This document shows, piece by piece, positions 1-64,000 of a DNA stretch of 64,000 bases. The position numbers and the translations under genes were made by a program. The notes beneath the pieces were generated by a model. It did not search any database and had not been told where the DNA came from. It saw nothing but the letters and a program-made list of their open reading frames with translations. The stretch lies in NCBI GenBank assembly GCA_902768985.1, contig CACXNA010000007.1, forward strand, positions 1-64,000. Direction: 5' to 3'. Positions within the stretch are counted from its first letter, which is position 1; each line of letters begins with the position of its first letter. This DNA comes from an uncultured Bacteroidia bacterium. Its GTDB lineage: Bacteria > Bacteroidota > Bacteroidia > Bacteroidales > UBA932.

Positions 1-1
1 G

Positions 2-91
2 CCCCAATGGCGCACCCGTCGCCAGGAATTGAACGCTTTTATCGCTTCCCCTATGGAAGAAGGTGCCGCAGGAGGGACACTTGGTGACTGA
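2..91 (+). CDS. C-terminal end of an unidentified upstream gene (partial)
   Basis: An open frame runs in from the left edge and stops at a TGA (89-91) whose last base is the first base of the next gene's ATG. The 29 visible residues end in a Gly/Ala/Glu-rich tail and carry no recognisable motif. The TGATG overlap suggests translational coupling with the next gene, so it is probably the upstream member of the same operon. Too little is visible to name a family. Confidence 0.45.
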   Translation, partial: PQWRTRRQELNAFIASPMEEGAAGGTLGD

Positions 92-1059
92 TGTATCCGA
101 AGGACATCATACGAATCTTCAGTATCAAAGCCAACGAGATCCTGGATGAGACTTTCAAGGTCGTGTTGGACTGGGATACTATGCTGAATGAGCAGCGGGC
201 AGCCTTGGGACTGGCTGCACTGCATCGTATGACCATACTCGCAGACGAGCTTCCCGACATCAAAGACATTTATGAAAACGCCTTCCCGACCATCACAATG
301 GAGGAAATCCAGCGTTGGAAGAACAAACTCTGGGAAATCATCGATCAGGAGAAAACGCTGATTTCTCCAGATTATGAGGAAACGGATAGATTCAGCACTT
401 TTGTGAACGGTTTGGAGCTGGACGATGAAGCTAAGACCGTGGTCAAAGAAAGCGCCAATCAGTTGACAAAGCGGGAGAATGAAATCCAGCGAGCCCTTCC
501 TGCCGCAATATCTCGCCTGATGGATCTGGTGTTGGAATTAGAGGCGGCAACTCACGAGGACAGGACAGAGCATAACGCCCTCCTCTACACCAATGCCCTG
601 GGACGCTACTTTGAGAACCACTGGAAAGCGAAAGGCCCCCAGGAAATCGACCACCTCATCCGCACACATTGCCCATGGGATAGTCCAGCTACAGAAAACG
701 ACCTGAAGACCATCTACAATGAACTTCACGGCCCTTTTACCAGAACCATACTCGGTAGAATATACGAAGACAATCAAGATGATGAAGTTGCTATCGCAAA
801 CTTGATTGCTGCATCTGGGTGTACTCCCAAGGATCTGCAGGACTTCTTCCATGACCGTTTCATGCTGGAAGAACTTGTCGCCCGCATCAATAAAGCTCAC
901 GCGGACTACGCTTTTCAAATGACTCATTACGAGGTACATATTGATGCTGTGTACACGGATAAAGTCGAGAACAGCGGAACCCTTATCAATAAACCAGGTG
1001 CTTCCATCAACCTGATTGACAAATCCGGCCTTGACGCCCCAAACAAGATTGCAGAATGA
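91..1059 (+). CDS. Hypothetical helical protein, 322 aa, in defence-like operon
   Basis: No family is recognised. The protein is mainly charged and helix-favouring, has no signal peptide or membrane segment, and shows no nucleotide-binding or nuclease motif. The C-terminal 30 residues are Asn/Gly/Ile-rich and may be a tail. Its ATG overlaps the stop of the preceding partial gene and its TGA overlaps the next ATG (ATGA at 1056-1059), so it sits inside a tightly coupled operon with an AbiH-like gene and a helicase gene. The context suggests a role in a defence module, but this is inference only. Confidence 0.7.
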   Translation: MYPKDIIRIFSIKANEILDETFKVVLDWDTMLNEQRAALGLAALHRMTILADELPDIKDIYENAFPTITMEEIQRWKNKLWEIIDQEKTLISPDYEETDRFSTFVNGLELDDEAKTVVKESANQLTKRENEIQRALPAAISRLMDLVLELEAATHEDRTEHNALLYTNALGRYFENHWKAKGPQEIDHLIRTHCPWDSPATENDLKTIYNELHGPFTRTILGRIYEDNQDDEVAIANLIAASGCTPKDLQDFFHDRFMLEELVARINKAHADYAFQMTHYEVHIDAVYTDKVENSGTLINKPGASINLIDKSGLDAPNKIAE

Positions 1060-1463
1060 AAGTTCTCAACACTGGAGTAATCGACAATTCGAATGGCGGC
1101 CAAATCACAATGACTGAAGTTCACGCCACCGCCAACAACATGCAGGAAGTCCAGACTCCCGGCAACGATACTCCCGTGCCGGCGGAAAGCCCTATCTATT
1201 TCGAGAAATCCAAGCGCTCCAAGGCAGACCTGCTGCGCATCTTGTACCCCATGTACAAGCTCGGCTTCTTCACCGACCAGCTCGGCAATCCGCTTCCGGA
1301 GAAAGAAGCATTCCAGGCCCTCACAGACTTCTTCCACATCAACATCAAGGTCCCCACGAAGAACCTTGGTGAAACCCGTAAGGTGGACAATGATTCCGAA
1401 GCCAATCACCGCATCTTCAAAGAACTCCAGGAGAAACTGGAAGAATACCTGAACAACTCATAA
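1056..1463 (+). CDS. Small protein with RteC-like C-terminal domain, 135 aa
   Basis: The first ~45 residues are Asn/Gln/Pro-rich and look disordered. Residues ~50-130 form a helical domain beginning KSKRSKADLLRILYPMYKLG and including a Phe-rich segment (FQALTDFFHI). This resembles the C-terminal domain of RteC-type proteins of Bacteroidetes mobile elements; I recognise the pattern from memory and could not align it. The gene starts by ATGA overlap with the upstream gene and ends 4 bases before the AbiH-like gene, so it belongs to the same operon. A DNA- or protein-binding accessory role is likely. Confidence 0.65.
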   Translation: MKVLNTGVIDNSNGGQITMTEVHATANNMQEVQTPGNDTPVPAESPIYFEKSKRSKADLLRILYPMYKLGFFTDQLGNPLPEKEAFQALTDFFHINIKVPTKNLGETRKVDNDSEANHRIFKELQEKLEEYLNNS

Positions 1464-1467
1464 ACCA

Positions 1468-2525
1468 ATGTCAGAGCCCCGCAAAATAGTTCTCATCCTC
1501 GGCAACGGTTTCGACCTTGACCTCGGCCTCAAAACGTCCTACAAAGACTTTTGGGAATCTGAGTTTTGCCGGATGCCGTCAAATGGTACGACCTCGAAAA
1601 CGAGCTTCTGAACTACTACAAGGGGCTCCATAACCTCAAGGATGGTGAAGACATTCTCACAGAAGACGAAAAGGATTTCCTAAAAGACTTTTCGTCATAT
1701 GGATTCGCTTGTCATTGGTATGATGACAAGATTGACCTACTGCAATCGTTGGTTGATAAAGGTGTACTCCTTTACAGAGATCGTCCAATTCCAGCGATTG
1801 GTGAGCATCTCAAAGAAGACGCCCTGAAATCTCCTATTTGGCGGGACCGTAAAGCGCTTGAACTTATTAAGGAGGGTCTTTACAAGTATCTGAAATCCAT
1901 CGAGAAACCGATTCCGGAAAGTCTGTCCGTTTCCTTCCATCTGCTTCTCTCAATCAGCAAATGTATTGATGCCGGTGATACGGTCAGCATATACACTTTC
2001 AATTACACCCGAGTTCAGATGCGTGGATACAGCCTTAAAGACGTCCCGGTTTATTATATGCACGGCAGTTGCGAAGATGGGAAGATAATCGTCGGCACAC
2101 GTGACGGAACTCCAATCGAGCCGGAGTATGACTTCCTTCAGAAGGTAATGGACGATTCTTTCAACCCTCCGGACATCGTTTCGGCCTTAAGCAAAACGGA
2201 TGAGGTCATCATTTTTGGGCACTCCCTTGGGGAGAACGACAGACAATATTTCGAGCAATTCTTCTCGCAGCAGGCAAGCATTAACAACCTTACCAAGAAG
2301 GAGATTTATATCTTCACAAGAGACGCTGCCTCTAAGGTTGAAATCAAACGTGCCCTTAAGAGCCTAACCGGAGACCGTCTTTCCGTGCTTATGAGTATCA
2401 ACCAACCAGCCATCATCCGGACGGGAGAACTCGAAAAAGACCAGAAAGCATTCTTTGACTTCCTGGTTAGCCACCATACAGAAGAACACTATGCCGCCGA
2501 AATAGTCGGCAAACTCCTTCAATAA
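1468..2525 (+). pseudogene. AbiH-family abortive-infection protein, frameshifted near its N-terminus
   Basis: Two frames together make one AbiH-like protein. The first (from ATG 1468) begins with the family's nucleotide-binding-like motif ILGNGFDLDLGL and reaches WESEF. The rest reads from about 1566 in another frame and contains VKWYDLENELL, FNYT, YMHG and the C-terminal IIFGHSLGEND...YF, all typical of AbiH. The shift falls at a run of four T's (1564-1567): one more T would give a continuous 352-aa protein. Either this is a homopolymer error, a real inactivating mutation, or the site of a slightly larger deletion, since AbiH proteins as I recall them have extra residues here. AbiH proteins provide abortive infection against phages. 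The helicase gene follows 15 bases downstream. Confidence 0.75.
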
Positions 2526-2540
2526 CCAATTTCGAATCTT

Positions 2541-4724
2541 ATGTCAGATTTCATCACCCCACTCCAGACATACATTGACCAGCTTACGCACTTACACGTA
2601 AGCCACTCCAGCGGCTTCAAGGCTCCTCATAAGGCTGTCTTGATGATAACTGTCACGGAGATGGTGCGGGATATGAAGATTGGTTCGCCAGTCATCTATC
2701 TCAATGATGAGCTGAAGAAGGAGTTCACCAAAAACTGGCGTCGCTACATCCAGATAAATACACCTTTTGTAGGAGACATCCGGATGCCCTTCCCCAGGAT
2801 GGGAACCGAGAAGTTTGTGGTCTCCAGCTCTGACATTTCGTTTGAGATTGAAAAGGCGCTATTCTACTGGATGCGTGAACCGGAAGGCGCAGAGGAGATT
2901 CTTGCCACCCTGATTGGTCAGTATCTTGCACCGTTCGCCTTCAAGCACAAAGTTGACTTCACGGAGCTGAATCCCTACCGCGATAAGAAACTGTATCCCT
3001 ATCAGACCGAAGCGAAAGCCAAGATATACAAGATGTGGACGCAGATGCGTAGCATCATGTTCCAGATGCCCACAGGCACAGGTAAAACCTACCTGTTCGT
3101 GTCCATCGCAAGAGATCTGTTCGAATGGAGTGTCCAACATAAGGCGGCCGTCAAGATTCTATTCCTGGCGCACCGTATTGAGCTCATCAAGCAAATCAAG
3201 GAGAAACTCAGCCTGAAATACGGTCTCGCTGCCGGCATGATTGCGGCAAACAACATGGAGGAGGATTATATGCCTTACCAGGTTGCATCCGTACAGACCC
3301 TTATCCGGCGCTTGGACAGATGGAAGGGCAAAGCCTTTGACATCATCATCGTAGATGAGGCCCACCACGTCAAGGCAGATAGTTACAAGAAGATCCTTCG
3401 TGCCTTCCCTCAAGCAAAGGTTCTGGGTGTGACCGCCACTCCCTACCGTATGAGCCACGAGAGTTTCCGTCCCGAATTCGACGACCTCATCACCTCGATG
3501 CCCGTCGCCCGCTTCATAAAAGAAGGCTGGCTTTGTGATTACGAATACTACTCCATACGGCCGGAATCCCGCATCCAGATGGACATTGACAGCATCAATC
3601 GCTTTGCCATGGACGGTGATTATCTGGATGAGGCGGCAGCTGATGTGATGGACCGTGACGAGATCCGCGCTGGTATCGTAGCCTCGTATGAACACTATGC
3701 CAAGGGTAAGAAAGGTATCGTTTACACGATTACAAAGGCCCATAATCTGCACGTATGCGCCCAGTTCGTGGCTCGTGGATACAAGGCAGTGGCCATTGAT
3801 GACACCACCCCGGCAGACGTCCGTGAAGGCTATGTAAAGGACTTCAAAGCCGGAAGAATTGACATCATTTGTAACGTCAACATATTCAGTGAAGGTTTCG
3901 ATTGCCCGGACCTGGAATTTGTCCAGCTTGCCCGACCGACGAAATCACTTTCCATGTACCTGCAGCAAGTGGGGCGTGGCTTGCGTGTCGCAAAGGGTAA
4001 GGATAAAGTGATCCTCCTTGACAATGTCGGCCTCTATAATCGCTTCGGCTTCCCATCCGCAAAACGCCAATGGAGACGACATTTTGAGGGCTACGACTGC
4101 GACTATTCCGTGCCTTATGGAACACGGGTCGTGGACGGTAAGGAAATCTACTTCATGGATGAATTCGAGGAAGGTGAAGAGGATGTCGAGATGCTCCATG
4201 ACTCAAAGGAAGAAGTCGTAGAGGGAGCTGAACTGAAGAATGGCGTTGAAGACATCTATGCCAACGAGCCGGAATTCAGATATTACTTGGAAAAGCGAGG
4301 CAAGGATGAGAACGACATCAAGCGCATCATTCGAGGAATCAAAGGCGATGTTGACACCATCATCCGAGGCAAATATGATTCAAGCCACAAGAGCGTTCTC
4401 AGTATGAACGACATCGGTGCTTTGGAATTGTACCTGTACGACTTCCAGGTGACGCCTGCCATGGCGGAAATGAATTCTGCCAAAAAAATGATTATGACCT
4501 CTGCCCTTGAGGCTTATATCAATTACCTCAAGTGGCAACTGTCTGAGGATGCGATTGTCGCTGATCCTGTTGATATTGAGGAACTCCAAGAAAAGCAGGA
4601 AGAGATTGTCCCGAAGCGTACCATCGAGGATGTCGAACTGGAAATCTCCGTGCTCCGGAAATGGAACATGGATATTCCAGACGAACTCATGCGGGAATAT
4701 ATGTCTCTCAAAAAGAAGCAGTAG
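2541..4724 (+). CDS. DEAD/DEAH superfamily 2 helicase with N-terminal putative DNA-binding domain
   Basis: 727 aa. Residues ~1-130 contain the pattern PHKAVLM...F...W...PF, which resembles the DNA sulfur-binding domain of ScoMcrA-type nucleases. The assignment is tentative. An SF2 helicase core follows: Q-like region YPYQTEA, Walker A PTGTGKT near residue 178, Walker B VDEAHH near 270, motif III VTATPYR, and motif VI QVGRGLR near 476. The C-terminal ~180 residues are acidic and helical and unidentified. It is the last gene of the plus-strand operon (1-4724) and ends 5 bases from a convergent UvrD-like gene. It probably unwinds or translocates on invading DNA as part of a defence module with the AbiH-like gene, but no nuclease domain is visible. 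Confidence 0.85.
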   Translation: MSDFITPLQTYIDQLTHLHVSHSSGFKAPHKAVLMITVTEMVRDMKIGSPVIYLNDELKKEFTKNWRRYIQINTPFVGDIRMPFPRMGTEKFVVSSSDISFEIEKALFYWMREPEGAEEILATLIGQYLAPFAFKHKVDFTELNPYRDKKLYPYQTEAKAKIYKMWTQMRSIMFQMPTGTGKTYLFVSIARDLFEWSVQHKAAVKILFLAHRIELIKQIKEKLSLKYGLAAGMIAANNMEEDYMPYQVASVQTLIRRLDRWKGKAFDIIIVDEAHHVKADSYKKILRAFPQAKVLGVTATPYRMSHESFRPEFDDLITSMPVARFIKEGWLCDYEYYSIRPESRIQMDIDSINRFAMDGDYLDEAAADVMDRDEIRAGIVASYEHYAKGKKGIVYTITKAHNLHVCAQFVARGYKAVAIDDTTPADVREGYVKDFKAGRIDIICNVNIFSEGFDCPDLEFVQLARPTKSLSMYLQQVGRGLRVAKGKDKVILLDNVGLYNRFGFPSAKRQWRRHFEGYDCDYSVPYGTRVVDGKEIYFMDEFEEGEEDVEMLHDSKEEVVEGAELKNGVEDIYANEPEFRYYLEKRGKDENDIKRIIRGIKGDVDTIIRGKYDSSHKSVLSMNDIGALELYLYDFQVTPAMAEMNSAKKMIMTSALEAYINYLKWQLSEDAIVADPVDIEELQEKQEEIVPKRTIEDVELEISVLRKWNMDIPDELMREYMSLKKKQ

Positions 4725-4729
4725 TCCGG

Positions 4730-7504
4730 CTACCAGGCTTCGTCTACTGCAAAGTACTTCTGCAGCATATTCGAGATCTTTTCAGAGCGACCGTTGGATG
4801 TAACAGCCAAGTACATCGACGCCCGGGAAAGGCCCACATATAGATACTTGTTAATCAAGCTGGTGGACTCGATGTCGTCTATATCGTAGAAGAAAACGGC
4901 CTCGAACTCCATTCCCTTCACCTGGTCTATCGGGAAGATTCGCAGCGTTTTCTCTCCCTCCAGTGTGTTATCCGAGCAGACCTTTACGTCAATGCCGGCC
5001 TTGATGAGATTGTCGCACTCATCCAGGGATTCTTTCAGCTCCTCAGCCTTGTGCTTGTCAATGGTGAAGATTGCAATGGTAGGCACGTATTCGTAGGCCT
5101 TGACAATTTCCATCACGCGGTTGGAAATCCACTGGGCCTTGTCATCCATATCTTCCCACTCAAGCCAGAGTGCTTTCGGAGTCTTTTCGCCCTTTAGGTA
5201 GCACTGATACGGGGATTTCCTCTTCAGTTCCTCTTGGTAGATCAGGTCTGCCAGTTTAAGCAACTCTTCACTTTGGCGGTAAGAAATGAGCAGATCCTTC
5301 ACGTCCACTTTTTCAAATAACAGCGGATGCTCAAGCTGTTTCCAATCGGTAATGCCATCCGGCTTCATCAACTGCATGATGTCGCCGCATAGCGTGTACG
5401 AGCAAACCTCGTAATGTCCAAATGACTTGATACCGTAGAATTCAATGAGGCTGTAATCTGTGGCTTCATCGACACCAATTACCGGTCGGCACAGATCCTT
5501 ATACGCGATGATGTACTTATGAGTTGCCCCTTCAAATAGCCGTCTGCTGGCTTTATAGAGCGACTTGGCAATGTTGTTGATGAATCCGACAAGCAGGGAT
5601 TGTTCCTGGCTCAAAAGGCGCTTATTCTTGTAGGTATCCACCATCTCGTTCAGCAGCTCGGCATCCCAATTCACGCGGTCAGCCTCCGGCATGAACTTTC
5701 TGTACTGGCGGTAATACTGCGGGATCGGAGACAGAACATACTGGGTGAATCCACGAAGTGCCGGATTCATATACTTTACGAAGTAGGCTGAATCCGCCAG
5801 CTTCTTGAGATCTTCTTCAACGATTACTCCCTTGACAATCTCGTACAATTGTTTCTGCTGGGCAGTCAGTTTGGCCGTGCTATCTTTGAATTGAAGAGCA
5901 AGTTTTTTCAGGATGGGATTCAGCTTGTTGTACAAAGCTATAGAAAGATCGCCGTAATCAGGCTCGATCTCTTCCGGCTCCTCACCCTCTTCTACTTCGG
6001 GCTGCGGCACAGTGGCCAGAGATTTCACGAAATCAATCGCTTCGTTATACTTCTGCTCGTCACGCTTCAGAAGCGCCGCATATCGGTCAGTTAGCTGACG
6101 TACTTGCTCATTATACCTGGACGTGATGGCAGCCCCGGATTCTACGCGCTTTCCATTCACAATGAGCACCTGATCAATGCCATTAAGATGAATCAGAAAT
6201 CGCAGCAGCGAGTCTATGCTGTTGACGTCTTCAATCTTGGCGCATTCCTCGGTAATGACCTTCCCCTGGATCTTCCACTCAAACTGGTTGTAATCAACCT
6301 TGGAGACCTTTCTGAAGCGTTCTTTTACCTGCTCAAGGAAGAATTTGGTAAAATTCTCAATAACGGCAATATGATCGCCAGTATAGATGATTCTGGACTC
6401 GCTTTTCTTGCCCATGAAATCAAACGGGCAATCCTGTCCTGCAAGGTGGTACTCATCCCGGATGGCATCCTTCAGGAAGTCCTTCCAAACGACTGTTCTA
6501 TGACTTGTGTTGGTAAGGCCCTCGTAATTCATGTTGTCCTGAAGGTACTTCTTCAGCAAATCGGTCGGAGAGAAGTAAATCCAGTTATCGGCGCTTGAAG
6601 AGATGACATCCAGCTGGTCTCTGGTCAGCTTACAGTCATCGTGGTTATCCATATAGTCTTCAAGGTCGCCCCGGTCAATCAAGAGTTTGAGGCGCTGGAT
6701 AATCGTGGTAGTCTTGCCGGTTCCCGGGCCTCCGTTGATGACTTCGGCCACGCCGTTGTACAGATTCGAGAACTTAGCACTATCCTGGTTTTTATCCAGA
6801 ACCGGGTTCCTTCGGAGACTGACCTGCTTCCTGATGAATTCGGCAGCCTTGCTGGCCTGTGTGAGGATGGCTTCTCGTTGCTCCTGGGCTGCTTTGATCT
6901 CGTCCTGCAGTTTCCTCGCCTCTTCTTCAGCCTTTCGAGCTTCCTCTTCCTGTTTCTGGCGTCTCAGCTCCTCTGCTTTTCTCTTGGCTTCCTCTTCTTT
7001 CTGCTTGGATTGGCGAATACCTTCATCAAGTCTGTTCAAGGCTTCAGCAGCCTGCCGGAGGTTCTGGAAAATAGACCAGGAAGACATCCCGGCTACGCCC
7101 ACATTGATATTGACAACAGAAGACCCTGTGTTGGTATAATGAGCAGAGTTCCTGATGAGAAAATCCTTGACCTGGCCATTCATAAACTTGCAAGTATGAT
7201 GGCCCTCGTAATTCTGGAGAAGGATTCGGGCAAACTCTCTGTTCTTGGGGACAGCGACGGAATCAGTTTCGGCATAGGCATCTTTCATTCCAGTATGGAA
7301 GGTTGATACAGCAGCGCCGGTGATGTCCCTGTTAACGCCCCAGGTTTGCTGAGGTTCAGAGTTTAATATCCATATCGTCTTGGGGACAGACAGCCCTTTC
7401 ATCATCAGCTCACCACGCCCAATGCTCGGGTTGCGGTAATGCTCCCGATTTTCAACATCGGTGTGGTTCGCAATGCTTACCAAGACGTCTCGTAACTCAC
7501 TCAT
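4730..7504 (-). CDS. UvrD/Rep-like superfamily 1 helicase with coiled-coil N-terminal region
   Basis: The start at 7504 (MSELRDVL) is preferred over an in-frame ATG 12 codons upstream because a TAACTTTG -7 box lies at 7549-7542. The product is 924 aa. Residues ~1-140 are unidentified; ~155-230 form a strong Glu/Lys/Arg/Gln coiled coil. The SF1 core has Walker A NGGPGTGKTT near residue 258, a degenerate Walker B VDEATD, motif III-like GDIMQLMKP, motif IV SYRQS, and motif V/VI QVKGMEFEAVFF and YVGLSRA. The normal DEAQD reads DEATD, which is unusual. It is transcribed towards the DEAH helicase gene and ends 5 bases from it. The long coiled coil suggests oligomerisation or partner binding. Confidence 0.82.
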   Translation of the reverse strand: MSELRDVLVSIANHTDVENREHYRNPSIGRGELMMKGLSVPKTIWILNSEPQQTWGVNRDITGAAVSTFHTGMKDAYAETDSVAVPKNREFARILLQNYEGHHTCKFMNGQVKDFLIRNSAHYTNTGSSVVNINVGVAGMSSWSIFQNLRQAAEALNRLDEGIRQSKQKEEEAKRKAEELRRQKQEEEARKAEEEARKLQDEIKAAQEQREAILTQASKAAEFIRKQVSLRRNPVLDKNQDSAKFSNLYNGVAEVINGGPGTGKTTTIIQRLKLLIDRGDLEDYMDNHDDCKLTRDQLDVISSSADNWIYFSPTDLLKKYLQDNMNYEGLTNTSHRTVVWKDFLKDAIRDEYHLAGQDCPFDFMGKKSESRIIYTGDHIAVIENFTKFFLEQVKERFRKVSKVDYNQFEWKIQGKVITEECAKIEDVNSIDSLLRFLIHLNGIDQVLIVNGKRVESGAAITSRYNEQVRQLTDRYAALLKRDEQKYNEAIDFVKSLATVPQPEVEEGEEPEEIEPDYGDLSIALYNKLNPILKKLALQFKDSTAKLTAQQKQLYEIVKGVIVEEDLKKLADSAYFVKYMNPALRGFTQYVLSPIPQYYRQYRKFMPEADRVNWDAELLNEMVDTYKNKRLLSQEQSLLVGFINNIAKSLYKASRRLFEGATHKYIIAYKDLCRPVIGVDEATDYSLIEFYGIKSFGHYEVCSYTLCGDIMQLMKPDGITDWKQLEHPLLFEKVDVKDLLISYRQSEELLKLADLIYQEELKRKSPYQCYLKGEKTPKALWLEWEDMDDKAQWISNRVMEIVKAYEYVPTIAIFTIDKHKAEELKESLDECDNLIKAGIDVKVCSDNTLEGEKTLRIFPIDQVKGMEFEAVFFYDIDDIESTSLINKYLYVGLSRASMYLAVTSNGRSEKISNMLQKYFAVDEAW

Positions 7505-7541
7505 ATAGTTTAGCCCAGTGTTCTTAATTAACGCAAACAAA

Positions 7542-7549
7542 CAAAGTTA
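7542..7549 (-). promoter_or_regulatory. -7 box of the UvrD-like helicase gene
   Basis: On the minus strand the sequence reads TAACTTTG, matching the Bacteroidetes -7 consensus TAnnTTTG, 38 bases upstream of the MSEL start codon. No clear -33 element was picked out. Confidence 0.5.
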
Positions 7550-7763
7550 GCATTTTTTCTCGACACGACATAAACTCGGCTGTACAAAGCGACATATCTG
7601 TCATTTCCGAAGTCTTATTCACCACCCCTCAATTATTCTTCAAACTTTTTCAGTTCAAAAGAATTCACTACGCTCCAACGGGGTTAACGCCCACGCCATA
7701 CCTCTTGCATTACCCGCTGATTTTGTGTAACTTAAAGGTGTAAACCTAAGCACAAAACCAGCT

Positions 7764-8357
7764 ATGAAAATCTTGATCGACAACGGCCACGGAGTGGACA
7801 CCAAGGGAAAGCGGAGCCCCGATGGACGCCTCCTGGAATACGCCGAAAACCGGCTTCTCGCCGGCCGCATAGTTTCCGCCCTCAAGGCCCAGGGCCACGA
7901 CGCCGAACTCCTGGTACCGGAAGACAACGACGTCAGCCTCTTCCAACGCTGCGACCGAGTCAACCGCTTCTGCTACGCCCTCGGTAAAGAGAACGTCATC
8001 CTCGTCTCCATCCATTGCAACGCTGCTGGCAAAGGTGACCGCTGGTATAACGCCACCGGTTGGTGCGCTTACACCACGCCCAAGGACACCCCGGCCGACC
8101 GCCTCGCCACCTGCCTCTACAACGCCGCCCAGATCCACATCCCCGACCAGCGCCTCCGAATGGACCTCACTGATGGCGATCCCGACATCGAGGCCTCCTT
8201 TTACCTCCTACGACATACCAGCTGCCCCGCCGTCCTCACCGAAAACCTCTTCATGGACAACCAGGCCGACGTGGAATACCTCCTCAGCGACATCGGTCAG
8301 ACTAACCTCGTCAACCTCCACGTCACAGGCATCAACTTCTACCTTGGCATCCACTAA
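7764..8357 (+). CDS. N-acetylmuramoyl-L-alanine amidase (Amidase_3)
   Basis: 197 aa, a single catalytic domain with no signal peptide or membrane segment. The zinc-site pattern of Amidase_3 is visible: H9 in IDNGHG, E25 or E28 in LLEYAEN, H84 in SIHCNA, and the catalytic E160 in VLTENLF. The enzyme cleaves the bond between MurNAc and L-Ala in peptidoglycan. Stand-alone cytosolic versions like this are typical of prophages and integrated elements of Bacteroidales, where they act in lysis or wall remodelling during transfer. It has its own leader region (7550-7763) and is followed by the first TTGTCCACC repeat cluster. Confidence 0.88.
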   Translation: MKILIDNGHGVDTKGKRSPDGRLLEYAENRLLAGRIVSALKAQGHDAELLVPEDNDVSLFQRCDRVNRFCYALGKENVILVSIHCNAAGKGDRWYNATGWCAYTTPKDTPADRLATCLYNAAQIHIPDQRLRMDLTDGDPDIEASFYLLRHTSCPAVLTENLFMDNQADVEYLLSDIGQTNLVNLHVTGINFYLGIH

Positions 8358-8395
8358 CGAAAAATGCCCGGCCAAGCCGAGCATCCTTCCCATCC

Positions 8396-8455
8396 TTGTC
8401 CACCACTGTCCACCCTGTCCACTCCGTACACCGGTGGACACGGTGGACAAAGTTG
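8396..8455 (+). repeat. Cluster of TGTCCACC direct repeats ending in an inverted pair (copy 1)
   Basis: Three to four units of (T)TGTCCACC/T at 9-10-base spacing are followed by CCGTACACC and then two inverted copies GGTGGACA, GGTGGACA. The centre CACC/GGTG makes a near palindrome of ~34 bases. The same arrangement occurs at 24446-24507. The unit TTGTCCACC differs by one base from the DnaA box used by GC-rich bacteria (TTGTCCACA), so an origin-like iteron function is possible. A role as a transcription terminator behind the amidase gene is an alternative. Confidence 0.75.
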
Positions 8456-8481
8456 TTTAGACAAGATGGCTTTTTTTCATC

Positions 8482-8519
8482 TTTGCGAAAATTGGCTTCG
8501 CGCAATTGAAATATCTTTG
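8482..8519 (+). promoter_or_regulatory. Promoter with dyad operator upstream of DUF3825 gene
   Basis: A dyad TTTGCGAA-N7-TTCGCGCA (8482-8504) is followed by the -7 box TATCTTTG (8512-8519). The -7 starts exactly 30 bases after the dyad starts, the same as in front of the WYL regulator gene (10265-10302). This supports a shared regulator. Confidence 0.6.
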
Positions 8520-8648
8520 CCTCAAGAAAGACAGCGCCGTTCTATGTTGACAGACAAAATGGCAGAAGAAAATGACAGGAACGGTATTTGAGTTTGAAGC
8601 TGCGAAGGTTATCGCAGATAACCATAAACAAATAAAAATTAAAGTTTT

Positions 8649-10220
8649 ATGACAAATTTTGACATCAAGGCCCTCATCGAAGGCGCCTATGCTCAGACCC
8701 CTACTCTTCCAGGGTTCTGGCTCAAGTATGACGAGTTCCGCGAGAAGTTCAACGAACTCATTGCCTCCCATAGCGACATCCCCGTTGATGTCGAAAAAGT
8801 TCTCTCGGAGTTATATCCGGATTCTTCCTTCATGGAGCAATATCAGCTGCAAGGCTCGGAAGACGTTTTCCGCGCTTTTCGGATTGCCCCCAACAAATTA
8901 GTCATACAGAGAGACCTGAAAAAAAAGATTGAAGCGATCTTACGCGAGGCCACTGGTGATTCTGATGGTTGGAAGAACTTCGCCGTGATTGGAGCCAAGG
9001 GGCTCAAGCCAGAGATTCTTGCGATGGGCTTTATTGGTATCCGTCAGGCAGTGGAATGTCTGTTCCGAGGTCGTTTTGAATTTCGTTCAGGAGATCCTAC
9101 CAAGCACGAAGCGCCTGTGCTTATAAGAGATAAGAAAGAATTGAGTACACCACCGGATGCCACGTCTGCTTTTTCTGGTGTGAAGCAAGAACGCGTAAGA
9201 AAAAACCCGAAACAGGGTTCCTTTATTGGGGATGCCATTGATGCCTTCGCTTATTTCCCTCGCCCCAAAAACTCTACCACCTATGGCTGGGATGCGGCCA
9301 TCAACGAATTGGCAACGAACCTTGCTCTCGAGGAAAGGTGGTACTATTCTGAAGAGGACAAGCAAAAGAAGCCCATCCTCAAGAATTACCTAAGCTATAC
9401 GTTTGAGCGCCTCCAGTTTGAGGACGCGGAAGAAACACGTAAAGCCGCCGAGGAGAACAGAGATGCCATCCTGAAGATACTCGTTAATGAAGAGCATGCA
9501 CTGTTCAATACAGGACTGGTCAACAACATTTATGAGCCCATCTATGCTTTCTTCAAGAAGAACGACGGTTCAAATCCAGTTGTATCGCAGCCCTGGATAT
9601 TTATCGCGTTCGGAACAGCAAACAGCTACTATCAGAATATCATAACTGATTTCCCCTATCGCCCCAAGAGGGCCCAGTATTTCACAGACTCGAGTGATCT
9701 TTTCTACGACACGAATGCTGCCATTCCAACGCTTAACTGGGAGCACTTCATCAAGGACAACATAGAGCGGCTGCCTCTTGGCTTCGTGAAAAAGGGCGCG
9801 CCGGAAGGTTATCCTTTCTATGACGATCCTGATTCTCTGCCCCGGCCCCAGCGCCAGGCCTATTTCAAAAAGATGGCTGACGACATCTTCGAGGATGATG
9901 ACTGGATGCAGTTCTTGACGACTAAGTTTAAGAATGCCTTGAATATCACACTCAGCCGTGTTGCTTGGAACTATAAGACAGCAATTCCAGTGTATTATGT
10001 TGAAAAACATCAGCTCTCATTGCTGCTTCCTCTGGCACTTGAGAAAAAGGACGTTATTGACGTAGCTCTTGTTGTCGAGCATAAAGTCAATAAGGAGAAA
10101 AAAATCAACAACTACGTTGGTCGGACGATTTTCACCTTGCAGATGGCATATTCTAACGCTCGCTTAATTACACGTCCAGACAGCGATTGGCTTATGGCGG
10201 ATATGAATCCGAGCAAATAA
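8649..10220 (+). CDS. DUF3825-domain protein, 523 aa
   Basis: The C-terminal half (~250-515) matches what I recall of DUF3825, with the conserved stretches WNYKTAIPVYYVE, QLSLLLPLAL, DVALVVE, GRTIFTLQMAYSNARLI and RPDSDWL. The N-terminal ~170 residues resemble a small winged-helix or OST-HTH-like region, uncertain. No catalytic motif is evident and there is no signal peptide. Proteins of this family often sit beside WYL regulators and defence genes. Here a WYL regulator follows 106 bases downstream and shares the operator and promoter design, so the two genes probably form one regulated unit. The biochemical function is unknown. Confidence 0.75.
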   Translation: MTNFDIKALIEGAYAQTPTLPGFWLKYDEFREKFNELIASHSDIPVDVEKVLSELYPDSSFMEQYQLQGSEDVFRAFRIAPNKLVIQRDLKKKIEAILREATGDSDGWKNFAVIGAKGLKPEILAMGFIGIRQAVECLFRGRFEFRSGDPTKHEAPVLIRDKKELSTPPDATSAFSGVKQERVRKNPKQGSFIGDAIDAFAYFPRPKNSTTYGWDAAINELATNLALEERWYYSEEDKQKKPILKNYLSYTFERLQFEDAEETRKAAEENRDAILKILVNEEHALFNTGLVNNIYEPIYAFFKKNDGSNPVVSQPWIFIAFGTANSYYQNIITDFPYRPKRAQYFTDSSDLFYDTNAAIPTLNWEHFIKDNIERLPLGFVKKGAPEGYPFYDDPDSLPRPQRQAYFKKMADDIFEDDDWMQFLTTKFKNALNITLSRVAWNYKTAIPVYYVEKHQLSLLLPLALEKKDVIDVALVVEHKVNKEKKINNYVGRTIFTLQMAYSNARLITRPDSDWLMADMNPSK

Positions 10221-10264
10221 AGCCAACTGAATACTTGAGAGCCTCGTCAGGAATGACGGGGCTC

Positions 10265-10302
10265 TTTGCGAAGATACGTTTCGCAAAATATCCGTATCTT
10301 TG
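10265..10302 (+). promoter_or_regulatory. Promoter with perfect dyad operator upstream of WYL gene
   Basis: A perfect dyad TTTGCGAA-N7-TTCGCAAA (10265-10287) precedes the -7 box TATCTTTG (10295-10302); the WYL start codon is at 10327. The layout equals that at 8482-8519, down to the 30-base offset. It is a candidate autoregulatory operator of the WYL protein. Confidence 0.65.
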
Positions 10303-10326
10303 TCTCCGTAACCAATTAGAACAAGT

Positions 10327-11433
10327 ATGCCAGCAAACAAAAACGCCGTTGTAAGATATATTATTCTGGATAGGATGTTGTCGGACCAGCACCACTACTA
10401 TACCCGTACCCAATTATTGAATGCAGTGAACGATTCCCTGAAAGGCATTGACGAAGCCCTGCAAGTGAGCAAGAGAACGATAGAAATGGACTTGAGGGAT
10501 ATGGAGGATATTTTCCAGATTGACCTTGATGAGAGCAAGATTATCAACGGAAAGAAAGTAATCCGGTATGCCGACCAGACGAGATCCATCTTCTCAAAGC
10601 CTCTGTCGGACGATGAGAAGATGCTTCTCAATGAAGTGTTAAGTACGCTTGGACAGTTCTCTGGGCTGGATAATTTCATGTGGCTGGATGATCTGAAAAC
10701 AAAACTGGGGAACCAACTATCTTTCGGCGGGAGCGAGTTTGACGCCGGGAATGGCGTTCCGCAGAGAAAAGTGATTAGTTTCAGTTCAAACGAGTTCCTT
10801 CAGAATAAGGAATACTTGGGCTGGTTCTTCTCTGCCATTACAAACAAGAAAGTCGTTTCCATCACATACCGGAAGTTTGACGCTGAGAGTGCGCAGGAAA
10901 TCATCGCCTATCCTTACATGCTTAAGCAATATAGGGATAGATGGTATCTGCTTTGTACTCCCACCTGTGACAAAAAACTGCCATACAACCCACATTTCAT
11001 AGCCAATATCCCACTGGACAGGATCGAGGCATACGAGGAAGTGCAAAACATTCCTTATGTGGAGTGCCAGGTGGACATCGACGAACTCTTCGATGACATA
11101 GTGGGAGTGACATATTACTGGGACAAACCCGTAGAACACGTTGTGTTCGCTGTTCACAAGTCCTCCGCCAACTATATCCGCACTAAGCCCATTCATCCAT
11201 ATCAGGCCGAATTATCGAAAGATGACCAAGCGGAACTACGCCGTGAACATCCCCAGTTGAAGGATTTCGCATTCTTCTCCCTTGACTGTAAATTGAACTA
11301 CGAGTTGACCGCGCTGCTTAGAAGTTACGGGCCAAACCTGATTGTTCTCTCGCCAGTGTCTTTAAGGGAAGATATGATAAAAGGCGCAAAGATGCAGCTC
11401 GAAGTATACTCTTGGTATAAAAACTACGAATAA
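10327..11433 (+). CDS. WYL-domain transcriptional regulator
   Basis: 368 aa. An N-terminal winged helix-turn-helix (~1-75) includes VSKRTIEMDLRDMED, the recognition-helix pattern of WYL/DeoR-like regulators. A linker leads to the WYL domain (~165-250), where KKVVSITYRKF, PYMLKQYRDRWYLLC and the conserved Arg-Trp-Tyr are visible. A C-terminal WCX extension ends with ELTALLRSYGPNLIVLSP. WYL domains sense nucleic acids or nucleotides and many repress defence genes. Shared dyads before this gene and the DUF3825 gene suggest it controls both. It is convergent with the zinc-ribbon gene (16-base gap). Confidence 0.9.
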   Translation: MPANKNAVVRYIILDRMLSDQHHYYTRTQLLNAVNDSLKGIDEALQVSKRTIEMDLRDMEDIFQIDLDESKIINGKKVIRYADQTRSIFSKPLSDDEKMLLNEVLSTLGQFSGLDNFMWLDDLKTKLGNQLSFGGSEFDAGNGVPQRKVISFSSNEFLQNKEYLGWFFSAITNKKVVSITYRKFDAESAQEIIAYPYMLKQYRDRWYLLCTPTCDKKLPYNPHFIANIPLDRIEAYEEVQNIPYVECQVDIDELFDDIVGVTYYWDKPVEHVVFAVHKSSANYIRTKPIHPYQAELSKDDQAELRREHPQLKDFAFFSLDCKLNYELTALLRSYGPNLIVLSPVSLREDMIKGAKMQLEVYSWYKNYE

Positions 11434-11449
11434 TTAAGCAATTAGAAAC

Positions 11450-14005
11450 TCAGGCCCAGGGGTCGATTTCCAAGTTATTATCTTCGATAGGACCATATTC
11501 AGGCATCATCTCGGATGGTAGAGTGTTTGATTCCTGAATTGGATTGCAAGTCAAACAACGCAGTTCATGGTGCCCTTCTTTATCAGTATAATCGACTTTT
11601 TGAGACCCACATTTATGGCAGAAAACCATGTGTCTATCCTTGTGCCCATTCCCCATATAGTTAGATATAAACAAAGGTACCCGCCTCCCGAGTAATCGGT
11701 ACTTTTCGGCCTGTTTTTCAAAGTATTCATTAGAGCAACATGAGTTGCAGGAAGGGCAGATATACAGATGATTGGGGCATTGCTTTGTATCTCTTGAATC
11801 TATAATCCCTTTTTTACAATCGTAGCAAAAATTGAGGTATACTTCCTTATTATACTCTGGGCAAGAGGGCATTAAGCACTTATACTTTGAATGCCCTTCT
11901 TTTTTAGCTGGGAAAAGAATGTGACCACACTCTCTACAAATGAGCCTCTTTACAAAACGTATAGCATTATTAATCTGACTCACAAATTGGTTGTAAACCT
12001 GGTTAGGAATTAATCCTGCTTCAGTATCCTCCAGCACTTTATAACCGATTATCTCCAAGATATGTATCAATGTATATTTATTCCAGTCTGGATCTTTTTT
12101 TATGCTCGTCAAAAAACATATATCATTCTGACAATCTGCACACTTTCTTCCCGTTAGTAGATTGGGGATTTCGGCGAGTTTGGGCGCACAATAAACACTT
12201 CGCTCCCACCGGTATGTCTTCTCTCTTTTTTTAAAACACTGTTTTGAATTACCTGTAGTTCGAAATAAGGAATCGACAAGCGCACGATGGTAAATTGATG
12301 AATCATATTCTCTTTCGAGGGACGCTCCAAACAATTCAACCATTCTATTTCTCATGTTTTGCTTAACCTCCGATACATCTATTCCGAGATCTTCACCAAG
12401 GGTGACATCATCATTCATAATCACTCTCATTCCAATCTCATAGGCGAACATTTTCACAATTATGTCCGGATGTCTTTCGGAAACGAATGGTGTTATCTCT
12501 CCGTATTTTTCCGTAAGATAGTGCTCAACGTTTCCCCGCACAATGGAATAGTCAATCATTTCAGGGGTAAAAACGTCGTCTCTTGACTCAGTATCCGGCT
12601 TTTTGTCCCAGTTTACAAATAGATTAATATATTCCTCATCTCTCTTATTACGTATCCTCCATCTGTCTTCATAAACCACATTCGGGATAGTGATAATTTT
12701 ATTTGTTTTTGGGTCAATAACCGGCTCTCCTGTTATTGGATCAATCTGATTAATATCCTCGGTGTGGTATAATTGTACACAAAACTGGTCTATTAACGAC
12801 TTGATACTATTCTTAATCGACTCATTCTCAAACGCATAATCATCAAGTTCATATTTGATTTCGAAATTGGCAAACCCACAAAAATCAGGATTGATAAGGA
12901 TTCCCCCTTCACAGTAACATAACCAATCATTGAAGTTTAGTTCTATTGGGCGATTCACCTCTATTGATTTTTGCACAGCCCAATCGAGTATACCATTGCT
13001 AACTTGAAATCTTTCTTGGTTAGTTTTCTCGTATGTATTAAGACAGTCAAGAAGGAACTCCGTAGAAACGTTTCTTGCCCCAGGCCATCCTTCAAAAATG
13101 TACCGAATTGTAGAATAGTATTTGTAATTCTGGGATGAAAAAGCAGATAAAGACTGTACGTCATAGTGAAGAACACCTTTCTTCACATCTAAGAAATACC
13201 GTCTGATGGCAAGGCTCCGATTTGATTCATCTAAAAAGGAAAAACACGTCTCTAATTCTTGGATGGATATACTAATAGAATCATCATTAAGCCACTGTAT
13301 AAATCGAGAAAACCCCCTTGGACTCTTAATGGTTGTCTCAGCTGCTCGTTTAAAAATCTGATCAACCAATGAATGGACACTAAGATCCTCGTATGAAATC
13401 TCATATTGTTTTGCAGCATCAACAAGGATTGGCGGAAAGAAAAGAATACTGGGGTTACCGAGAGTGCGCAACAAATCGTTAACGTGATTAATCTTATTCG
13501 TGCTTAATCCGTATGTTGCAGATTTAATAAGCTCAACAACTTGTCCTCTCTTCGGTTCATTAAAGGAGCGAATAGCTTGAGAGATTGCCTGTAAGTTTAA
13601 ATAGTACTTATCAAAGGCTACTGCGATTATAGCATACGCTAAACCGTCACCCATTCTATGGAATTCTGATGAATCGTAAAACAAATACCACCAGTCTTCC
13701 ATAGAGTTCGGATTGAAGGGACGAGCGACAATATTAAACGAAGATAATTCTCTTTGGCTGGATTGATTAGGTTCCACGAGAACTACTGCAAATGGATCAC
13801 GAAACGACTTATCTCGGTAATCCAAAGAATTCTCCACTATTTTTCCATCAATATACAACGTGACAACATCAATTTCTTCATCATCATTGAATCGACTACC
13901 GCGGATACTTTTCTTTGAGAACCGTATAAGGGCAGGTCGACGAGCGCCATGAAATCGATTCTCATACCCTTTGTACTCGAAGTATATTTTATTGTCTTTA
14001 ATCAT
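11450..14005 (-). CDS. Large multi-zinc-ribbon protein, 851 aa, unknown function
   Basis: No family is recognised for residues 1-590, which are helical with no P-loop. The C-terminal 260 residues hold a series of Cys pairs: CADCQNDIC, CRECG, a Cys pair around CLMPSC, CYDC, CPSCNSCC, CHKCG and CLTC, which is five or six zinc ribbons like those used to grip nucleic acid or RNA polymerase. The gene is clearly more AT-rich than its neighbours, which suggests separate acquisition. It is transcribed divergently from a UvrD helicase gene with 107 bases between the starts, and the pair probably works together as a nucleic-acid-targeting module. Confidence 0.75.
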   Translation of the reverse strand: MIKDNKIYFEYKGYENRFHGARRPALIRFSKKSIRGSRFNDDEEIDVVTLYIDGKIVENSLDYRDKSFRDPFAVVLVEPNQSSQRELSSFNIVARPFNPNSMEDWWYLFYDSSEFHRMGDGLAYAIIAVAFDKYYLNLQAISQAIRSFNEPKRGQVVELIKSATYGLSTNKINHVNDLLRTLGNPSILFFPPILVDAAKQYEISYEDLSVHSLVDQIFKRAAETTIKSPRGFSRFIQWLNDDSISISIQELETCFSFLDESNRSLAIRRYFLDVKKGVLHYDVQSLSAFSSQNYKYYSTIRYIFEGWPGARNVSTEFLLDCLNTYEKTNQERFQVSNGILDWAVQKSIEVNRPIELNFNDWLCYCEGGILINPDFCGFANFEIKYELDDYAFENESIKNSIKSLIDQFCVQLYHTEDINQIDPITGEPVIDPKTNKIITIPNVVYEDRWRIRNKRDEEYINLFVNWDKKPDTESRDDVFTPEMIDYSIVRGNVEHYLTEKYGEITPFVSERHPDIIVKMFAYEIGMRVIMNDDVTLGEDLGIDVSEVKQNMRNRMVELFGASLEREYDSSIYHRALVDSLFRTTGNSKQCFKKREKTYRWERSVYCAPKLAEIPNLLTGRKCADCQNDICFLTSIKKDPDWNKYTLIHILEIIGYKVLEDTEAGLIPNQVYNQFVSQINNAIRFVKRLICRECGHILFPAKKEGHSKYKCLMPSCPEYNKEVYLNFCYDCKKGIIDSRDTKQCPNHLYICPSCNSCCSNEYFEKQAEKYRLLGRRVPLFISNYMGNGHKDRHMVFCHKCGSQKVDYTDKEGHHELRCLTCNPIQESNTLPSEMMPEYGPIEDNNLEIDPWA

Positions 14006-14076
14006 ACTTGAATTGGGAAAAAGTCAACCTATAATGGTCAAAGTTAGTTAATTTTCGTATAGCCGTCAAATTTTTG

Positions 14077-14084
14077 TAAATTTG
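14077..14084 (+). promoter_or_regulatory. -7 box of UvrD helicase gene in divergent promoter region
   Basis: TAAATTTG lies 28 bases upstream of the ATG at 14113, matching TAnnTTTG. The region 14006-14112 must also hold the promoter of the zinc-ribbon gene on the other strand; it is AT-rich but no single minus box stands out. Confidence 0.4.
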
Positions 14085-14112
14085 TAAGTTAAACCACGAA
14101 ACGTTTTTTCGT

Positions 14113-16299
14113 ATGGAAGCGAAGCAGGTAAATTTCTACTATGAAGGGATGAAGCAAGCCTTTATCAGGCCTGATAGCAACTGGGCTATCAAGGCTCTTG
14201 ATTTTAGAGGCTTTCTTGAAGATTTCTTCAAACTCCTGACGCCAGAGTTGGATGGGCAATTCACCATGCAGGATAGAATTGACGAGTATTATGATTCCAA
14301 CCCTGATGAAGAGGCAATGAGAATGCGTGCCCATAGGACAAGGAAGAAGTTGAATTATATCATCCATCATTTTATTGAGATAAGGCCTGAGGAAATAAAG
14401 CGCGTTTCTGTCACAAAGGGCGACATCAGAAGCATATTTGAGGACCTTGTTCTCATTATTTACAATGCAACGAATGTTATTCCGGATAGCGCCACATTTG
14501 AGCTTCTTGGCGTTAATCAGTCAGATTGTCTCAAGGGATTGAACGAGCAGCAAAAAGATGCAGTTCTTACTGATTCCCGTATTGTATTCGTTAACGCCGG
14601 CCCTGGAACTGGAAAGACCACCCTCCTCGTCCAGAAGATGGTCCACCACATTATCAAGAATCCACAAAGCAATCACATTGTAGCCCTATCTTTCACCAAT
14701 ACCGCCGCCAGGCAACTGGAAGAGAAGTTCCAACAGCAGGCGTTCATGTATCTCAAAGAGAATCAATACGAACTCTTCAACGGGACCATCCACTCTTTCT
14801 GCCTGCGGAAAATGCGGAAGTATTATCAGTTAAAGGGACGCTCGTTTGAGTACATGATTATTGGTGATGACGAGTTATTTGATTTCGCTCCCGACATTTG
14901 CCGGCTTTTGAATGACAAATATACCTTGGAGGAAATTAATGGCTTCCTAAGCAATAGTAGCAAGCTGTGGCCGGAGGATTTATCTGCGGCAATTGCTGAC
15001 ATTAAAGCAAGGTATAAGTTTATCTCCCTCAATGGTATCCTGTACTTATTTGACGACCTGTTATCGAAGGACCAAGAATTTGCGGACTGGATATTAGCCT
15101 CGTCGGACATGCTTGTAATTGATGAAGCACAGGATCTCAACGAGAGCAATTTCACGATCTTTAGCCGGATGTTGGGACTCAAACCATCACTCAAGTTGTT
15201 TATGGTCGGAGATCCCCGGCAGAACATATTCGAATTCAACGGCGGTTCTTATGAGTATTTAGATAAGTTCCTGGCTCAGTACCAGAATGAGGTGACTCGT
15301 CGAGACCTTTCTGTCTCTTATAGATGTCCGGAGGCTGTACTCGGTTTCGTCAACGGCTTCACATTCATGGACTGTGAGAATGTCCCTTTACGCTCTGATA
15401 TTGCTGGCCAGATTCAAGCGAAAGCATACCCTACAGTGCAAGACGAGAGCACGAGCGTCGTAGATTCCATTTCGGCTATTGGGGATTTTGATTCTTGCTC
15501 GGTTATATCTCCGAACATAAAAGGGTTAGCCGACATTATTGAAAAGCTGAACGCCAATAACATTCCATATGTTGTACTGGGTGGACGTCGTAAAATCAAA
15601 AGCCATATAAAGTTCGTAAACAACCTGCTGCGTATTCTTTACAACAACAACGAAAAAAGCATTCTGTCGGTATGTAGAACCCTTGCTATCGATGTCAAGA
15701 CTCAGCCAATAGGTGCCCCTCGTCATTTCTCTCCCAAGGAGTTATTCTTCCGACACACTTATGGGAGAAGTCTTCGTGAAATCCACAAAGAATATGACCG
15801 TCTGGAATGGAGTCTTCCCAGTTTGGTCGATGCGATTGTTGACAAACTCTTGCCTGCGGGGATGTACACGGAACCTCAGGTTGCAGAAGACTTCAAAAAG
15901 CTAAGGTCGCTCATCTCGGGTTACAAGACCATCAAAGAGTATCTGGACGCATTTACGATAGACAAGGAGCGCTTTATCTGCTTCTATGAAAAGGACTTTG
16001 TTGAAAGTGTGGCAGCAACAGATGGTCCTTGTCTTACGCTATCAACAATCCACTCGGCGAAAGGCCTGGAATGGAAATACGTTTTTCTGATCGGAATGTA
16101 CGATCTCAATTTCCCTGGCCTTAAGAAATACAGCAACAAGACAACGGATAAGCACGAAAAATACCTGAACACCAAGAAGAAAGAACTATACGTTGCCTGT
16201 ACGAGGGCCGCACAACAATTGAGCATTTCCTATCCGGAAGTCATCGAGAGTATTGAACAAACCCCTTCTCGTCTTATTGCCGGTTTGGAAATCAGTTAA
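14113..16299 (+). CDS. UvrD/Rep-family superfamily 1 DNA helicase
   Basis: 728 aa. The N-terminal ~130 residues are an unrecognised helical domain. A full SF1A core follows: Q-motif LNEQQKDAV, Walker A NAGPGTGKTT near residue 160, motif Ia FTNTAARQL, Walker B VIDEAQDLNE near 337, motif III GDPRQNIFEFNGG, motif IV SYRCP, motif V TIHSAKGLEWKYVF and motif VI LYVACTRAAQQ. All catalytic residues are intact. It lies divergent from the zinc-ribbon gene and upstream of the PIF1-like gene, which has its own promoter. It is probably a 3'-5' DNA helicase used in defence or element maintenance. Confidence 0.9.
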   Translation: MEAKQVNFYYEGMKQAFIRPDSNWAIKALDFRGFLEDFFKLLTPELDGQFTMQDRIDEYYDSNPDEEAMRMRAHRTRKKLNYIIHHFIEIRPEEIKRVSVTKGDIRSIFEDLVLIIYNATNVIPDSATFELLGVNQSDCLKGLNEQQKDAVLTDSRIVFVNAGPGTGKTTLLVQKMVHHIIKNPQSNHIVALSFTNTAARQLEEKFQQQAFMYLKENQYELFNGTIHSFCLRKMRKYYQLKGRSFEYMIIGDDELFDFAPDICRLLNDKYTLEEINGFLSNSSKLWPEDLSAAIADIKARYKFISLNGILYLFDDLLSKDQEFADWILASSDMLVIDEAQDLNESNFTIFSRMLGLKPSLKLFMVGDPRQNIFEFNGGSYEYLDKFLAQYQNEVTRRDLSVSYRCPEAVLGFVNGFTFMDCENVPLRSDIAGQIQAKAYPTVQDESTSVVDSISAIGDFDSCSVISPNIKGLADIIEKLNANNIPYVVLGGRRKIKSHIKFVNNLLRILYNNNEKSILSVCRTLAIDVKTQPIGAPRHFSPKELFFRHTYGRSLREIHKEYDRLEWSLPSLVDAIVDKLLPAGMYTEPQVAEDFKKLRSLISGYKTIKEYLDAFTIDKERFICFYEKDFVESVAATDGPCLTLSTIHSAKGLEWKYVFLIGMYDLNFPGLKKYSNKTTDKHEKYLNTKKKELYVACTRAAQQLSISYPEVIESIEQTPSRLIAGLEIS

Positions 16300-16348
16300 T
16301 GCGTATGACATAAGCGCGGGGCTCTAATCTCGCGCTATTCTTTTTACG

Positions 16349-16391
16349 ACCACGATGCGAAAAAACACTGCGCGTCGTGGTTTTACCTTTG
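16349..16391 (+). promoter_or_regulatory. Promoter and dyad upstream of the PIF1-led operon
   Basis: Arms ACCACGATGCG (16349-16359) and CGCGTCGTGGT (16371-16381) are complementary at 10 of 11 positions. They sit immediately before the -7 box TACCTTTG (16384-16391), 25 bases upstream of the ATG at 16416. The dyad covers the -33 region, so a repressor binding there would block this promoter. It could also act as a terminator hairpin for the preceding gene. Confidence 0.5.
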
Positions 16392-16415
16392 TCGTGAATA
16401 GAAAAACCAATTGTC

Positions 16416-18485
16416 ATGCAAACCTCTTTCGACGCCAACAACATTGAGCAGAATCATGCCTTTGACATGATCGCCAAGACTAATAATTCTTTCTTTCTCA
16501 CCGGCCGTGCAGGAACAGGTAAGACCACGTTCCTAAAAATGGCCCAGGAAAAGATTGACAAGAAGTTCATCGTTCTGGCTCCCACGGGGATTGCTGCCAT
16601 TAACGCTGGTGGTCAAACCATTCACTCCTTCTTTGGACTTGATTTCGGAGTGCTTGGGCCTGGCGACATTGGCACCATGAATGCGAATAAAATCTCCCTC
16701 GTGAGACACATTGACACAATCATCATTGATGAAGTGTCTATGGTCAGGTGTGACATAATGGATGCGATAGACAGGACGCTTCGTTTTTACCGGAAGAATT
16801 CAGCGCCCTTCGGCGGACTGCAGATGGTGTTTGTCGGAGACATGTTTCAATTGGAACCGGTGGTAACCCAGGAGGATCGCGAAATCCTGATGGACCTGTA
16901 CCACTCAAGCTCTTTCTATTTCTATAAATCTGCCGTCATCCAACGCTATGGTTTGCCAAAGATTGAGTTCATGAAGATCTACCGGCAATCAGATCCAGTA
17001 TTCATCGAACTGCTGGAACATGTAAGGACGGGCACCGTATCTTACCGGGATATGCTGCGTATTAACAGCCGGGTAGTTGTCCCTGGGGAAGGAAGTCAAA
17101 AACTCAAAGTAACGTTGACATGCACCAAGAAAGCAGCCCAGCTCATTAATGAAGAAAGGCTCGCGGAATTGGATGGAGACCTGATGGTCTATGAAGCCGA
17201 ACATGCGGGAGATTCCAGAAGGTGTCAAGACGCTGCTGAGGACAAATTGTATCTCAGGGTCGGCGCTCAGGTAATGTTCACAAGAAATGATTCATTCCAG
17301 AGATGGGCCAATGGAACACTTGCAACCATCGACAGTCTTACAGACGACTGTATAAAGGTTCGTTTTGACGATGGATCTACTCAAGAGGTTCAACGGGTCA
17401 AGTGGGAAAGTATCGAATACAAATTTGATGAGGCCACGAAATCGAGTATCAAGAAAACGATAGGTTCGGTAACCCAATATCCTTTGAGGCTCGCATGGGC
17501 GATTACCATCCATAAAAGCCAGTCCTTGACTTTCGACAGGGTTGCCATAGACTTCGGTAAAAGTGCGTTTACGAATGGTCAGGCTTATGTTGCCTTAAGC
17601 CGCTCACGCTCGCTGGAAGGGCTGGAACTGCTCCGTCCTATGACCCTATCGTCTGTGCTTGTTTCCAAGGATGTGCTTGACTTTTCTTCGGACATAAACA
17701 ACACCGAGAAGATTATGCGGGAGATCAATATCGGTGCTGCCATAAACGGTTTTATCAAAAACATGGATTGCGATGGTGCTGCCACTACACTATATGAAAT
17801 GGCTACTGAAGAAGTCAATCAGGGGAATTACGATAATGCGTCTGAACTTCTGGCCAGGGCCATGTCTTATGTTGTTGATGATGAATGTCTAAAAGGTAAG
17901 GAGTGGAAGACGATAGGAAGTGATAACGTCGAGTATCGTCTTATGGATGCCATCGGCTTATTCTATGCCGGCAGAGAGGATGAATCCGAAAGAATCATTT
18001 CTGAAATGCTTCCTATGCTGGATTCGAATTTCGACGGGCTCTACATCCTCTCCCGCTGTTATGAGGAGAAGGAGGAGTGGGATAAAGTGGATGAAACATA
18101 TAAGAAGATGATGGCTCTGTTTAACCAGTCCAGAGAGATGGGACTGGATTCCATTTCATATCGTAAGTTCAAGTACAGACTGGCCATCCTGAACGAGCGG
18201 GTCTATTCCGATCCAGGTGCAGGTCTAATGCGTCAGCTGCTGGCCGAGAACCCAGCGTATGATAAGTATCACACCGCCCTTAGATCGATGTTGATCGGCA
18301 ATGCCGAAGCTCGCCAGGAATTTGAGGAAGAGACCGACAACCCAATCGCATCCCTGCTATTTGACCGGGAGAAAGATGATGCCTCTTTTCTCGAACTGGT
18401 TCGTGATGAGAGAGACAAAAAATCGATCCCGTGGAATGCCTATCGTAGGTTTATCAATAACCTTAAACTCGCCATGCCCTGCTAA
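16416..18485 (+). CDS. PIF1/RecD-like superfamily 1 helicase with C-terminal TPR-like region
   Basis: 689 aa. The PIF1-type core is clear: Walker A TGRAGTGKTT near residue 33, APTGIAA, TIHSFFG, Walker B IIDEVSMV near 106, GGLQMVFVGDMFQLEPV, and the C-terminal UvrD_C_2 motif LRLAWAITIHKSQ...AYVALSRSRSL near 350-400. Residues ~440-680 form helical repeats resembling TPRs (ESERIISEMLPMLD, EEKEEWDKVDETY), an extension ordinary PIF1 helicases lack. PIF1 helicases unwind DNA 5'-3' and clear G-quadruplexes or R-loops. It is the first gene of an operon running to 24440. Confidence 0.88.
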   Translation: MQTSFDANNIEQNHAFDMIAKTNNSFFLTGRAGTGKTTFLKMAQEKIDKKFIVLAPTGIAAINAGGQTIHSFFGLDFGVLGPGDIGTMNANKISLVRHIDTIIIDEVSMVRCDIMDAIDRTLRFYRKNSAPFGGLQMVFVGDMFQLEPVVTQEDREILMDLYHSSSFYFYKSAVIQRYGLPKIEFMKIYRQSDPVFIELLEHVRTGTVSYRDMLRINSRVVVPGEGSQKLKVTLTCTKKAAQLINEERLAELDGDLMVYEAEHAGDSRRCQDAAEDKLYLRVGAQVMFTRNDSFQRWANGTLATIDSLTDDCIKVRFDDGSTQEVQRVKWESIEYKFDEATKSSIKKTIGSVTQYPLRLAWAITIHKSQSLTFDRVAIDFGKSAFTNGQAYVALSRSRSLEGLELLRPMTLSSVLVSKDVLDFSSDINNTEKIMREINIGAAINGFIKNMDCDGAATTLYEMATEEVNQGNYDNASELLARAMSYVVDDECLKGKEWKTIGSDNVEYRLMDAIGLFYAGREDESERIISEMLPMLDSNFDGLYILSRCYEEKEEWDKVDETYKKMMALFNQSREMGLDSISYRKFKYRLAILNERVYSDPGAGLMRQLLAENPAYDKYHTALRSMLIGNAEARQEFEEETDNPIASLLFDREKDDASFLELVRDERDKKSIPWNAYRRFINNLKLAMPC

Positions 18486-18505
18486 TAACCAAACCTATCA
18501 CAATA

Positions 18506-20560
18506 ATGAAAACCAGATTGTTTTTCCTTATGGTCTTTTTGGCCATACTTGCGCCCCAGGCGTGCGCCCAGAGAAAGGTCGTCTCTGACTACAACTACCA
18601 GAAAGCCGTGGATGCTTTTTTTGAAGACAAAGATGATGACAAGGCTCTCAAGCTTGTTAATAAACAACTTGACGAGACTCCAGATCATTTGGACTCAAGA
18701 TTTCTTCGCGCTAAGATTTATTGGCGCGCAGATAAGTACGATACTGCTCTGCGTGATTTATCGTATGCAATCAAGCATTACAAAGGAAAGCCAAGCGTAT
18801 ACAAGTCCACGCTGTTTGGGCTCCAAGGAGCGATTTACGATGATATGGAAAGATTCGCCGATGCAGTTGACTCGTACAGGCAGGCTATCAAATTTGCGAA
18901 GAAAGACAATCCAGGCCGGATTCAGAGTTACAAATTTGATTTAGCGCAGTCGCTATATAACGCCAAGGACCTTGACGGAGCCGAGAAAGTCTATTTAGAT
19001 ATGTTGAAAGATGATCCCGGGGATGGGGGTGCAATGGTTGGCCTGGCTCGTAACAGATTAGACCAGGATAAATATGAAGAAGGATTGGAGTGGCTAAGAA
19101 AGGCTGAATCCTACAATGCCAGTTATGCGGAAATTTATCGATTCAAGATGCAAATCCTGGACAAACTTGGGAAAACGGATGAATCAGTTGATGCTGCATT
19201 GAAGTACTTCGAGCTGAATGATGACGCTCCAGCATGGCTGGTCGCGGAATATGCGGGAAAACACTACACCTATGGCGTCGCAAAAGTTAAAGCTGAGATG
19301 AATAAAGATGATGCCTCTGATCGATGGATTGTGTTGTTGACTCGGCTTTACGAGGATCATTCTGACTACGTGAAAGCACTTGAACTCTACGATAAGGTCG
19401 AAAAAGAGTACGGTGAATACAAGATGATAGCCTACTATAAATCGAATTGCTATTCCGAACTCGGTCAGTTTAATATGGCCATAAAGGAAGCGACTCGTGC
19501 CATAGACCTTGATGGGAGCAAGGCCCTCTATGGACACCGTGGAGACATCTATCGAAGTGCTGGAATGTACGACAAGGCAATTGCGGACTATACCATTTCT
19601 ATGGAGGATGACCCTTCGAGTGGTTATGAATACTACGCCATTGGTTGGTGCTACGAGTTGCAGGGAGATAATGATAAAGCATTGGAATACTTCAACCAGG
19701 GCATTGATCTGGACAAAACGTATTCATATTTATTTGTAAGCCGTGGAGACCTCTTAATGGAACTTGGCAGGCAGGAAGAAGCCCAATTAGATTATGAGAA
19801 AGTACTTGAAATCGATGATGAACCGGAAGATGGGAGTTGTCGTCACTATGCGCTCCATGGTTTAGGGAGAGATGATGAGGCTATAGAATGGTTAGACAAG
19901 ATTATTGAGAACAAGCCTTACGATAGCGGCAATTATTATGATAAAGCTTGTCTGTTCGCCAGGATGGGCAAGGTTGACGAAGCGTTAGCCTCCCTTGAGG
20001 ATGCTTTCAAGAAAGGATTCCGTCGATTTGTTCATATGGAGCATGACAACGATATGGACCCCCTCCGTAATCTCGAGAAGTACCAATCTCTTTTGCTGGA
20101 GTACAAGAACAAACCGGTCAATGACGGCGTAGAAGAGCCAGAGATTACTATGCAAGCAGCTGAAGCACTCATCTCTGAAGTGTCAATGAAAAAAATGGCC
20201 GGTGGAACATACGAAATACCCTGCACCATCAATGGGCTTCCACTCAAGTTCGTCTTCGATACAGGTGCCAGCAATGTGACTATTTCCAGCGTCGAAGCCA
20301 GCTTTATGCTTAAGAATGATTATTTGTCAGAAAGAGATTTCAGAGGATCTAAAAGATTCATCATGGCCGATGGTAGCATTACTGATGGGGCAATTGTTTG
20401 CATTAAAGAGGTATTGGTGGGCGATGTGCTATTAAAAAACATTGAAGCCTCAGTGGTAAAGAATCAAAAAGCGCCCCTGCTTCTCGGTCAGTCAGTGCTT
20501 GAGCGCTTTGGCTCCATCACAATTGACAACGAAAACAACAAATTAATTATCAAGCATTAA
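18506..20560 (+). CDS. Exported TPR protein with C-terminal retropepsin-like aspartic protease domain
   Basis: 684 aa. A signal peptide is visible (hydrophobic residues 5-20, likely cut after ACA). About ten TPR-like repeats fill residues ~30-530 (e.g. GDIYRSAGMYDKAIADYTIS). Residues ~555-684 are a single retropepsin-like domain with the active-site motif FDTGAS and the late hydrophobic-Gly LLLGQSVLERFG; such domains work as homodimers. The product would be a periplasmic or surface protease on a protein-binding scaffold. It starts 20 bases after the PIF1-like gene and 9 bases before the next gene, so it is co-transcribed with helicases, an unusual pairing. Confidence 0.85.
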   Translation: MKTRLFFLMVFLAILAPQACAQRKVVSDYNYQKAVDAFFEDKDDDKALKLVNKQLDETPDHLDSRFLRAKIYWRADKYDTALRDLSYAIKHYKGKPSVYKSTLFGLQGAIYDDMERFADAVDSYRQAIKFAKKDNPGRIQSYKFDLAQSLYNAKDLDGAEKVYLDMLKDDPGDGGAMVGLARNRLDQDKYEEGLEWLRKAESYNASYAEIYRFKMQILDKLGKTDESVDAALKYFELNDDAPAWLVAEYAGKHYTYGVAKVKAEMNKDDASDRWIVLLTRLYEDHSDYVKALELYDKVEKEYGEYKMIAYYKSNCYSELGQFNMAIKEATRAIDLDGSKALYGHRGDIYRSAGMYDKAIADYTISMEDDPSSGYEYYAIGWCYELQGDNDKALEYFNQGIDLDKTYSYLFVSRGDLLMELGRQEEAQLDYEKVLEIDDEPEDGSCRHYALHGLGRDDEAIEWLDKIIENKPYDSGNYYDKACLFARMGKVDEALASLEDAFKKGFRRFVHMEHDNDMDPLRNLEKYQSLLLEYKNKPVNDGVEEPEITMQAAEALISEVSMKKMAGGTYEIPCTINGLPLKFVFDTGASNVTISSVEASFMLKNDYLSERDFRGSKRFIMADGSITDGAIVCIKEVLVGDVLLKNIEASVVKNQKAPLLLGQSVLERFGSITIDNENNKLIIKH

Positions 20561-20569
20561 CGCAATATT

Positions 20570-21013
20570 ATGAGACTCAATGCAACTGAAATAAATGCCA
20601 GCAATCTCAATGATTACTTGGGCCTTGATATTGTGGCATTCCATTGGGCTGCAGCAGGCGCATGCGGTGAACATGGAGGAGTGGTTTTCATCACATCAGA
20701 TGGGACTGTATATCACACAAACTATGTTTATCCGCAATACGGGATTACCAGAGACGATCTATGCAAAATCTTCCCTCCGTTATCGGATATTCAACCAGGG
20801 ATATTTGGCGGTGGATTGTATCCTAATGAATGGAAGGACCAATACCTTGGTCTTGGCAATTTCCTGGTAGTTCACAGATCATTATGGAATGACTTTATCA
20901 CCCTTTCCGAAGTTGAACTTGCTCGGTTGAAAGAAGAAGGAGAAAGTGTCATCCTATACAATATATGGGATTCCGTTATTTTGAAAGTACTGAAAAACAA
21001 AAATGTAGACTGA
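20570..21013 (+). CDS. Hypothetical protein, 147 aa
   Basis: No family recognised. It has no signal peptide and is compact and rich in aromatic residues and glycine (GACGEHGGVVFITSDGTVYH, FGGGLYPNEW). The fold is probably mixed alpha/beta, similar in feel to SMI1/KNR4-type immunity proteins, though I cannot establish this. It lies in the PIF1-DnaB operon, 9 bases after the retropepsin gene and 2 bases before the next start. Confidence 0.65.
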   Translation: MRLNATEINASNLNDYLGLDIVAFHWAAAGACGEHGGVVFITSDGTVYHTNYVYPQYGITRDDLCKIFPPLSDIQPGIFGGGLYPNEWKDQYLGLGNFLVVHRSLWNDFITLSEVELARLKEEGESVILYNIWDSVILKVLKNKNVD

Positions 21014-21015
21014 TT

Positions 21016-21636
21016 ATGGTAATTGCGATTATTTCTATAGTTGCTGCAATCTTCCTTGCCTTGTATGTAAGTAAAAGCCAGGATTATAAGCAGCTTGAAA
21101 GAGACAATAAGTTGCTTAAAGAACAGCGAACCCAAGCAACGGAATCCGTTGGCGTCGATGACGTTGACGCACATCAACTTGACAAAGAGTCCGCGATGGA
21201 GGCTATCCGTTTCAATGGCTATGTCCCTGATGCTGACGAGCATTGGATTAACTTCATGGTACAGGGGGAGCATTATGCTATCGATGCGGATAGATTCCCT
21301 GTTTTGGTGATGATGAAGCACTACAACCTAAACCACAACGAGTGGGATATGGACCTGATGCACAAGGCGGCTCACCAAGTGTCGGACGAACTCATTATGG
21401 GGAAGGTCCTGTTCACCGGTGAAGAGGAGGACGGCATCGCTTTCCAGATCACCGCCATTGAGAACAAGTACGGGCACTTCAAGGACTGCCTGACGAGGTA
21501 TATCAGCATCATTGAAGAGTCCCAGGCTCGCATGAGCAAGATCTACAATGATATGGATGAGAAGCGGAAAGAAGGGCTCTCCCTCTTGCCGCAACTTGGA
21601 GCCGGAGCACAGGGAGAGAAGAAGGTATTATCATAA
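21016..21636 (+). CDS. Single-pass membrane protein with coiled coil, 206 aa
   Basis: The ATG at 21016 is preferred because it follows the previous stop by 2 bases and places a transmembrane helix (VIAIISIVAAIFLALYV) right at the N-terminus. An upstream in-frame ATG (20965) would overlap the previous gene by 49 bases. After the membrane segment is a short coiled coil (SQDYKQLERDNKLLKEQ), then a soluble domain of ~150 residues with no recognised motif. It is probably anchored with the bulk outside the cytoplasm. Function unknown; same operon as its neighbours. Confidence 0.65.
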   Translation: MVIAIISIVAAIFLALYVSKSQDYKQLERDNKLLKEQRTQATESVGVDDVDAHQLDKESAMEAIRFNGYVPDADEHWINFMVQGEHYAIDADRFPVLVMMKHYNLNHNEWDMDLMHKAAHQVSDELIMGKVLFTGEEEDGIAFQITAIENKYGHFKDCLTRYISIIEESQARMSKIYNDMDEKRKEGLSLLPQLGAGAQGEKKVLS

Positions 21637-21649
21637 CCAGAATAATGCT

Positions 21650-22894
21650 ATGAAGAATAAGTCCATCATTTTTCTGTCATTTGCCATTCTGATTCTGCCA
21701 ATGCTCGTCGGATGTGGTAGAAGAAGTGGTAAGATCTCTGGCACCAGGCTTGAGAGATCTCCGGAGTGGGGCGTTGTGGACACGAACGAGAAGCCGGTAA
21801 TAATGGATGACTCTGACGAGTCTTTTGCCACGATTCCGGATGTCCCTTATGAGCCGAAGGTGACATTTACTGGACGCGAAAGCCTGGAAGATATGTGTTC
21901 GCTGGCTTCCGGCGAGAATGCACTTGGTAAAGCAAACACAAAGTATCTGGAGGGGTGCTATTATACCGGAGACACATCGACACCGTTCCTTGCCTCTTTC
22001 GCAGAACGGTGGAATAAGGCTGCATTCCTCAGGCGTTTCGTGAATGCTGAAGAACTCTTCGAGCGGGAGAATACCAACATCGGGGATTCCCTGACAACGG
22101 ACACCGTAAGGGGCGAGTTTCCAATGTTGAAGAATGAGTACCAACTGGCGTTCCGCAACAGTACGTGTGTGACCAAGGCGAAGAAACTCGTCAAGATGCT
22201 CACGACCATTGACTACGTACCGTCCGAGTGCGAGAAGATGGCCAACCTGTTTGGCGAGCTTGTAAACGTACCGTATGATACACCTGATTATGTGACTGAG
22301 GCAGATCTCGAAGCAATTCAGAAAGACTTTTGGGACTTGTATGACAAAAGCCAATATATTCCTGACATCGCAGAGATTCAGAAGATCCGTGTCAACGAGG
22401 ACTACGGGACTGAGGCTTTGGAGAACCTACGCAGTTCGCTACAGAAACGATATGTGGAATCAACGGATTTTGATGAACGGTGTATCCTGGCTTGCGAAAT
22501 GGCTTGTTGCGGTCAAGAGAATGGTATAGATTACCTCGGCGAGCTTATCGAAGCTGGCCAGTATTCCAAGTATCTACTGGAGGTTTGGGTGGATTGGCGA
22601 TTGTATGCCCAGCAGGGCGTGTTTGGCATTTCGACGTATTCTGAAATACCGGACAACCTGTATGACAATGCCCGGCTTTTGGTGGCAAAAGAGTATGCGA
22701 GGCATATCAAAGACCATCCGGAAGATAAGCTTGCCAAAGTACTGCTGCTAAACCTGACTTACACTGAAACGCTGCACCGTGTAGGTGGGTATTATGGTAA
22801 CGAGGCGCTCGGCGCTTCCTTGTTCGTGAAGGAACGCTATTTCCTGCCGGAAGATGTGGCAAAAGGGAGCCATTCTGATGATAGCGAAGAATAA
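21650..22894 (+). CDS. Lipoprotein of unknown function, 414 aa
   Basis: The start at 21650 gives a clean lipoprotein signal: KNK, hydrophobic stretch SIIFLSFAILILPM, lipobox LVGC. The mature part is acidic and helical with no recognised domain; the arrangement of short helices suggests a TPR/Sel1-like or helical scaffold. It probably sits in the inner or outer membrane facing the periplasm. It lies 13 bases after the membrane protein gene and 40 bases before the DnaB gene. With the retropepsin and membrane protein it forms an exported trio inside an otherwise DNA-handling operon. Confidence 0.72.
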   Translation: MKNKSIIFLSFAILILPMLVGCGRRSGKISGTRLERSPEWGVVDTNEKPVIMDDSDESFATIPDVPYEPKVTFTGRESLEDMCSLASGENALGKANTKYLEGCYYTGDTSTPFLASFAERWNKAAFLRRFVNAEELFERENTNIGDSLTTDTVRGEFPMLKNEYQLAFRNSTCVTKAKKLVKMLTTIDYVPSECEKMANLFGELVNVPYDTPDYVTEADLEAIQKDFWDLYDKSQYIPDIAEIQKIRVNEDYGTEALENLRSSLQKRYVESTDFDERCILACEMACCGQENGIDYLGELIEAGQYSKYLLEVWVDWRLYAQQGVFGISTYSEIPDNLYDNARLLVAKEYARHIKDHPEDKLAKVLLLNLTYTETLHRVGGYYGNEALGASLFVKERYFLPEDVAKGSHSDDSEE

Positions 22895-22934
22895 GGAGTT
22901 AGCGGCTATTTATCCCTGAAAAACACTAAAAGCA

Positions 22935-24440
22935 ATGGCTAATAATACACGAAAAAGGGCCGCGTCAGTGGATGCGGTACAGATGGCGTCGGCCGAAATC
23001 GGTCATAAACCGCCACAGGCACCAGAGGTTGAAGAAGCCGTGATAGGTGCAATGATGCTCTACGAAGACTGCATCTATCAGGCAGTAGGTGCGCTCAAAG
23101 AAAAGAGCTTTTACGACCCCAAACTGCGGCTGATATTTACCGCCATTTCCGGGCTATTTAATAACCGTAGCGCTATCGATATGACCACAGTAGCCGAAAG
23201 GCTGCGGACAGATGGTGTCCTGGAAGAAGTTGGCGGTCCGACACGGCTTGCGGCACTCACTCAGAATGTTGGTTCTGCTGCCAACTTCGAATACTACGTG
23301 AAAATCCTGCAGCAGAAAACTATCCAGCGAGATCTCATTGAAGCCGGTTATGGGATTCTTCAGAAGGCCTTCGACGAGACATATGAAGTGGACAAACTCA
23401 TAGAGGAGTCTCAGAAGGAAGTGTATAATGCCGTCCAAGGCAATATGCGCAGCCAATATGTGGAAATCGGGAATGCGCTGAACCGGGCAATGGACCGCCT
23501 TCAGTTCGTTCAGAAAACAGATGGCCTCACCGGGGTCCCCTCCGGGTTCCCGTCGCTGGATGCCATCACACGTGGATGGCAAGACGGGAATCTGATTGTC
23601 ATTGGTGCCCGTCCAGGGCATGGTAAGAGTGCCATCGCCTTGAATATGGCAAGCGCAGCAGCCATTTATCACAATATTCCAACAGCATTCTTCACCCTTG
23701 AGATGGCCGATATTGAATTGGCAGACCGCTTGATCGGGATGGAATCCGGCCTTTCATCAGGCAAGAGGAAGGGCAAAGATAAGATGGAAGACTACGAGTG
23801 GGAGTTGCTGGAAAAAGCATTGGCAAGAGCGGCAAAGGCCCCACTGTATATTGATGAGACGCCAGGGCTGACTATTACGGAATTCATGTCCAAGATAAAA
23901 CGAATGGTCCAGGAAAGAGGAATCAAGATTGCATTCGTGGACTATCTGCAGTTAATGCACGCCTCGGCCTCTCTGTCCCAGTACCGGGCGCTGGAGATTG
24001 GCGAAATCTCCCGCCAATTGAAAGAGACTGCGAAGGAACTGCATATCCCAATCATAGCACTGGCGCAGCTCAATCGAAACTTGATGGCCCGACAAGGTTC
24101 GTCAAATGGACGGCCCGTCTTGAGTGATCTGAAAGATTCCGGTTCCATCGAACAGGATGCCGATATGGTGCTGTTCATTCATAGGCCAGCATTGCTTGGG
24201 CTTTCTGAGATGGGCGATGATCAGGCCGAATTGCTCATTGCAAAGAACCGCTCAGGAGAAATGGGTATAATCCCACTTCGATTCGATGGCGATTTTGTGA
24301 GATTTACCGAAGACCGAATGTCATTGGCGGATTACGCTGCTATTAAGTCAGTAGAATCAAAGATGAATACCGCCGATATTACGCCAATGCCGACAGAAGG
24401 TTATTCGCCATTTGACCACTTCGAATCAGAGCAGCCATGA
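22935..24440 (+). CDS. dnaB: DnaB-family replicative helicase carried by the element
   Basis: 501 aa, typical DnaB length. The N-terminal domain (~30-130) shows the DnaB pattern PPQAPEVEEAVIGAMMLYED. The RecA-like domain has Walker A GARPGHGKSA near residue 223, Walker B FVDYLQLM near 335, ALAQLNR, LSDLKDSGSIEQDADMV and the C-terminal KNRSG. All motifs are intact, so it should unwind duplex DNA as a hexamer. Being inside the integrated element it is a second DnaB, probably for replicating the excised element. It is last in the operon, and its stop is 5 bases before the second TTGTCCACC cluster, consistent with an origin beside the helicase gene. Confidence 0.9.
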   Translation: MANNTRKRAASVDAVQMASAEIGHKPPQAPEVEEAVIGAMMLYEDCIYQAVGALKEKSFYDPKLRLIFTAISGLFNNRSAIDMTTVAERLRTDGVLEEVGGPTRLAALTQNVGSAANFEYYVKILQQKTIQRDLIEAGYGILQKAFDETYEVDKLIEESQKEVYNAVQGNMRSQYVEIGNALNRAMDRLQFVQKTDGLTGVPSGFPSLDAITRGWQDGNLIVIGARPGHGKSAIALNMASAAAIYHNIPTAFFTLEMADIELADRLIGMESGLSSGKRKGKDKMEDYEWELLEKALARAAKAPLYIDETPGLTITEFMSKIKRMVQERGIKIAFVDYLQLMHASASLSQYRALEIGEISRQLKETAKELHIPIIALAQLNRNLMARQGSSNGRPVLSDLKDSGSIEQDADMVLFIHRPALLGLSEMGDDQAELLIAKNRSGEMGIIPLRFDGDFVRFTEDRMSLADYAAIKSVESKMNTADITPMPTEGYSPFDHFESEQP

Positions 24441-24445
24441 CAGCA

Positions 24446-24507
24446 TGTCCACCTTTGTCCACCTTGTCCACCTTGTCCACTCCGTCCACCGGTGGACAAA
24501 GTGGACA
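24446..24507 (+). repeat. Cluster of TTGTCCACC repeats ending in an inverted pair (copy 2)
   Basis: Four tandem units ATGTCCACC, TTGTCCACC, TTGTCCACC, TTGTCCACT at 9-10-base spacing are followed by CCGTCCACC, then the inverted GGTGGACA and GTGGACA. The last 34 bases (24474-24507) form a near palindrome centred on CACC/GGTG. It matches the cluster at 8396-8455, including TGTCCACTCCGT. It lies directly after the dnaB stop codon. It is a candidate iteron or DnaA-box cluster, alternatively a terminator. Confidence 0.78.
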
Positions 24508-24624
24508 GATGCGTATAAGCATCAGGGAATGGATGTAGGCCGATGGGAATATGCGGGCCGATGGTGCCCTGATCCAGCGTCCTGCCGATGCCGGCGTAGA
24601 TAAGGGAAAAGGTACTTGCTCGTC

Positions 24625-24668
24625 TGTCAGTTTGGTCTCCGGCAGAGCCTCCGCCCAAACAGCCAGAC
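24625..24668 (+). repeat. Diverged duplicate hairpin segment, copy 1
   Basis: The segment begins TGTCAGTTTGG and ends CCCAAACAGCCAGAC. Its ends pair as GTTTGG/CCAAAC. A diverged copy in the same orientation lies at 25639-25684. Confidence 0.5.
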
Positions 24669-24946
24669 CAGCAACCTCTATTGCCACACTTCGCTGTGAG
24701 ACTGTGACCGGACAAGCCGGCCACAGACTCACGGACGCCCTCCGCTCCATTGGCCCTCGCCGCAAGGCTCCCGCACTTTAAAGGAAAAGCGGTCACGGTC
24801 AGCAGTCGGTTGTTCCGCTCGCTGCGCTTGCTCCACAACCGCCAGCTCACCGTGCTGGTTTATGCCCCTCAGTCCCCGGAGGGGAAGATAATCACCCGGG
24901 AGCCGTAGTGCCAGCGCGAGCGTCGTACCCCGTATCCCGCTTTCCA

Positions 24947-25082
24947 TAACATAATCCCATCGGAATTGTGTAACAGCCGCCGGCAACGTCAGTGCTCCGC
25001 ATCAAGGGAAGAAGTATCAAGGGGTCAGAAGCCCGCAAAAACGGCCTGCAGGGCGTCTGATTACACAATTCGGATTATGTTA
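24947..25082 (+). repeat. Long inverted repeat with 22-bp arms, one arm interrupted by 5 bases
   Basis: The right arm (25061-25082) begins TTACACAATTC and ends GGATTATGTTA. The left arm (24947-24973) is its exact reverse complement except for five extra bases, CATCG, in the middle. Each arm is itself an imperfect dyad of 11-bp halves (8 of 11 matches). The 87-base interior is GC-rich. Layout and length recall folded single-strand recombination sites such as attC, but the R-box consensus is not convincingly met. Confidence 0.6.
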
Positions 25083-25560
25083 AGGACGCTCCGTCAGTGC
25101 GGTGCGGAGGTCCTACCTTCGAATTCCCGGGTGAGGCGGCGGAGGACAAGCAGCCCCCCTCAAGGACCTCCGGCCTCCAGGCCCGTCGGGGGGCTGCGCA
25201 CTTTGCGCGTCCTTCGTGGGAACGTCAGTGCCAGTTCCGGCAGCGCTCCACCCGCGGTCGGATAAACCGCCCGCGACTTCCGCTTTGAGGCTCGTATCAG
25301 GATAAATGAGGTGTTCGTGGGCGCAAAGTGCAACCACGCATACCGTCAGTACAGTGCGAGGGTAAGAAGCCCGCAGGGAGCCTCAGTTCAGTGCAATCAG
25401 TCCTCCGCCTTACGCAGCTCCGCTGCTGGGTCGTTCCAGGCCGTGACTCCTCTTCCTCCGCAAGCTCCGTCAGAAGAGTCCCGTCCCTCCACTCCGCGGT
25501 ACGGCTTCGCCGTGTTTATCCCTGCCTGCTATTCCTCCACACCTCTGCCGGGAAGAATCC

Positions 25561-25601
25561 CGCCAGAAGTGTTCCGGGCACCGCCAGAAGTGTTCCGGGC
25601 A
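25561..25601 (+). repeat. 21-bp tandem duplication
   Basis: The unit CGCCAGAAGTGTTCCGGGCA occurs twice with a 21-base period inside the non-coding region. Confidence 0.7.
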
Positions 25602-25638
25602 GGCCGGGGGCAGCCGTCCCGGCTGCTGGCGCAGACAG

Positions 25639-25684
25639 TGTCAGTTTGTTCCGCGTCAGAGCCGCAGCCCAAACTGCCACAGAC
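25639..25684 (+). repeat. Diverged duplicate hairpin segment, copy 2
   Basis: The segment begins TGTCAGTTTG and ends CCCAAACTGCCACAGAC, matching 24625-24668. The hairpin ends pair as CAGTTTG/CAAACTG, so the pairing is kept although the middle has diverged. Confidence 0.5.
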
Positions 25685-26028
25685 TGCGCCGGTGGCTTGG
25701 TGCAAGGCCTGACGGCCACGAGCGTCCTACCTTCGTTCCAGCAATGGGCCGTCTCGGCCCAGGCCCCGGAGGCCGTCTGCCTTCCCTTCGCGCCGGTCTC
25801 TTCCGCTGCTCCAGGGAGCCTGTAGTCTCCCTTCCGCGGCGCTCCAGAGCCCGCCGCCCCCACACCTTCCAGACCGCCTCCGGGGCCACGCTCCACTTCG
25901 TTCCGCGCCCTATGGCACTGGCAGACTCACAGCAGCGTCAGTGCAACATCAACCGACATCACCCGCCCGAAGGGACGGAAAAAGGTATAAATATATACTC
26001 AGAGGGGCAGCGGCTAACGCCGCTGTAC

Positions 26029-26059
26029 TTGCGTAAGTGACGGATTTTTAGTAACTTTG
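26029..26059 (+). promoter_or_regulatory. Promoter of the 26126 gene
   Basis: TTG at 26029-26031 is followed 20 bases later by the -7 box TAACTTTG (26052-26059), a good Bacteroidetes promoter. The start codon is at 26126, leaving a leader of about 60 bases. Confidence 0.6.
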
Positions 26060-26125
26060 TGATAGATGTAAACCTCCTTTGAGATTACTATTTGGTATTG
26101 CTTTGCCCAAAACTTATAGCGCCCT

Positions 26126-26833
26126 ATGCCTCGTTTTTACCCATCAGTCCTGATTGCTGACGCCTACGGTTCCGTAGGTGAGGTGACCTTCTATCACCGG
26201 AACGGGAAGTGTTACTATAGGAAGCGCTCTCATAGCCGGTACCCAGGTACGGCAAAGCAGACATCGGCCCTGGACGTACATCGTCGTGCCCTGGCTGCCT
26301 GGAGGGAGGTTCCGCACAGGACGCAGCTGGTCTGGAACAAACTGGCGGAGGTGGTGGAACCCCACCGGCCGCCGTTCGACCACAAGGCTTTCATCAGTGG
26401 CCAGAACCTATTCGTATCAGCATATCACGGATTCGCGACGCTCGGAAATGAGCACCAGCCTTCGCCGGTGCCCTTCGACAAGTTCCCGCCGTTTGCGGTG
26501 TCGCTGGGTGATGGTGTAAAGGTGGATGGTTGCCTGGTGATCCCCGCCCGGGTAGAGCTGAGCAGCTGGCCGGAGGCTTCCCGGTACCGGCTGCTGGCCA
26601 AGATCCAGCTCACTGCTCCGGGACGGTGTCGGCATCTGGGCAAGCTCAGGAATTACCTGGCTGAGGGAGACTGTGCTGCAGGCGTGGTGTCCGTCGTGAT
26701 TCCCGGGTATGCGGAGCAATTCGGATTCGAACTCGACCAATACCAGGTGTATGCCCGGTTCGTCCTGCTGGATTCCGTTACCGGCTACAGGAGCCAGTAT
26801 CAGGACGGCTCCTTCCTAATCACCGCACGGTAG
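26126..26833 (+). CDS. Element-associated hypothetical protein, 235 aa
   Basis: I recognise the type (conserved in Bacteroidetes integrated elements; starts GSVGEVTFYHRNGKCYYRKR, with a central ISGQNLFVSAYHGFA motif) but know no function. No signal peptide or membrane segment. The C-terminal ~100 residues look beta-rich (RYRLLAKIQLTAPG, YQVYARFVLLDSVTGYRSQY). The Arg/Lys-rich N-terminus with repeated aromatic residues could bind nucleic acid. It has its own promoter and is convergent with the HTH gene of the integrase operon (27-base gap). It may be related to DUF6266-type proteins, but I am not sure. Confidence 0.72.
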   Translation: MPRFYPSVLIADAYGSVGEVTFYHRNGKCYYRKRSHSRYPGTAKQTSALDVHRRALAAWREVPHRTQLVWNKLAEVVEPHRPPFDHKAFISGQNLFVSAYHGFATLGNEHQPSPVPFDKFPPFAVSLGDGVKVDGCLVIPARVELSSWPEASRYRLLAKIQLTAPGRCRHLGKLRNYLAEGDCAAGVVSVVIPGYAEQFGFELDQYQVYARFVLLDSVTGYRSQYQDGSFLITAR

Positions 26834-26860
26834 TCTGCCGTTACGGGTTTCCCCGGAATA

Positions 26861-27205
26861 TCAGAAAAGCCAGCGCAGGTTTTCCCAGAGCTGGATGGTG
26901 CCTTTGACGTCAATCTTGGTGCCCTGGTAGACGATGTAGCCCAGATTCTTCCAAGTGTTCGTCGTGGTCCGGCTGACGCCCAGTTTGGTGGAGAATTCCG
27001 ACGCATTGCAGAATTCCCGCACCTGGGAATACTCCTTCAGCCGGTCCAGCTGCTTCTGCCAGTTCTCAATCTTGGGGACCGTGAATGCCAGGAATTGCTT
27101 CACGTCCATTGTCTTGATGTCATCCTTCAACAGCATGGCCGCCGTTTCTGCGGCCTTCTTTGCGTCGATTCTGAGGGTGAGGATATGTGCTTCTGTCTGG
27201 GTCAT
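26861..27205 (-). CDS. Small HTH protein, candidate excisionase / directionality factor, 114 aa
   Basis: Residues ~65-114 form a helix-turn-helix with the sequence FSTKLGVSRTTTNTWKNLGY, followed by a wing-like DVKGTIQLWENL, similar to MerR/excisionase-type HTH_17 proteins. The N-terminal half is a helical segment. It starts 7 bases after the integrase stop on the same strand, so both are in one operon. Element excisionases are often encoded next to the integrase, so it may control excision; it could instead be a repressor. No other HTH protein lies nearby. Confidence 0.65.
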   Translation of the reverse strand: MTQTEAHILTLRIDAKKAAETAAMLLKDDIKTMDVKQFLAFTVPKIENWQKQLDRLKEYSQVREFCNASEFSTKLGVSRTTTNTWKNLGYIVYQGTKIDVKGTIQLWENLRWLF

Positions 27206-27212
27206 AGGGCGC

Positions 27213-28574
27213 TTATTTCTTCATTTCATCATCAAAGAGTTTCATGGCATCCACCTTGGTCTTCTCGGCAATCTCGATATAAGGCTTCATCGCCTGGTAG
27301 TCGGAGTGGCCGGTCCATTTCATCACGACCTGCGGCGGGATACCGCTGGAGAGGGCGAAACAGATGAAGGTACGGCGGCCGGCGTGGGTACCTATCATCT
27401 CATACTTCGGGAATGTCTCCTCCACACGCTCACCGGCCCGGTAGCAGACCCGCTTGATGGGCTTGTTGAAACCGGCCAGCTCGCAGAGGTTCTTCAGGTA
27501 TCGGTTCATCAGCTGGTTGGCCAGCACCGGCAGCGCACGGCCATAGGGGAAGTTCTCATCCTTATATTTATCAAGGATGGCTTTGGCGAAACTGTTCAGG
27601 TTGATGGGAAGGCGGTCGTTGGTCTTCACCGTGGTCACATACATCGTGTCGCCTTCAATGTCCGTCCGCTTGAGGTTGGCCAGATCGGAATAGCGGAGCG
27701 AGGTGAAAGCGCAGAAGCAGAAGCAGTCCCTGGTCTTGGACATGCCGCCGGCATCCTCGACCTCTTTCTCGTATTCCTGGCCATTCATATCGAGCAGCTT
27801 GACTTTGGTGCCGTTCTTGGGAATCTCGAAGCGGTACAGGTGCAGCAGTTCCTCCTTCGTCAGGAAGATGACAGGCTTTTCCAGGACCTTGAACTTGGGC
27901 CGGTATGACTTGATGGTAAGCTCCCTGCAGTAGCCCTTGCGGATGGCCCAGTACAGGAACCAACGCAGGTTGTTGAATTGCTTCTGGACGCTCTTCTCCT
28001 CCAGGCCGCACTTGGAGCGAAGATACACCACGAATTTGTTGATGCCGGTCTCGTTGAAGGTGTCGAAGGTGCAGCGGGCATTGAATGCAGTCAGGTGGTG
28101 GGTGAAGGTAGTCCAGCACTGGAGGGTGGCATAGGCCCAGCCATTGGCGGCACTCTCTTCCGCAATGAATTCCTTTAGGCGCGTGAAGAGGCCTATCTTC
28201 TTCTCCTTGGGAACGACTTCCACAGCCTCGTCCGGAAGACCGAGGGCTATCTGGTACTGGGCCTTCAGATCCTCGTCCTTCGGCTTGACCAGCTGGTTCA
28301 GTTCGTAGTCGGCAAAGTGGGCCTCGATTTTCTTCAGCCTGGTGTTGATGATCTTGCCGGAGACACCCTTCGCATTGACGGACTTGTTCAGCACATACTC
28401 GTTCTTGTGCTTGTCACGGAACTTGGGGTCAGGATTGCTGGGCACCCAGTCTGCCTCGGGGACTTTATACTCGCAGGTGGTGAGGTACCGGGCACCCTTC
28501 ACCATTATGGAAACTCGTATGGGTTTTTCGCCTGCTTTATTGGCTTGAGGCGACAGATAAAACTTGACTGGCAT
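27213..28574 (-). CDS. Tyrosine recombinase / integrase of the element
   Basis: 453 aa. Domain order: N-terminal arm-DNA-binding domain (~1-90, MPVKFYLSPQANKAGEKPI typical of Bacteroidetes integrases), SAM-like core-binding domain (~140-230), catalytic domain (~250-450). The catalytic set is complete: R294 (TSLRYSDL), K317, H397 and R400 (THAGRRTF), H423 (WTGHSDY), and nucleophile Y432 (KPYIEI). It should integrate and excise the element that fills the left part of the window. It has its own promoter (28631-28600) and is followed by the HTH gene. The attachment site is presumably near the integrase start, but I could not identify a core duplication within the window. Confidence 0.93.
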   Translation of the reverse strand: MPVKFYLSPQANKAGEKPIRVSIMVKGARYLTTCEYKVPEADWVPSNPDPKFRDKHKNEYVLNKSVNAKGVSGKIINTRLKKIEAHFADYELNQLVKPKDEDLKAQYQIALGLPDEAVEVVPKEKKIGLFTRLKEFIAEESAANGWAYATLQCWTTFTHHLTAFNARCTFDTFNETGINKFVVYLRSKCGLEEKSVQKQFNNLRWFLYWAIRKGYCRELTIKSYRPKFKVLEKPVIFLTKEELLHLYRFEIPKNGTKVKLLDMNGQEYEKEVEDAGGMSKTRDCFCFCAFTSLRYSDLANLKRTDIEGDTMYVTTVKTNDRLPINLNSFAKAILDKYKDENFPYGRALPVLANQLMNRYLKNLCELAGFNKPIKRVCYRAGERVEETFPKYEMIGTHAGRRTFICFALSSGIPPQVVMKWTGHSDYQAMKPYIEIAEKTKVDAMKLFDDEMKK

Positions 28575-28599
28575 AACCTCGTATCTTTATTTTCGTACA

Positions 28600-28631
28600 C
28601 AAAGTTATACACAATTTTCGTAAAATCCAAA
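28600..28631 (-). promoter_or_regulatory. Integrase promoter
   Basis: On the minus strand TTTG (28631-28628), 20 bases, then TAACTTTG (28607-28600): an exact match to the Bacteroidetes -33/-7 consensus and spacing. The integrase ATG is 25 bases downstream of the -7 box. The surrounding 28575-28720 is AT-rich and has no gene. Confidence 0.75.
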
Positions 28632-28725
28632 TAAATCCCGATTTACTATGATTGCATTAAAGTAATGATTATCACTTTGTTACAATACTACTTAAAACCC
28701 TAAAATCCTACCGTTCTATTCTCCT

Positions 28726-28776
28726 ATGCTCCACAAAAAAGGTCCAGCCAATCGGCTGGACTTTTTTGTTGGAGCA
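28726..28776. terminator. Bidirectional hairpin terminator at the element's right end
   Basis: A strong stem AGTCCAGCC/GGCTGGACT (28741-28760) with A6 on the left and T6 on the right is flanked by a second pairing ATGCTCCA / TGGAGCAT. It would terminate in both directions. It separates the integrase region from the repeat-rich DNA to the right and may mark or lie close to the element boundary. Confidence 0.8.
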
Positions 28777-28778
28777 TG

Positions 28779-28960
28779 TTCCTCCAACCCCCTGTCGCTA
28801 CGCGACATCCCCCTTTCAGGGGGAATGCCGGAACCTGCTGCGCTACGCTTGCAGAACCCGGGTGCCTGCGCTGCTTCGATGCTTCGCATCTCGCTGACGC
28901 TCCGGCACGGCGGCTGAAGCCGCCCTCGGCCCTTCGGGCCTCAACCGCCAGGAAACGTCC
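28779..28960. repeat. GC-rich REP-like repeat block
   Basis: Consecutive hairpins: TGTCGCTACGCGACA, CCCCCTTTCAGGGGG (near 28811), GATGCTTCGCATC, GGCGGCTGAAGCCGCC and CGGCCCTTCGGGCC. The piece CAACCCCCTG...CCCTTTCAGGGGGA also occurs inside the methyltransferase gene at ~60327. The block replaces the rest of the oxidoreductase gene that starts at 29213. No gene. Confidence 0.6.
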
Positions 28961-29213
28961 TACCACGACCTCCAAAAGCGGTTGCCAGGGGCAGCTGCCG
29001 GCCCAGCGCCGAGAACAGGACGTCGCCGACAAGTTGATCGGTCCACAGCTCCGGATGGTCGAAGTCCACCACGTGCACAACCAGCTTTTCCGATGATATG
29101 CTCACCTCCCTCCGGACGAAGATGTCCACACGTTCCACAGAATTGTCCTTGAGCAGAAGCGCTACAAGGTCTTTGCCGATGGCGCCCGTGGCGCCCAGTA
29201 CCAGTGCTTTCAT
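28961..29213 (-). pseudogene. Truncated NAD(P)-binding oxidoreductase (N-terminal ~75 residues only)
   Basis: From ATG 29213 the frame reads KALVLGATGAIGKDLVALLL, a Rossmann dinucleotide-binding GxxGxxG motif, and continues through VVDFDHPELWTDQLVGDVLFSALG, which matches NAD(P)H-binding SDR-like proteins. After about residue 75 similarity is lost and the frame runs into REP-like repeats. Family members are ~210-220 aa, so two thirds are missing. The promoter is intact (TATATTTG at 29226-29219, leaderless). Loss probably followed insertion of the repeat block or the mobile element next door. Confidence 0.7.
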
Positions 29214-29218
29214 GATCA

Positions 29219-29247
29219 CAAATATATGGAGTTTTTAATTATCTTTG
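29219..29247. promoter_or_regulatory. Divergent -7 boxes for the oxidoreductase remnant and nitroreductase genes
   Basis: Minus strand: TATATTTG at 29226-29219, 5 bases from the ATG at 29213 (leaderless). Plus strand: TATCTTTG at 29240-29247, 19 bases from the ATG at 29267. Confidence 0.6.
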
Positions 29248-29266
29248 TGCAAGCAACGATTTGAAA

Positions 29267-29941
29267 ATGGAACTTATAGATGCAATCAAGGCACGGCATT
29301 CCGTGCGGAAATACAGCGAGCAGCACATTGAAACGGCGAAAGTCGACGTCCTGAAGGACGCTGTCGGGCGCATCAATGCCCAGACCGGCCTGAATATCCA
29401 GCTGGTCCTGGATGAGCCCAAGGCCTTCTCCTCCGGCATGTGGAAGTACGGCCAGTTTTCCGGTGTGAAGAATTACTTCGTGATGGCCGCGCCCAAGAGC
29501 AGGGAGGCCGAAGAGGAAATCGGCTATTTTGGCGAAGAACTGGTTCTGCTCTCGCAGACACTGGGACTGAACACCTGCTGGGTGGGCCTGACCTACAAGA
29601 AGATTCCCGGCACATTTACCCTGCGTGAGGGTGACGTGGTTCACTGCGTCATCGCCCTCGGTTATGGGGCCACCTCCGGCACCCAGCACCCGCAGAAAAA
29701 GGCAGAGAACTTCTACGAATGCGAGGGCGTCCCTCCCCAGTGGTTCAAAGACGGGCTTGAGGCAGCCCTGCTCGCCCCCACTGCCGTCAACCAGCAGAAA
29801 TTCAAATTCATCCTGCACCCCGGAAACGTGGTGGAAGCGAGGACCTCGTTCTCCATGGCGGGGTATGTGAACATCGATCTGGGCATCGTAAAGCAGCACT
29901 TTGAAATCGGCGCCGGAAAAGATAATTTCAGCTGGAAATAA
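29267..29941 (+). CDS. Nitroreductase-like FMN protein (TM1586 type)
   Basis: 224 aa from ATG 29267; an in-frame TTG two codons upstream is less likely. The N-terminus MELIDAIKARHSVRKYS is the classic nitroreductase FMN-phosphate-binding start (RHSVRKY). Further family features are FGEELVLLSQTLGLNTCWVGL and VIALGYG. The C-terminal half, with LLAPTAVNQQKF, is like the internally duplicated TM1586-type proteins. Probably an FMN-dependent NAD(P)H oxidoreductase of unknown substrate. It has its own promoter and is not obviously in an operon. Confidence 0.88.
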   Translation: MELIDAIKARHSVRKYSEQHIETAKVDVLKDAVGRINAQTGLNIQLVLDEPKAFSSGMWKYGQFSGVKNYFVMAAPKSREAEEEIGYFGEELVLLSQTLGLNTCWVGLTYKKIPGTFTLREGDVVHCVIALGYGATSGTQHPQKKAENFYECEGVPPQWFKDGLEAALLAPTAVNQQKFKFILHPGNVVEARTSFSMAGYVNIDLGIVKQHFEIGAGKDNFSWK

Positions 29942-29985
29942 CCCGTCCTCAAGTATATTGTGACAACAATACAACTAGCTGATTT

Positions 29986-30831
29986 ATGGACTCTTACCAG
30001 AAAATAGAATTGAGCGACTACACGCGCTCCGGAGAGGGCGGGACCGCCGTATCCTATACCCACAAAACGCGAAACACACTGGCCAAGCTCTACAATCCGG
30101 GATTTGAGGCCGACAGGGCCAAGGCCGAATTCTACACGGCTCGCGCGGTGTTTGAGATGGGTATTCCCACACCCGAACCGTATCGGCTCGTGACGGACGG
30201 GGAACGATACGGCGCTGAATATGAGCTGATAAAGGGAAAGCGCTCCTTCACGCGCATCATCTCCGAGGAGCCCGAGCGCCTGCAGGAGATCTCCCTCACT
30301 TTTGCCGAATGGGCCCGGAGGCTTCACGCCACGCCGGTTCCGCCCGGCCGTCTTCGCTCCTACAAAGAAGTCCTCATCCAGTTCTACAAGGAGAAGACGC
30401 TGGTGCCGGAGGCATACAAGCAAAAAGCCCTGGCTTTCCTGGAAACGGTACCGGATGCGCCCACCTGCCTGCACGGAGATCTCCAGATCGGCAATATCAT
30501 CACCGACGGGGACCGGACGCTGTGGATAGACGTGGGAGAATTCAGCCACGGGACCCCGGAATGGGATATCAGCATCATGTGGATCATGGGGGTCAGGATG
30601 GGTGAAGAACGCGCCAATTCCCTGTTCCACCTTACTTCGGAGCAGATGAGAGAGCACTGGAACTTCTTCCTGCCGGCCTATCTGGGCACATCGGATCCGC
30701 AAATCCTCGGACAATACACCCGGCGGCTCATCCCGTACTATGCGGCCAAGGTCCCCTACGTGTATGACATGGCCTACCACTGCGCCCTGCCGGCGGATGC
30801 ACTCCAGCGGATAGAGCAAATGATGGGCTAG
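29986..30831 (+). CDS. Aminoglycoside phosphotransferase (APH)-fold kinase
   Basis: 281 aa. Kinase-like motifs: catalytic HGDLQIGN (Brenner-type HxDxxxxN) near residue 164 and the metal-binding IDVGEFSHG, where the usual IDxG-D/E is kept. The N-terminal lobe has a Gly-rich start (SGEGGTAVSYTH) and LAKLYNP carrying the ATP-binding Lys. This resembles the TIGR02172-type uncharacterised APH paralogs rather than resistance enzymes. Substrate unknown, perhaps a sugar or amino alcohol. It is convergent with a second APH-fold gene 6 bases away. Confidence 0.85.
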   Translation: MDSYQKIELSDYTRSGEGGTAVSYTHKTRNTLAKLYNPGFEADRAKAEFYTARAVFEMGIPTPEPYRLVTDGERYGAEYELIKGKRSFTRIISEEPERLQEISLTFAEWARRLHATPVPPGRLRSYKEVLIQFYKEKTLVPEAYKQKALAFLETVPDAPTCLHGDLQIGNIITDGDRTLWIDVGEFSHGTPEWDISIMWIMGVRMGEERANSLFHLTSEQMREHWNFFLPAYLGTSDPQILGQYTRRLIPYYAAKVPYVYDMAYHCALPADALQRIEQMMG

Positions 30832-30836
30832 CCCCG

Positions 30837-31694
30837 CTACGTCTCCAGGGTCCGGTTGATCCAGGATTTGAGGAAGGCGAGGAAGTCCGGGGCGTCGTGG
30901 GCGTGGAGGTGAAAGGTGCGGATGAGGTCCAGCACCGCGTAGGGCCGGAGCTCGCGGTTGAGCGCCTCGATGTCGTCCCGGCCCGTGTAGGCCCGGGCGA
31001 AGGCGTCCCAGAATGCGAGCATCTGCTCGCGGGTCATGTGGGTCAGGTCCTGCACCTGCGGGATCACACTGTCCTCCACCATCATTTTGTAGAGGTGCGC
31101 CAGGTCCATCAGGTGGCAGCCCTGCGCCAGCCAGCCCAGATCGATCCAGTAGCATTTCCCGTCTGCGAGGAGCAGGTTGCCCGGCTGGAAGTCGCCGTGC
31201 AGGCAGGTCCGGTCGTCCGGCAGGGCCAGGACCTTCTCCTTCAGCAGCGCCCGCTGCGCGTCATCGACGAGGGGCGATGCCGCCAAAGCCGTCAGCAGCA
31301 GCTCCTTCATAGAAGGGACATAATCGCTCACCTCGACGGGCGTAGCGTGCAGCGCGTGGCCGAGTTCGGCCATGCGTGCTGCCAGCTCCGGAATGCGCTC
31401 CGGCTGGTCGGCGCACAGGCGGGCGAAAGATTTCTTGCCCGCAAGCATCTGGCAGAGGTATCCGTGGTCCTCCCCGTCCCGCACGATCTCATACACCTGC
31501 GGGGTCGGGAGGCCGATCTCATAGGCCGTCTTCGCAGCCTGGAATTCCTGCTCGACCTTGTGGGCGGCGCCCATCTCGCGCCGGACCAGCTTGAGCATGA
31601 CGCCGGGGTGGGCATCGGACAGGTAAGCCTGCCCGTTGTAGCCCTCACCCACCAGCGTCCATTCCTCGCGTACGATCTGAGGGTATTCAGCCAT
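30837..31694 (-). CDS. APH-fold kinase, second paralog
   Basis: 285 aa. Catalytic loop LHGDFQPGN, metal motif WIDLGWLAQG, and Gly-rich N-lobe GEGYNGQAYLSD with VMLKLVRRE. Same general architecture as the convergent neighbour at 29986 but clearly diverged, with a longer C-terminal helical part. It starts 2 bases after the stop of the flavodoxin lipoprotein gene on the same strand, so the two are co-transcribed. Substrate unknown. Confidence 0.85.
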   Translation of the reverse strand: MAEYPQIVREEWTLVGEGYNGQAYLSDAHPGVMLKLVRREMGAAHKVEQEFQAAKTAYEIGLPTPQVYEIVRDGEDHGYLCQMLAGKKSFARLCADQPERIPELAARMAELGHALHATPVEVSDYVPSMKELLLTALAASPLVDDAQRALLKEKVLALPDDRTCLHGDFQPGNLLLADGKCYWIDLGWLAQGCHLMDLAHLYKMMVEDSVIPQVQDLTHMTREQMLAFWDAFARAYTGRDDIEALNRELRPYAVLDLIRTFHLHAHDAPDFLAFLKSWINRTLET

Positions 31695-31696
31695 CC

Positions 31697-32485
31697 TTAG
31701 CGGAGGACCTGGGTGAAGACGGGATCTTTGCCGTCTTCGACGAGGACAAGCACCTGGATGTTGCCTCGGCCCTCGGAAGCGGTGAAGAGGTACTCCTTGC
31801 CGCCCTCGACGTCGCGCTCAGCGACCTCGGTCGCCTTGGCGCGGATCATCGGGTAGGTGCCGACGGCCGCGTCGAAGAGCGCGGACTCATCCTCGGAAAC
31901 TGCGTGCGGGGCCGGGAACTCGGCCGGCTTCACATATTCGCCGGCGAGGAAGCCGCCTTCCTTCAGGAAGCGGTCGACCTCGGCGGGAACCGCGTCAATG
32001 CGGGCGGCGCGCACGCCGTAGCCCGGCAGCACGGTCGCGTTCGGGAGCTTCGCGGCGATGGCCTTGGAGCTGGTGTCCAGACCGCCGCTGCCGAAGGTGC
32101 AGAACGGGACAACCTCCTTGCCGCTGAAATCCACGGTGGTCAACAGGGTCTCGATCGGGTTGGCGTAGGTGCCGAACCAGACGGGGTAACCGACAAAGAT
32201 GACATCATAGTCCTTGACATTCGCCTTGATCGGCTCGAGCTCCGGGAACTTCCCTTCGTTCATCTCCTTCTGGCCGCGCGAGATGGTGGCGTTGAAGTCG
32301 GGATCGTAAGGATCGACGGGGAGGATCTCCTCGATGTCGGCGCCGAGCGCCTGCTGGATCGCCTCGGCGACGACCTTCGTCGTGCCGCCCTGCGAATAAT
32401 AAAGGACCAGGGTTTTGGATTCCTTCTTGGCACCGCACGAGACGGCGACGAGCAGAGTTGCTGCCATAATCAAAAACTTCTTCAT
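31697..32485 (-). CDS. Flavodoxin-like lipoprotein
   Basis: 262 aa. A lipoprotein signal is clear: MKKFLIMAATLLVAVSC with the lipobox Cys at 17. The next domain is flavodoxin-like with the FMN phosphate loop YYSQGGTTK and later VGYPVWFG and TFGSGG. Residues ~190-262 form an extra C-terminal domain (VLVEDGKDPVF). Family members are exported or membrane-anchored flavodoxins of Bacteroidetes thought to carry electrons to periplasmic reductases. It is the first gene of a two-gene operon with the APH-fold kinase. Confidence 0.88.
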   Translation of the reverse strand: MKKFLIMAATLLVAVSCGAKKESKTLVLYYSQGGTTKVVAEAIQQALGADIEEILPVDPYDPDFNATISRGQKEMNEGKFPELEPIKANVKDYDVIFVGYPVWFGTYANPIETLLTTVDFSGKEVVPFCTFGSGGLDTSSKAIAAKLPNATVLPGYGVRAARIDAVPAEVDRFLKEGGFLAGEYVKPAEFPAPHAVSEDESALFDAAVGTYPMIRAKATEVAERDVEGGKEYLFTASEGRGNIQVLVLVEDGKDPVFTQVLR

Positions 32486-32599
32486 GATACTATTTGGTTG
32501 GTATTACTAATCCACGGATTGATTGTTCATTGCGGATTCAATCGCTTCCAGCGTTCAAATTTAGTGATTTTTTGTATTGCATTTTCCATGCTTTGAATG

Positions 32600-32607
32600 T
32601 AATTTTG
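32600..32607 (+). promoter_or_regulatory. -7 box of msrA (leaderless)
   Basis: TAATTTTG ends 4 bases before the msrA ATG at 32612. With initiation a few bases beyond the box the mRNA would start at or next to the AUG. Confidence 0.6.
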
Positions 32608-32611
32608 CAAT

Positions 32612-33136
32612 ATGACAAAAGAGATTTATCTGGCAGCCGGCTGCTTCTGGGGCGCCGAGCACTACCTCAAGTGCGTCCGCGGCATCGTCAAGACCGAGAC
32701 CGGCTATGCCAACGGAAATATTTCCCATCCCACCTACCGGGAGGTTTATACGGACAGGACCGGCTACGCCGAGACCGTCCACGTGGTCTACGACCCCGAC
32801 GTGCTCGGTCTGGACCGCCTGATCCAGGTCTATTTCAAGGCCATCGACCCGACCAGCCTCAACAAGCAGGGCGGCGACGAGGGCACGCGCTACCGCACCG
32901 GCATCTACTACACCGACCCGGCCGACCTGCCCGCCATTCAGCGGATCTACGACCGCGTGGCCGGCGAGCTCAAGACGCCACTGGTCGTGGAAGTCAAGCC
33001 GCTCAAGAATTTCTACCGCGCCGAGGAGGAGCACCAGGACTACCTGGACAAGAATCCGCAGGGCTACTGCCACATCTCGCCGGCCCTGATGGAGTTCGCC
33101 CGCAACGCCAACGAAGCCGCCGGCGACACCGATTAA
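32612..33136 (+). CDS. msrA: Peptide methionine-S-sulfoxide reductase MsrA
   Basis: 174 aa, standard length. The active-site motif GCFWGAEHYL near residue 10 contains the catalytic Cys. GYANGN, PTYREVYT, GYAETVHVVYDP and TSLNKQGGDEGTRYRTGIYY are all typical MsrA. It repairs oxidised methionine (S-epimer) in proteins using thioredoxin. No MsrB domain is fused. The PriA-like gene follows 13 bases downstream, and the two probably share a transcript. Confidence 0.97.
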   Translation: MTKEIYLAAGCFWGAEHYLKCVRGIVKTETGYANGNISHPTYREVYTDRTGYAETVHVVYDPDVLGLDRLIQVYFKAIDPTSLNKQGGDEGTRYRTGIYYTDPADLPAIQRIYDRVAGELKTPLVVEVKPLKNFYRAEEEHQDYLDKNPQGYCHISPALMEFARNANEAAGDTD

Positions 33137-33149
33137 TCCCCTTTCGGAC

Positions 33150-34790
33150 ATGACGGCAGCGCGGACATACATCCAGGTTCTCCTGCCGGTCAAGCTCCGG
33201 TGGATTCCCACCTACGCCGCTCCCATCGCGCTGGAGCCGGGGCGACGCGTCTGCGTCGAACTCGGAAAGCACCGCTACGACGGCGTGGTCTGGCGCGTGC
33301 TCGACCGCCCCGACCTGCCGCCGGAGCGCATCCAGGACATCGTCGCGGTGCAGGACGAGCTGCCCGCCGTCACGGCGGAGGAGCTCCGCTTCTGGGAATT
33401 CCTCGCCGGCTACTACCTCTGCACGCTGGGCGAAGTCTACAAGGCGGCCTACCCGCTGCTCAAGCTGCGCAGCGAGCAGACGGCCGCCGACATCCTGGCG
33501 CGGCTGCGCGAGCGGCTCGCGAAGAAGGAGGCGCAGCTCGCGGGGCGGCACAACGAGCGCGTCCAGGCGCGGCTGACGGCCGAGCGGGATGCGCTGCGCG
33601 CGGAAATTGCGGGGTACTGTCATTCTGAGCGAAGCGAAGAATCCGGATCCTTCGGCCTCAGGCCTCAGGATGACAAAAAGGAGGCGGCCAAGCCGCTCGT
33701 GTTGACCGCCGCATCGCGGCGGGAGGAATACATTCCCGCGCTGCGGGAAACGCTCGCCGCCGGCCGGCAGGCCCTGGTGCTGACGCCCGAAATCGCATTC
33801 TGCGACCGCCTGGAGGCGCTGCTCGCGCCCGAATTCGGGGCGCAGCTGCAGGTCTTCCACTCCGGCCGGACGCCGGTGCAGCGCCGCGCCGCCGCCGAGC
33901 GCCTGCGCCGCGGCGCGCCCACCCTCATCCTCGGCACGCGCTCCGCGCTCTTCCTCCCCTTCCGCCCGCTGGGCCTCGTCGTCGTGGACGAGGAGCAGGA
34001 TCCGGCCTACAAGCAGGCCGATCCGGCGCCGCGCTACCACGGCCGCGACGCCGCCATCGCCCTGGCGGGCATCCACGGCGCCCGCGTCCTGCTCGGCGCC
34101 GCCGTCCCCTCGCTGGAGACGCTCCTCAATGTCCGGCTGGGGAAGTACGCCCTCGCCGGAAGTTGTCATCCTGAGCCTGCCGAAGGATCTGCTTCATTCG
34201 GCGAATCTCCCGCCGAGGTCATCGACCTCGCCGCCGAGCGCCGCAAGAACGGCATCGTCGGCAACTTCTCCCGCAAGCTGATCGAAGCGATCGGCCAGAC
34301 CGACGGGCCGGTGCTGCTGATCCGCGGCTGGGAGAAACCGGAGCCGCTGCAGGAGGAAATTGTTTCCCTTTTCCCGGAACGGGACATCCGCGTCAGCACC
34401 CTCAACGCGCTCAAGCGCGAAGGCGCGCCGGACGTCGCGCTGCTCGCCGTGCTGCAGGCCGACGCCCTGGTCTCGCGCGACGACTTCCGCGCCGACGAGC
34501 GCGCCGCGCAGCTGCTCGGCACGCTGGCGCAGTTCGCCCCGCGCGTCGTCATCCAGACCGCCGTGCCCGCGCGTTTCGACGGCTCGCGCGGCCCCGACGA
34601 GCTCCTCGAAGAGCGGCGCCAGTTCGGCTTCCCGCCCTACACGCGGCTCGTCGAAGTGCGGCGCCAGGGCAGCGGCGAGGTGCTCGCGCGCCACTTCCTG
34701 GCGCGCGACCGCGAGCTCGCCGCCCGCAAGGCCGCCCTCCTCGCCGCCCTCACCCCCGGCACCTACCCCGATGTCGACCCGGTGGACTAA
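33150..34790 (+). CDS. priA: PriA-like primosome protein, helicase motifs degenerate, with repeat insertions
   Basis: 546 aa, against about 730-820 for normal PriA. The 3'-DNA-binding domain (~1-100) is intact (YIQVLLPVKLRW, LEPGRRVCVELG, EFLAGYYLCTLGEVYKAAYP). In the helicase domain the Walker A region reads LTAASRREEYIPALRETL: no GKT, no catalytic Lys. Motif II is DEEQ instead of DEEH, and the eight zinc-binding cysteines and most of the C-terminal helicase lobe are missing. ERRQFGFPPYTRLVEV marks the PriA C-terminus. Two REP-like repeats are translated in frame (33618-33675, 34164-34200). It may still recognise forks but should not unwind DNA, or it is decaying. Confidence 0.82.
   Translation: MTAARTYIQVLLPVKLRWIPTYAAPIALEPGRRVCVELGKHRYDGVVWRVLDRPDLPPERIQDIVAVQDELPAVTAEELRFWEFLAGYYLCTLGEVYKAAYPLLKLRSEQTAADILARLRERLAKKEAQLAGRHNERVQARLTAERDALRAEIAGYCHSERSEESGSFGLRPQDDKKEAAKPLVLTAASRREEYIPALRETLAAGRQALVLTPEIAFCDRLEALLAPEFGAQLQVFHSGRTPVQRRAAAERLRRGAPTLILGTRSALFLPFRPLGLVVVDEEQDPAYKQADPAPRYHGRDAAIALAGIHGARVLLGAAVPSLETLLNVRLGKYALAGSCHPEPAEGSASFGESPAEVIDLAAERRKNGIVGNFSRKLIEAIGQTDGPVLLIRGWEKPEPLQEEIVSLFPERDIRVSTLNALKREGAPDVALLAVLQADALVSRDDFRADERAAQLLGTLAQFAPRVVIQTAVPARFDGSRGPDELLEERRQFGFPPYTRLVEVRRQGSGEVLARHFLARDRELAARKAALLAALTPGTYPDVDPVD
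33618..33675 (+). repeat. REP-like palindromic repeat inserted in the PriA-like gene
   Basis: The repeat starts TGTCATTCTGAGC and ends GGATGACA, with nested pairings (GAAGCGAAGAATCC, TTCGG). It is the dispersed type often translated as CHSERSEES. Its length keeps the reading frame. Confidence 0.75.
34164..34200 (+). repeat. Second REP-like repeat fragment in the PriA-like gene
   Basis: It starts TGTCATCCTGAGCCTGCCGA and is translated as CHPEPAEGS. Only the 5' half of the palindrome is present, and the frame is kept. Confidence 0.6.
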
Positions 34791-35138
34791 CCCAACGCGA
34801 CTCTACTTTGTCTCCACCCCCATCCTCACCCTCACCCCCATCCCCACCACCGTCCTCGCCACCATCCTCACCGCCATCTTCACCGCAGTTCCCGCCGCTC
34901 CCTCCCCTGTGCCGTGAGCTATAATTCGCTGATTACCTGAATTTTACAACTTTATACTCCCCCGAAATTCGAGGGGGCACAAAACAGCATTTCGCTGACC
35001 CATAAGAAGATACAGCTCACAGGGAAAAAGGAGGATTGCTGTCCATTCGCTCGGAATGTTGAAAATGCGCCGGTCGGGTGTTTTTCATAAAAGATTGTCC
35101 TTAAGGAAATTACGAAAGTAACCGGGTTCCCAGGGGCA
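34791..35138. other. Intergenic region, low-complexity start and hairpin
   Basis: 34800-34915 is C-rich low-complexity DNA (repeated CCACC/CCATC/CTCACC) just after the PriA-like gene. A hairpin CCCCCGAAATTCGAGGGGG lies at 34959-34977 and may terminate the priA transcript. Nothing codes for protein. Confidence 0.5.
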
Positions 35139-35185
35139 CAGTTACTTTCATAATTCAAACAGAATCAGTCACTTACAGAAAACAG
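35139..35185. repeat. AT-rich direct repeat, copy 1
   Basis: It begins CAGTTACTTTCATAATT and ends CACTTACAGAAAACAG. A diverged copy in the same orientation lies at 35650-35696, 511 bases away. The two bracket the structured repeat at 35209-35640. Confidence 0.6.
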
Positions 35186-35208
35186 CACCTTTTCAGGACT
35201 AGATAACA

Positions 35209-35640
35209 GCTTGCGGCAGCCGATGGGGAGGATGTGCGAGAGCCCGCGCCCGGTGGCCTGCGCTGTCGGGGGTTGTGCGAGGGCCTGCGGCCGTTGGGAT
35301 TTGAGCGGAGCGACGTCGGCACCAGCCGACCGGCCGACCCCGGGTATTTGTCCGAAGGGCAAATACGGAAAGGGGGTTATGGCCGCAAGGGGTCGCAGGG
35401 GGCGGAGCCCCCTTCATAGATAGGCCGGAGGCAGATAAAGCGGCAGGGTGGCGGCGGGCAAGCATTTTTTGCTTGCACGACGGCAGCCCTGCCGCCTCTG
35501 CCGAAAGCACCGGACAGAAAAAGGCCGGTATTTCTGGCAGGTCCCCCTGTATTTCCAGAGGACCTGCCAGCTTTTGCCGGGAAATCCTGGCCGGAAAACG
35601 GGATTCGCCGGCCGTGCGAGGGCGTTGTGGAGGGCGAAGC
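35209..35640. repeat. Structured dispersed repeat element, copy 1
   Basis: A chain of hairpins: GTCGGCACCAGCCGAC, TATTTG...CAAATA, GGGGGCGGAGCCCCC, a nested stem CGGCAGGG...CCCTGCCG enclosing GCAAGCA...TGCTTGC, and GGCAGGTCC...GGACCTGCC. Most of it recurs at 43991-44350, and its left part recurs inside the methyltransferase gene at 61318-61416. Stems are kept while their sequence differs between copies. No gene. Confidence 0.7.
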
Positions 35641-35649
35641 GTGGGGAAA

Positions 35650-35696
35650 CAGTTACTTTCACAATTTTATCAAAGTCAATCACTTACAAAAAACAG
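35650..35696. repeat. AT-rich direct repeat, copy 2
   Basis: It begins CAGTTACTTTCACAATTTT and ends CACTTACAAAAAACAG; see copy 1 at 35139. The following 35697-35870 holds a GC-rich stem (GAGGGGGG/CCCCCTC around 35810) and no gene. Confidence 0.6.
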
Positions 35697-35871
35697 GACA
35701 ATCTGCAGCAACCAGCGGGAAGGAAGAACAATAATCCCGGAGATCCGCTGGTCGACACCGGCGAATATGATGGAGGGATGGTTGGGAGCGAAGCGACGCA
35801 GGGGTGCTCGAGGGGGGACGCCCCCTCGTTCATAAAGACCCGAAGGGTACGAGCAGGCTGGTAGGACGGTA

Positions 35872-35932
35872 GAAAAAGAAGGACCGCCAGCATTCCAAGT
35901 CTGATCGATTTGAAAAACTGACGGTCGTCCTG
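35872..35932 (-). terminator. Terminator after tRNA-Glu
   Basis: On the minus strand, just after the tRNA, AGGACGACCGTCAG pairs imperfectly with CTGGCGGTCCT across a 28-base loop and is followed by TTCTTTTTC. It is consistent with a factor-independent terminator for the tRNA. Confidence 0.5.
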
Positions 35933-35936
35933 CTCG

Positions 35937-36008
35937 TACTGGGTAGGAGAATCGAACTCCTATTGCGAGATTGAGAATCTCGAGTACTAACCGTTATACG
36001 AACCCAGC
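35937..36008 (-). tRNA. tRNA-Glu (anticodon CTC)
   Basis: The minus strand folds as a cloverleaf: acceptor GCTGGGT/ACCCAGT plus discriminator A (G1-U72 wobble), D arm GTAT/GTAC with loop AACGGTTA, anticodon stem CGAGA/TCTCG with loop TTCTCAA (anticodon CTC after U33), and T arm AGGAG/CTCCT with loop TTCGATT. It has 72 bases and no encoded CCA. It reads GAG codons. Confidence 0.9.
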
Positions 36009-36075
36009 GTTTGGGACTGCAAAGATACGCAGATTTTTGAATTCCCCAAATTTTTTCTCGCACTCGGCGAAAAAA

Positions 36076-37140
36076 TTATTTCATCCGGTACGGCGCGTCG
36101 TCGTAGAGAATGTAGCGCTTGGCCTTGCGGATCCACTTCTGCTCCTCCAGTTTGACGTGCTCCTGGACCACGTCGAAGGTCAGGCGCCCGCGCAGGTACT
36201 CCTCGATCACGGGATCCGCCACTTTCACGAACAGCGAATCGAAAAGCTCAAACTGCGAATAGCGCTCCGCCAGGAAGCGCATCAGCTGGAGCGTGTGCAG
36301 CAGCGAATGGTACTGCACGCCCGGCTGGAGCATGATCTGGTAGCCGTAGCAGCGCTCGCCGGCGTAGCGGCCCGCGGCCGGCGTGAAGGAGCACGGGCGC
36401 ATCATCACGCCGGGCGGCGTGGGCAGGAAGCGCACGTCGCCGCTCTTGATGAAGGGCGCGCCGAAGTACTCGTACGGCCGCGCCGTGCCGATGGCCGGGG
36501 TGATGGACGTATTGTTCCAGAGGCCGCCGCCGGGATACATCTCGCAGGTGAACATCCCCGGGATGTCGGAAGCCGGCGCGATGGTCCAGGGCAGCAGGTC
36601 CTTGCCGACGTCGGAGACGAAGGCGGAGATGATGTGCAGGGGGAATTTCGCCCCGATCTCGCTGCACCACAAGTGGCACAGCTCGCCGAGCGTGAGGCCG
36701 TGGCGATGCGCCACCTTGGGCGTCCAGATGTCGGACTCCACGGCGGGCATCGTCCCCTCGACCACGCGGCCGGCGGGGTTGATGTGGTCTACGATGAAGA
36801 CCGACGGGCTCTCGTCCATGCGCGCGCACATCGACAGCAGACGCATCACGTCGCGGGTATAGTTGAAGTAGCGCGTGCCCACGTCCTGGATCTCCACCAC
36901 CACGGCGTCCAGCCCCTCCAGCTCGTCGGCGCTGAAGTCGATGTGGTTGGTGTCGGGCGTCAGCTCGGTGTCGCGCGGGGAGAAGATGCGCTCCAGGTTC
37001 CCGCGTTCGCGGAAAATGTCATACAGGTAGCGCCCGCGCGAGGGATCCCAGCAGTTCTGCGTGCAGAAGCACGCGACGCGGCCCTCGCGCAGGCTCCTGT
37101 CGAGCTGCTCGTCGATCGGCGTGGTGCGGAAGGAGAACAT
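36076..37140 (-). CDS. DUF1343 / NamZ-like exo-beta-N-acetylmuramidase family protein
   Basis: 354 aa, somewhat shorter than the ~400-430 usual in the family, and without the N-terminal signal peptide most members have. Family landmarks are VVEIQDVGTRYFNYT, VDHINPAGRVVEGTM, HGLTLGELCHLW, GLWNNTSITPAIGTARPYEY and the C-terminal RPCSFTPAAGRYAGERCYG. Characterised NamZ releases MurNAc from the non-reducing ends of peptidoglycan fragments. The usual acidic residues of the DxRPNP-like motif are altered here (DHINP), so activity is uncertain. It lies 3 bases downstream of glmM in the same operon. Confidence 0.8.
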   Translation of the reverse strand: MFSFRTTPIDEQLDRSLREGRVACFCTQNCWDPSRGRYLYDIFRERGNLERIFSPRDTELTPDTNHIDFSADELEGLDAVVVEIQDVGTRYFNYTRDVMRLLSMCARMDESPSVFIVDHINPAGRVVEGTMPAVESDIWTPKVAHRHGLTLGELCHLWCSEIGAKFPLHIISAFVSDVGKDLLPWTIAPASDIPGMFTCEMYPGGGLWNNTSITPAIGTARPYEYFGAPFIKSGDVRFLPTPPGVMMRPCSFTPAAGRYAGERCYGYQIMLQPGVQYHSLLHTLQLMRFLAERYSQFELFDSLFVKVADPVIEEYLRGRLTFDVVQEHVKLEEQKWIRKAKRYILYDDAPYRMK

Positions 37141-37143
37141 GGC

Positions 37144-38565
37144 TTAGGCGCCGATGATGCGCTTGGCCAGCGCGATGACCTCCTCGCCGAGGCGCTGCGC
37201 CTCCTCCTCGGTCTGCGCCTCGGAGTAGATGCGGATGATCGGCTCGGTGTTGGACTTGCGCAGGTGGACCCAGGTCTTGTTGGCCTCGAAGTCGATCTTG
37301 ACGCCGTCGATGGTGTTCACCTTCTCATTCTTGAATTGCTCCTTCATCGCATCGAGGATGCGGTCGATCATGGCCGCGTCGCTGAGGTCGATGCGGTTCT
37401 TGGCGATGAAGTACGGCGGGAGCGTGGCCTTGTAGGCGCTCACGCTCAGGCCCTTATGGGCCAGGTGGCTGAGGAAGAGGGCCACGCCCACCATGGCGTC
37501 GCGGCCGCAGTGGCTGGCGGGATAGATCACGCCGCCGTTGCCTTCGCCGCCGATCAGCGCGTTCACGGCGTGCATCTTCGTGGTCACGTTCACCTCGCCC
37601 ACCGCGGCGGCGTAGTAGGTGCCGCCGTGGGCCTCCGTCACGTCGCGCAGCGCGCGACTGGAGCTGAGGTTGGAAACCGTATTGCGCGGCGTCACGCCCG
37701 CCTTTTCCGCCCGCTCGAGCAGATAGTCGGCCACGGCCACGAGGGTGTATTCTTCGACGAAAGGCTTGCCGTCCTCGCAGATGAAGGCGAGGCGGTCCAC
37801 GTCAGGGTCGACGCTGATGCCCAGGTCGGCCTTCTCGCGGACGACCGTCTCGCTCAGCTCGACGAGGTTCTTCGGCAGCGGCTCGGGGTTGTGGGCGAAG
37901 TCGCCCGTGGGCTCGCCGTTGAGGGTGATGCATTCCACGCCGAGGCGCTCCAGCAGGCGCGGCATGATGATGCCGCCCACGGAGTTGATGGCGTCGAGCA
38001 CCACCTTGAAGCCGGCCTTGCGGACCGCTTCCGCGTCCACGGCCTCCAGGGCCAGGACGGCGTCGATGTGCTCGTCGGTGAAGTCATGCTCCTCGATGCT
38101 GCCCAGCTCGTCCACCGGGGCGAAATCGAAGTCGCCCGTCTCCGCGAGGTCCAGGATGGCCTGGCCTTCGGCCGCGGTGAGGAATTCGCCGTGCTCGTTG
38201 AGCAGCTTGAGGGCGTTCCACTGGCGCGGGTTGTGGCTGGCGGTCAGGATGATACCGCCGTCTGCGCCGGCGAAGCCGACGGCCAGCTCCGTGGTCGGGG
38301 TGGAGGCGAAGCCGCACTTCACCACGTCCACGCCGCAGGCCACGAGGGTGCCGCAGACGAGCTGCTCGACCATCGCGCCGCTGAGGCGTGCGTCGCGGCC
38401 GACGACCACCTTGTAGCGCTTGCCGCTGTTCGGGGTGGGCTTGCGCACCTTCAAGCACGCACAGTATGCATAGGTGAACTTAACGATATCGACGGGGGTC
38501 AGGGCCTCGCCGGGGGCACCGCCGATGGTGCCGCGGATGCCGGAAATGGATTTAATCAGTGTCAT
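37144..38565 (-). CDS. glmM: Phosphoglucosamine mutase, GlmM-like
   Basis: 473 aa from ATG 38565 (MTLIKSISGIRGTIGG). A longer in-frame start lies within the promoter and is rejected. It belongs to the alpha-D-phosphohexomutase family: active-site phosphoserine loop TASHNPRQWNALK near residue 100, metal-binding DPDVDRLAF near 235, sugar-binding GGEGNGGVIYP near 320, phosphate-binding RKSNTEPIIRIYSEA near 440. It converts glucosamine-6-P to glucosamine-1-P for UDP-GlcNAc and cell-wall synthesis. A TAATTTTG box ends 6 bases before the ATG, so the message is probably leaderless. The NamZ-like gene follows in the operon. Confidence 0.9.
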   Translation of the reverse strand: MTLIKSISGIRGTIGGAPGEALTPVDIVKFTYAYCACLKVRKPTPNSGKRYKVVVGRDARLSGAMVEQLVCGTLVACGVDVVKCGFASTPTTELAVGFAGADGGIILTASHNPRQWNALKLLNEHGEFLTAAEGQAILDLAETGDFDFAPVDELGSIEEHDFTDEHIDAVLALEAVDAEAVRKAGFKVVLDAINSVGGIIMPRLLERLGVECITLNGEPTGDFAHNPEPLPKNLVELSETVVREKADLGISVDPDVDRLAFICEDGKPFVEEYTLVAVADYLLERAEKAGVTPRNTVSNLSSSRALRDVTEAHGGTYYAAAVGEVNVTTKMHAVNALIGGEGNGGVIYPASHCGRDAMVGVALFLSHLAHKGLSVSAYKATLPPYFIAKNRIDLSDAAMIDRILDAMKEQFKNEKVNTIDGVKIDFEANKTWVHLRKSNTEPIIRIYSEAQTEEEAQRLGEEVIALAKRIIGA

Positions 38566-38567
38566 AG

Positions 38568-38600
38568 TTTGCAAAATTACGAAAATTATTCTTATCTTTG
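38568..38600. promoter_or_regulatory. Overlapping divergent promoters of glmM and rpmE2
   Basis: Plus strand: TTTG (38568-38571), 21 bases, TATCTTTG (38593-38600) for the L31 gene. Minus strand: TAATTTTG at 38579-38572 for glmM, 6 bases from its ATG. The two promoters share DNA, so they may interfere with each other. Confidence 0.7.
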
Positions 38601-38626
38601 CGCCCGATTCAAAAAACACTAGTGTA

Positions 38627-38878
38627 ATGAAAAAAGGAATCCATCCCGAAACCTACCGTCTTGTAGCTTTCAAGGATATGTCAAACGAGGACGTGTTCAT
38701 CACCCGCTCCTGCGCTACCAGCAAGGAGAACATCACCATTGACGGTGTCGAGTACCCCCTCGTAAAGCTTGAGATTTCCAACACATCTCACCCTTTCTAC
38801 ACCGGCAAGATGAAGATCGTCGATACCGCCGGCCGTGTTGATATGTTCTATCAGCGTTACAAGAGCCGCAAGAAGTAA
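38627..38878 (+). CDS. rpmE2: 50S ribosomal protein L31, type B
   Basis: 83 aa from ATG 38627. KKGIHPETYRLVAFKDMSN, ISNTSHPFYTGK and GRVDMFYQRYK are standard type B L31. It lacks the zinc-binding CxxC of type A L31, so it is the zinc-independent form. It binds the large ribosomal subunit at the central protuberance. It has its own promoter and a terminator at 38904-38935. Confidence 0.97.
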   Translation: MKKGIHPETYRLVAFKDMSNEDVFITRSCATSKENITIDGVEYPLVKLEISNTSHPFYTGKMKIVDTAGRVDMFYQRYKSRKK

Positions 38879-38903
38879 TCCTTCTGCGTCATCATAGGTT
38901 AAG

Positions 38904-38935
38904 ATAATCCCGGGCACCAGGTGTCCGGGATTATT
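38904..38935 (+). terminator. Terminator of rpmE2
   Basis: Arms ATAATCCCGG and CCGGGATTAT with an inner GCACC/GGTGT pairing, followed by TGTTAT. The downstream end runs into the -7 box TATATTTG (38938-38945) of the next gene. Confidence 0.7.
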
Positions 38936-38967
38936 GTTATATTTGTAGGTCAGTAACCTACAACATT

Positions 38968-39399
38968 ATGACAACCAAGGGCAAAATCATCACCTGGGTC
39001 ACGGCCATCCTCCTGGTGGCCGCCGCCGTGTTCGTGTATTTCAAGTTCTACTTCGTGTTCGGCGAGGGCGTCAAGGCCGGCGAGCTGAACCAGATCGTCT
39101 ATAAGGGCTGGGTCTGGAAGACCTACGAGGGCCGCCTCATCCAGACCGGCTTCAAGAGCAACTCGAAGTCCGGCGGCAGCCTGCAGTCCAACGAGTTCAA
39201 CTTCTCGGTCGTGGACAAGGCCGTGGCCGACTCGCTGATGCTCTGCAGCGGCAAGCAGGTGGAGCTCCACTACAAGGAATACAACGGCATGCTGCCTTGG
39301 CGCGGCATGCAGCACTATATCGTGGACCGCATCGTGTCCGTGAGCCCCGCTTCGACCATTTCCGAGATCCCGATCGTCACGGGCGGCGAGTCGCTATGA
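38968..39399 (+). CDS. Membrane-anchored hypothetical protein, 143 aa
   Basis: A short positively charged start (MTTKGKIITW) and one transmembrane helix (VTAILLVAAAVFVYFKFYFVF) are followed by a ~110-residue beta-rich soluble domain (YKGWVWKTYEGRLIQTGF). Similar proteins are widespread in Bacteroidales and are sometimes mislabelled as 6-phosphogluconate dehydrogenase; I know no function. Its TGA overlaps the ATG of the S9 peptidase (ATGA at 39396), so the two are translationally coupled. A -7 box TATATTTG lies at 38938-38945. Confidence 0.78.
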   Translation: MTTKGKIITWVTAILLVAAAVFVYFKFYFVFGEGVKAGELNQIVYKGWVWKTYEGRLIQTGFKSNSKSGGSLQSNEFNFSVVDKAVADSLMLCSGKQVELHYKEYNGMLPWRGMQHYIVDRIVSVSPASTISEIPIVTGGESL

Positions 39400-41240
39400 T
39401 CGGCGCGCTGCTGCTCGTCGCGGGCATCCTCGCGACGCACCTCGAGGGCAATCCCAACGCCCGCCTGCTCACCGTGGCCGAGTCCGTCGGCCAGGGCGAG
39501 CGTTCCGTCACCCCCGAACAGGTCCCCCTTTTCTGGACGGCCGACAGCCAGCTGACCAAGGAGCGCCCCAAGCCGGAGCCCCCGAAGTGGAAACTGCCCG
39601 TCCCGGAGGGCCCGGGCATCGTGTACGGCCAGGCCGTGAGCCGAAATGAATTCGGCATCAGCGGCGGCGTCTTCCCGGCCCCGGACGGCCGGCGCCTCGC
39701 CGTCTACCGCAAGGACGAGTCCGCCGTCACGCAGTATCCCATCTACAACATCACCTCCCGCACCGGCGAGGCGATGCTGATCCGCTACCCGATGGCCGGC
39801 ATGGCCTCGGAGCACATCTCCGTATGCGTGACCGACTTCGACGGGAATATCCTCTCGACCCTGCAGGTCGACGATTTCGACGACGAGCGCTACCTGACGA
39901 ACGTCACCTGGTCGCCTGACAGCAAATACCTCTTCGTGCAGGTGGTCGACCGCGCCCAGCACGAGATGCACCTCAACATGTACCGCAGCGGCGACGGCAG
40001 CTTCGTCCGCACCATCCTCACGGAGCGGAACGACGCCTGGGTGGAGCCGCTGGATCCGCTGTACTTCCTGAAGGACAGCTACGACTTCATCTACCGCACG
40101 GACAACCGCGACGGCTTCCGGAACCTCTACCGCTGCGACACGCTCGGCACCATGATGCGCATCACGCCGGTGGCCGCCGACGTGGAATACGTGGCCAACG
40201 ACGGCAAATACGTCTACTATACCTCCGCGGAGGTCTCCCCGATCGAGAACCACCTCTTCCGGGTGCGCCTGCGCCGGAGAGGCCCCGACGAGCCGCAGCG
40301 CCTCACCCCCGAGCGGGGCTGGCACAAGATCACGATGTCGCCCGACTGCAGCCAGTTCATCGACCGCTACAGCTCCTTCAACGTGCCGGGCGTCACGCAG
40401 GTGCGCAACGCCGACGGCACCTTCCAGCAGATGATCCTCACCGCACTCGACCCGCTGGACGAGTACGCCCAGTGCCGGGTCGACCTCGGCACGACGCCCT
40501 CCGCCGACGGGCAGTACGACAACTACTACCGCCTCTTCTACCCGCGCGACTTCGACCCGTCAAAGAAATATCCCTTGATCGTCTACGTCTACGGCGGCCC
40601 GCACTCGCAGATGGTCACCGACTCCTGGCTGGGCAACATTCGCATGTGGGAAATGCTCATGGCCCAGCGCGGCTACGTCGTCTACGTGCAGGACAACCGC
40701 GGCACGCAGAACCGCGGCGCGGCCTTTGAGAAGGCCATCAACCGCCGCTGCGGCACGGTCGAGGTCGAAGACCAGATGGCCGGCATCCGGGCGCTGCTGG
40801 ACCGCGCGCCCTGGATCGACCGCTCGCGCATCGGCGTGCACGGCTGGAGCTACGGCGGCTTCATGACCCTGTCGCTCAACACCCGCAATCCCGGCTTCTT
40901 CAAGGTGGCCGTGGCCGGCGGCCCGGTTATTGATTGGCAATGGTACGAAGTGATGTACGGAGAAAGATATATGGACACACCCGAGACCAATCCCGAGGGC
41001 TTCGCCGAGGCCTCGCTCATCGCCCGCGCCAAGGACCTGAACGGCCGCGTGCTCATCTGCCAGGGCCTGCAGGACGGCACCGTCGTGCCCCAGCACTCCC
41101 TCAGCTTCGTGCAGACCTGCATCGAGGAGGGCGTCCCGGTGGACTGGTTCCCCTACCCGCTCGACGAGCACAACATGCGCGGCAAGGCCCGCGTGCACCT
41201 GTACGAGAAGATTACTGACTATTTCGAAACATTCTTATAA
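39396..41240 (+). CDS. S9 family prolyl oligopeptidase, dipeptidyl peptidase IV-like
   Basis: 614 aa from ATG 39396. The hydrophobic N-terminus IGALLLVAGILAT is a membrane anchor or signal peptide. The N-terminal ~370 residues form the DPPIV-type beta-propeller (NVTWSPDSKYLFVQ, ITMSPDCSQFIDRYSS), and the C-terminal alpha/beta-hydrolase has nucleophile S485 (GWSYGG), D560 (GLQDGT) and H592 (DEHNMRG). It probably removes X-Pro or X-Ala dipeptides from peptides in the periplasm. It is the middle gene of the 38968-43718 operon, with an overlap at each side (ATGA before, TAATG after). Confidence 0.9.
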   Translation: MIGALLLVAGILATHLEGNPNARLLTVAESVGQGERSVTPEQVPLFWTADSQLTKERPKPEPPKWKLPVPEGPGIVYGQAVSRNEFGISGGVFPAPDGRRLAVYRKDESAVTQYPIYNITSRTGEAMLIRYPMAGMASEHISVCVTDFDGNILSTLQVDDFDDERYLTNVTWSPDSKYLFVQVVDRAQHEMHLNMYRSGDGSFVRTILTERNDAWVEPLDPLYFLKDSYDFIYRTDNRDGFRNLYRCDTLGTMMRITPVAADVEYVANDGKYVYYTSAEVSPIENHLFRVRLRRRGPDEPQRLTPERGWHKITMSPDCSQFIDRYSSFNVPGVTQVRNADGTFQQMILTALDPLDEYAQCRVDLGTTPSADGQYDNYYRLFYPRDFDPSKKYPLIVYVYGGPHSQMVTDSWLGNIRMWEMLMAQRGYVVYVQDNRGTQNRGAAFEKAINRRCGTVEVEDQMAGIRALLDRAPWIDRSRIGVHGWSYGGFMTLSLNTRNPGFFKVAVAGGPVIDWQWYEVMYGERYMDTPETNPEGFAEASLIARAKDLNGRVLICQGLQDGTVVPQHSLSFVQTCIEEGVPVDWFPYPLDEHNMRGKARVHLYEKITDYFETFL

Positions 41241-42364
41241 TGAAAAAGTGCCTTTTCGCCGCCCTGCTCCTGCTACTGGCCGCCGGCCCGCTGGCCGCGC
41301 AGAAGAAGGCGGAGACCAAACTCTACGACAAGACCATCGCGGCGCCTTCCATCGCCGCTTTCGACAAGTTCCTGAAGAAGTATCCTTCGTCCGTCTACGC
41401 GGCCGACATCCTGGCGCGCAAGGACACCCTGCTCAATATCACGCCGTATAATGAGACGCAGGCGGCGGCCATTGCCGCCCCGCTCCTGCCCGGTGGCGCG
41501 CAGTTCCGCGCCATCGCCGACCGCCGCGAAGCCGTGGACCGCATTTATGCGATCTGCCTCGACGGCGAGGGGCTCGCCCTGGACCAGGTGCGCATCGTCA
41601 CCTTCGTGAAGAAGGGCGGCGACTGGGAGCAGGAGGGCGTCTATGACGCACCTGCGACCGACGCCGAGGGCATGACCGCCCGCGCCTTCGTGGACGGCAC
41701 CTCCGTGGTCACCATTCGCGGGACGCGCTACCTCTTCTTCCATTATCTGATGGAAGGCGCGCAGCCGGCCTACGTCGCGGCCGCCTACGCCCCGCAGACC
41801 GACGAATTCGGCTGCGTCTCCTTCCGCGGCAAGGACATCCGCACCGCCGACGAGCCGTACCGCCTGAGCGGCCGCTCCGACGAGGCCCTGCTCAGCGGCA
41901 TGGACCGCCCGTGGATGCGCCTGCTGCTCAAGGACATCCAGGACAATCCCGCGCTGGAGCAGATCCCGGAGAACTTCTACCTGACCGACGCCGCCATCGA
42001 CTGGTGGCTGACGCAGAATCCGGACGCGCTGACCACCGCCACGAAGATGAAATTCAACATCCTGCAGGAGGAGAGTTCCCTCGTGGAGGAGTTCGCCAAT
42101 GTCAAGGGGAAGAAGAATTCTTCAAAATACACGGCCGCCATGTTCGACCACCGCGGCTACACCGTCATCGTGGTCTACCAGAAGGACGACAAGAATTACG
42201 TCCTCGCCTGGGCCGAGCCCGAGTGCAAGGATCACTACCGCGACCGCCTGCTGAACAGCATCGCCTTCGACGATGCCAACACGCTGGCGATGTCCTACTA
42301 CCACGGCAACCGGACCTTCAAGTACCGCCTCAACCTCACTTCCAAAAACCTCAGAAGGAACTAA
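41240..42364 (+). CDS. Secreted protein of unknown function, 374 aa
   Basis: A signal peptide is clear (KKCLFAALLLLLAAGPLAAQ). The mature protein begins with a short TPR-like helical hairpin (SIAAFDKFLKKYPSSVYAADIL); the rest is beta-rich without a known motif. The gene begins within the stop codon of the S9 peptidase gene (TAATG) and is followed 4 bases later by the M20 dipeptidase. The position between two peptidases suggests a periplasmic role in peptide use or envelope upkeep, not more. Confidence 0.78.
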   Translation: MKKCLFAALLLLLAAGPLAAQKKAETKLYDKTIAAPSIAAFDKFLKKYPSSVYAADILARKDTLLNITPYNETQAAAIAAPLLPGGAQFRAIADRREAVDRIYAICLDGEGLALDQVRIVTFVKKGGDWEQEGVYDAPATDAEGMTARAFVDGTSVVTIRGTRYLFFHYLMEGAQPAYVAAAYAPQTDEFGCVSFRGKDIRTADEPYRLSGRSDEALLSGMDRPWMRLLLKDIQDNPALEQIPENFYLTDAAIDWWLTQNPDALTTATKMKFNILQEESSLVEEFANVKGKKNSSKYTAAMFDHRGYTVIVVYQKDDKNYVLAWAEPECKDHYRDRLLNSIAFDDANTLAMSYYHGNRTFKYRLNLTSKNLRRN

Positions 42365-42368
42365 TCCC

Positions 42369-43718
42369 ATGAAAGCCTACATCGAACAGAACCGGGAGCG
42401 CTTCCTCGAGGAGCTCTTCACGCTCCTGCGCATCCCCTCCGTCAGCGCCAAGCCGGAGCACCAGGCCGACATGTACCGCTGCGCCGAGACCCTTGCCGAC
42501 CTGCTGTTCGAAGCGGGCGCGGACGAGGCGGGCGTCTGCGAGACCGCCGGCCACCCGGTCGTCTTCGGCCAGAAGATCATCGATCCCAAGGCGAAGACCG
42601 TGCTGGTCTACGGCCACTACGACGTCCAGCCGGTCGAACCGCTGGACAAGTGGAAGCACGACCCCTTCGATCCGCAGGTGCACGACGGCGCCATCTGGGG
42701 CCGCGGCGCCAACGACGACAAGGGCCAGCTGTTCATGCATGTCAAGGCTTTCGAATACCTGGTGCGCAGCGGCAAGCTCGCGCACAACGTGAAATTCCTC
42801 TTTGAAGGCGAGGAAGAAATCAGCAGCCCGTCCCTGCCGGCCTGGATCAAGGCCCACAAGAAGCTGCTCAAGGCCGACATCTGCCTGGTCAGCGACACCA
42901 CGATGATCAGCGACAAGGTCCCCTCCATCAACTGCGGCATGCGCGGCCTGAGCTACCTGGAGGTCAAGGTCGTCGGTCCGAACAAGGACCTGCATTCCGG
43001 CCACTTCGGCGGCGCCGTTGCCAACCCCATCCAGGTGCTCTGCGAGATGATCGCGACGCTGCTCGACGCCGACGGGCGCGTGACCGTGCCGGGCTTCTAC
43101 GACCGCGTCGCGGAACTCTCCCGCGCCGAGCGCCGGATGCTCGCCCGGGCCCCGTTCGACATGCAGGAGTACAAGGAGTTCCTCGGCATCCGTGAGGTGC
43201 GCGGCGAGAAGGGCTACACCACGATGGAGCGTACCGCCATCCGCCCCTGCCTGGACGTCTGCGGCATCTGGGGCGGCTACACCGGCCCCGGCGCCAAGAC
43301 CGTCCTCCCCTCCGAGGCGCACGCCAAGATCTCCATGCGCCTGGTCCCGGACCAGCGCAGCGCCGAGATCACCCGGCTCTTCGAGAAGCACTTCAGGAAG
43401 ATCGCCCCGAAATATGTCCAGGTGGAAGTCACGCCCTGCGAGGGCTGCGACGGCTTCACCATCCCCATGAGCTCCGCCGCCTACCGCGCCGCCGCGCGCG
43501 CCATCGGCGAGACCTACGGCTGCGAGCCCGTCCCCGCGCGCGGCGGCGGATCCATCGGCATCCTCGGCGAGATGCAGAAGATCCTGCACATCGACCCCCT
43601 CCTGATGGGCTTCGGCCTGGAGCGCGACACCATCCACTCCCCCAACGAGAGCTATCTCCTCTCGCAGTTCTTCGCCGGCATGGAATCCATCGCGAAGTTC
43701 TACGACTACTGGCAGTAG
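42369..43718 (+). CDS. M20 family metallodipeptidase
   Basis: 449 aa from ATG 42369. Di-zinc site motifs: YGHYDVQPVEP (first His-Asp), GRGANDDKGQL (bridging Asp), FEGEEEISSPSL (general-base Glu and zinc Glu), LVSDTTM, and a C-terminal His in DTIHSPNE. The dimerisation domain includes LEVKVVGPNKDLHSGHFGG. It is like CNDP/DapE-type dipeptidases that act on di- and tripeptides; no signal peptide, so cytoplasmic. Together with the S9 peptidase upstream it suits a peptide-degrading pathway. Confidence 0.92.
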   Translation: MKAYIEQNRERFLEELFTLLRIPSVSAKPEHQADMYRCAETLADLLFEAGADEAGVCETAGHPVVFGQKIIDPKAKTVLVYGHYDVQPVEPLDKWKHDPFDPQVHDGAIWGRGANDDKGQLFMHVKAFEYLVRSGKLAHNVKFLFEGEEEISSPSLPAWIKAHKKLLKADICLVSDTTMISDKVPSINCGMRGLSYLEVKVVGPNKDLHSGHFGGAVANPIQVLCEMIATLLDADGRVTVPGFYDRVAELSRAERRMLARAPFDMQEYKEFLGIREVRGEKGYTTMERTAIRPCLDVCGIWGGYTGPGAKTVLPSEAHAKISMRLVPDQRSAEITRLFEKHFRKIAPKYVQVEVTPCEGCDGFTIPMSSAAYRAAARAIGETYGCEPVPARGGGSIGILGEMQKILHIDPLLMGFGLERDTIHSPNESYLLSQFFAGMESIAKFYDYWQ

Positions 43719-43738
43719 TCCCCCTTGCCACCAGGTAT

Positions 43739-43868
43739 ATCCTCAAAATGGGGTGCTGGTGAGGACGGAAGCCGGTTTTTCTGCCACTTGTCCTCAAAAT
43801 AGGCCATTTTTGAGGACAGGAAGCAGTTTTTCCGCCACTTATCCTCAAAACAAGCCTTTTCTGAGGAC
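43739..43868. repeat. Three-unit array of 28-nt palindromes at exact 51-bp period
   Basis: Units start at 43739, 43790 and 43841. Each has left arm RTCCTCAAAA, an 8-base centre and a right arm ending GAGGAC. The two 23-base intervals are near-identical, both ending in CCACTT (GGTTTTTCTGCCACTT and AGTTTTTCCGCCACTT). The same family forms a seven-unit array at 59649-59984. The locus lies between convergent genes. Because 51 is a multiple of 3 the array stays open in some frames, but the palindromes argue against a protein. Confidence 0.9.
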
Positions 43869-43990
43869 AGCCAACCAATTTGTCCGCCGGGAGCTGGCAG
43901 GGACCTGTCTCCTCCCTGCCCGAGTCCGGGGGTGGACACGTCCTCCGGAGCCAGTCCCTGCCAGCTCTACCCGACGGACGAAGATCCCTC

Positions 43991-44350
43991 TTGCGGCAGC
44001 CGGTGGGGAGGATGTGCGGAAGCCCGCGCCCGTTTGCCCATGCTGTCGGGGGGTGTGCGCGAGCCGTGCGGTGGGAACGGCTGCCGTGGGTACTGGAGGC
44101 AGATAAGGCGGCAGGGTGGCGGCGGGCAAGCATTTTTTTGCTTGCACGACGGCAGCCCTGCCGCCTCTGCCGGAAGCACCGGACAGAAAAAGGCTTGTAT
44201 TTCTGGCCGGTCCCCCATTTTTTCGGGGGACCTGGCAGGTTTTGCCGGGGGATCCTGGCCAGAAAACGTTATTCGCCGGGCAGAGCCGGCGAATAACGTA
44301 AATGATGCGTTCGGAGCGAAGCGACGCAGGGGGTCCGGGGGGTTAGCCCA
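43991..44350. repeat. Structured dispersed repeat element, copy 2
   Basis: It matches 35209-35640 over long stretches (GCGGCAGCCGGTGGGGAGG; the GCAAGCA...TGCTTGC hairpin nested in CGGCAGGG...CCCTGCCG). The stem that is GGCAGGTCC/GGACCTGCC in copy 1 is GGTCCCCC/GGGGGACC here. It ends with GTTATTCGCCGG / CCGGCGAATAAC (44267-44297), a perfect inverted repeat before the trigger-factor gene. No gene. Confidence 0.7.
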
Positions 44351-44366
44351 CCGGCGATAATAGGAT

Positions 44367-45368
44367 TTACAGCTCGCGGAACTTCGCGGCGGTGATCTTC
44401 GTGGGCTTGAGGGTGATGGTCTCCTTGATCTTGTCGAGGACCTTGCGGTCTTCGACCTGCTCGACCAGGCGGTCGATCTGCTTCTGATCCTGGAGCATGT
44501 TGACAGCCATCTCCTTCACCATCTCATCGGGCACATTGCCGATGCCGTACATCGCGTACTGGTAGCGGGCGAAAGCCTCGGCCTGCTCGTGCAGGTCCTT
44601 CTCCTCCACCTTGAATCCCCACTTCTGCATCAGGGAGCCACGCACCAGCTGCCACTTGAAATCCTCGGCGAAGCCCGGGAAATCCTTCTCGACATCCTCC
44701 TTGGAGAGCTTGCCGTTGTTGGCCTCGATGAGCCAGCGCTTCAGGAACTCCTCCGGGAGCTTCACATCGGCCTTCTTCACGAAGAAGTCGCGGATATCCT
44801 TGGTCAGGCGCCACTGAGCCTCACTCTCGTACTGGTTCTTCAGGCGCTCGGAGACCTCCTTCTCGATGTCCTCGTCGGACTTGGCCTCCTGGCCCTCCTC
44901 CTTGTGCTCGGCATAATACTTCTTCATGCTATCGATCATCGGAGCCTTGTCCTTCGCAGCGACGGTCACGGTATAAGAAGGCACGGTGTCGGCCTTCTCC
45001 ACCTCCACGTTCACCTCCGGGGCCAGGCCCAGGTCGAAGACAAAGGTGAAGTCGTTGCCGGACTCCCACGTCAGCTCGGGCTGGTTCGCGGAAGCGAGGG
45101 GCTCGCCCAGGATGTGGAGCTTCTTGTCGTTGATGTGCTTGTCCAGCGCCTGGCCGATCACCTGGTTCACGGACTCGACGAGCGCCTGCTCGCCATAGAC
45201 GCGCTTGATCAGGGAGGCGGGCACCATGCCCTTGCGGAAGCCCTTGAACTCCGCCGTACGGCGACGGTCGGCAAGTTTTTTCTTTTCAATCTCAGCATAG
45301 TCTGCCGCGGCCACCTCGATGGTCAGCTCGCGGTTCAGATCGTCAATCTTCTTTTCTTTTACTTTCAT
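44367..45368 (-). CDS. tig: Trigger factor, short form without PPIase domain
   Basis: 333 aa, versus ~430-450 for full-length trigger factor. The ribosome-binding domain is intact, with the signature GFRKGMVPASLIKRVYG near residue 45. The central FKBP-type prolyl isomerase domain is missing: the chain goes from VEVEKADTVPSYTV straight into the helical C-terminal chaperone domain (~160-333). The protein should still bind L23 at the exit tunnel and hold nascent chains, but should not isomerise prolyl bonds. It lies 4 bases after pgpH in a minus-strand operon. Confidence 0.88.
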   Translation of the reverse strand: MKVKEKKIDDLNRELTIEVAAADYAEIEKKKLADRRRTAEFKGFRKGMVPASLIKRVYGEQALVESVNQVIGQALDKHINDKKLHILGEPLASANQPELTWESGNDFTFVFDLGLAPEVNVEVEKADTVPSYTVTVAAKDKAPMIDSMKKYYAEHKEEGQEAKSDEDIEKEVSERLKNQYESEAQWRLTKDIRDFFVKKADVKLPEEFLKRWLIEANNGKLSKEDVEKDFPGFAEDFKWQLVRGSLMQKWGFKVEEKDLHEQAEAFARYQYAMYGIGNVPDEMVKEMAVNMLQDQKQIDRLVEQVEDRKVLDKIKETITLKPTKITAAKFREL

Positions 45369-45372
45369 AACG

Positions 45373-47397
45373 CTATTTTGTGTTCTTTCTTGATTTTTTC
45401 TTGGGATACGCGACCCGCTCGTGGTGGGTCTGCGCGATATATTGCTTGATGGTCTCCTTGACCGTACCGAGCTCGCTGATGGAAATGTCGGCGTGCTCGA
45501 ACTGGCCCTCGTCCATCTTGCCGGCCACGATGCGCTCCACGAAGGCGGAATACGCCTCCGGCGTGTACTCGGTCAGGGTTCGGGACGCGGCCTCGATGCT
45601 GTCGCAGAGCATCAGGATAATCTGCTCCTTGGTCTCCGGCTTGATGCCGGGATAGCGGAATTCGTCCGCCATGGCGGGGTCGCCGCCGGCCGCCAGGAAC
45701 TGGCCGTAGAAATAGCCGGTCGTGGTCGTACCGTGGTGGCTGCGGATGAAGTCGATGATCATTTCCGGCAGGTGGTGCTTCTGCGCCAGCTCCACGCCCT
45801 CGGGGACGTGGCGGATGATCTCCCGGGCGCTCTGCTCGGGGGACATGCCCTCGTGGTAGCGCGGACCGCCGTCCCGCGGGACCAGCGACTCGTTCTCCAC
45901 GAAGCACAGCGGGTTGTACAGCTTGCCGATATCGTGGTACAGGGCGGCCGCGCGCACCAGGTCGGCATTGGCGTCGACCGCGCGCGCCACGACGTCCACC
46001 ATATTCATGACCTGCAGCGAATGCTGGAACGTGCCCGGCGCCTTCTGCTCCAACTCGCGGATCAGCGGATTGGACACGTCGCAGAGCTCGATCAGGCGGG
46101 AATTGGACACCAGGTTGAAGAGGCGCTCGAAGAGGTAGACCAGCGGATAGCCGGCCACCGTCAGCATCGAACCGATGAAGAGGCACAGCAGCGCCGCCCA
46201 GACATTGCCCGCCACCAGCTCGGCGGCGTGGAAGCCCAGGTACGAGAGCGCCAGCACGCCGAAAGTGATCAGCGCGGTGATGAACTGCTTCCAGCCCCGG
46301 TTGAAGTAGCGGAACGCGAGCGTCGCCACCATGCCGGCTACGAAAAACATCACGAAGAGCACGGCGCCGTCGTGGCTGAAGATCAGCAGCGGCAGCAGCG
46401 TCACCACGTAGAGCGACACCACGAAACGGTTCTTCAGGAAGGCCTGCAACAGCAGGGCCACCAGGGTGAAGGGCACATAATAGAGCGCCTTCTCGTCCAC
46501 GCGGACGAGGATAAGCGCCGTCAGGGCGCCCAGCAGGAAGACGGTCACCACGTACGGGAATCGGGAGTCGTTCAGGATCCGCTTGTTGTTCAGCAGGATG
46601 GACAGGTACAGCAGCGTCACGAGGACCAGGGCGATCAGGATGTTGCCCAGCAGCATCTTCAGCGGCGAACCGGCGTAGCCCATGTTGGCCTCGAATTCAC
46701 GCTTGTAGGAATCAAGCATCTGCGCGATCTCCGCCGTCACGATCTCGTCCTCCTTGACGATCAGCTGCCCGGCGTTCACATAACCCGACGTGGGCGACAC
46801 GCTCGTAATGGACTCGGTGTGCACCAGCGCCGTGGTCTGCTCGTCGTAGAGCAGGTTCGGCACCAGCAGCGCATAGGCGCCGGCGGCGCGCAACAGCGAA
46901 TCCACATTCGCGTCGGATACCGCCGACAGGTCGGACAGCAGCTGCGTGCGCGCGTCCGTGAGGCGGTACACTTCGGAGAATGGCACCTTGGTCGCGCGCT
47001 TGTCGCGCTGAATATAAAGCACTTCCGGATCGGAAGATCCGCTCCGGCGGTTCTGGTCGTCGGCGATCACGCCCCGCTGGTAGATGGCGCGCAGGGCGGA
47101 CACGGTGGCGCTGCGCAGCGTCCCCAGCTCGAGCCCCTCGGCCGCCAGCAGGTTGCGCGTGACGACTTCGTCGGAATAACGGAAATACGGAATCGGCTCC
47201 GACACCTCGCCCCGCTCCGCGGCCATCTGCTCCTCGGTCTTGTAGATCGGGAAGTCAAACTGCGCGTAGAGCGTCTCATACTTCCAGGTCCGCCCCTTGT
47301 GGTAGTCGTAGGCGAACTTGGCGCTGCGCGGCATCAGCAGGACCAGCAGGAGGAACGCGATGCCGAGCGGGAGAAGTATACGAAGCGGTTTTTTCAT
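45373..47397 (-). CDS. pgpH: 7TM-HD family phosphohydrolase, PgpH-like c-di-AMP phosphodiesterase
   Basis: 674 aa. One N-terminal membrane helix (ILLPLGIAFLLLVLLM), an extracytoplasmic 7TMR-HDED domain (~30-250), seven transmembrane helices (~265-445), and a cytosolic HD domain (~465-640) with FQHSLQVMNM, ALYHDIGKLYNP, HHLPEMIIDFIRSHHG and LCDSIEAASR. These supply the metal-binding His/Asp set. Homologues hydrolyse cyclic di-AMP. A basic tail KKKSRK ends the protein. It lies between the SDR and trigger-factor genes in the same operon. Confidence 0.9.
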   Translation of the reverse strand: MKKPLRILLPLGIAFLLLVLLMPRSAKFAYDYHKGRTWKYETLYAQFDFPIYKTEEQMAAERGEVSEPIPYFRYSDEVVTRNLLAAEGLELGTLRSATVSALRAIYQRGVIADDQNRRSGSSDPEVLYIQRDKRATKVPFSEVYRLTDARTQLLSDLSAVSDANVDSLLRAAGAYALLVPNLLYDEQTTALVHTESITSVSPTSGYVNAGQLIVKEDEIVTAEIAQMLDSYKREFEANMGYAGSPLKMLLGNILIALVLVTLLYLSILLNNKRILNDSRFPYVVTVFLLGALTALILVRVDEKALYYVPFTLVALLLQAFLKNRFVVSLYVVTLLPLLIFSHDGAVLFVMFFVAGMVATLAFRYFNRGWKQFITALITFGVLALSYLGFHAAELVAGNVWAALLCLFIGSMLTVAGYPLVYLFERLFNLVSNSRLIELCDVSNPLIRELEQKAPGTFQHSLQVMNMVDVVARAVDANADLVRAAALYHDIGKLYNPLCFVENESLVPRDGGPRYHEGMSPEQSAREIIRHVPEGVELAQKHHLPEMIIDFIRSHHGTTTTGYFYGQFLAAGGDPAMADEFRYPGIKPETKEQIILMLCDSIEAASRTLTEYTPEAYSAFVERIVAGKMDEGQFEHADISISELGTVKETIKQYIAQTHHERVAYPKKKSRKNTK

Positions 47398-47404
47398 CGG
47401 GCGG

Positions 47405-48217
47405 CTATTTGAACGGGCTGCCCGCCTCGCGGGCGATGTAGCTGTAGGTCAGGCGGTCCAGCAGGCGCGGGAACAGGCGGTGGAGCAGCACGGTCGCCCG
47501 CCCCAGCGGGGTCAGGATGACCTGCGAGCGGCGGTGGCGCAGCGCGCTGGAAAGGCGCTTCGCGCAATCCTCCGCGCTCATCAGCTTGCCCTCGTCGAGC
47601 GGCGTCTCACCCTGGGCGGAGCCGTCGGCGGTCAGGGCCGCGTTGCGGACGTTCGAAGAAGTGTAGCCCGGGGCAAACACAAGGACGTTGAGCCCGTCCT
47701 TGAGGTGCTCGATCCGGATCGTGTCCAGGAAGCCGCGGATGGCGTACTTCGAGGCGCTGTAGCCGGTCCGCGCGGGCAGCGCGGAATAGCCGGCGATCGA
47801 GATCACGCCCACCACGGAGCCCTTCGTCTCCAGCAGATACGGCAGCGCGAACTTCGTGCAGTTGACCGTGCCCCAGAAGTTGACATCCATCAGGGAATGG
47901 ATCACCTTGAGGTCCAGGTCCTTGAACATCGCCCGCATCGAGATGCCGGCGTTGTTCACGAGGATGTCGATGCGGCCGAAGCGCGCCACGGTCGCCTCCA
48001 CCAGGGCGCGGCAATCCTCCTCACGCGTCACGTCGCACTGCACGCAGAGCACGCGCTCCGCCGGAGCGACGGACGGCGCCAGCTCTTCGAGCTTCGCGAT
48101 GGAGCGCGCGGCCATCACGACCCGTGCGCCTTCGCTGCCGAATTGACGCGCAGAGGCCAGCCCGATACCCGAGCTGGCTCCTGTAACAATGATTACCTTG
48201 TCCTGTAAACTTATCAT
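47405..48217 (-). CDS. Short-chain dehydrogenase/reductase (SDR)
   Basis: 270 aa. Cofactor motif TGASSGIG near residue 12, NNAG near 88, catalytic Ser-Tyr-Lys as SIAGYSALPARTGYSASKYA near 143-162. The C-terminal ~50 residues (LLHRLFPRLLDRL) are hydrophobic and basic, like membrane-associated ketoreductases such as 3-ketosphinganine reductase. Its start overlaps the stop of the upstream PLP acyltransferase gene (ATGA). A pair of alpha-oxoamine synthase and SDR reductase is the expected first two steps of sphingolipid-type synthesis, which makes that role plausible but unproven. Confidence 0.88.
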   Translation of the reverse strand: MISLQDKVIIVTGASSGIGLASARQFGSEGARVVMAARSIAKLEELAPSVAPAERVLCVQCDVTREEDCRALVEATVARFGRIDILVNNAGISMRAMFKDLDLKVIHSLMDVNFWGTVNCTKFALPYLLETKGSVVGVISIAGYSALPARTGYSASKYAIRGFLDTIRIEHLKDGLNVLVFAPGYTSSNVRNAALTADGSAQGETPLDEGKLMSAEDCAKRLSSALRHRRSQVILTPLGRATVLLHRLFPRLLDRLTYSYIAREAGSPFK

Positions 48218-49402
48218 TCAATAGTCATTTTGGCGATGTCGTCGCCGTCGTACTGACCGGCGTCGAGCTTCGCCTTGATCTCCTTGAAAGCCTTGAGCGT
48301 ATACTCCACATCCTCCATCGTATGGGCGGCCGTGGAGACGATACGGAAGATGATCATGCCCTTCGGGATCACCGGGTAGATGACCATCGAGCAGAAGATC
48401 TTGTAGTTCTCACGCAGGTCCTTGGCCATCTTCCTTCTTGAAGCCGTCCTGGATGGCGTGGGTAATCTGCCAGCATTTCGCGCGGAGCGCGTCGCCCTCC
48501 GGGGAATCGATGATCTCCATGCGCTTCATGTTGCCGATCACGAGCGGCATCGGCAGCGACTTGGCGTACATCTGGCTGCGCATGTTGGCGCGCAGATAGT
48601 TGATGATCTTGTGCGGGCCGGCGACGAAGCCGCCGATCGAGGCCATCGACTTGGCGAAGGCGCCGATGTAGAGGTCGATGTCGTCCATGCAGCCCAGTTG
48701 CTCGGAGGTGCCGCGGCCGTGCGCGCCCAGCAGGCCGAAGCCGTGGGCGTCGTCGATCATGATGCGGAATTTGTATTTCTTCTTCAGCGCGGCGATCTGG
48801 TCCAGGATGCCGAGCGCGCCGGTCATGCCGAACACGCCCTCGGTGATCAGCAGCACGCCGCCGCCGTTCTCCTCCGCCACCTGGCAGGCGCGGGCGAGGA
48901 CTTTCTCGCAGTCGGCGATGTTGTTGTGACGATATTTGTACTTTTCGCCGATGTGCAGGCGGATGCCGTCCAGCAGGCAGGCGTGGCACTCGGCGTCATA
49001 GACGATGACGTCGTGGCGCGCGGTCAGCGCGTCGATCGTGGACACGATGCCCTGGTAGCCGAAGTTGTAGAGGAACGCGTCCTCCTTCTTCTCGAATTTG
49101 GCGAAGGTCTGCTCGAGCTGCTCGTGATAGCGGGTATGGCCGCTCATCATGCGGGCGCCCATCGGGTACGCCAGGCCCCACTGCGCCGCCGCGTCGGCGT
49201 CCGCCTTGCGGACAGCCGGGTGGTTGGCCAGGCCCAGGTAGTTGTTCAGACTCCAGTTGAGCACCGGGGTGCCGTTGAAGATCATGTGGGGGCCGAGTTC
49301 GCCCTCCAGACGGGGATACATATAGTAGCCGAAGCCCTGCTCGAAATACTGTCCGATCGGGCCGCCGCTGTCGCGTTCGATTCTGTCAAAAATGTCTAAC
49401 AT
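48214..49402 (-). pseudogene. PLP-dependent alpha-oxoamine synthase, frameshifted with internal deletion
   Basis: The N-terminal frame (49402 to ~48430) is a normal alpha-oxoamine synthase-like enzyme: LNWSLNNYLGLANHP, GARMMSGHTRYHEQLE, YDAECHACLLDG (PLP-stacking His), IDDAHGFGLLGAHGRG and the PLP Lys in AFAKSMASIGGFV. It runs off frame after IQDGFKKE. The C-terminal frame resumes with DLRENYKIFCSMVIYPVIPKG and reads to a stop at 48214. By memory of the family some 25-30 residues before DLREN are absent, so a deletion that is not a multiple of three lies near 48425-48440. It is a real lesion or an assembly fault. The family includes serine palmitoyltransferase-like enzymes; the SDR gene follows. 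Confidence 0.78.
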
Positions 49403-49438
49403 ATAAGGTTTAGATTCTTCGTTTCACTCAAAAATGCA

Positions 49439-51454
<2,016 letters not shown>

Positions 51455-51503
51455 TTAGTATCTCTTAAAATCCGTCAAAGGTACGAATTTTTACCGGATT
51501 TTC

Positions 51504-53150
51504 CTAAAGTTTCAGGCTGAAACCGACGGTGCCATACTGGCCTTTTTCGATGAAGCCCGGCGCCCGCTCGATGGCCATCCCGAGGAGGTTGCCCGCCTCG
51601 GCCCAGAAGGTCCAGCGCGCGTCGATACGGTACTCGAACGTCAGGCCCAGATTGGCGAACCAGGGGATCCACACGCCGTCCGAGGCGAGCGACAGGCGCG
51701 AGGACTGCGCCTCCACGAAGAGGCCCGCCCAGGTGCGGTTTTCCCAATTGTAGCGACCGCGCAGCTCACCCACGAATGCCGGCGGCGCGAAGGCCGCGCA
51801 CAGGGTGTTGAGACGCAGGTAGCTGTACTTGGCGTCGGCGTCCAGCTCCAGCCGGGGACCGCGCCAGGAGAAGCGGCCCTGGACATAGGCGGCGTTATAG
51901 TCTACCGGCAACACGCCGTAGAGCGACGCGAGCGGCATGCCCTGGTAGGAGACATAGCCCGCTTCGAGTTCATATTGCAGGCGGGACGCCGCATGCCCCT
52001 GCAGGCCAGCGCGGACGTGCAGCTTCTCGCGGGAGATCTTGGCGGAGGAGCCCATCATGAAGGCGAAATGGTTGAGCTGCTTGACGGCGTAGTGGCTCTG
52101 GATATACTGGCCGCCGCTCACGCCGGCCACCAGCTCCATGTCCGCGTTGAGCAGCGCCATCCGCGCCGTCACGTCCGGCGAGACGGAGAAAGCGCCCTGT
52201 TCCGTGCCCTTGGAGTAGTCCACGCGCACGCCGGCGTCGAGCCGGACCGGGCCCAGCAGGAAGTCCACGTGCGGCTTGATGGAGCCGAGGCTGGCCATCC
52301 GCATGCCGCCGAACAGCTCGCCGTGCGAATCGGCGACCTTGTAGTAGTCGTCTCCGCGCAGGGATTCCAGCTCGAAGAAACCGTCAATCAGGATGCGGTA
52401 CTTGCTCGCCAGGACCGGACCCGCCGAAACGGCCACGCGGAGATTGTTCTCCCCGGAGGCGCTCACCTTCCCCTCCGAACGGCCGCCGTCGCTGGAATAG
52501 CGGTACTGCAGGTCGATGTCGTAGAACATCTGGTTGCCCGGCCGCTCGCGCGACTGGATGCGGCCCGCCGCGATGACGGAGCTGAACCCGCTGCGGAAAT
52601 ACGGCTCCGCCCCGCCCTCGCCGGCGAAGATGCCTTCGTAGCCGAAGTGGTACGAAAGGCGGACCGCCGGGCGCAGGTACTGGCCGCCCAGGCCGATGCG
52701 GCCGTTCAGGTCATGGCCGGAGAAAGATTCGGCCACCCCGCGACGGCTGTACCTGCCCGCGTAGCCCCCCGCCTCGGCGAAGACGCCGATGGCGAAATCA
52801 GGGGTCTGGAGCATCTGCCAGGCCATCTCGAACTGCGGATGGATGGTATAGCCCGCTCCGAGGCGCAGGAAGAACTTGCTGCCATCGTACAGGCGCGCCT
52901 CGGGCGTCACGGAAATCCGATACGGCGAGAACTCGTACGAGCCCTTGTAGGGCGTCTCGAAGACCGAATAGTCGAAACTGTAGTCGAAGCGGTACAGCGA
53001 GTCGGGCACCTGCAGGGACGGCCCCGTCTTCTGGAAGTCCGAGAAACGGGACTCGTACTCGTTGGTCACCTGCACGGACTGGTTGATATTCTGTGCGGAA
53101 AGCGGCGCGCAGAGCGCCATCACGGCAATTGCCAGATTGATTCTTTTCAT
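51504..53150 (-). CDS. Outer-membrane beta-barrel protein, TonB-receptor-like
   Basis: 548 aa with a signal peptide (KRINLAIAVMALCAPLSAQ). The mature protein is a series of amphipathic beta strands with many Tyr/Phe/Arg girdle residues, ending in QYGTVGFSLKL, a typical outer-membrane C-terminal signature with terminal hydrophobic residue. There is no plug domain or TonB box, so it is the barrel-only type often labelled TonB-dependent receptor in Bacteroidales. It starts 4 bases after the stop of the large TPR gene on the same strand, so the two form one operon and probably one envelope complex. Confidence 0.8.
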   Translation of the reverse strand: MKRINLAIAVMALCAPLSAQNINQSVQVTNEYESRFSDFQKTGPSLQVPDSLYRFDYSFDYSVFETPYKGSYEFSPYRISVTPEARLYDGSKFFLRLGAGYTIHPQFEMAWQMLQTPDFAIGVFAEAGGYAGRYSRRGVAESFSGHDLNGRIGLGGQYLRPAVRLSYHFGYEGIFAGEGGAEPYFRSGFSSVIAAGRIQSRERPGNQMFYDIDLQYRYSSDGGRSEGKVSASGENNLRVAVSAGPVLASKYRILIDGFFELESLRGDDYYKVADSHGELFGGMRMASLGSIKPHVDFLLGPVRLDAGVRVDYSKGTEQGAFSVSPDVTARMALLNADMELVAGVSGGQYIQSHYAVKQLNHFAFMMGSSAKISREKLHVRAGLQGHAASRLQYELEAGYVSYQGMPLASLYGVLPVDYNAAYVQGRFSWRGPRLELDADAKYSYLRLNTLCAAFAPPAFVGELRGRYNWENRTWAGLFVEAQSSRLSLASDGVWIPWFANLGLTFEYRIDARWTFWAEAGNLLGMAIERAPGFIEKGQYGTVGFSLKL

Positions 53151-53154
53151 ACGC

Positions 53155-56127
53155 TTACTCTTGCATTAAGGTGGCGAGACGTTCCAGTCTCATCTTGACG
53201 CTGTCGAGGATGTCGTCAGCGCCCTTCCCGGGCTCATAGCCGTCCCGGATGCTCTCGAAGGTGGCCTTGGCCTGGGCGTACTGCCCGCGCTCCGCGAAGG
53301 AGTCGCCCAGCGTCACATAGGCCCGCGCCAGCCAGTAGGACTGGTCGCCGGCCTTCTGCGAGAAGGCATACACCTCTTCGCCCACGGCGTCGAACTTGCC
53401 GGTGTCGTAGAGGCTCTGGATCAGCAGGTATTCGGATTCGGCCCCAATGGCCGTGGAAGGGTCGGCGGCGAGCTGGCGGAACAGGCGGAGCGCCTGATCG
53501 CGCTGGGAAGTGGCCAGGCTGGACTTCGCCTTGACGAAGGTCGCCTCGCGCTTCAGCTCATCGGAGAGGCCCCGCAGGGCGGAGACCTCGTCGGCGGCGG
53601 CGATCGCCGTCGCGTAATCTTTGCTCCGGTACGCGGAGCGCATCATGCCCACGCGGGCCGTCTGCTTGTTGGCGTCCATCCGCGCGCTGGCGAGCAGCTC
53701 CTGGTAGCCCTTGAAGGCGTCCTGGTAGCGCTCCAGCGCGTAGGAGAGCTCCGCGTAGCGCAGGCGCGCCATTTCGGAGAATGAATACGCGGTCTCGCCC
53801 GCGGCGGCCGCCGCGTAATGGCTGACGGCCTGCTCCTTTTCGCCGAGGCCGTTGTAGCACTCGGCCAGGTAGAATTCCGCCTGCAGGCGGTCCTCCGCGC
53901 CCGGATACTCTTCGAGATATTTGCGCAGCGTGCCCGCGGCCTGCTGGTAGTTCCCGGCCAGGTAGAGCTGCTCGGCGGTGTTGAAATACATCTTCTCCCG
54001 GTCGGCGTCGCTCTGGCTCTGCGCGAGGGAGTTCTTCTCCACGTATTCGAGGAATTTCTCCGGCTGGCGCCGGGCGGTGTAGATGGACTCGATGGCGCTC
54101 ATCGCCTCGTTCGCGTACTCGCTGTTCGGCATCAGGCGCACCACCTCCATGTTGTACTCCAGGGCGGCGTCATATTCTTTCATGTTGCGGTACACCATGC
54201 CCAGGCCGATCATCGCCCGCGCCACCCAGGTGTTGTCCTGGGTATTGTGGCGCAGCCGGGTGAAGGTGCGCACCGCGTCGTTGTTGTTCTTCTGGTCCAT
54301 CTGCGCGCGGCCCAGCTCGTAGAGCGCCTCCTCGTAGAGCGGGACGCCGGGGGTCGCATCCTCGACGTGCAGCAGCGTGGACACCTTGCGGCGCTTGTCG
54401 CCGGAGAGGCCGTAGGCCACCGCCTGCTGGTAGTAGGGGTAGATGTTGTTCGGCGTGTAGAACTCCGTCATCACCTTCTGGTAGGAGTTGACGGCCGCCT
54501 TGTAGTCGCGGCGGCCGAAGTCGCAGTCCGCGCGGCGGTTCATCGCATCCTCGCGCGCCGTCGGGTCGCCCGAGGAGATGTAGCTGTCGAACCAGCGGGC
54601 CGCGGCGGCGTAGTCGCCCGCCTTGAAATAGCTGTAGCCGACGTTGTACGGCAGCAGCCGGCCTTCCGGCGTGTCGTCCAACGCGGCGGCGTTGTGCAAT
54701 TCCGCGAAGACGCTCTGTGCCTCCTTGTAATTGCCCGAGCGGTAGTAGGCCTCGCCCATCCAGTAGCGGGACAGCTGGTTGAAGCGGTCCGTGCGGGGGA
54801 CGTAGTAGGCCGTGGCCCGGAAGAACGGGGCCGCGTCGCGGTAGGAGCCGCTCGAGAAGAGCTGCTCGCCCCGCAGGAAGTTGGCCTTGGTATAATTGTT
54901 CCGCATGTCGGGCGTCAGCTCGTCGATGTTGTCGTAAGCGGCCACCGCGCCGGCGTAGTCCTTGTCCACGAGGGCCGCCAGGGCCATGTAGCCGTAGATC
55001 ATGTCGCCGCGCGCCTTGGTGGACCAGCGCTCGATGTAGTGGGCGAAGCCGGAGGTGTCCTTATTGAGGTCGAAGGCCAGCTTGGCGTAGTTGAACGCAG
55101 CGTCCTCCGTGATCTCGGGATCGTAGTCCACCTTCGCGGCGTCGTTGAAGCACTGCATGGCCGACACCTGGTCGTGCGTGCGCAGGTAGGAGTTGGCCAG
55201 CAGGTAGTTGGCCACCTGGCCCAGCGAATCCGCCCGGCTGCCCATCTGCAGGAAATTATCGATGGCGCCGGCGTAGTCGTCGACGGAGTAGAGCACCGTG
55301 CCCGCGTAGAAGAAGTCCTTGCGGTTCATATCCTCGTGCGAGAGGTCGTCGTAGTATTCGCGGGCCTTCTCTTTCTCGCCCTTGATCAGGTAGGATTCAG
55401 ACAGGATGCGCGCCACGCGCTCGCGGCGCTCCGGCGGGAGCGAGGCGTAGATGCGCGAGCCCTCGCGGATCACGAAGTCGTAGTTCTTCTGGTTGAATTC
55501 GCAGTCGACGATGTAGAAGTCCGTCAGCGCCTGGAAGCGGCTGTCGGCCGAGGCCTGCCAGAAATTGGCCTCCGCCCGGGCGAACTCCTTGTTCTCGTAC
55601 AGCATGATGCCGGTGAAATAGCGGCCCGGCGCCGTGTAGTCCGACTGCGGGAGCGACTCCAGCAGGGTGAAGAAGCGGGACGCTTCCGCATACTGCCCCA
55701 GGCTGAACGCACAGAATCCGCATTTGAAGATGTACTCGGAGAGTTCTTCTTCCTCCAGGTCTTCCGAGCTCACGTAGGAGAACTCGGTCGCGGCCTGCTG
55801 ATACTTCTTCCGGTCGAACAGGATGCGTCCCTGCTCGAAATGGAGCGTGCCGGTCAGGCGCGACGACGGGTAGCGCAGGCGGTAGCTCGCAAACAGGTCG
55901 TCGCAGTCGATCGTCTGCATTTTCAGGGCACAGAGGACCTCGTATCCATCGCTCAGCGGGCTGTCGGGCATGGCCTCGAAACAGATGCGGGCCTGTTCAT
56001 ACATCCCGTTTCCGTAAAGGCGCATCGCCTGCTCCCAGGCGCGCACGCCGCCGTCCGGGGCGGCAGCGAGCCCCGGGGCGCAGAAGACCAGCGCAAGCAG
56101 GGGGGTCAGCAGTGTTTTCAACCTCAT
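53155..56127 (-). CDS. Large periplasmic TPR protein, 990 aa
   Basis: A signal peptide (RLKTLLTPLLALVFCAPGLAAA) precedes about 20 TPR repeats that fill the whole chain (e.g. YFTGIMLYENKEFARAEANF, AMIGLGMVYRNMKEYDAAL, YLAECYNGLGEKEQAVSHYA). No catalytic motif. It is likely a periplasmic or outer-membrane-associated scaffold, similar to proteins paired with barrel proteins in Bacteroidales. The -7 box TAAATTTG at 56159-56152 gives a leader of ~20 bases. It is divergent from ftsE and co-transcribed with the barrel gene. Confidence 0.85.
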   Translation of the reverse strand: MRLKTLLTPLLALVFCAPGLAAAPDGGVRAWEQAMRLYGNGMYEQARICFEAMPDSPLSDGYEVLCALKMQTIDCDDLFASYRLRYPSSRLTGTLHFEQGRILFDRKKYQQAATEFSYVSSEDLEEEELSEYIFKCGFCAFSLGQYAEASRFFTLLESLPQSDYTAPGRYFTGIMLYENKEFARAEANFWQASADSRFQALTDFYIVDCEFNQKNYDFVIREGSRIYASLPPERRERVARILSESYLIKGEKEKAREYYDDLSHEDMNRKDFFYAGTVLYSVDDYAGAIDNFLQMGSRADSLGQVANYLLANSYLRTHDQVSAMQCFNDAAKVDYDPEITEDAAFNYAKLAFDLNKDTSGFAHYIERWSTKARGDMIYGYMALAALVDKDYAGAVAAYDNIDELTPDMRNNYTKANFLRGEQLFSSGSYRDAAPFFRATAYYVPRTDRFNQLSRYWMGEAYYRSGNYKEAQSVFAELHNAAALDDTPEGRLLPYNVGYSYFKAGDYAAAARWFDSYISSGDPTAREDAMNRRADCDFGRRDYKAAVNSYQKVMTEFYTPNNIYPYYQQAVAYGLSGDKRRKVSTLLHVEDATPGVPLYEEALYELGRAQMDQKNNNDAVRTFTRLRHNTQDNTWVARAMIGLGMVYRNMKEYDAALEYNMEVVRLMPNSEYANEAMSAIESIYTARRQPEKFLEYVEKNSLAQSQSDADREKMYFNTAEQLYLAGNYQQAAGTLRKYLEEYPGAEDRLQAEFYLAECYNGLGEKEQAVSHYAAAAAGETAYSFSEMARLRYAELSYALERYQDAFKGYQELLASARMDANKQTARVGMMRSAYRSKDYATAIAAADEVSALRGLSDELKREATFVKAKSSLATSQRDQALRLFRQLAADPSTAIGAESEYLLIQSLYDTGKFDAVGEEVYAFSQKAGDQSYWLARAYVTLGDSFAERGQYAQAKATFESIRDGYEPGKGADDILDSVKMRLERLATLMQE

Positions 56128-56151
56128 AAGCTTATTCTGTTTCTAAAGTGA

Positions 56152-56180
56152 CAAATTTACTCATTTTTACGCTATATTTG
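56152..56180. promoter_or_regulatory. Divergent -7 boxes between the TPR gene and ftsE
   Basis: Minus strand TAAATTTG (56159-56152) serves the TPR gene. Plus strand TATATTTG (56173-56180) serves ftsE, 30 bases before its ATG. Confidence 0.65.
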
Positions 56181-56210
56181 TAGGGTTCATCCAACTTTTT
56201 CACCTGCTTT

Positions 56211-56897
56211 ATGGAAGAAAACAGCGTACCGCTCATTTCCTTCTCCGATGCGGACATCCGCGGCGGGGACGTGACCGTGGTTTACGGTCTCGACATGGAA
56301 GTCTATCCCGGCCAGATCGTCTACATCATCGGCAAGGTTGGCAGCGGAAAGACCTCCATTTTCCGGACCATCACGGCGGAAAACCGCCTTCTCAAGGGCG
56401 CCGGGCAGGTGTGCGGATATGACCTGACGAAGATCCGGGCAAAAGAGGTGCCATATCTGCGCCGCAAGATCGGCGTCGTCTTCCAGGATTTCCAGCTCCT
56501 GATGGACCGCAGCGTGGAGGACAACCTCTCCTTCGTCCTGAAAGCCACCGGCTGGAAGGACGCCGGGGCCATCCACCGGCGTATCGACGAGGTGCTGGAG
56601 GCGGTCGGGATGACTACCAAGTCCCACAAGATGCCCCACCAGCTCTCCGGCGGCGAGCAGCAGCGCATCGCCATCGCGCGCGCCATCCTCAACAACCCCG
56701 CCCTCATCCTGGCCGACGAGCCTACCGGCAACCTCGACGAGGAGACGGCCGAGGGCATCCTCCAGCTGCTCCAGCAGATCAACCGCGAGCAGGGCACGGC
56801 CATCGTCATGGTCACGCACAACCGCGGCATCTGCCAGCGCTACCCGGGCCGCGTCTTCGAGACGCGCGACGAGACCTGCAAAGAAATCACCCTATGA
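56211..56897 (+). CDS. ftsE: Cell division ATP-binding protein FtsE
   Basis: 228 aa ABC ATPase. Walker A GKVGSGKTS near residue 44, Q-loop VVFQDFQLLMDRSVEDNL, signature LSGGEQQRIAIARA near 143, Walker B LILADEPTGNLD, H-loop VMVTHN. The YVIGKVGSGK and FQDFQLL patterns are specific to FtsE. With FtsX it controls peptidoglycan hydrolases at the division site; ftsX is not in this window, as is common in Bacteroidetes. Its end overlaps the nth start by 4 bases (ATGA). Confidence 0.93.
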   Translation: MEENSVPLISFSDADIRGGDVTVVYGLDMEVYPGQIVYIIGKVGSGKTSIFRTITAENRLLKGAGQVCGYDLTKIRAKEVPYLRRKIGVVFQDFQLLMDRSVEDNLSFVLKATGWKDAGAIHRRIDEVLEAVGMTTKSHKMPHQLSGGEQQRIAIARAILNNPALILADEPTGNLDEETAEGILQLLQQINREQGTAIVMVTHNRGICQRYPGRVFETRDETCKEITL

Positions 56898-57523
56898 CGC
56901 TCAAGCAGCGCTACGACGCCATCCTCGGCTATTTCCGGGACAACGTCCCCATTGCCGAGTCGGAGCTGCATTTCGACTCCCCCTACCAGCTGCTGGTGGC
57001 CGTGATGCTCTCGGCCCAATGCACGGACAAGCGGGTCAACATGACCACGCCCGCGTTGTTTTCCGCCTACCCCACGCCGGAGGCGCTGGCGGCGGCTTCT
57101 TTCGAGAATGTCTTTGCGCTGATCCGCTCCATCTCCTATCCCAACAGCAAGGCCAAGCACCTGATCGGCATGGCGCAGAAGCTGCTCGCCGACTTCGGCG
57201 GGCAGGTCCCGTCGGGGATTGACGAGCTGATGAGCCTGCCGGGCGTGGGCCGCAAGACGGCCAATGTGGTCGCGTCGATCACCTGGGGCGAGCCGGTGAT
57301 CGCCGTCGACACGCACGTTTTCCGCGTGGCGCGGCGGCTGGGGCTCTCCCGCGGCACGACGCCGCGCGCCGTGGAGCTCGACCTCGAGCGCCACACGCCC
57401 GCGGAGCTGCGCCCCATCGCCCACCACTGGCTCATCCTCCACGGCCGCTACGTCTGCACCGCCCTGAAACCAAATTGCGCGAGCTGTCCGCTCGCGCAAT
57501 GGTGCAAAGATTTCAACAAATAA
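56894..57523 (+). CDS. nth: Endonuclease III
   Basis: 209 aa. Helix-hairpin-helix with the catalytic Lys in LPGVGRKTANVV near residue 120, catalytic Asp in AVDTHVFRVARRLG near 138, and the [4Fe-4S] cluster motif CTALKPNCASCPLAQWC (C-x6-C-x2-C-x5-C) at the C-terminus. It is a DNA glycosylase/AP lyase that removes oxidised pyrimidines. Translationally coupled to ftsE and convergent with the phospho-sugar mutase gene (no gap). Confidence 0.96.
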   Translation: MTLKQRYDAILGYFRDNVPIAESELHFDSPYQLLVAVMLSAQCTDKRVNMTTPALFSAYPTPEALAAASFENVFALIRSISYPNSKAKHLIGMAQKLLADFGGQVPSGIDELMSLPGVGRKTANVVASITWGEPVIAVDTHVFRVARRLGLSRGTTPRAVELDLERHTPAELRPIAHHWLILHGRYVCTALKPNCASCPLAQWCKDFNK

Positions 57524-59188
57524 TTACTCGCAGAACTGGTGCTTCAGCGCGGCGATCTTGTCGTCCGCGTCGTCACCCTTGGCGCCGAAGTAGAACTTGA
57601 TCTTCGGCTCGGTGCCGGACGGGCGGACGGACACGACGTCGCCCGCCGCGTCGAAGAACTGCAGCACGTTCGAGGACGGCTGGCCGGTCTTCTCAGGCTC
57701 CAGGTAGTCAATAACTTTCGTGACCGGCGAGCCGCAGAGCTCCTTGGGCGGGTTGGCGCGCAGGTCCACCATCATCTGCTGGATCTCGCGGGCGCCGGAG
57801 ATGCCCTTGCGGACCACGGACACGAGGCCCTCTTTGCGGTAGCCGAACTCTTTGTAAATGCGCTGCATCAGCTGGTAGAGCGAGAGGCCCTGCTCCTTGG
57901 CCCAGGCGGCGCATTCGGCCACCATCATCGCGGCCACCTGCGCGTCCTTGTCGCGGACGAACATGCCCACGTTGAAGCCGTAGCTTTCCTCGCCGCCGCA
58001 GATGAACTCGCCGCCCTTCACCTCTTCGCGCTTGACGACTTCGGCGATGTACTTGAAGCCCGTGAGGACGTTGTACACCGGCACGCCGAAGCCCTTGCAG
58101 ATGTCGGCGATGAGCTCGGTGGTGACGATGGTCTTGACGACGTATTTGCCGGCGCCAAGCTTACCCAGGTCTTTCCACCGATTGAGGATGTAGTAGGTCA
58201 GCATGGCGGCCGTCTGGTTGCCGTTGAAGAGCACCATCTTGCCGTCGTTGTCGCGCACGGCGATGCCGAGGCGGTCGGCGTCCGGGTCGGAGCCCATCAC
58301 GAGGTCGGCGCCCGTCTCGTCAGCCTTGTCGAGGGCCATCTTGAGGGCCGCGGGCTCTTCGGGATTCGGGGAGACGACCGTCGGGAAATCACCGTCGGAG
58401 ACATCCTGGTCGGGGACGTGGATGATGTTCTTGAAGCCTTTGCGCTTGAGGATCTCGGGGATCATGCGCACGCCGCAGCCGTGCAGCGGGGTGTAGACGA
58501 TCTTGAGGTCGCCGTGCTTTTCGCAGAGCTCGGGGCTGAGGCTCAGGGAGAGGAGGTCGGATAGATATTTCTCGTCCACGTCGGCACCCATCGCCTCGAC
58601 CTCGCCGCAGCGCAGGCCGGCCTTGAACTTGACCATGGACGGGTCGGTGATCTTGGCCACTTCGGCCACGATGTCCTTGTCGACCGGCGAGGTCACCTGG
58701 CCGCCGTCGGACCAGCTCACTTTGTAGCCGTTGTATTCTTTCGGGTTGTGGGAAGCGGTGATCATCACGCCGGCCACGGCGCCCTTCAGCCGCACCGCGT
58801 AGCTCATTTCGGGCGTCGGGCGGATGTTGTCGAAGATGTAAACATGGATGCCGTTGGCGGACAGGACGTCGGCCGTGATGCGGGCGAACTCTTTGCTGTT
58901 GTTGCGGGAGTCATAGGAGATGACAACCTTCGGGTCGTCGTCCTGGCAGTGGGCCAGGATGTAGTTGGCGAGGCCCTGGGTGGCCATGCCCACCGTGTAA
59001 CGGTTCATGCGGTTGGTGCCCACGCCCATGATGCCGCGCAGGCCGCCGGTGCCGAATTCAAGGTTCTTGTAGAAGGCGTCTTCGTAGCCCGCGGGATCTT
59101 CATTCCGGAGCTGCATGATCTTCATTTTGGTCTCCTGGTCGAAATCGCCGTCGAGCCAGGCCTGTGCTCTCTGTTCAAATTCTTTCAT
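57524..59188 (-). CDS. Phospho-sugar mutase (phosphoglucomutase / phosphomannomutase)
   Basis: 554 aa, the long form like PgcA. FGTGGLRGIMGVGTNRMN near residue 46, the active-site phosphoserine loop TASHNPKEYNGYK near 145, metal motif GSDPDADRLGIA near 305, sugar-binding GGEESYGF near 400, phosphate-binding RPSGTEPKIKFYF near 525. It interconverts hexose-1-P and hexose-6-P. It differs from the GlmM-like protein at 37144. The gene ends directly at the nth stop. Its 5' side faces the repeat-rich region 59189-60056. Confidence 0.92.
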   Translation of the reverse strand: MKEFEQRAQAWLDGDFDQETKMKIMQLRNEDPAGYEDAFYKNLEFGTGGLRGIMGVGTNRMNRYTVGMATQGLANYILAHCQDDDPKVVISYDSRNNSKEFARITADVLSANGIHVYIFDNIRPTPEMSYAVRLKGAVAGVMITASHNPKEYNGYKVSWSDGGQVTSPVDKDIVAEVAKITDPSMVKFKAGLRCGEVEAMGADVDEKYLSDLLSLSLSPELCEKHGDLKIVYTPLHGCGVRMIPEILKRKGFKNIIHVPDQDVSDGDFPTVVSPNPEEPAALKMALDKADETGADLVMGSDPDADRLGIAVRDNDGKMVLFNGNQTAAMLTYYILNRWKDLGKLGAGKYVVKTIVTTELIADICKGFGVPVYNVLTGFKYIAEVVKREEVKGGEFICGGEESYGFNVGMFVRDKDAQVAAMMVAECAAWAKEQGLSLYQLMQRIYKEFGYRKEGLVSVVRKGISGAREIQQMMVDLRANPPKELCGSPVTKVIDYLEPEKTGQPSSNVLQFFDAAGDVVSVRPSGTEPKIKFYFGAKGDDADDKIAALKHQFCE

Positions 59189-59411
59189 GTGGTTATCTGG
59201 TTTTGTTTGTTTTATCTCTTTTCTTTCTCTGTTTCTATTATTTCTCTGTCTGTGTTGTATACAAATCTTACAATCTTCTATTCGATCCCTTTTCTCTATC
59301 GCCCTGCCGCTCCTCCGTCCGACCGACAGCCCCCCTGCCTCTCTCCCCGTCCTGTTTCTCCCTGTCTCTCCTGTCTTCCGGCCCTCCTCTGCTTCATCCA
59401 GGCTCCTTCCC

Positions 59412-59645
59412 CAGTCTTCCGGTCCGTCCTGCTTCTTCCTGCCTCCTCGGCTTGCCTCATCCAGCCCTCCTCTGCTTCATCCAGCCTCCCCAGTCTTCCG
59501 GCCCGTCCTGCTTCTTCCTGCCTCTCCAGCCTGTCTCATCTGGCCCTCCTCTGCTTCATCCAAGCTCCCCCCAGTCTTCCGGTCCGTCCTGCTTCTTCCT
59601 GCCCTCCTATCTTCCGGCCCGGCCTGCTTCTTCCTGCCTCTTCGC
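59412..59645. repeat. Polypyrimidine tandem repeats, ~80-bp unit
   Basis: The phrase CAGTCTTCCGGYCCGTCCTG starts at 59412, 59491 and 59572 (periods 79 and 81). Each is followed by CTTCTTCCTGCC and a CTCCTCTGCTTCATCC segment, and shortened copies lie at either end (59374 onward and ~59610). The plus strand is nearly all C and T. It adjoins the palindrome array. 59189-59411 is also pyrimidine-rich and holds no gene; it should contain the promoter of the mutase gene. Confidence 0.8.
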
Positions 59646-59648
59646 CCT

Positions 59649-59984
59649 ATCCTCAAAACAGGGCTGATTTGAGGATAAACCTCCGTTTTTCCACCGTCCG
59701 TCCTCAAAACAAGGCAATTATGAGGATAAACCTCCGTTTTCCCACTGTTTGTCCTCAAAACAGGGCGTTTTTGAGGACAAAGCCCCGGTTTTTCCGTCGG
59801 CCGTGCGCAAAATGAGGTTATTTTGCGCACCGACCCGGATTATTCAGCCTTCCGTGCGCAAATCCGGGGCTTTTTGCGCACCGCTTTCAATTCTTCCTGT
59901 CGGCCGTCCACAAAAACGGGGTGTTTTTGTGTATGGGACCCGTTTTTTTGCCTGCCGTACACAAATCTGGCGGTTTTTGTGTAC
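59649..59984. repeat. Seven-unit array of covarying 28-29-nt palindromes at 51-52-bp period
   Basis: Units start at 59649, 59700, 59751, 59803, 59854, 59906 and 59957. Each is a left arm of 10, a centre of 8-9 and a right arm of 10 bases. Arms: RTCCTCAAAA with TTTTGAGGAY (units 1-3), GTGCGCAAAA with TTTTGCGCAC (4-5), and GTCCACAAAA or GTACACAAAT with TTTTGTGTAT or TTTTGTGTAC (6-7). Units 3, 4, 5 and 7 pair perfectly in the outer nine bases. Intervals of 22-24 bases are related to each other (CCGGTTTTTCC...GGCC). No cas gene is present and no unit is identical to another. Confidence 0.93.
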
Positions 59985-60043
59985 GGGCCCGGCTGCGGTC
60001 CGGGCGGAACAGGTCAAATATACTAATTTTTTGTCGAAAGTGT

Positions 60044-60051
60044 TATTTTTG
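60044..60051 (+). promoter_or_regulatory. -7 box of the methyltransferase gene (leaderless)
   Basis: TATTTTTG ends 5 bases before the ATG at 60057, so transcription should begin at or beside the start codon. Confidence 0.55.
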
Positions 60052-60056
60052 CAGGG

Positions 60057-61646
60057 ATGAAACGGAGTTTTGCGGACATAATGGCCGGGCTGGACAGCGA
60101 GCGGGCGCAGAAAGTGGCGCGCAAGTTGCCCGCCTGGGCTGCCGTGGACGCCGACCGCCGCGCCGCCGGCCTCGACCCCCTCGAGTTCCCCTCCGCCCTC
60201 TCCCTCGAGCAGTGCTCGTCCTCCGCCACCGCCGCGTACAAGGCCAACCTCGCGGTCTCTGGCGGAACGGAAGCGGGAACTGCCCCCGGAAACCGTGCCA
60301 GCAAGCTGGCTTGTCCTTCAACCCCCTGCGCCCCCTTTCAGGGGGATTTGTCCTTGTCGGGCGGCATCGTAAGAGGGAGGGGCCCATCGTCAGGTGGGAG
60401 GGGTCCGGCGCAGCCGGACGTTTCCGGGGGCAGTTGCCCGCTCCGTGAAGTGGAGACCTCTTTCGGTTTTGCGCCAGCACCACCTGTCCCGGCAAAGACT
60501 GCGGGCGACGAGACCATTGCCGCTTCCGGTCCGCTCGGGACCGTGCTGGATCTGACCGGCGGGCTGGGGGTGGATAGCTGGGCGTTCGCGCAGGTCGCGG
60601 AGCGGGTGGTGTACTTCGAGCGGAGCGAGGAGCTGGCGGCCGCGGCGGGAAGGAATTTCCAGCGCCTGGGCGCTGGAAATATCGACGTGCGCTGCGAGAC
60701 GGTGACGCCGCAGACCGAGCTGCCGGAGGCGGATCTGATCTACGCCGACCCGGCGCGTCGTGACGCCGCCGGGCGCAAAGTTTTCCTGCTGGAGGACTGC
60801 ACGCCGGACATCCTGACGCTGCTCCCGATGCTGCTCCGGAAGGCGCCGGCGGTGCTGGTCAAGCTTTCGCCGATGGCCGACCTGGCGATGCTCGCCGAGC
60901 GCCTCGGGCCCGCGCTGCGCGAGATCCACGTGGTGGAGTGCGACGGCGAGGTCAAGGAGCTCCTCTGCCTCCTCCTCCGCGACAACCCCTCCCCCGAACC
61001 CGACATCGTCCTCGCCCGGCTTACAGCTTCACGCAGGGGAATTTTAGTTCACGAGGCCACGGGCGGCCACGGTTTTGCCGGGGCGACTTCCCCCGACGTT
61101 CAGCAAGGGGACGGTCTGCAGTTCCGGATGTCCGAGGAGCGGGGGGCGGAGGCGGTGTATGCTGCCGGGGTGCAGCCGGGCGACGTGCTCCTGGAGCCCT
61201 GCCCGGCGCTGCTGAAGGCCGGCGCCTTCCGCCTCCCCTGCGCCCGCTGGAGCCTCCGCAAACTCGCCCCCTCCACCCACCTCTACCTGGCCCCTACGGA
61301 CGTCGCCTCGAGCTCGAGCGAAGCGAAGTCGGCACCAGCCGACCGGCCGGCCCCGGGACTTTGCGCCAGCAAAGTCGGAAAGGGGTTTATGGCCGCAGGG
61401 GGTTTCGGGGGATATGCCCCCGTATTCAAGGCGTGGCGCGTGCGGGAGGTGCTGCCGCTGGGCGCCGCGGCATTCAAGACCCTGCGGAAAAGCTACCCGC
61501 GCGCCGACGTCACCGCCCGCAACCTGCCGCTCGGCAGCGCCGAGCTCCAGAAGCGGCTCGGCGTCGCCTCCGGCGGCGACGTCCACATCTTCGGCTGCCG
61601 CCTCGCCGACGGCTCCTCCGTCCTCCTCGTCACCGCCGGCGAATGA
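60057..61646 (+). CDS. Class I SAM-dependent methyltransferase with THUMP-like domain, carrying repeat insertions
   Basis: 529 aa, against roughly 390-400 expected. Core motifs: SLEQCSS near residue 50, SAM-binding DLTGGLGVDSWAF near 165, YADPARRD near 228, VLVKLSPMADL near 265. The C-terminal THUMP-like part ends RKSYPRADVTARNLPLGSAE and is followed by the usual GGDVHIFGC. Residues ~66-160 and ~420-460 are Gly/Pro/Ser/Arg-rich and correspond to GC-rich hairpin repeats inserted in frame (60297-60440, 61318-61416). The family is probably an RNA methyltransferase of unknown target. The core residues are intact, so the enzyme may work despite the insertions. Confidence 0.82.
   Translation: MKRSFADIMAGLDSERAQKVARKLPAWAAVDADRRAAGLDPLEFPSALSLEQCSSSATAAYKANLAVSGGTEAGTAPGNRASKLACPSTPCAPFQGDLSLSGGIVRGRGPSSGGRGPAQPDVSGGSCPLREVETSFGFAPAPPVPAKTAGDETIAASGPLGTVLDLTGGLGVDSWAFAQVAERVVYFERSEELAAAAGRNFQRLGAGNIDVRCETVTPQTELPEADLIYADPARRDAAGRKVFLLEDCTPDILTLLPMLLRKAPAVLVKLSPMADLAMLAERLGPALREIHVVECDGEVKELLCLLLRDNPSPEPDIVLARLTASRRGILVHEATGGHGFAGATSPDVQQGDGLQFRMSEERGAEAVYAAGVQPGDVLLEPCPALLKAGAFRLPCARWSLRKLAPSTHLYLAPTDVASSSSEAKSAPADRPAPGLCASKVGKGFMAAGGFGGYAPVFKAWRVREVLPLGAAAFKTLRKSYPRADVTARNLPLGSAELQKRLGVASGGDVHIFGCRLADGSSVLLVTAGE
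60297..60440 (+). repeat. In-frame repeat insertion in the methyltransferase gene (1)
   Basis: Hairpins GCCAGCAAGCTGGC, CCCCCTTTCAGGGGG and GTCCGGCGCAGCCGGAC. The CAACCCCCTG...CAGGGGGA part is shared with the block at 28779-28960. Total length keeps the frame. Confidence 0.6.
61318..61416 (+). repeat. In-frame repeat insertion in the methyltransferase gene (2)
   Basis: It matches the left part of the element at 35305-35415: GTCGGCACCAGCCGAC is identical, then a hairpin ACTTTG...CAAAGT where the other copy has TATTTG...CAAATA, then GGGGGATATGCCCCC where the other has GGGGGCGGAGCCCCC. Stems are kept while the bases differ. Confidence 0.75.
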
Positions 61647-61666
61647 CGATTAGTAAAACCTTTTGA

Positions 61667-63001
<1,335 letters not shown>

Positions 63002-63012
63002 TGCAAGGCCTA

Positions 63013-63053
63013 GCAAAAAGAAAACCCGGTCGCTGACCGGGTTTTCTTTTTGC
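63013..63053. terminator. Bidirectional terminator between convergent genes
   Basis: GCAAAAAGAAAACCCGGTC pairs perfectly with GACCGGGTTTTCTTTTTGC across GCT. It serves the esterase gene and the convergent S9 peptidase gene, whose stop overlaps its last base. Confidence 0.92.
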
Positions 63054-64000
63054 TAATCCAGCAACCATTTTCGCCAGAAGATCGCCTCCGCGGCCGCATC
63101 ATGCTCATGCTGCTTGCCGCGGTACCCGTGCATCCCGTCGGGATAGATCCGCGTCTCGAACTGGTAGCCGGCCTGCTGCAGCGCGTCGATCAGCTGCAGC
63201 GTATTCTGGAAATGGACATTGTCGTCGCCCGTGCCGTGCGTCAGGCACAGCGCATTAGGCAGCGGCTTCAACCCATCACCCGCAAAGACGGAAGGCACCC
63301 AAGTGAGAACCGACGCCTCGGCGTACCCGTCGGGATTAGCCTGCGGCGTGTCCATGAAACGCTCCGTATAATGCGTGTCATAAAGGTGCCAGTCATACAC
63401 CCCGCCCCCGGCGATGCCGCAGCGGAAATACTGCGGATAGCGCAGCACCAGCATCGCGGTGGTCGTGCCGCCGAAGGAAAAGCCCTTCACGCCGATGCGC
63501 GAGCCGTCCACGTACGGCAGCGCCTGCAGCCACTTCGCCCAGGCGATGTAGTCCTGCAGCTCGATCACCGTCATCCGGCGGAACGCCTGGTCCATGCCCC
63601 GGCGCCCGTTCTCCCCCGATGAACGGGGATCCACCACAATATAGATGACGCCGTTCTCGTAGCACCAGGCGTCGGAAGCGTCGCGGTCCTGCCAGTTGTC
63701 GCGCACGTAGGGCGTGCCCGGCCCGCCGTAGAGCTGCATCTGAACGGGATACTTCTTCGAAGCATCGAAACCCGCCGGCAGCGACATCAGTCCGTATAAA
63801 TCAAACCCATCGTTGGAAATCTTGACAATCTGCGGATCCGGATGCGTGTCGGGCGCCTCCACCAGCGTCGAATCGATCTTCATCGTATATTTGTCCGTCC
63901 GCCCCGAAACGGCCCCCCAGGGCATCCGGGCGGTGGAAGCAGCCGCCTGGAACGTCTTCCCGTCCTCGGAAATCTCCACATTGACCACGTTCAGCGCCGG
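63053..64000 (-). CDS. S9 family dipeptidyl peptidase IV-like protein (C-terminal part, partial)
   Basis: The frame is open to the right edge; a GTG at 63988 is internal, not the true start. The ~315 visible residues cover the end of the beta-propeller and the whole catalytic domain: YPVQMQLYGGPGTPYVRDNW, nucleophile in GFSFGG, catalytic Asp in GTGDDNVHFQ, and catalytic His in DGMHGYRG. This is a complete Ser-Asp-His triad. It is probably a periplasmic exopeptidase, a paralog of the S9 enzyme at 39396. Ends at a shared terminator. Confidence 0.9.
   Translation of the reverse strand, partial: PALNVVNVEISEDGKTFQAAASTARMPWGAVSGRTDKYTMKIDSTLVEAPDTHPDPQIVKISNDGFDLYGLMSLPAGFDASKKYPVQMQLYGGPGTPYVRDNWQDRDASDAWCYENGVIYIVVDPRSSGENGRRGMDQAFRRMTVIELQDYIAWAKWLQALPYVDGSRIGVKGFSFGGTTTAMLVLRYPQYFRCGIAGGGVYDWHLYDTHYTERFMDTPQANPDGYAEASVLTWVPSVFAGDGLKPLPNALCLTHGTGDDNVHFQNTLQLIDALQQAGYQFETRIYPDGMHGYRGKQHEHDAAAEAIFWRKWLLD

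Follow-up and report, generated by a model that had tools for sequence, protein, structure and literature searches.

Among the described systems that come closest to the element reported here are the REPINs, which are extragenic, RAYT-linked pairs of REP sequences and probably replicate as doublets (Bertels and Rainey 2011, PMC3116915). Known REPs, in the account of Di Nocera et al. (2013, PMC3733652), bear an unpaired tag, GTAG/GGAG or CGTC, at one end only; the CGTC families are presented there with loops of 4 to 5 bases, a CCA tail, and no dedicated transposase. Among the TnpA-REP proteins, subclass 2.6, from Bacteroidetes, is described as comprising genes flanked by atypical structures that are without GT[AG]G and have copies in the genome, with the motifs NH[LIV]H and YIH[QN]NP, and subclass 2.4 as having "double foot" REPs with symmetric ends (PMC6006769). 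The BrickBuilt MITE of Porphyromonas gingivalis is described as a run of spacerless 23-nt units bounded by a leader and a tail (PMC4596501). Among the open-licence papers listed by our searches, none was seen to describe the palindrome family presented below.

The window, i.e., the whole 64,000-nucleotide stretch of DNA that was analyzed, corresponds to contig C7 of a genome of 2.35 Mb in 28 contigs (G000), the genus of which is probably Cryptobacteroides. Relatives of a neighboring gene were found in ruminant metagenome assemblies (from rumen, omasum, and other sources) labeled Bacteroidales or Bacteroidia. Between two divergent genes lies an array at 59650-59983 with the following parts (R2 is the broader of our two covariance models; the other, R1, describes two dyads plus spacer):

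59650..59675, unstranded, dyad 1, arms TCCTCA/TGAGGA, inside the R2 match 59650-59726
59701..59726, unstranded, dyad 2, arms TCCTCA/TGAGGA, inside the R2 match 59650-59726
59752..59777, unstranded, dyad 3, arms TCCTCA/TGAGGA
59804..59829, unstranded, dyad 4, arms TGCGCA/TGCGCA, R2 match 59804-59880 (65.9 bits)
59855..59880, unstranded, dyad 5, arms TGCGCA/TGCGCA, R2 match 59804-59880
59907..59933, unstranded, dyad 6, arms TCCACA/TGTGTA, center of 15, one outer pair broken, R2 match 59907-59983 (50.9 bits)
59958..59983, unstranded, dyad 7, arms TACACA/TGTGTA, inside the R2 match 59907-59983
within 59676..59957, plus strand, six inter-dyad spacers of 24-26 bp with a T-rich center in the plus orientation (59676-59700, 59727-59751, 59778-59803, 59830-59854, 59881-59906, 59934-59957)

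All seven palindromes that the initial annotation had placed 51 or 52 bases apart were recovered, each unit pairing at 8 or at all 9 of its arm positions and the steps between dyad starts being 51, 51, 52, 51, 52, and 51. Dinucleotide shuffles of 59640-59990 (n = 500) gave chains of 0 to 3 dyads, which puts the real chain of seven far beyond chance. The unit starts given earlier were one base too far left, although the extra pair so included is complementary in five of the seven units. It had also been stated that the arms vary while the AAAA...TTTT flanks and the center persist and that the intervals resemble one another; both statements hold, in that the arms change within this one array and the 24- to 26-bp intervals share an oriented consensus. 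Immediately to the left of the array is a 79-bp C-rich tandem repeat (window 59377-59608; 2.8 copies, 86% match), for which there is no counterpart stretch at that place in the sister genome (G121; coding flanks about 96% identical).

The same window contains a second, three-unit array that had been missed:

43740..43867, plus strand, second array of the same family (dyads 43740-43765, 43791-43816, and 43842-43867; two 25-bp spacers)
43719..44366, unstranded, intergenic mosaic separating two convergent genes, in which the second array lies together with further dispersed repeats

This array lies directly behind a stop codon and includes an R2 match at 43791-43867 (77.5 bits). The mosaic region measures 648 bp in the window versus about 55-58 bp in the sister genome, where the short stretch contains a simple inverted repeat, T-rich at its ends; this is the one clear presence/absence difference, yet it is not a clean insertion. 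Behind the second array (window 43882-44354) are several other dispersed repeats, and pieces of this stretch match many places in the sister genome. A further dispersed palindrome, ATTCGCCGG..CCGGCGAAT, often adjoins arrays (loci L016, L020, L023, L025, and L030 and window 44267-44300), and a 41-bp palindrome around GAGAGCC..GGCTCTC is common to L009, L016, L021, and L022.

Both arrays are members of a family dispersed through the genome. A blastn search of the source genome with the array returned 29 matches, and the exact core TCCTCA-N14-TGAGGA occurs there in 69 copies (reversed control, 0); the fetched stretches of this genome contain 31 clusters, 29 of them beyond the window's two and overlooked in the initial annotation. 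The dyad spans 26 bp with the layout TCCTCA-AAA-n-GGCC-like center-n-TTT-TGAGGA, in which the center comprises 14 bases, 8 of them unpaired, and the end letters are part of the symmetric stem. Between dyads lies an oriented 25-bp spacer (CGGAAGCCGGTTTTTCCGCCACTTA or its complement). The basic unit is two symmetric dyads plus one spacer (77 bp), and since each further step adds one spacer and one dyad, a 51-bp lattice results. In an open search over 0-80 bp, the spacer was 25 in all 78 gap readings from this genome (40 distinct spacers), in 24 of 28 from the sister genome, and in 77 of 87 from other species; its sequence identity within the source genome is 57%. Information per position amounts to 0.87 bit in the spacer and to 0.17 and 0.20 bit in the outer flanks, a drop indicating that the element ends at the outer dyads. 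As in REPINs, the doublet is the commonest arrangement, with two exact units in 22 of the 29 multi-unit clusters of this genome. Of 68 units in this genome, 67 have a purine (A or G) as the next base to the left; the next base to the right is a pyrimidine (C or T), and no constant tetranucleotide adjoins these units.

As judged with a homemade gene caller trained on the window, none of the 31 clusters falls within a called gene, 27 being located between genes and the other 4 at the edge of a contig or of a fetched stretch; in one case the cluster runs over the end of the transposase gene discussed below. By their neighboring genes, 16 clusters are co-directional, 9 convergent, and 2 divergent (27 classified; Fisher versus window regions, p 0.08). 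Pooling of 116 clusters gave 80 that could be classified (33 co-directional, 32 convergent, and 15 divergent), 28 at edges, and 8 within called genes, with the convergent exceeding the divergent (32 versus 15, p 0.019). The family accordingly presents itself as REPs do: a palindromic repeat of 20-40 bp in high copy, mainly extragenic, and placed between co-directional or convergent rather than divergent genes. A blastn search against phage and plasmid collections gave no match.

With REPINs as described in PMC3116915, the family shares short palindromes in doublets with a spacer, extragenic dispersal, and a linked RAYT gene; it differs in its symmetric units, fixed 51-bp lattice, arrays of up to eight, and want of a GTAG tag. 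Since each unit is itself symmetric, the doublets are neither head-to-head nor tail-to-tail, unlike those of REPINs. Palindromes of 20-40 bp, a mostly extragenic location, frequent dimers, and the mixing of unit types are held in common with the GTAG/CGTC REPs and BIMEs of PMC3733652, and CGTC or TGTC is possible at the ends of window-family units, as in the CGTC REPs. Unlike the tagged REPs of that account, the units have symmetric stem ends, a center of 14 (8 unpaired), and a fixed spacer length, and their symmetry leaves no unpaired GTAG or CGTC at one end. What this adds to the picture of one-sided-tag REPs is a symmetric palindrome without a tag, in which two palindromes keep their distance exact to the base while the intervening sequence drifts. 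The BrickBuilt MITE, as portrayed in PMC4596501, is likewise an intergenic, dispersed element of tandem units in Bacteroidales, from which the 51-bp period, the 25-bp spacers, and the presence of a dyad in each unit set the present family apart. A CRISPR array, with its near-identical repeats and unique spacers, is alike only in period, for here the spacers resemble one another and the repeat centers vary. The earlier view that no named element has this design gives way, therefore, since REP doublets (REPINs and BIMEs) are a named kind: the feature is real and orderly, ordinary in kind (REP/REPIN with RAYT), and new as a variant.

The arrays differ between close relatives and recur across the genus. 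The sister genome has four units in the array orthologous to the window's seven; among nine other aligned places, arrays are unchanged at L017, L025, and L027 and differ by unit parts or whole dyads at L019, L020, and L024. The pattern TCCTCA-N14-TGAGGA-N(10-40)-TCCTCA was found in 37 of 400 genus genomes, with a gap almost always of 25 in the listed places and a control pattern matching 1 of 400; two of the 37 (G170 and G378; gap 36) are matches in coding sequence and probably due to chance. In an order-level sample of 393 genomes, the exact doublet was confined to the source genome, apart from one chance-like match with a gap of 13. A structure-model search of relatives, proposed earlier as a check, reached further: R1 matches at least 93 of 200 genus genomes (84 with a best E ≤1e-6 and nine above 1e-6), and among genomes G000-G060 it matches at least 28, 15 of these 28 being without any TCCTCA core. 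R2, in the order sample, matched the source genome strongly and at least 5 of 392 others at 30.3 bits at most. These genome counts are lower bounds because limited numbers of candidates were scored per genome (23 for R1 in the 200 genomes and 12 for R2 in the order sample). One genome, G037, has an array at least as long as that of the window (L242 1946-2328, G037:C7), whose eight dyads follow one another at intervals of exactly 51, with mixed arms (TCCTCA, TCCTTA, and TCCTCG) and an adjoining transposase gene. In a more distant relative, a related-looking palindrome with the foot CACAGAA..TTCTGTG (L043 5234-5306) is a weak R2 match (19.0 bits).

Other species retain the 14-bp center and the 25-bp spacer with other arms, which bears out the initial impression that symmetry is kept more than sequence. 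Arms of TCCACA/TGTGGA were read in G149, G150, G111, G048, and G154 (15, 8, 9, 5, and 4 units, respectively, in the loci read), TTCCCA/TGGGAA in G145 (2 units), and TCCTTA/TGAGGA in G038 and G037; asymmetric units also exist (TCCTCA/TGTGGA in L218). In a 38-row alignment, changes on both sides occupy 53 cells versus 19.4 ± 2.9 in shuffled data, and the covariation score is 0.244 versus 0.099 ± 0.010, effect sizes that lean upward because our two alignments lean towards structure, the rows of alignment A2 having been chosen from matches to R1, a model that rewards pairing. Pair 4/23 occurs in all four Watson-Crick orders, with one exception among the 38 in the first dyad and three in the second; T1, C3, and their partners are invariant among these rows, and letters 2 and 4 vary. 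Outside the six-base core, other species covary at +1, +3, +4, and +5 (P 0.001, 0.001, 0.015, and 0.000); in the source genome there is no covariation at positions outside the core, nor in inner pairs.

The array had been reported as having no associated gene; one is present elsewhere in the same genome, itself flanked by arrays:

G000:C6, about 43967-44935, RAYT-like transposase gene, with arrays at C6:43150-43277 and 44913-45040

When 260 called proteins from the loci of 44 genomes were compared with one another, the commonest family (7 genomes) proved to bear the HuH motif of Y1 transposases, and a profile of this family recovered genes beside arrays in 13 genomes. Nine of these (G000, G121, G037, G106, G149, G154, G186, G236, and G273) belong to the 44 genomes fetched for arrays alone; the other four (G146, G191, G315, and G376) come from 20 stretches, several picked for two arrays about 1 kb apart, and hence are not an unbiased sample. 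Dyads are found on both sides of the gene in 11 of the 13 genomes, the source genome included, usually within about 100 bp; the exceptions are G191, where a contig end cuts the locus, and G106, with dyads on one side only, 469 bp away. Array-free comparison loci (190,538 bases) contain no member of the transposase family. A RAYT gene flanked by repeats is the arrangement expected of a REPIN/REPtron. The dyads beside the gene are of the TCCACA type in G149, G154, and G191 and of the TCCTCA type in the other genomes (mixed with TCCTTA in G037). In G000, G121, G273, G315, G376, and G191, the reading frame runs at its 3' end into a dyad, and in the first two of these the stop codon of the transposase is the TGA of TGAGGA.

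The array-flanked proteins combine the HuH and tyrosine motifs with a predicted Y1 fold, as in RAYTs. Their motifs are NH[ILF]H and YV[NID]RN[GP] (the latter found by regular expression in 11 of the 13), followed by a long C-terminal part, and differ from those listed for subclass 2.6 in the motif table of PMC6006769; in the terms of that source, the tag-less flanking structures resemble subclass 2.6 and the end symmetry resembles subclass 2.4. Curated family models score them below threshold: NF047646 gave at best 20.6 bits against a cut-off of 80 (three array-flanked proteins), and PF01797 (Y1_Tnp) gave 14.6 against 23 in two of five proteins and no match in three. The best Foldseek hit had an E of 7e-3 (none at ≤0.001), a sequence-profile search of the PDB returned weak matches only, among them the ISDra2 transposase (E 0.8-0.9), and two of the transposases had no match in a defense library.

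We consider it highly likely that the arrays constitute a REP/REPIN-like interspersed family with its own divergent RAYT (HuH, Y1 type), of which the window array is one of the longest local clusters found, and the palindromes have very probably spread with the help of the transposase flanked by similar palindromes elsewhere in the genome. Among three guesses offered initially, a cruciform-forming REP family was of the right kind. Each dyad would form a hairpin in single-stranded DNA (lagging strand); the transposase would recognize the hairpin feet, cut the two-dyad unit at its ends or close to them, and copy or move it into intergenic DNA. That the doublet would be the spreading unit is suggested by analogy with RAYT and REPIN systems as described in PMC3116915 and PMC6006769, and the frozen 25-bp spacer would, in the simplest explanation, reflect one complex holding two hairpins. 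For the window array, the simplest view is that of a passive copy that has since gained or lost units through recombination among them. The data compared gave no sign of transposition or excision and no target-site footprint.

A more specific proposal, which we put forward tentatively, is a tag-less, symmetric REP class whose transposase may read the outer six stem base pairs (T-n-C-n-C-A, where letters 2 and 4, and at times 5, can vary) and work on two hairpins exactly 51 bp apart, the half-site drifting genome-wide as a matched pair with the RAYT in each lineage; the transposase tree suggests that the switch between TCCTCA and TCCACA may have occurred at least twice independently. Such joint drift would make the genus a natural series for the recognition code of HuH transposases. 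A Bacteroidales genus gains a REP-type family with its own very divergent RAYT, found via the repeats rather than via the gene, and the many relatives that share the geometry but differ in their arms offer a testable series in which transposase residues can be compared with hairpin-foot letters and the reason for 51 sought.

Alternatively, the arrays might be phased operators, at which a dimeric protein binds duplex dyads that lie on the same face at intervals of five helical turns, organizing the chromosome or controlling transcription, with a specificity that drifts between species. Consistent with this are half-site centers separated by 20 and 31 bp, which is close to whole numbers of helical turns, a spacer conserved in length and not in sequence, the invariance of T1, C3, and their mirror positions with 2 and 4 variable, and a curvature, as predicted from a wedge table, that in 12 of 13 arrays is above that of shuffles (mean z 1.7). 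We nevertheless regard it as unlikely: an operator model does not predict arrays flanking a transposase-like gene in 13 genomes, the sites among the 80 classifiable clusters are convergent more often than divergent, and units come and go between close relatives. We give still less weight to an RNA element, in the form of 3' untranslated hairpin strings that end transcription or protect mRNA, and hold it to be very improbable. Folding is better than in shuffles on either strand (z -4.7 and -5.5), many clusters are downstream of genes, and arm changes are complementary; however, such folds are expected from any dense set of DNA palindromes, and only 16 of 33 co-directional clusters have their array nearer the upstream gene's 3' end. 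Moreover, sense-strand mismatches have no GU excess (9 GU versus 7 AC, 72 other), which leaves the RNA hairpin string among the initial guesses without support, terminator-like sites are not above shuffles, and an Rfam scan of the window found one tRNA and nothing at the arrays. A plain minisatellite, in which slippage or unequal exchange multiplies a 51-bp unit with no trans-acting factor, would suit the differing unit numbers of orthologous arrays (7 versus 4) and the two identical units of one cluster (L016), yet is very improbable as the sole cause, since loops hardly more alike within one array than between arrays (0.57 versus 0.53) are not those of fresh tandem copies and since slippage leaves unexplained the two-dyad clusters with a common spacer scattered genome-wide.

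Around the REP-like family and its RAYT we made several further observations. An earlier RAYT candidate, G000:C1:224233 (PF01797, 20.1 bits), was rejected as the array partner: its clade had no two-dyad match in 12 loci nor in L076 (13 sources, 47,527 bases), and its family occurs in 330 of 400 genus genomes versus 37 of 400 for exact TCCTCA doublets. Between the upstream array and the array-flanked transposase gene lies a 197-aa reading frame (L020 1878-2471, G000:C6) that has relatives near arrays in G149 and G106 and a weak Myb-like match below the cut-off. A RAYT-like gene other than the array-flanked one, with the motif NHSH (L076 2234-3154, G000:C1; family in 330 of 400 genus genomes), is followed by two GGGGAAGG..CCTTCCCC palindromes at L076 3174-3282 and possibly forms with them a second gene-repeat pair.
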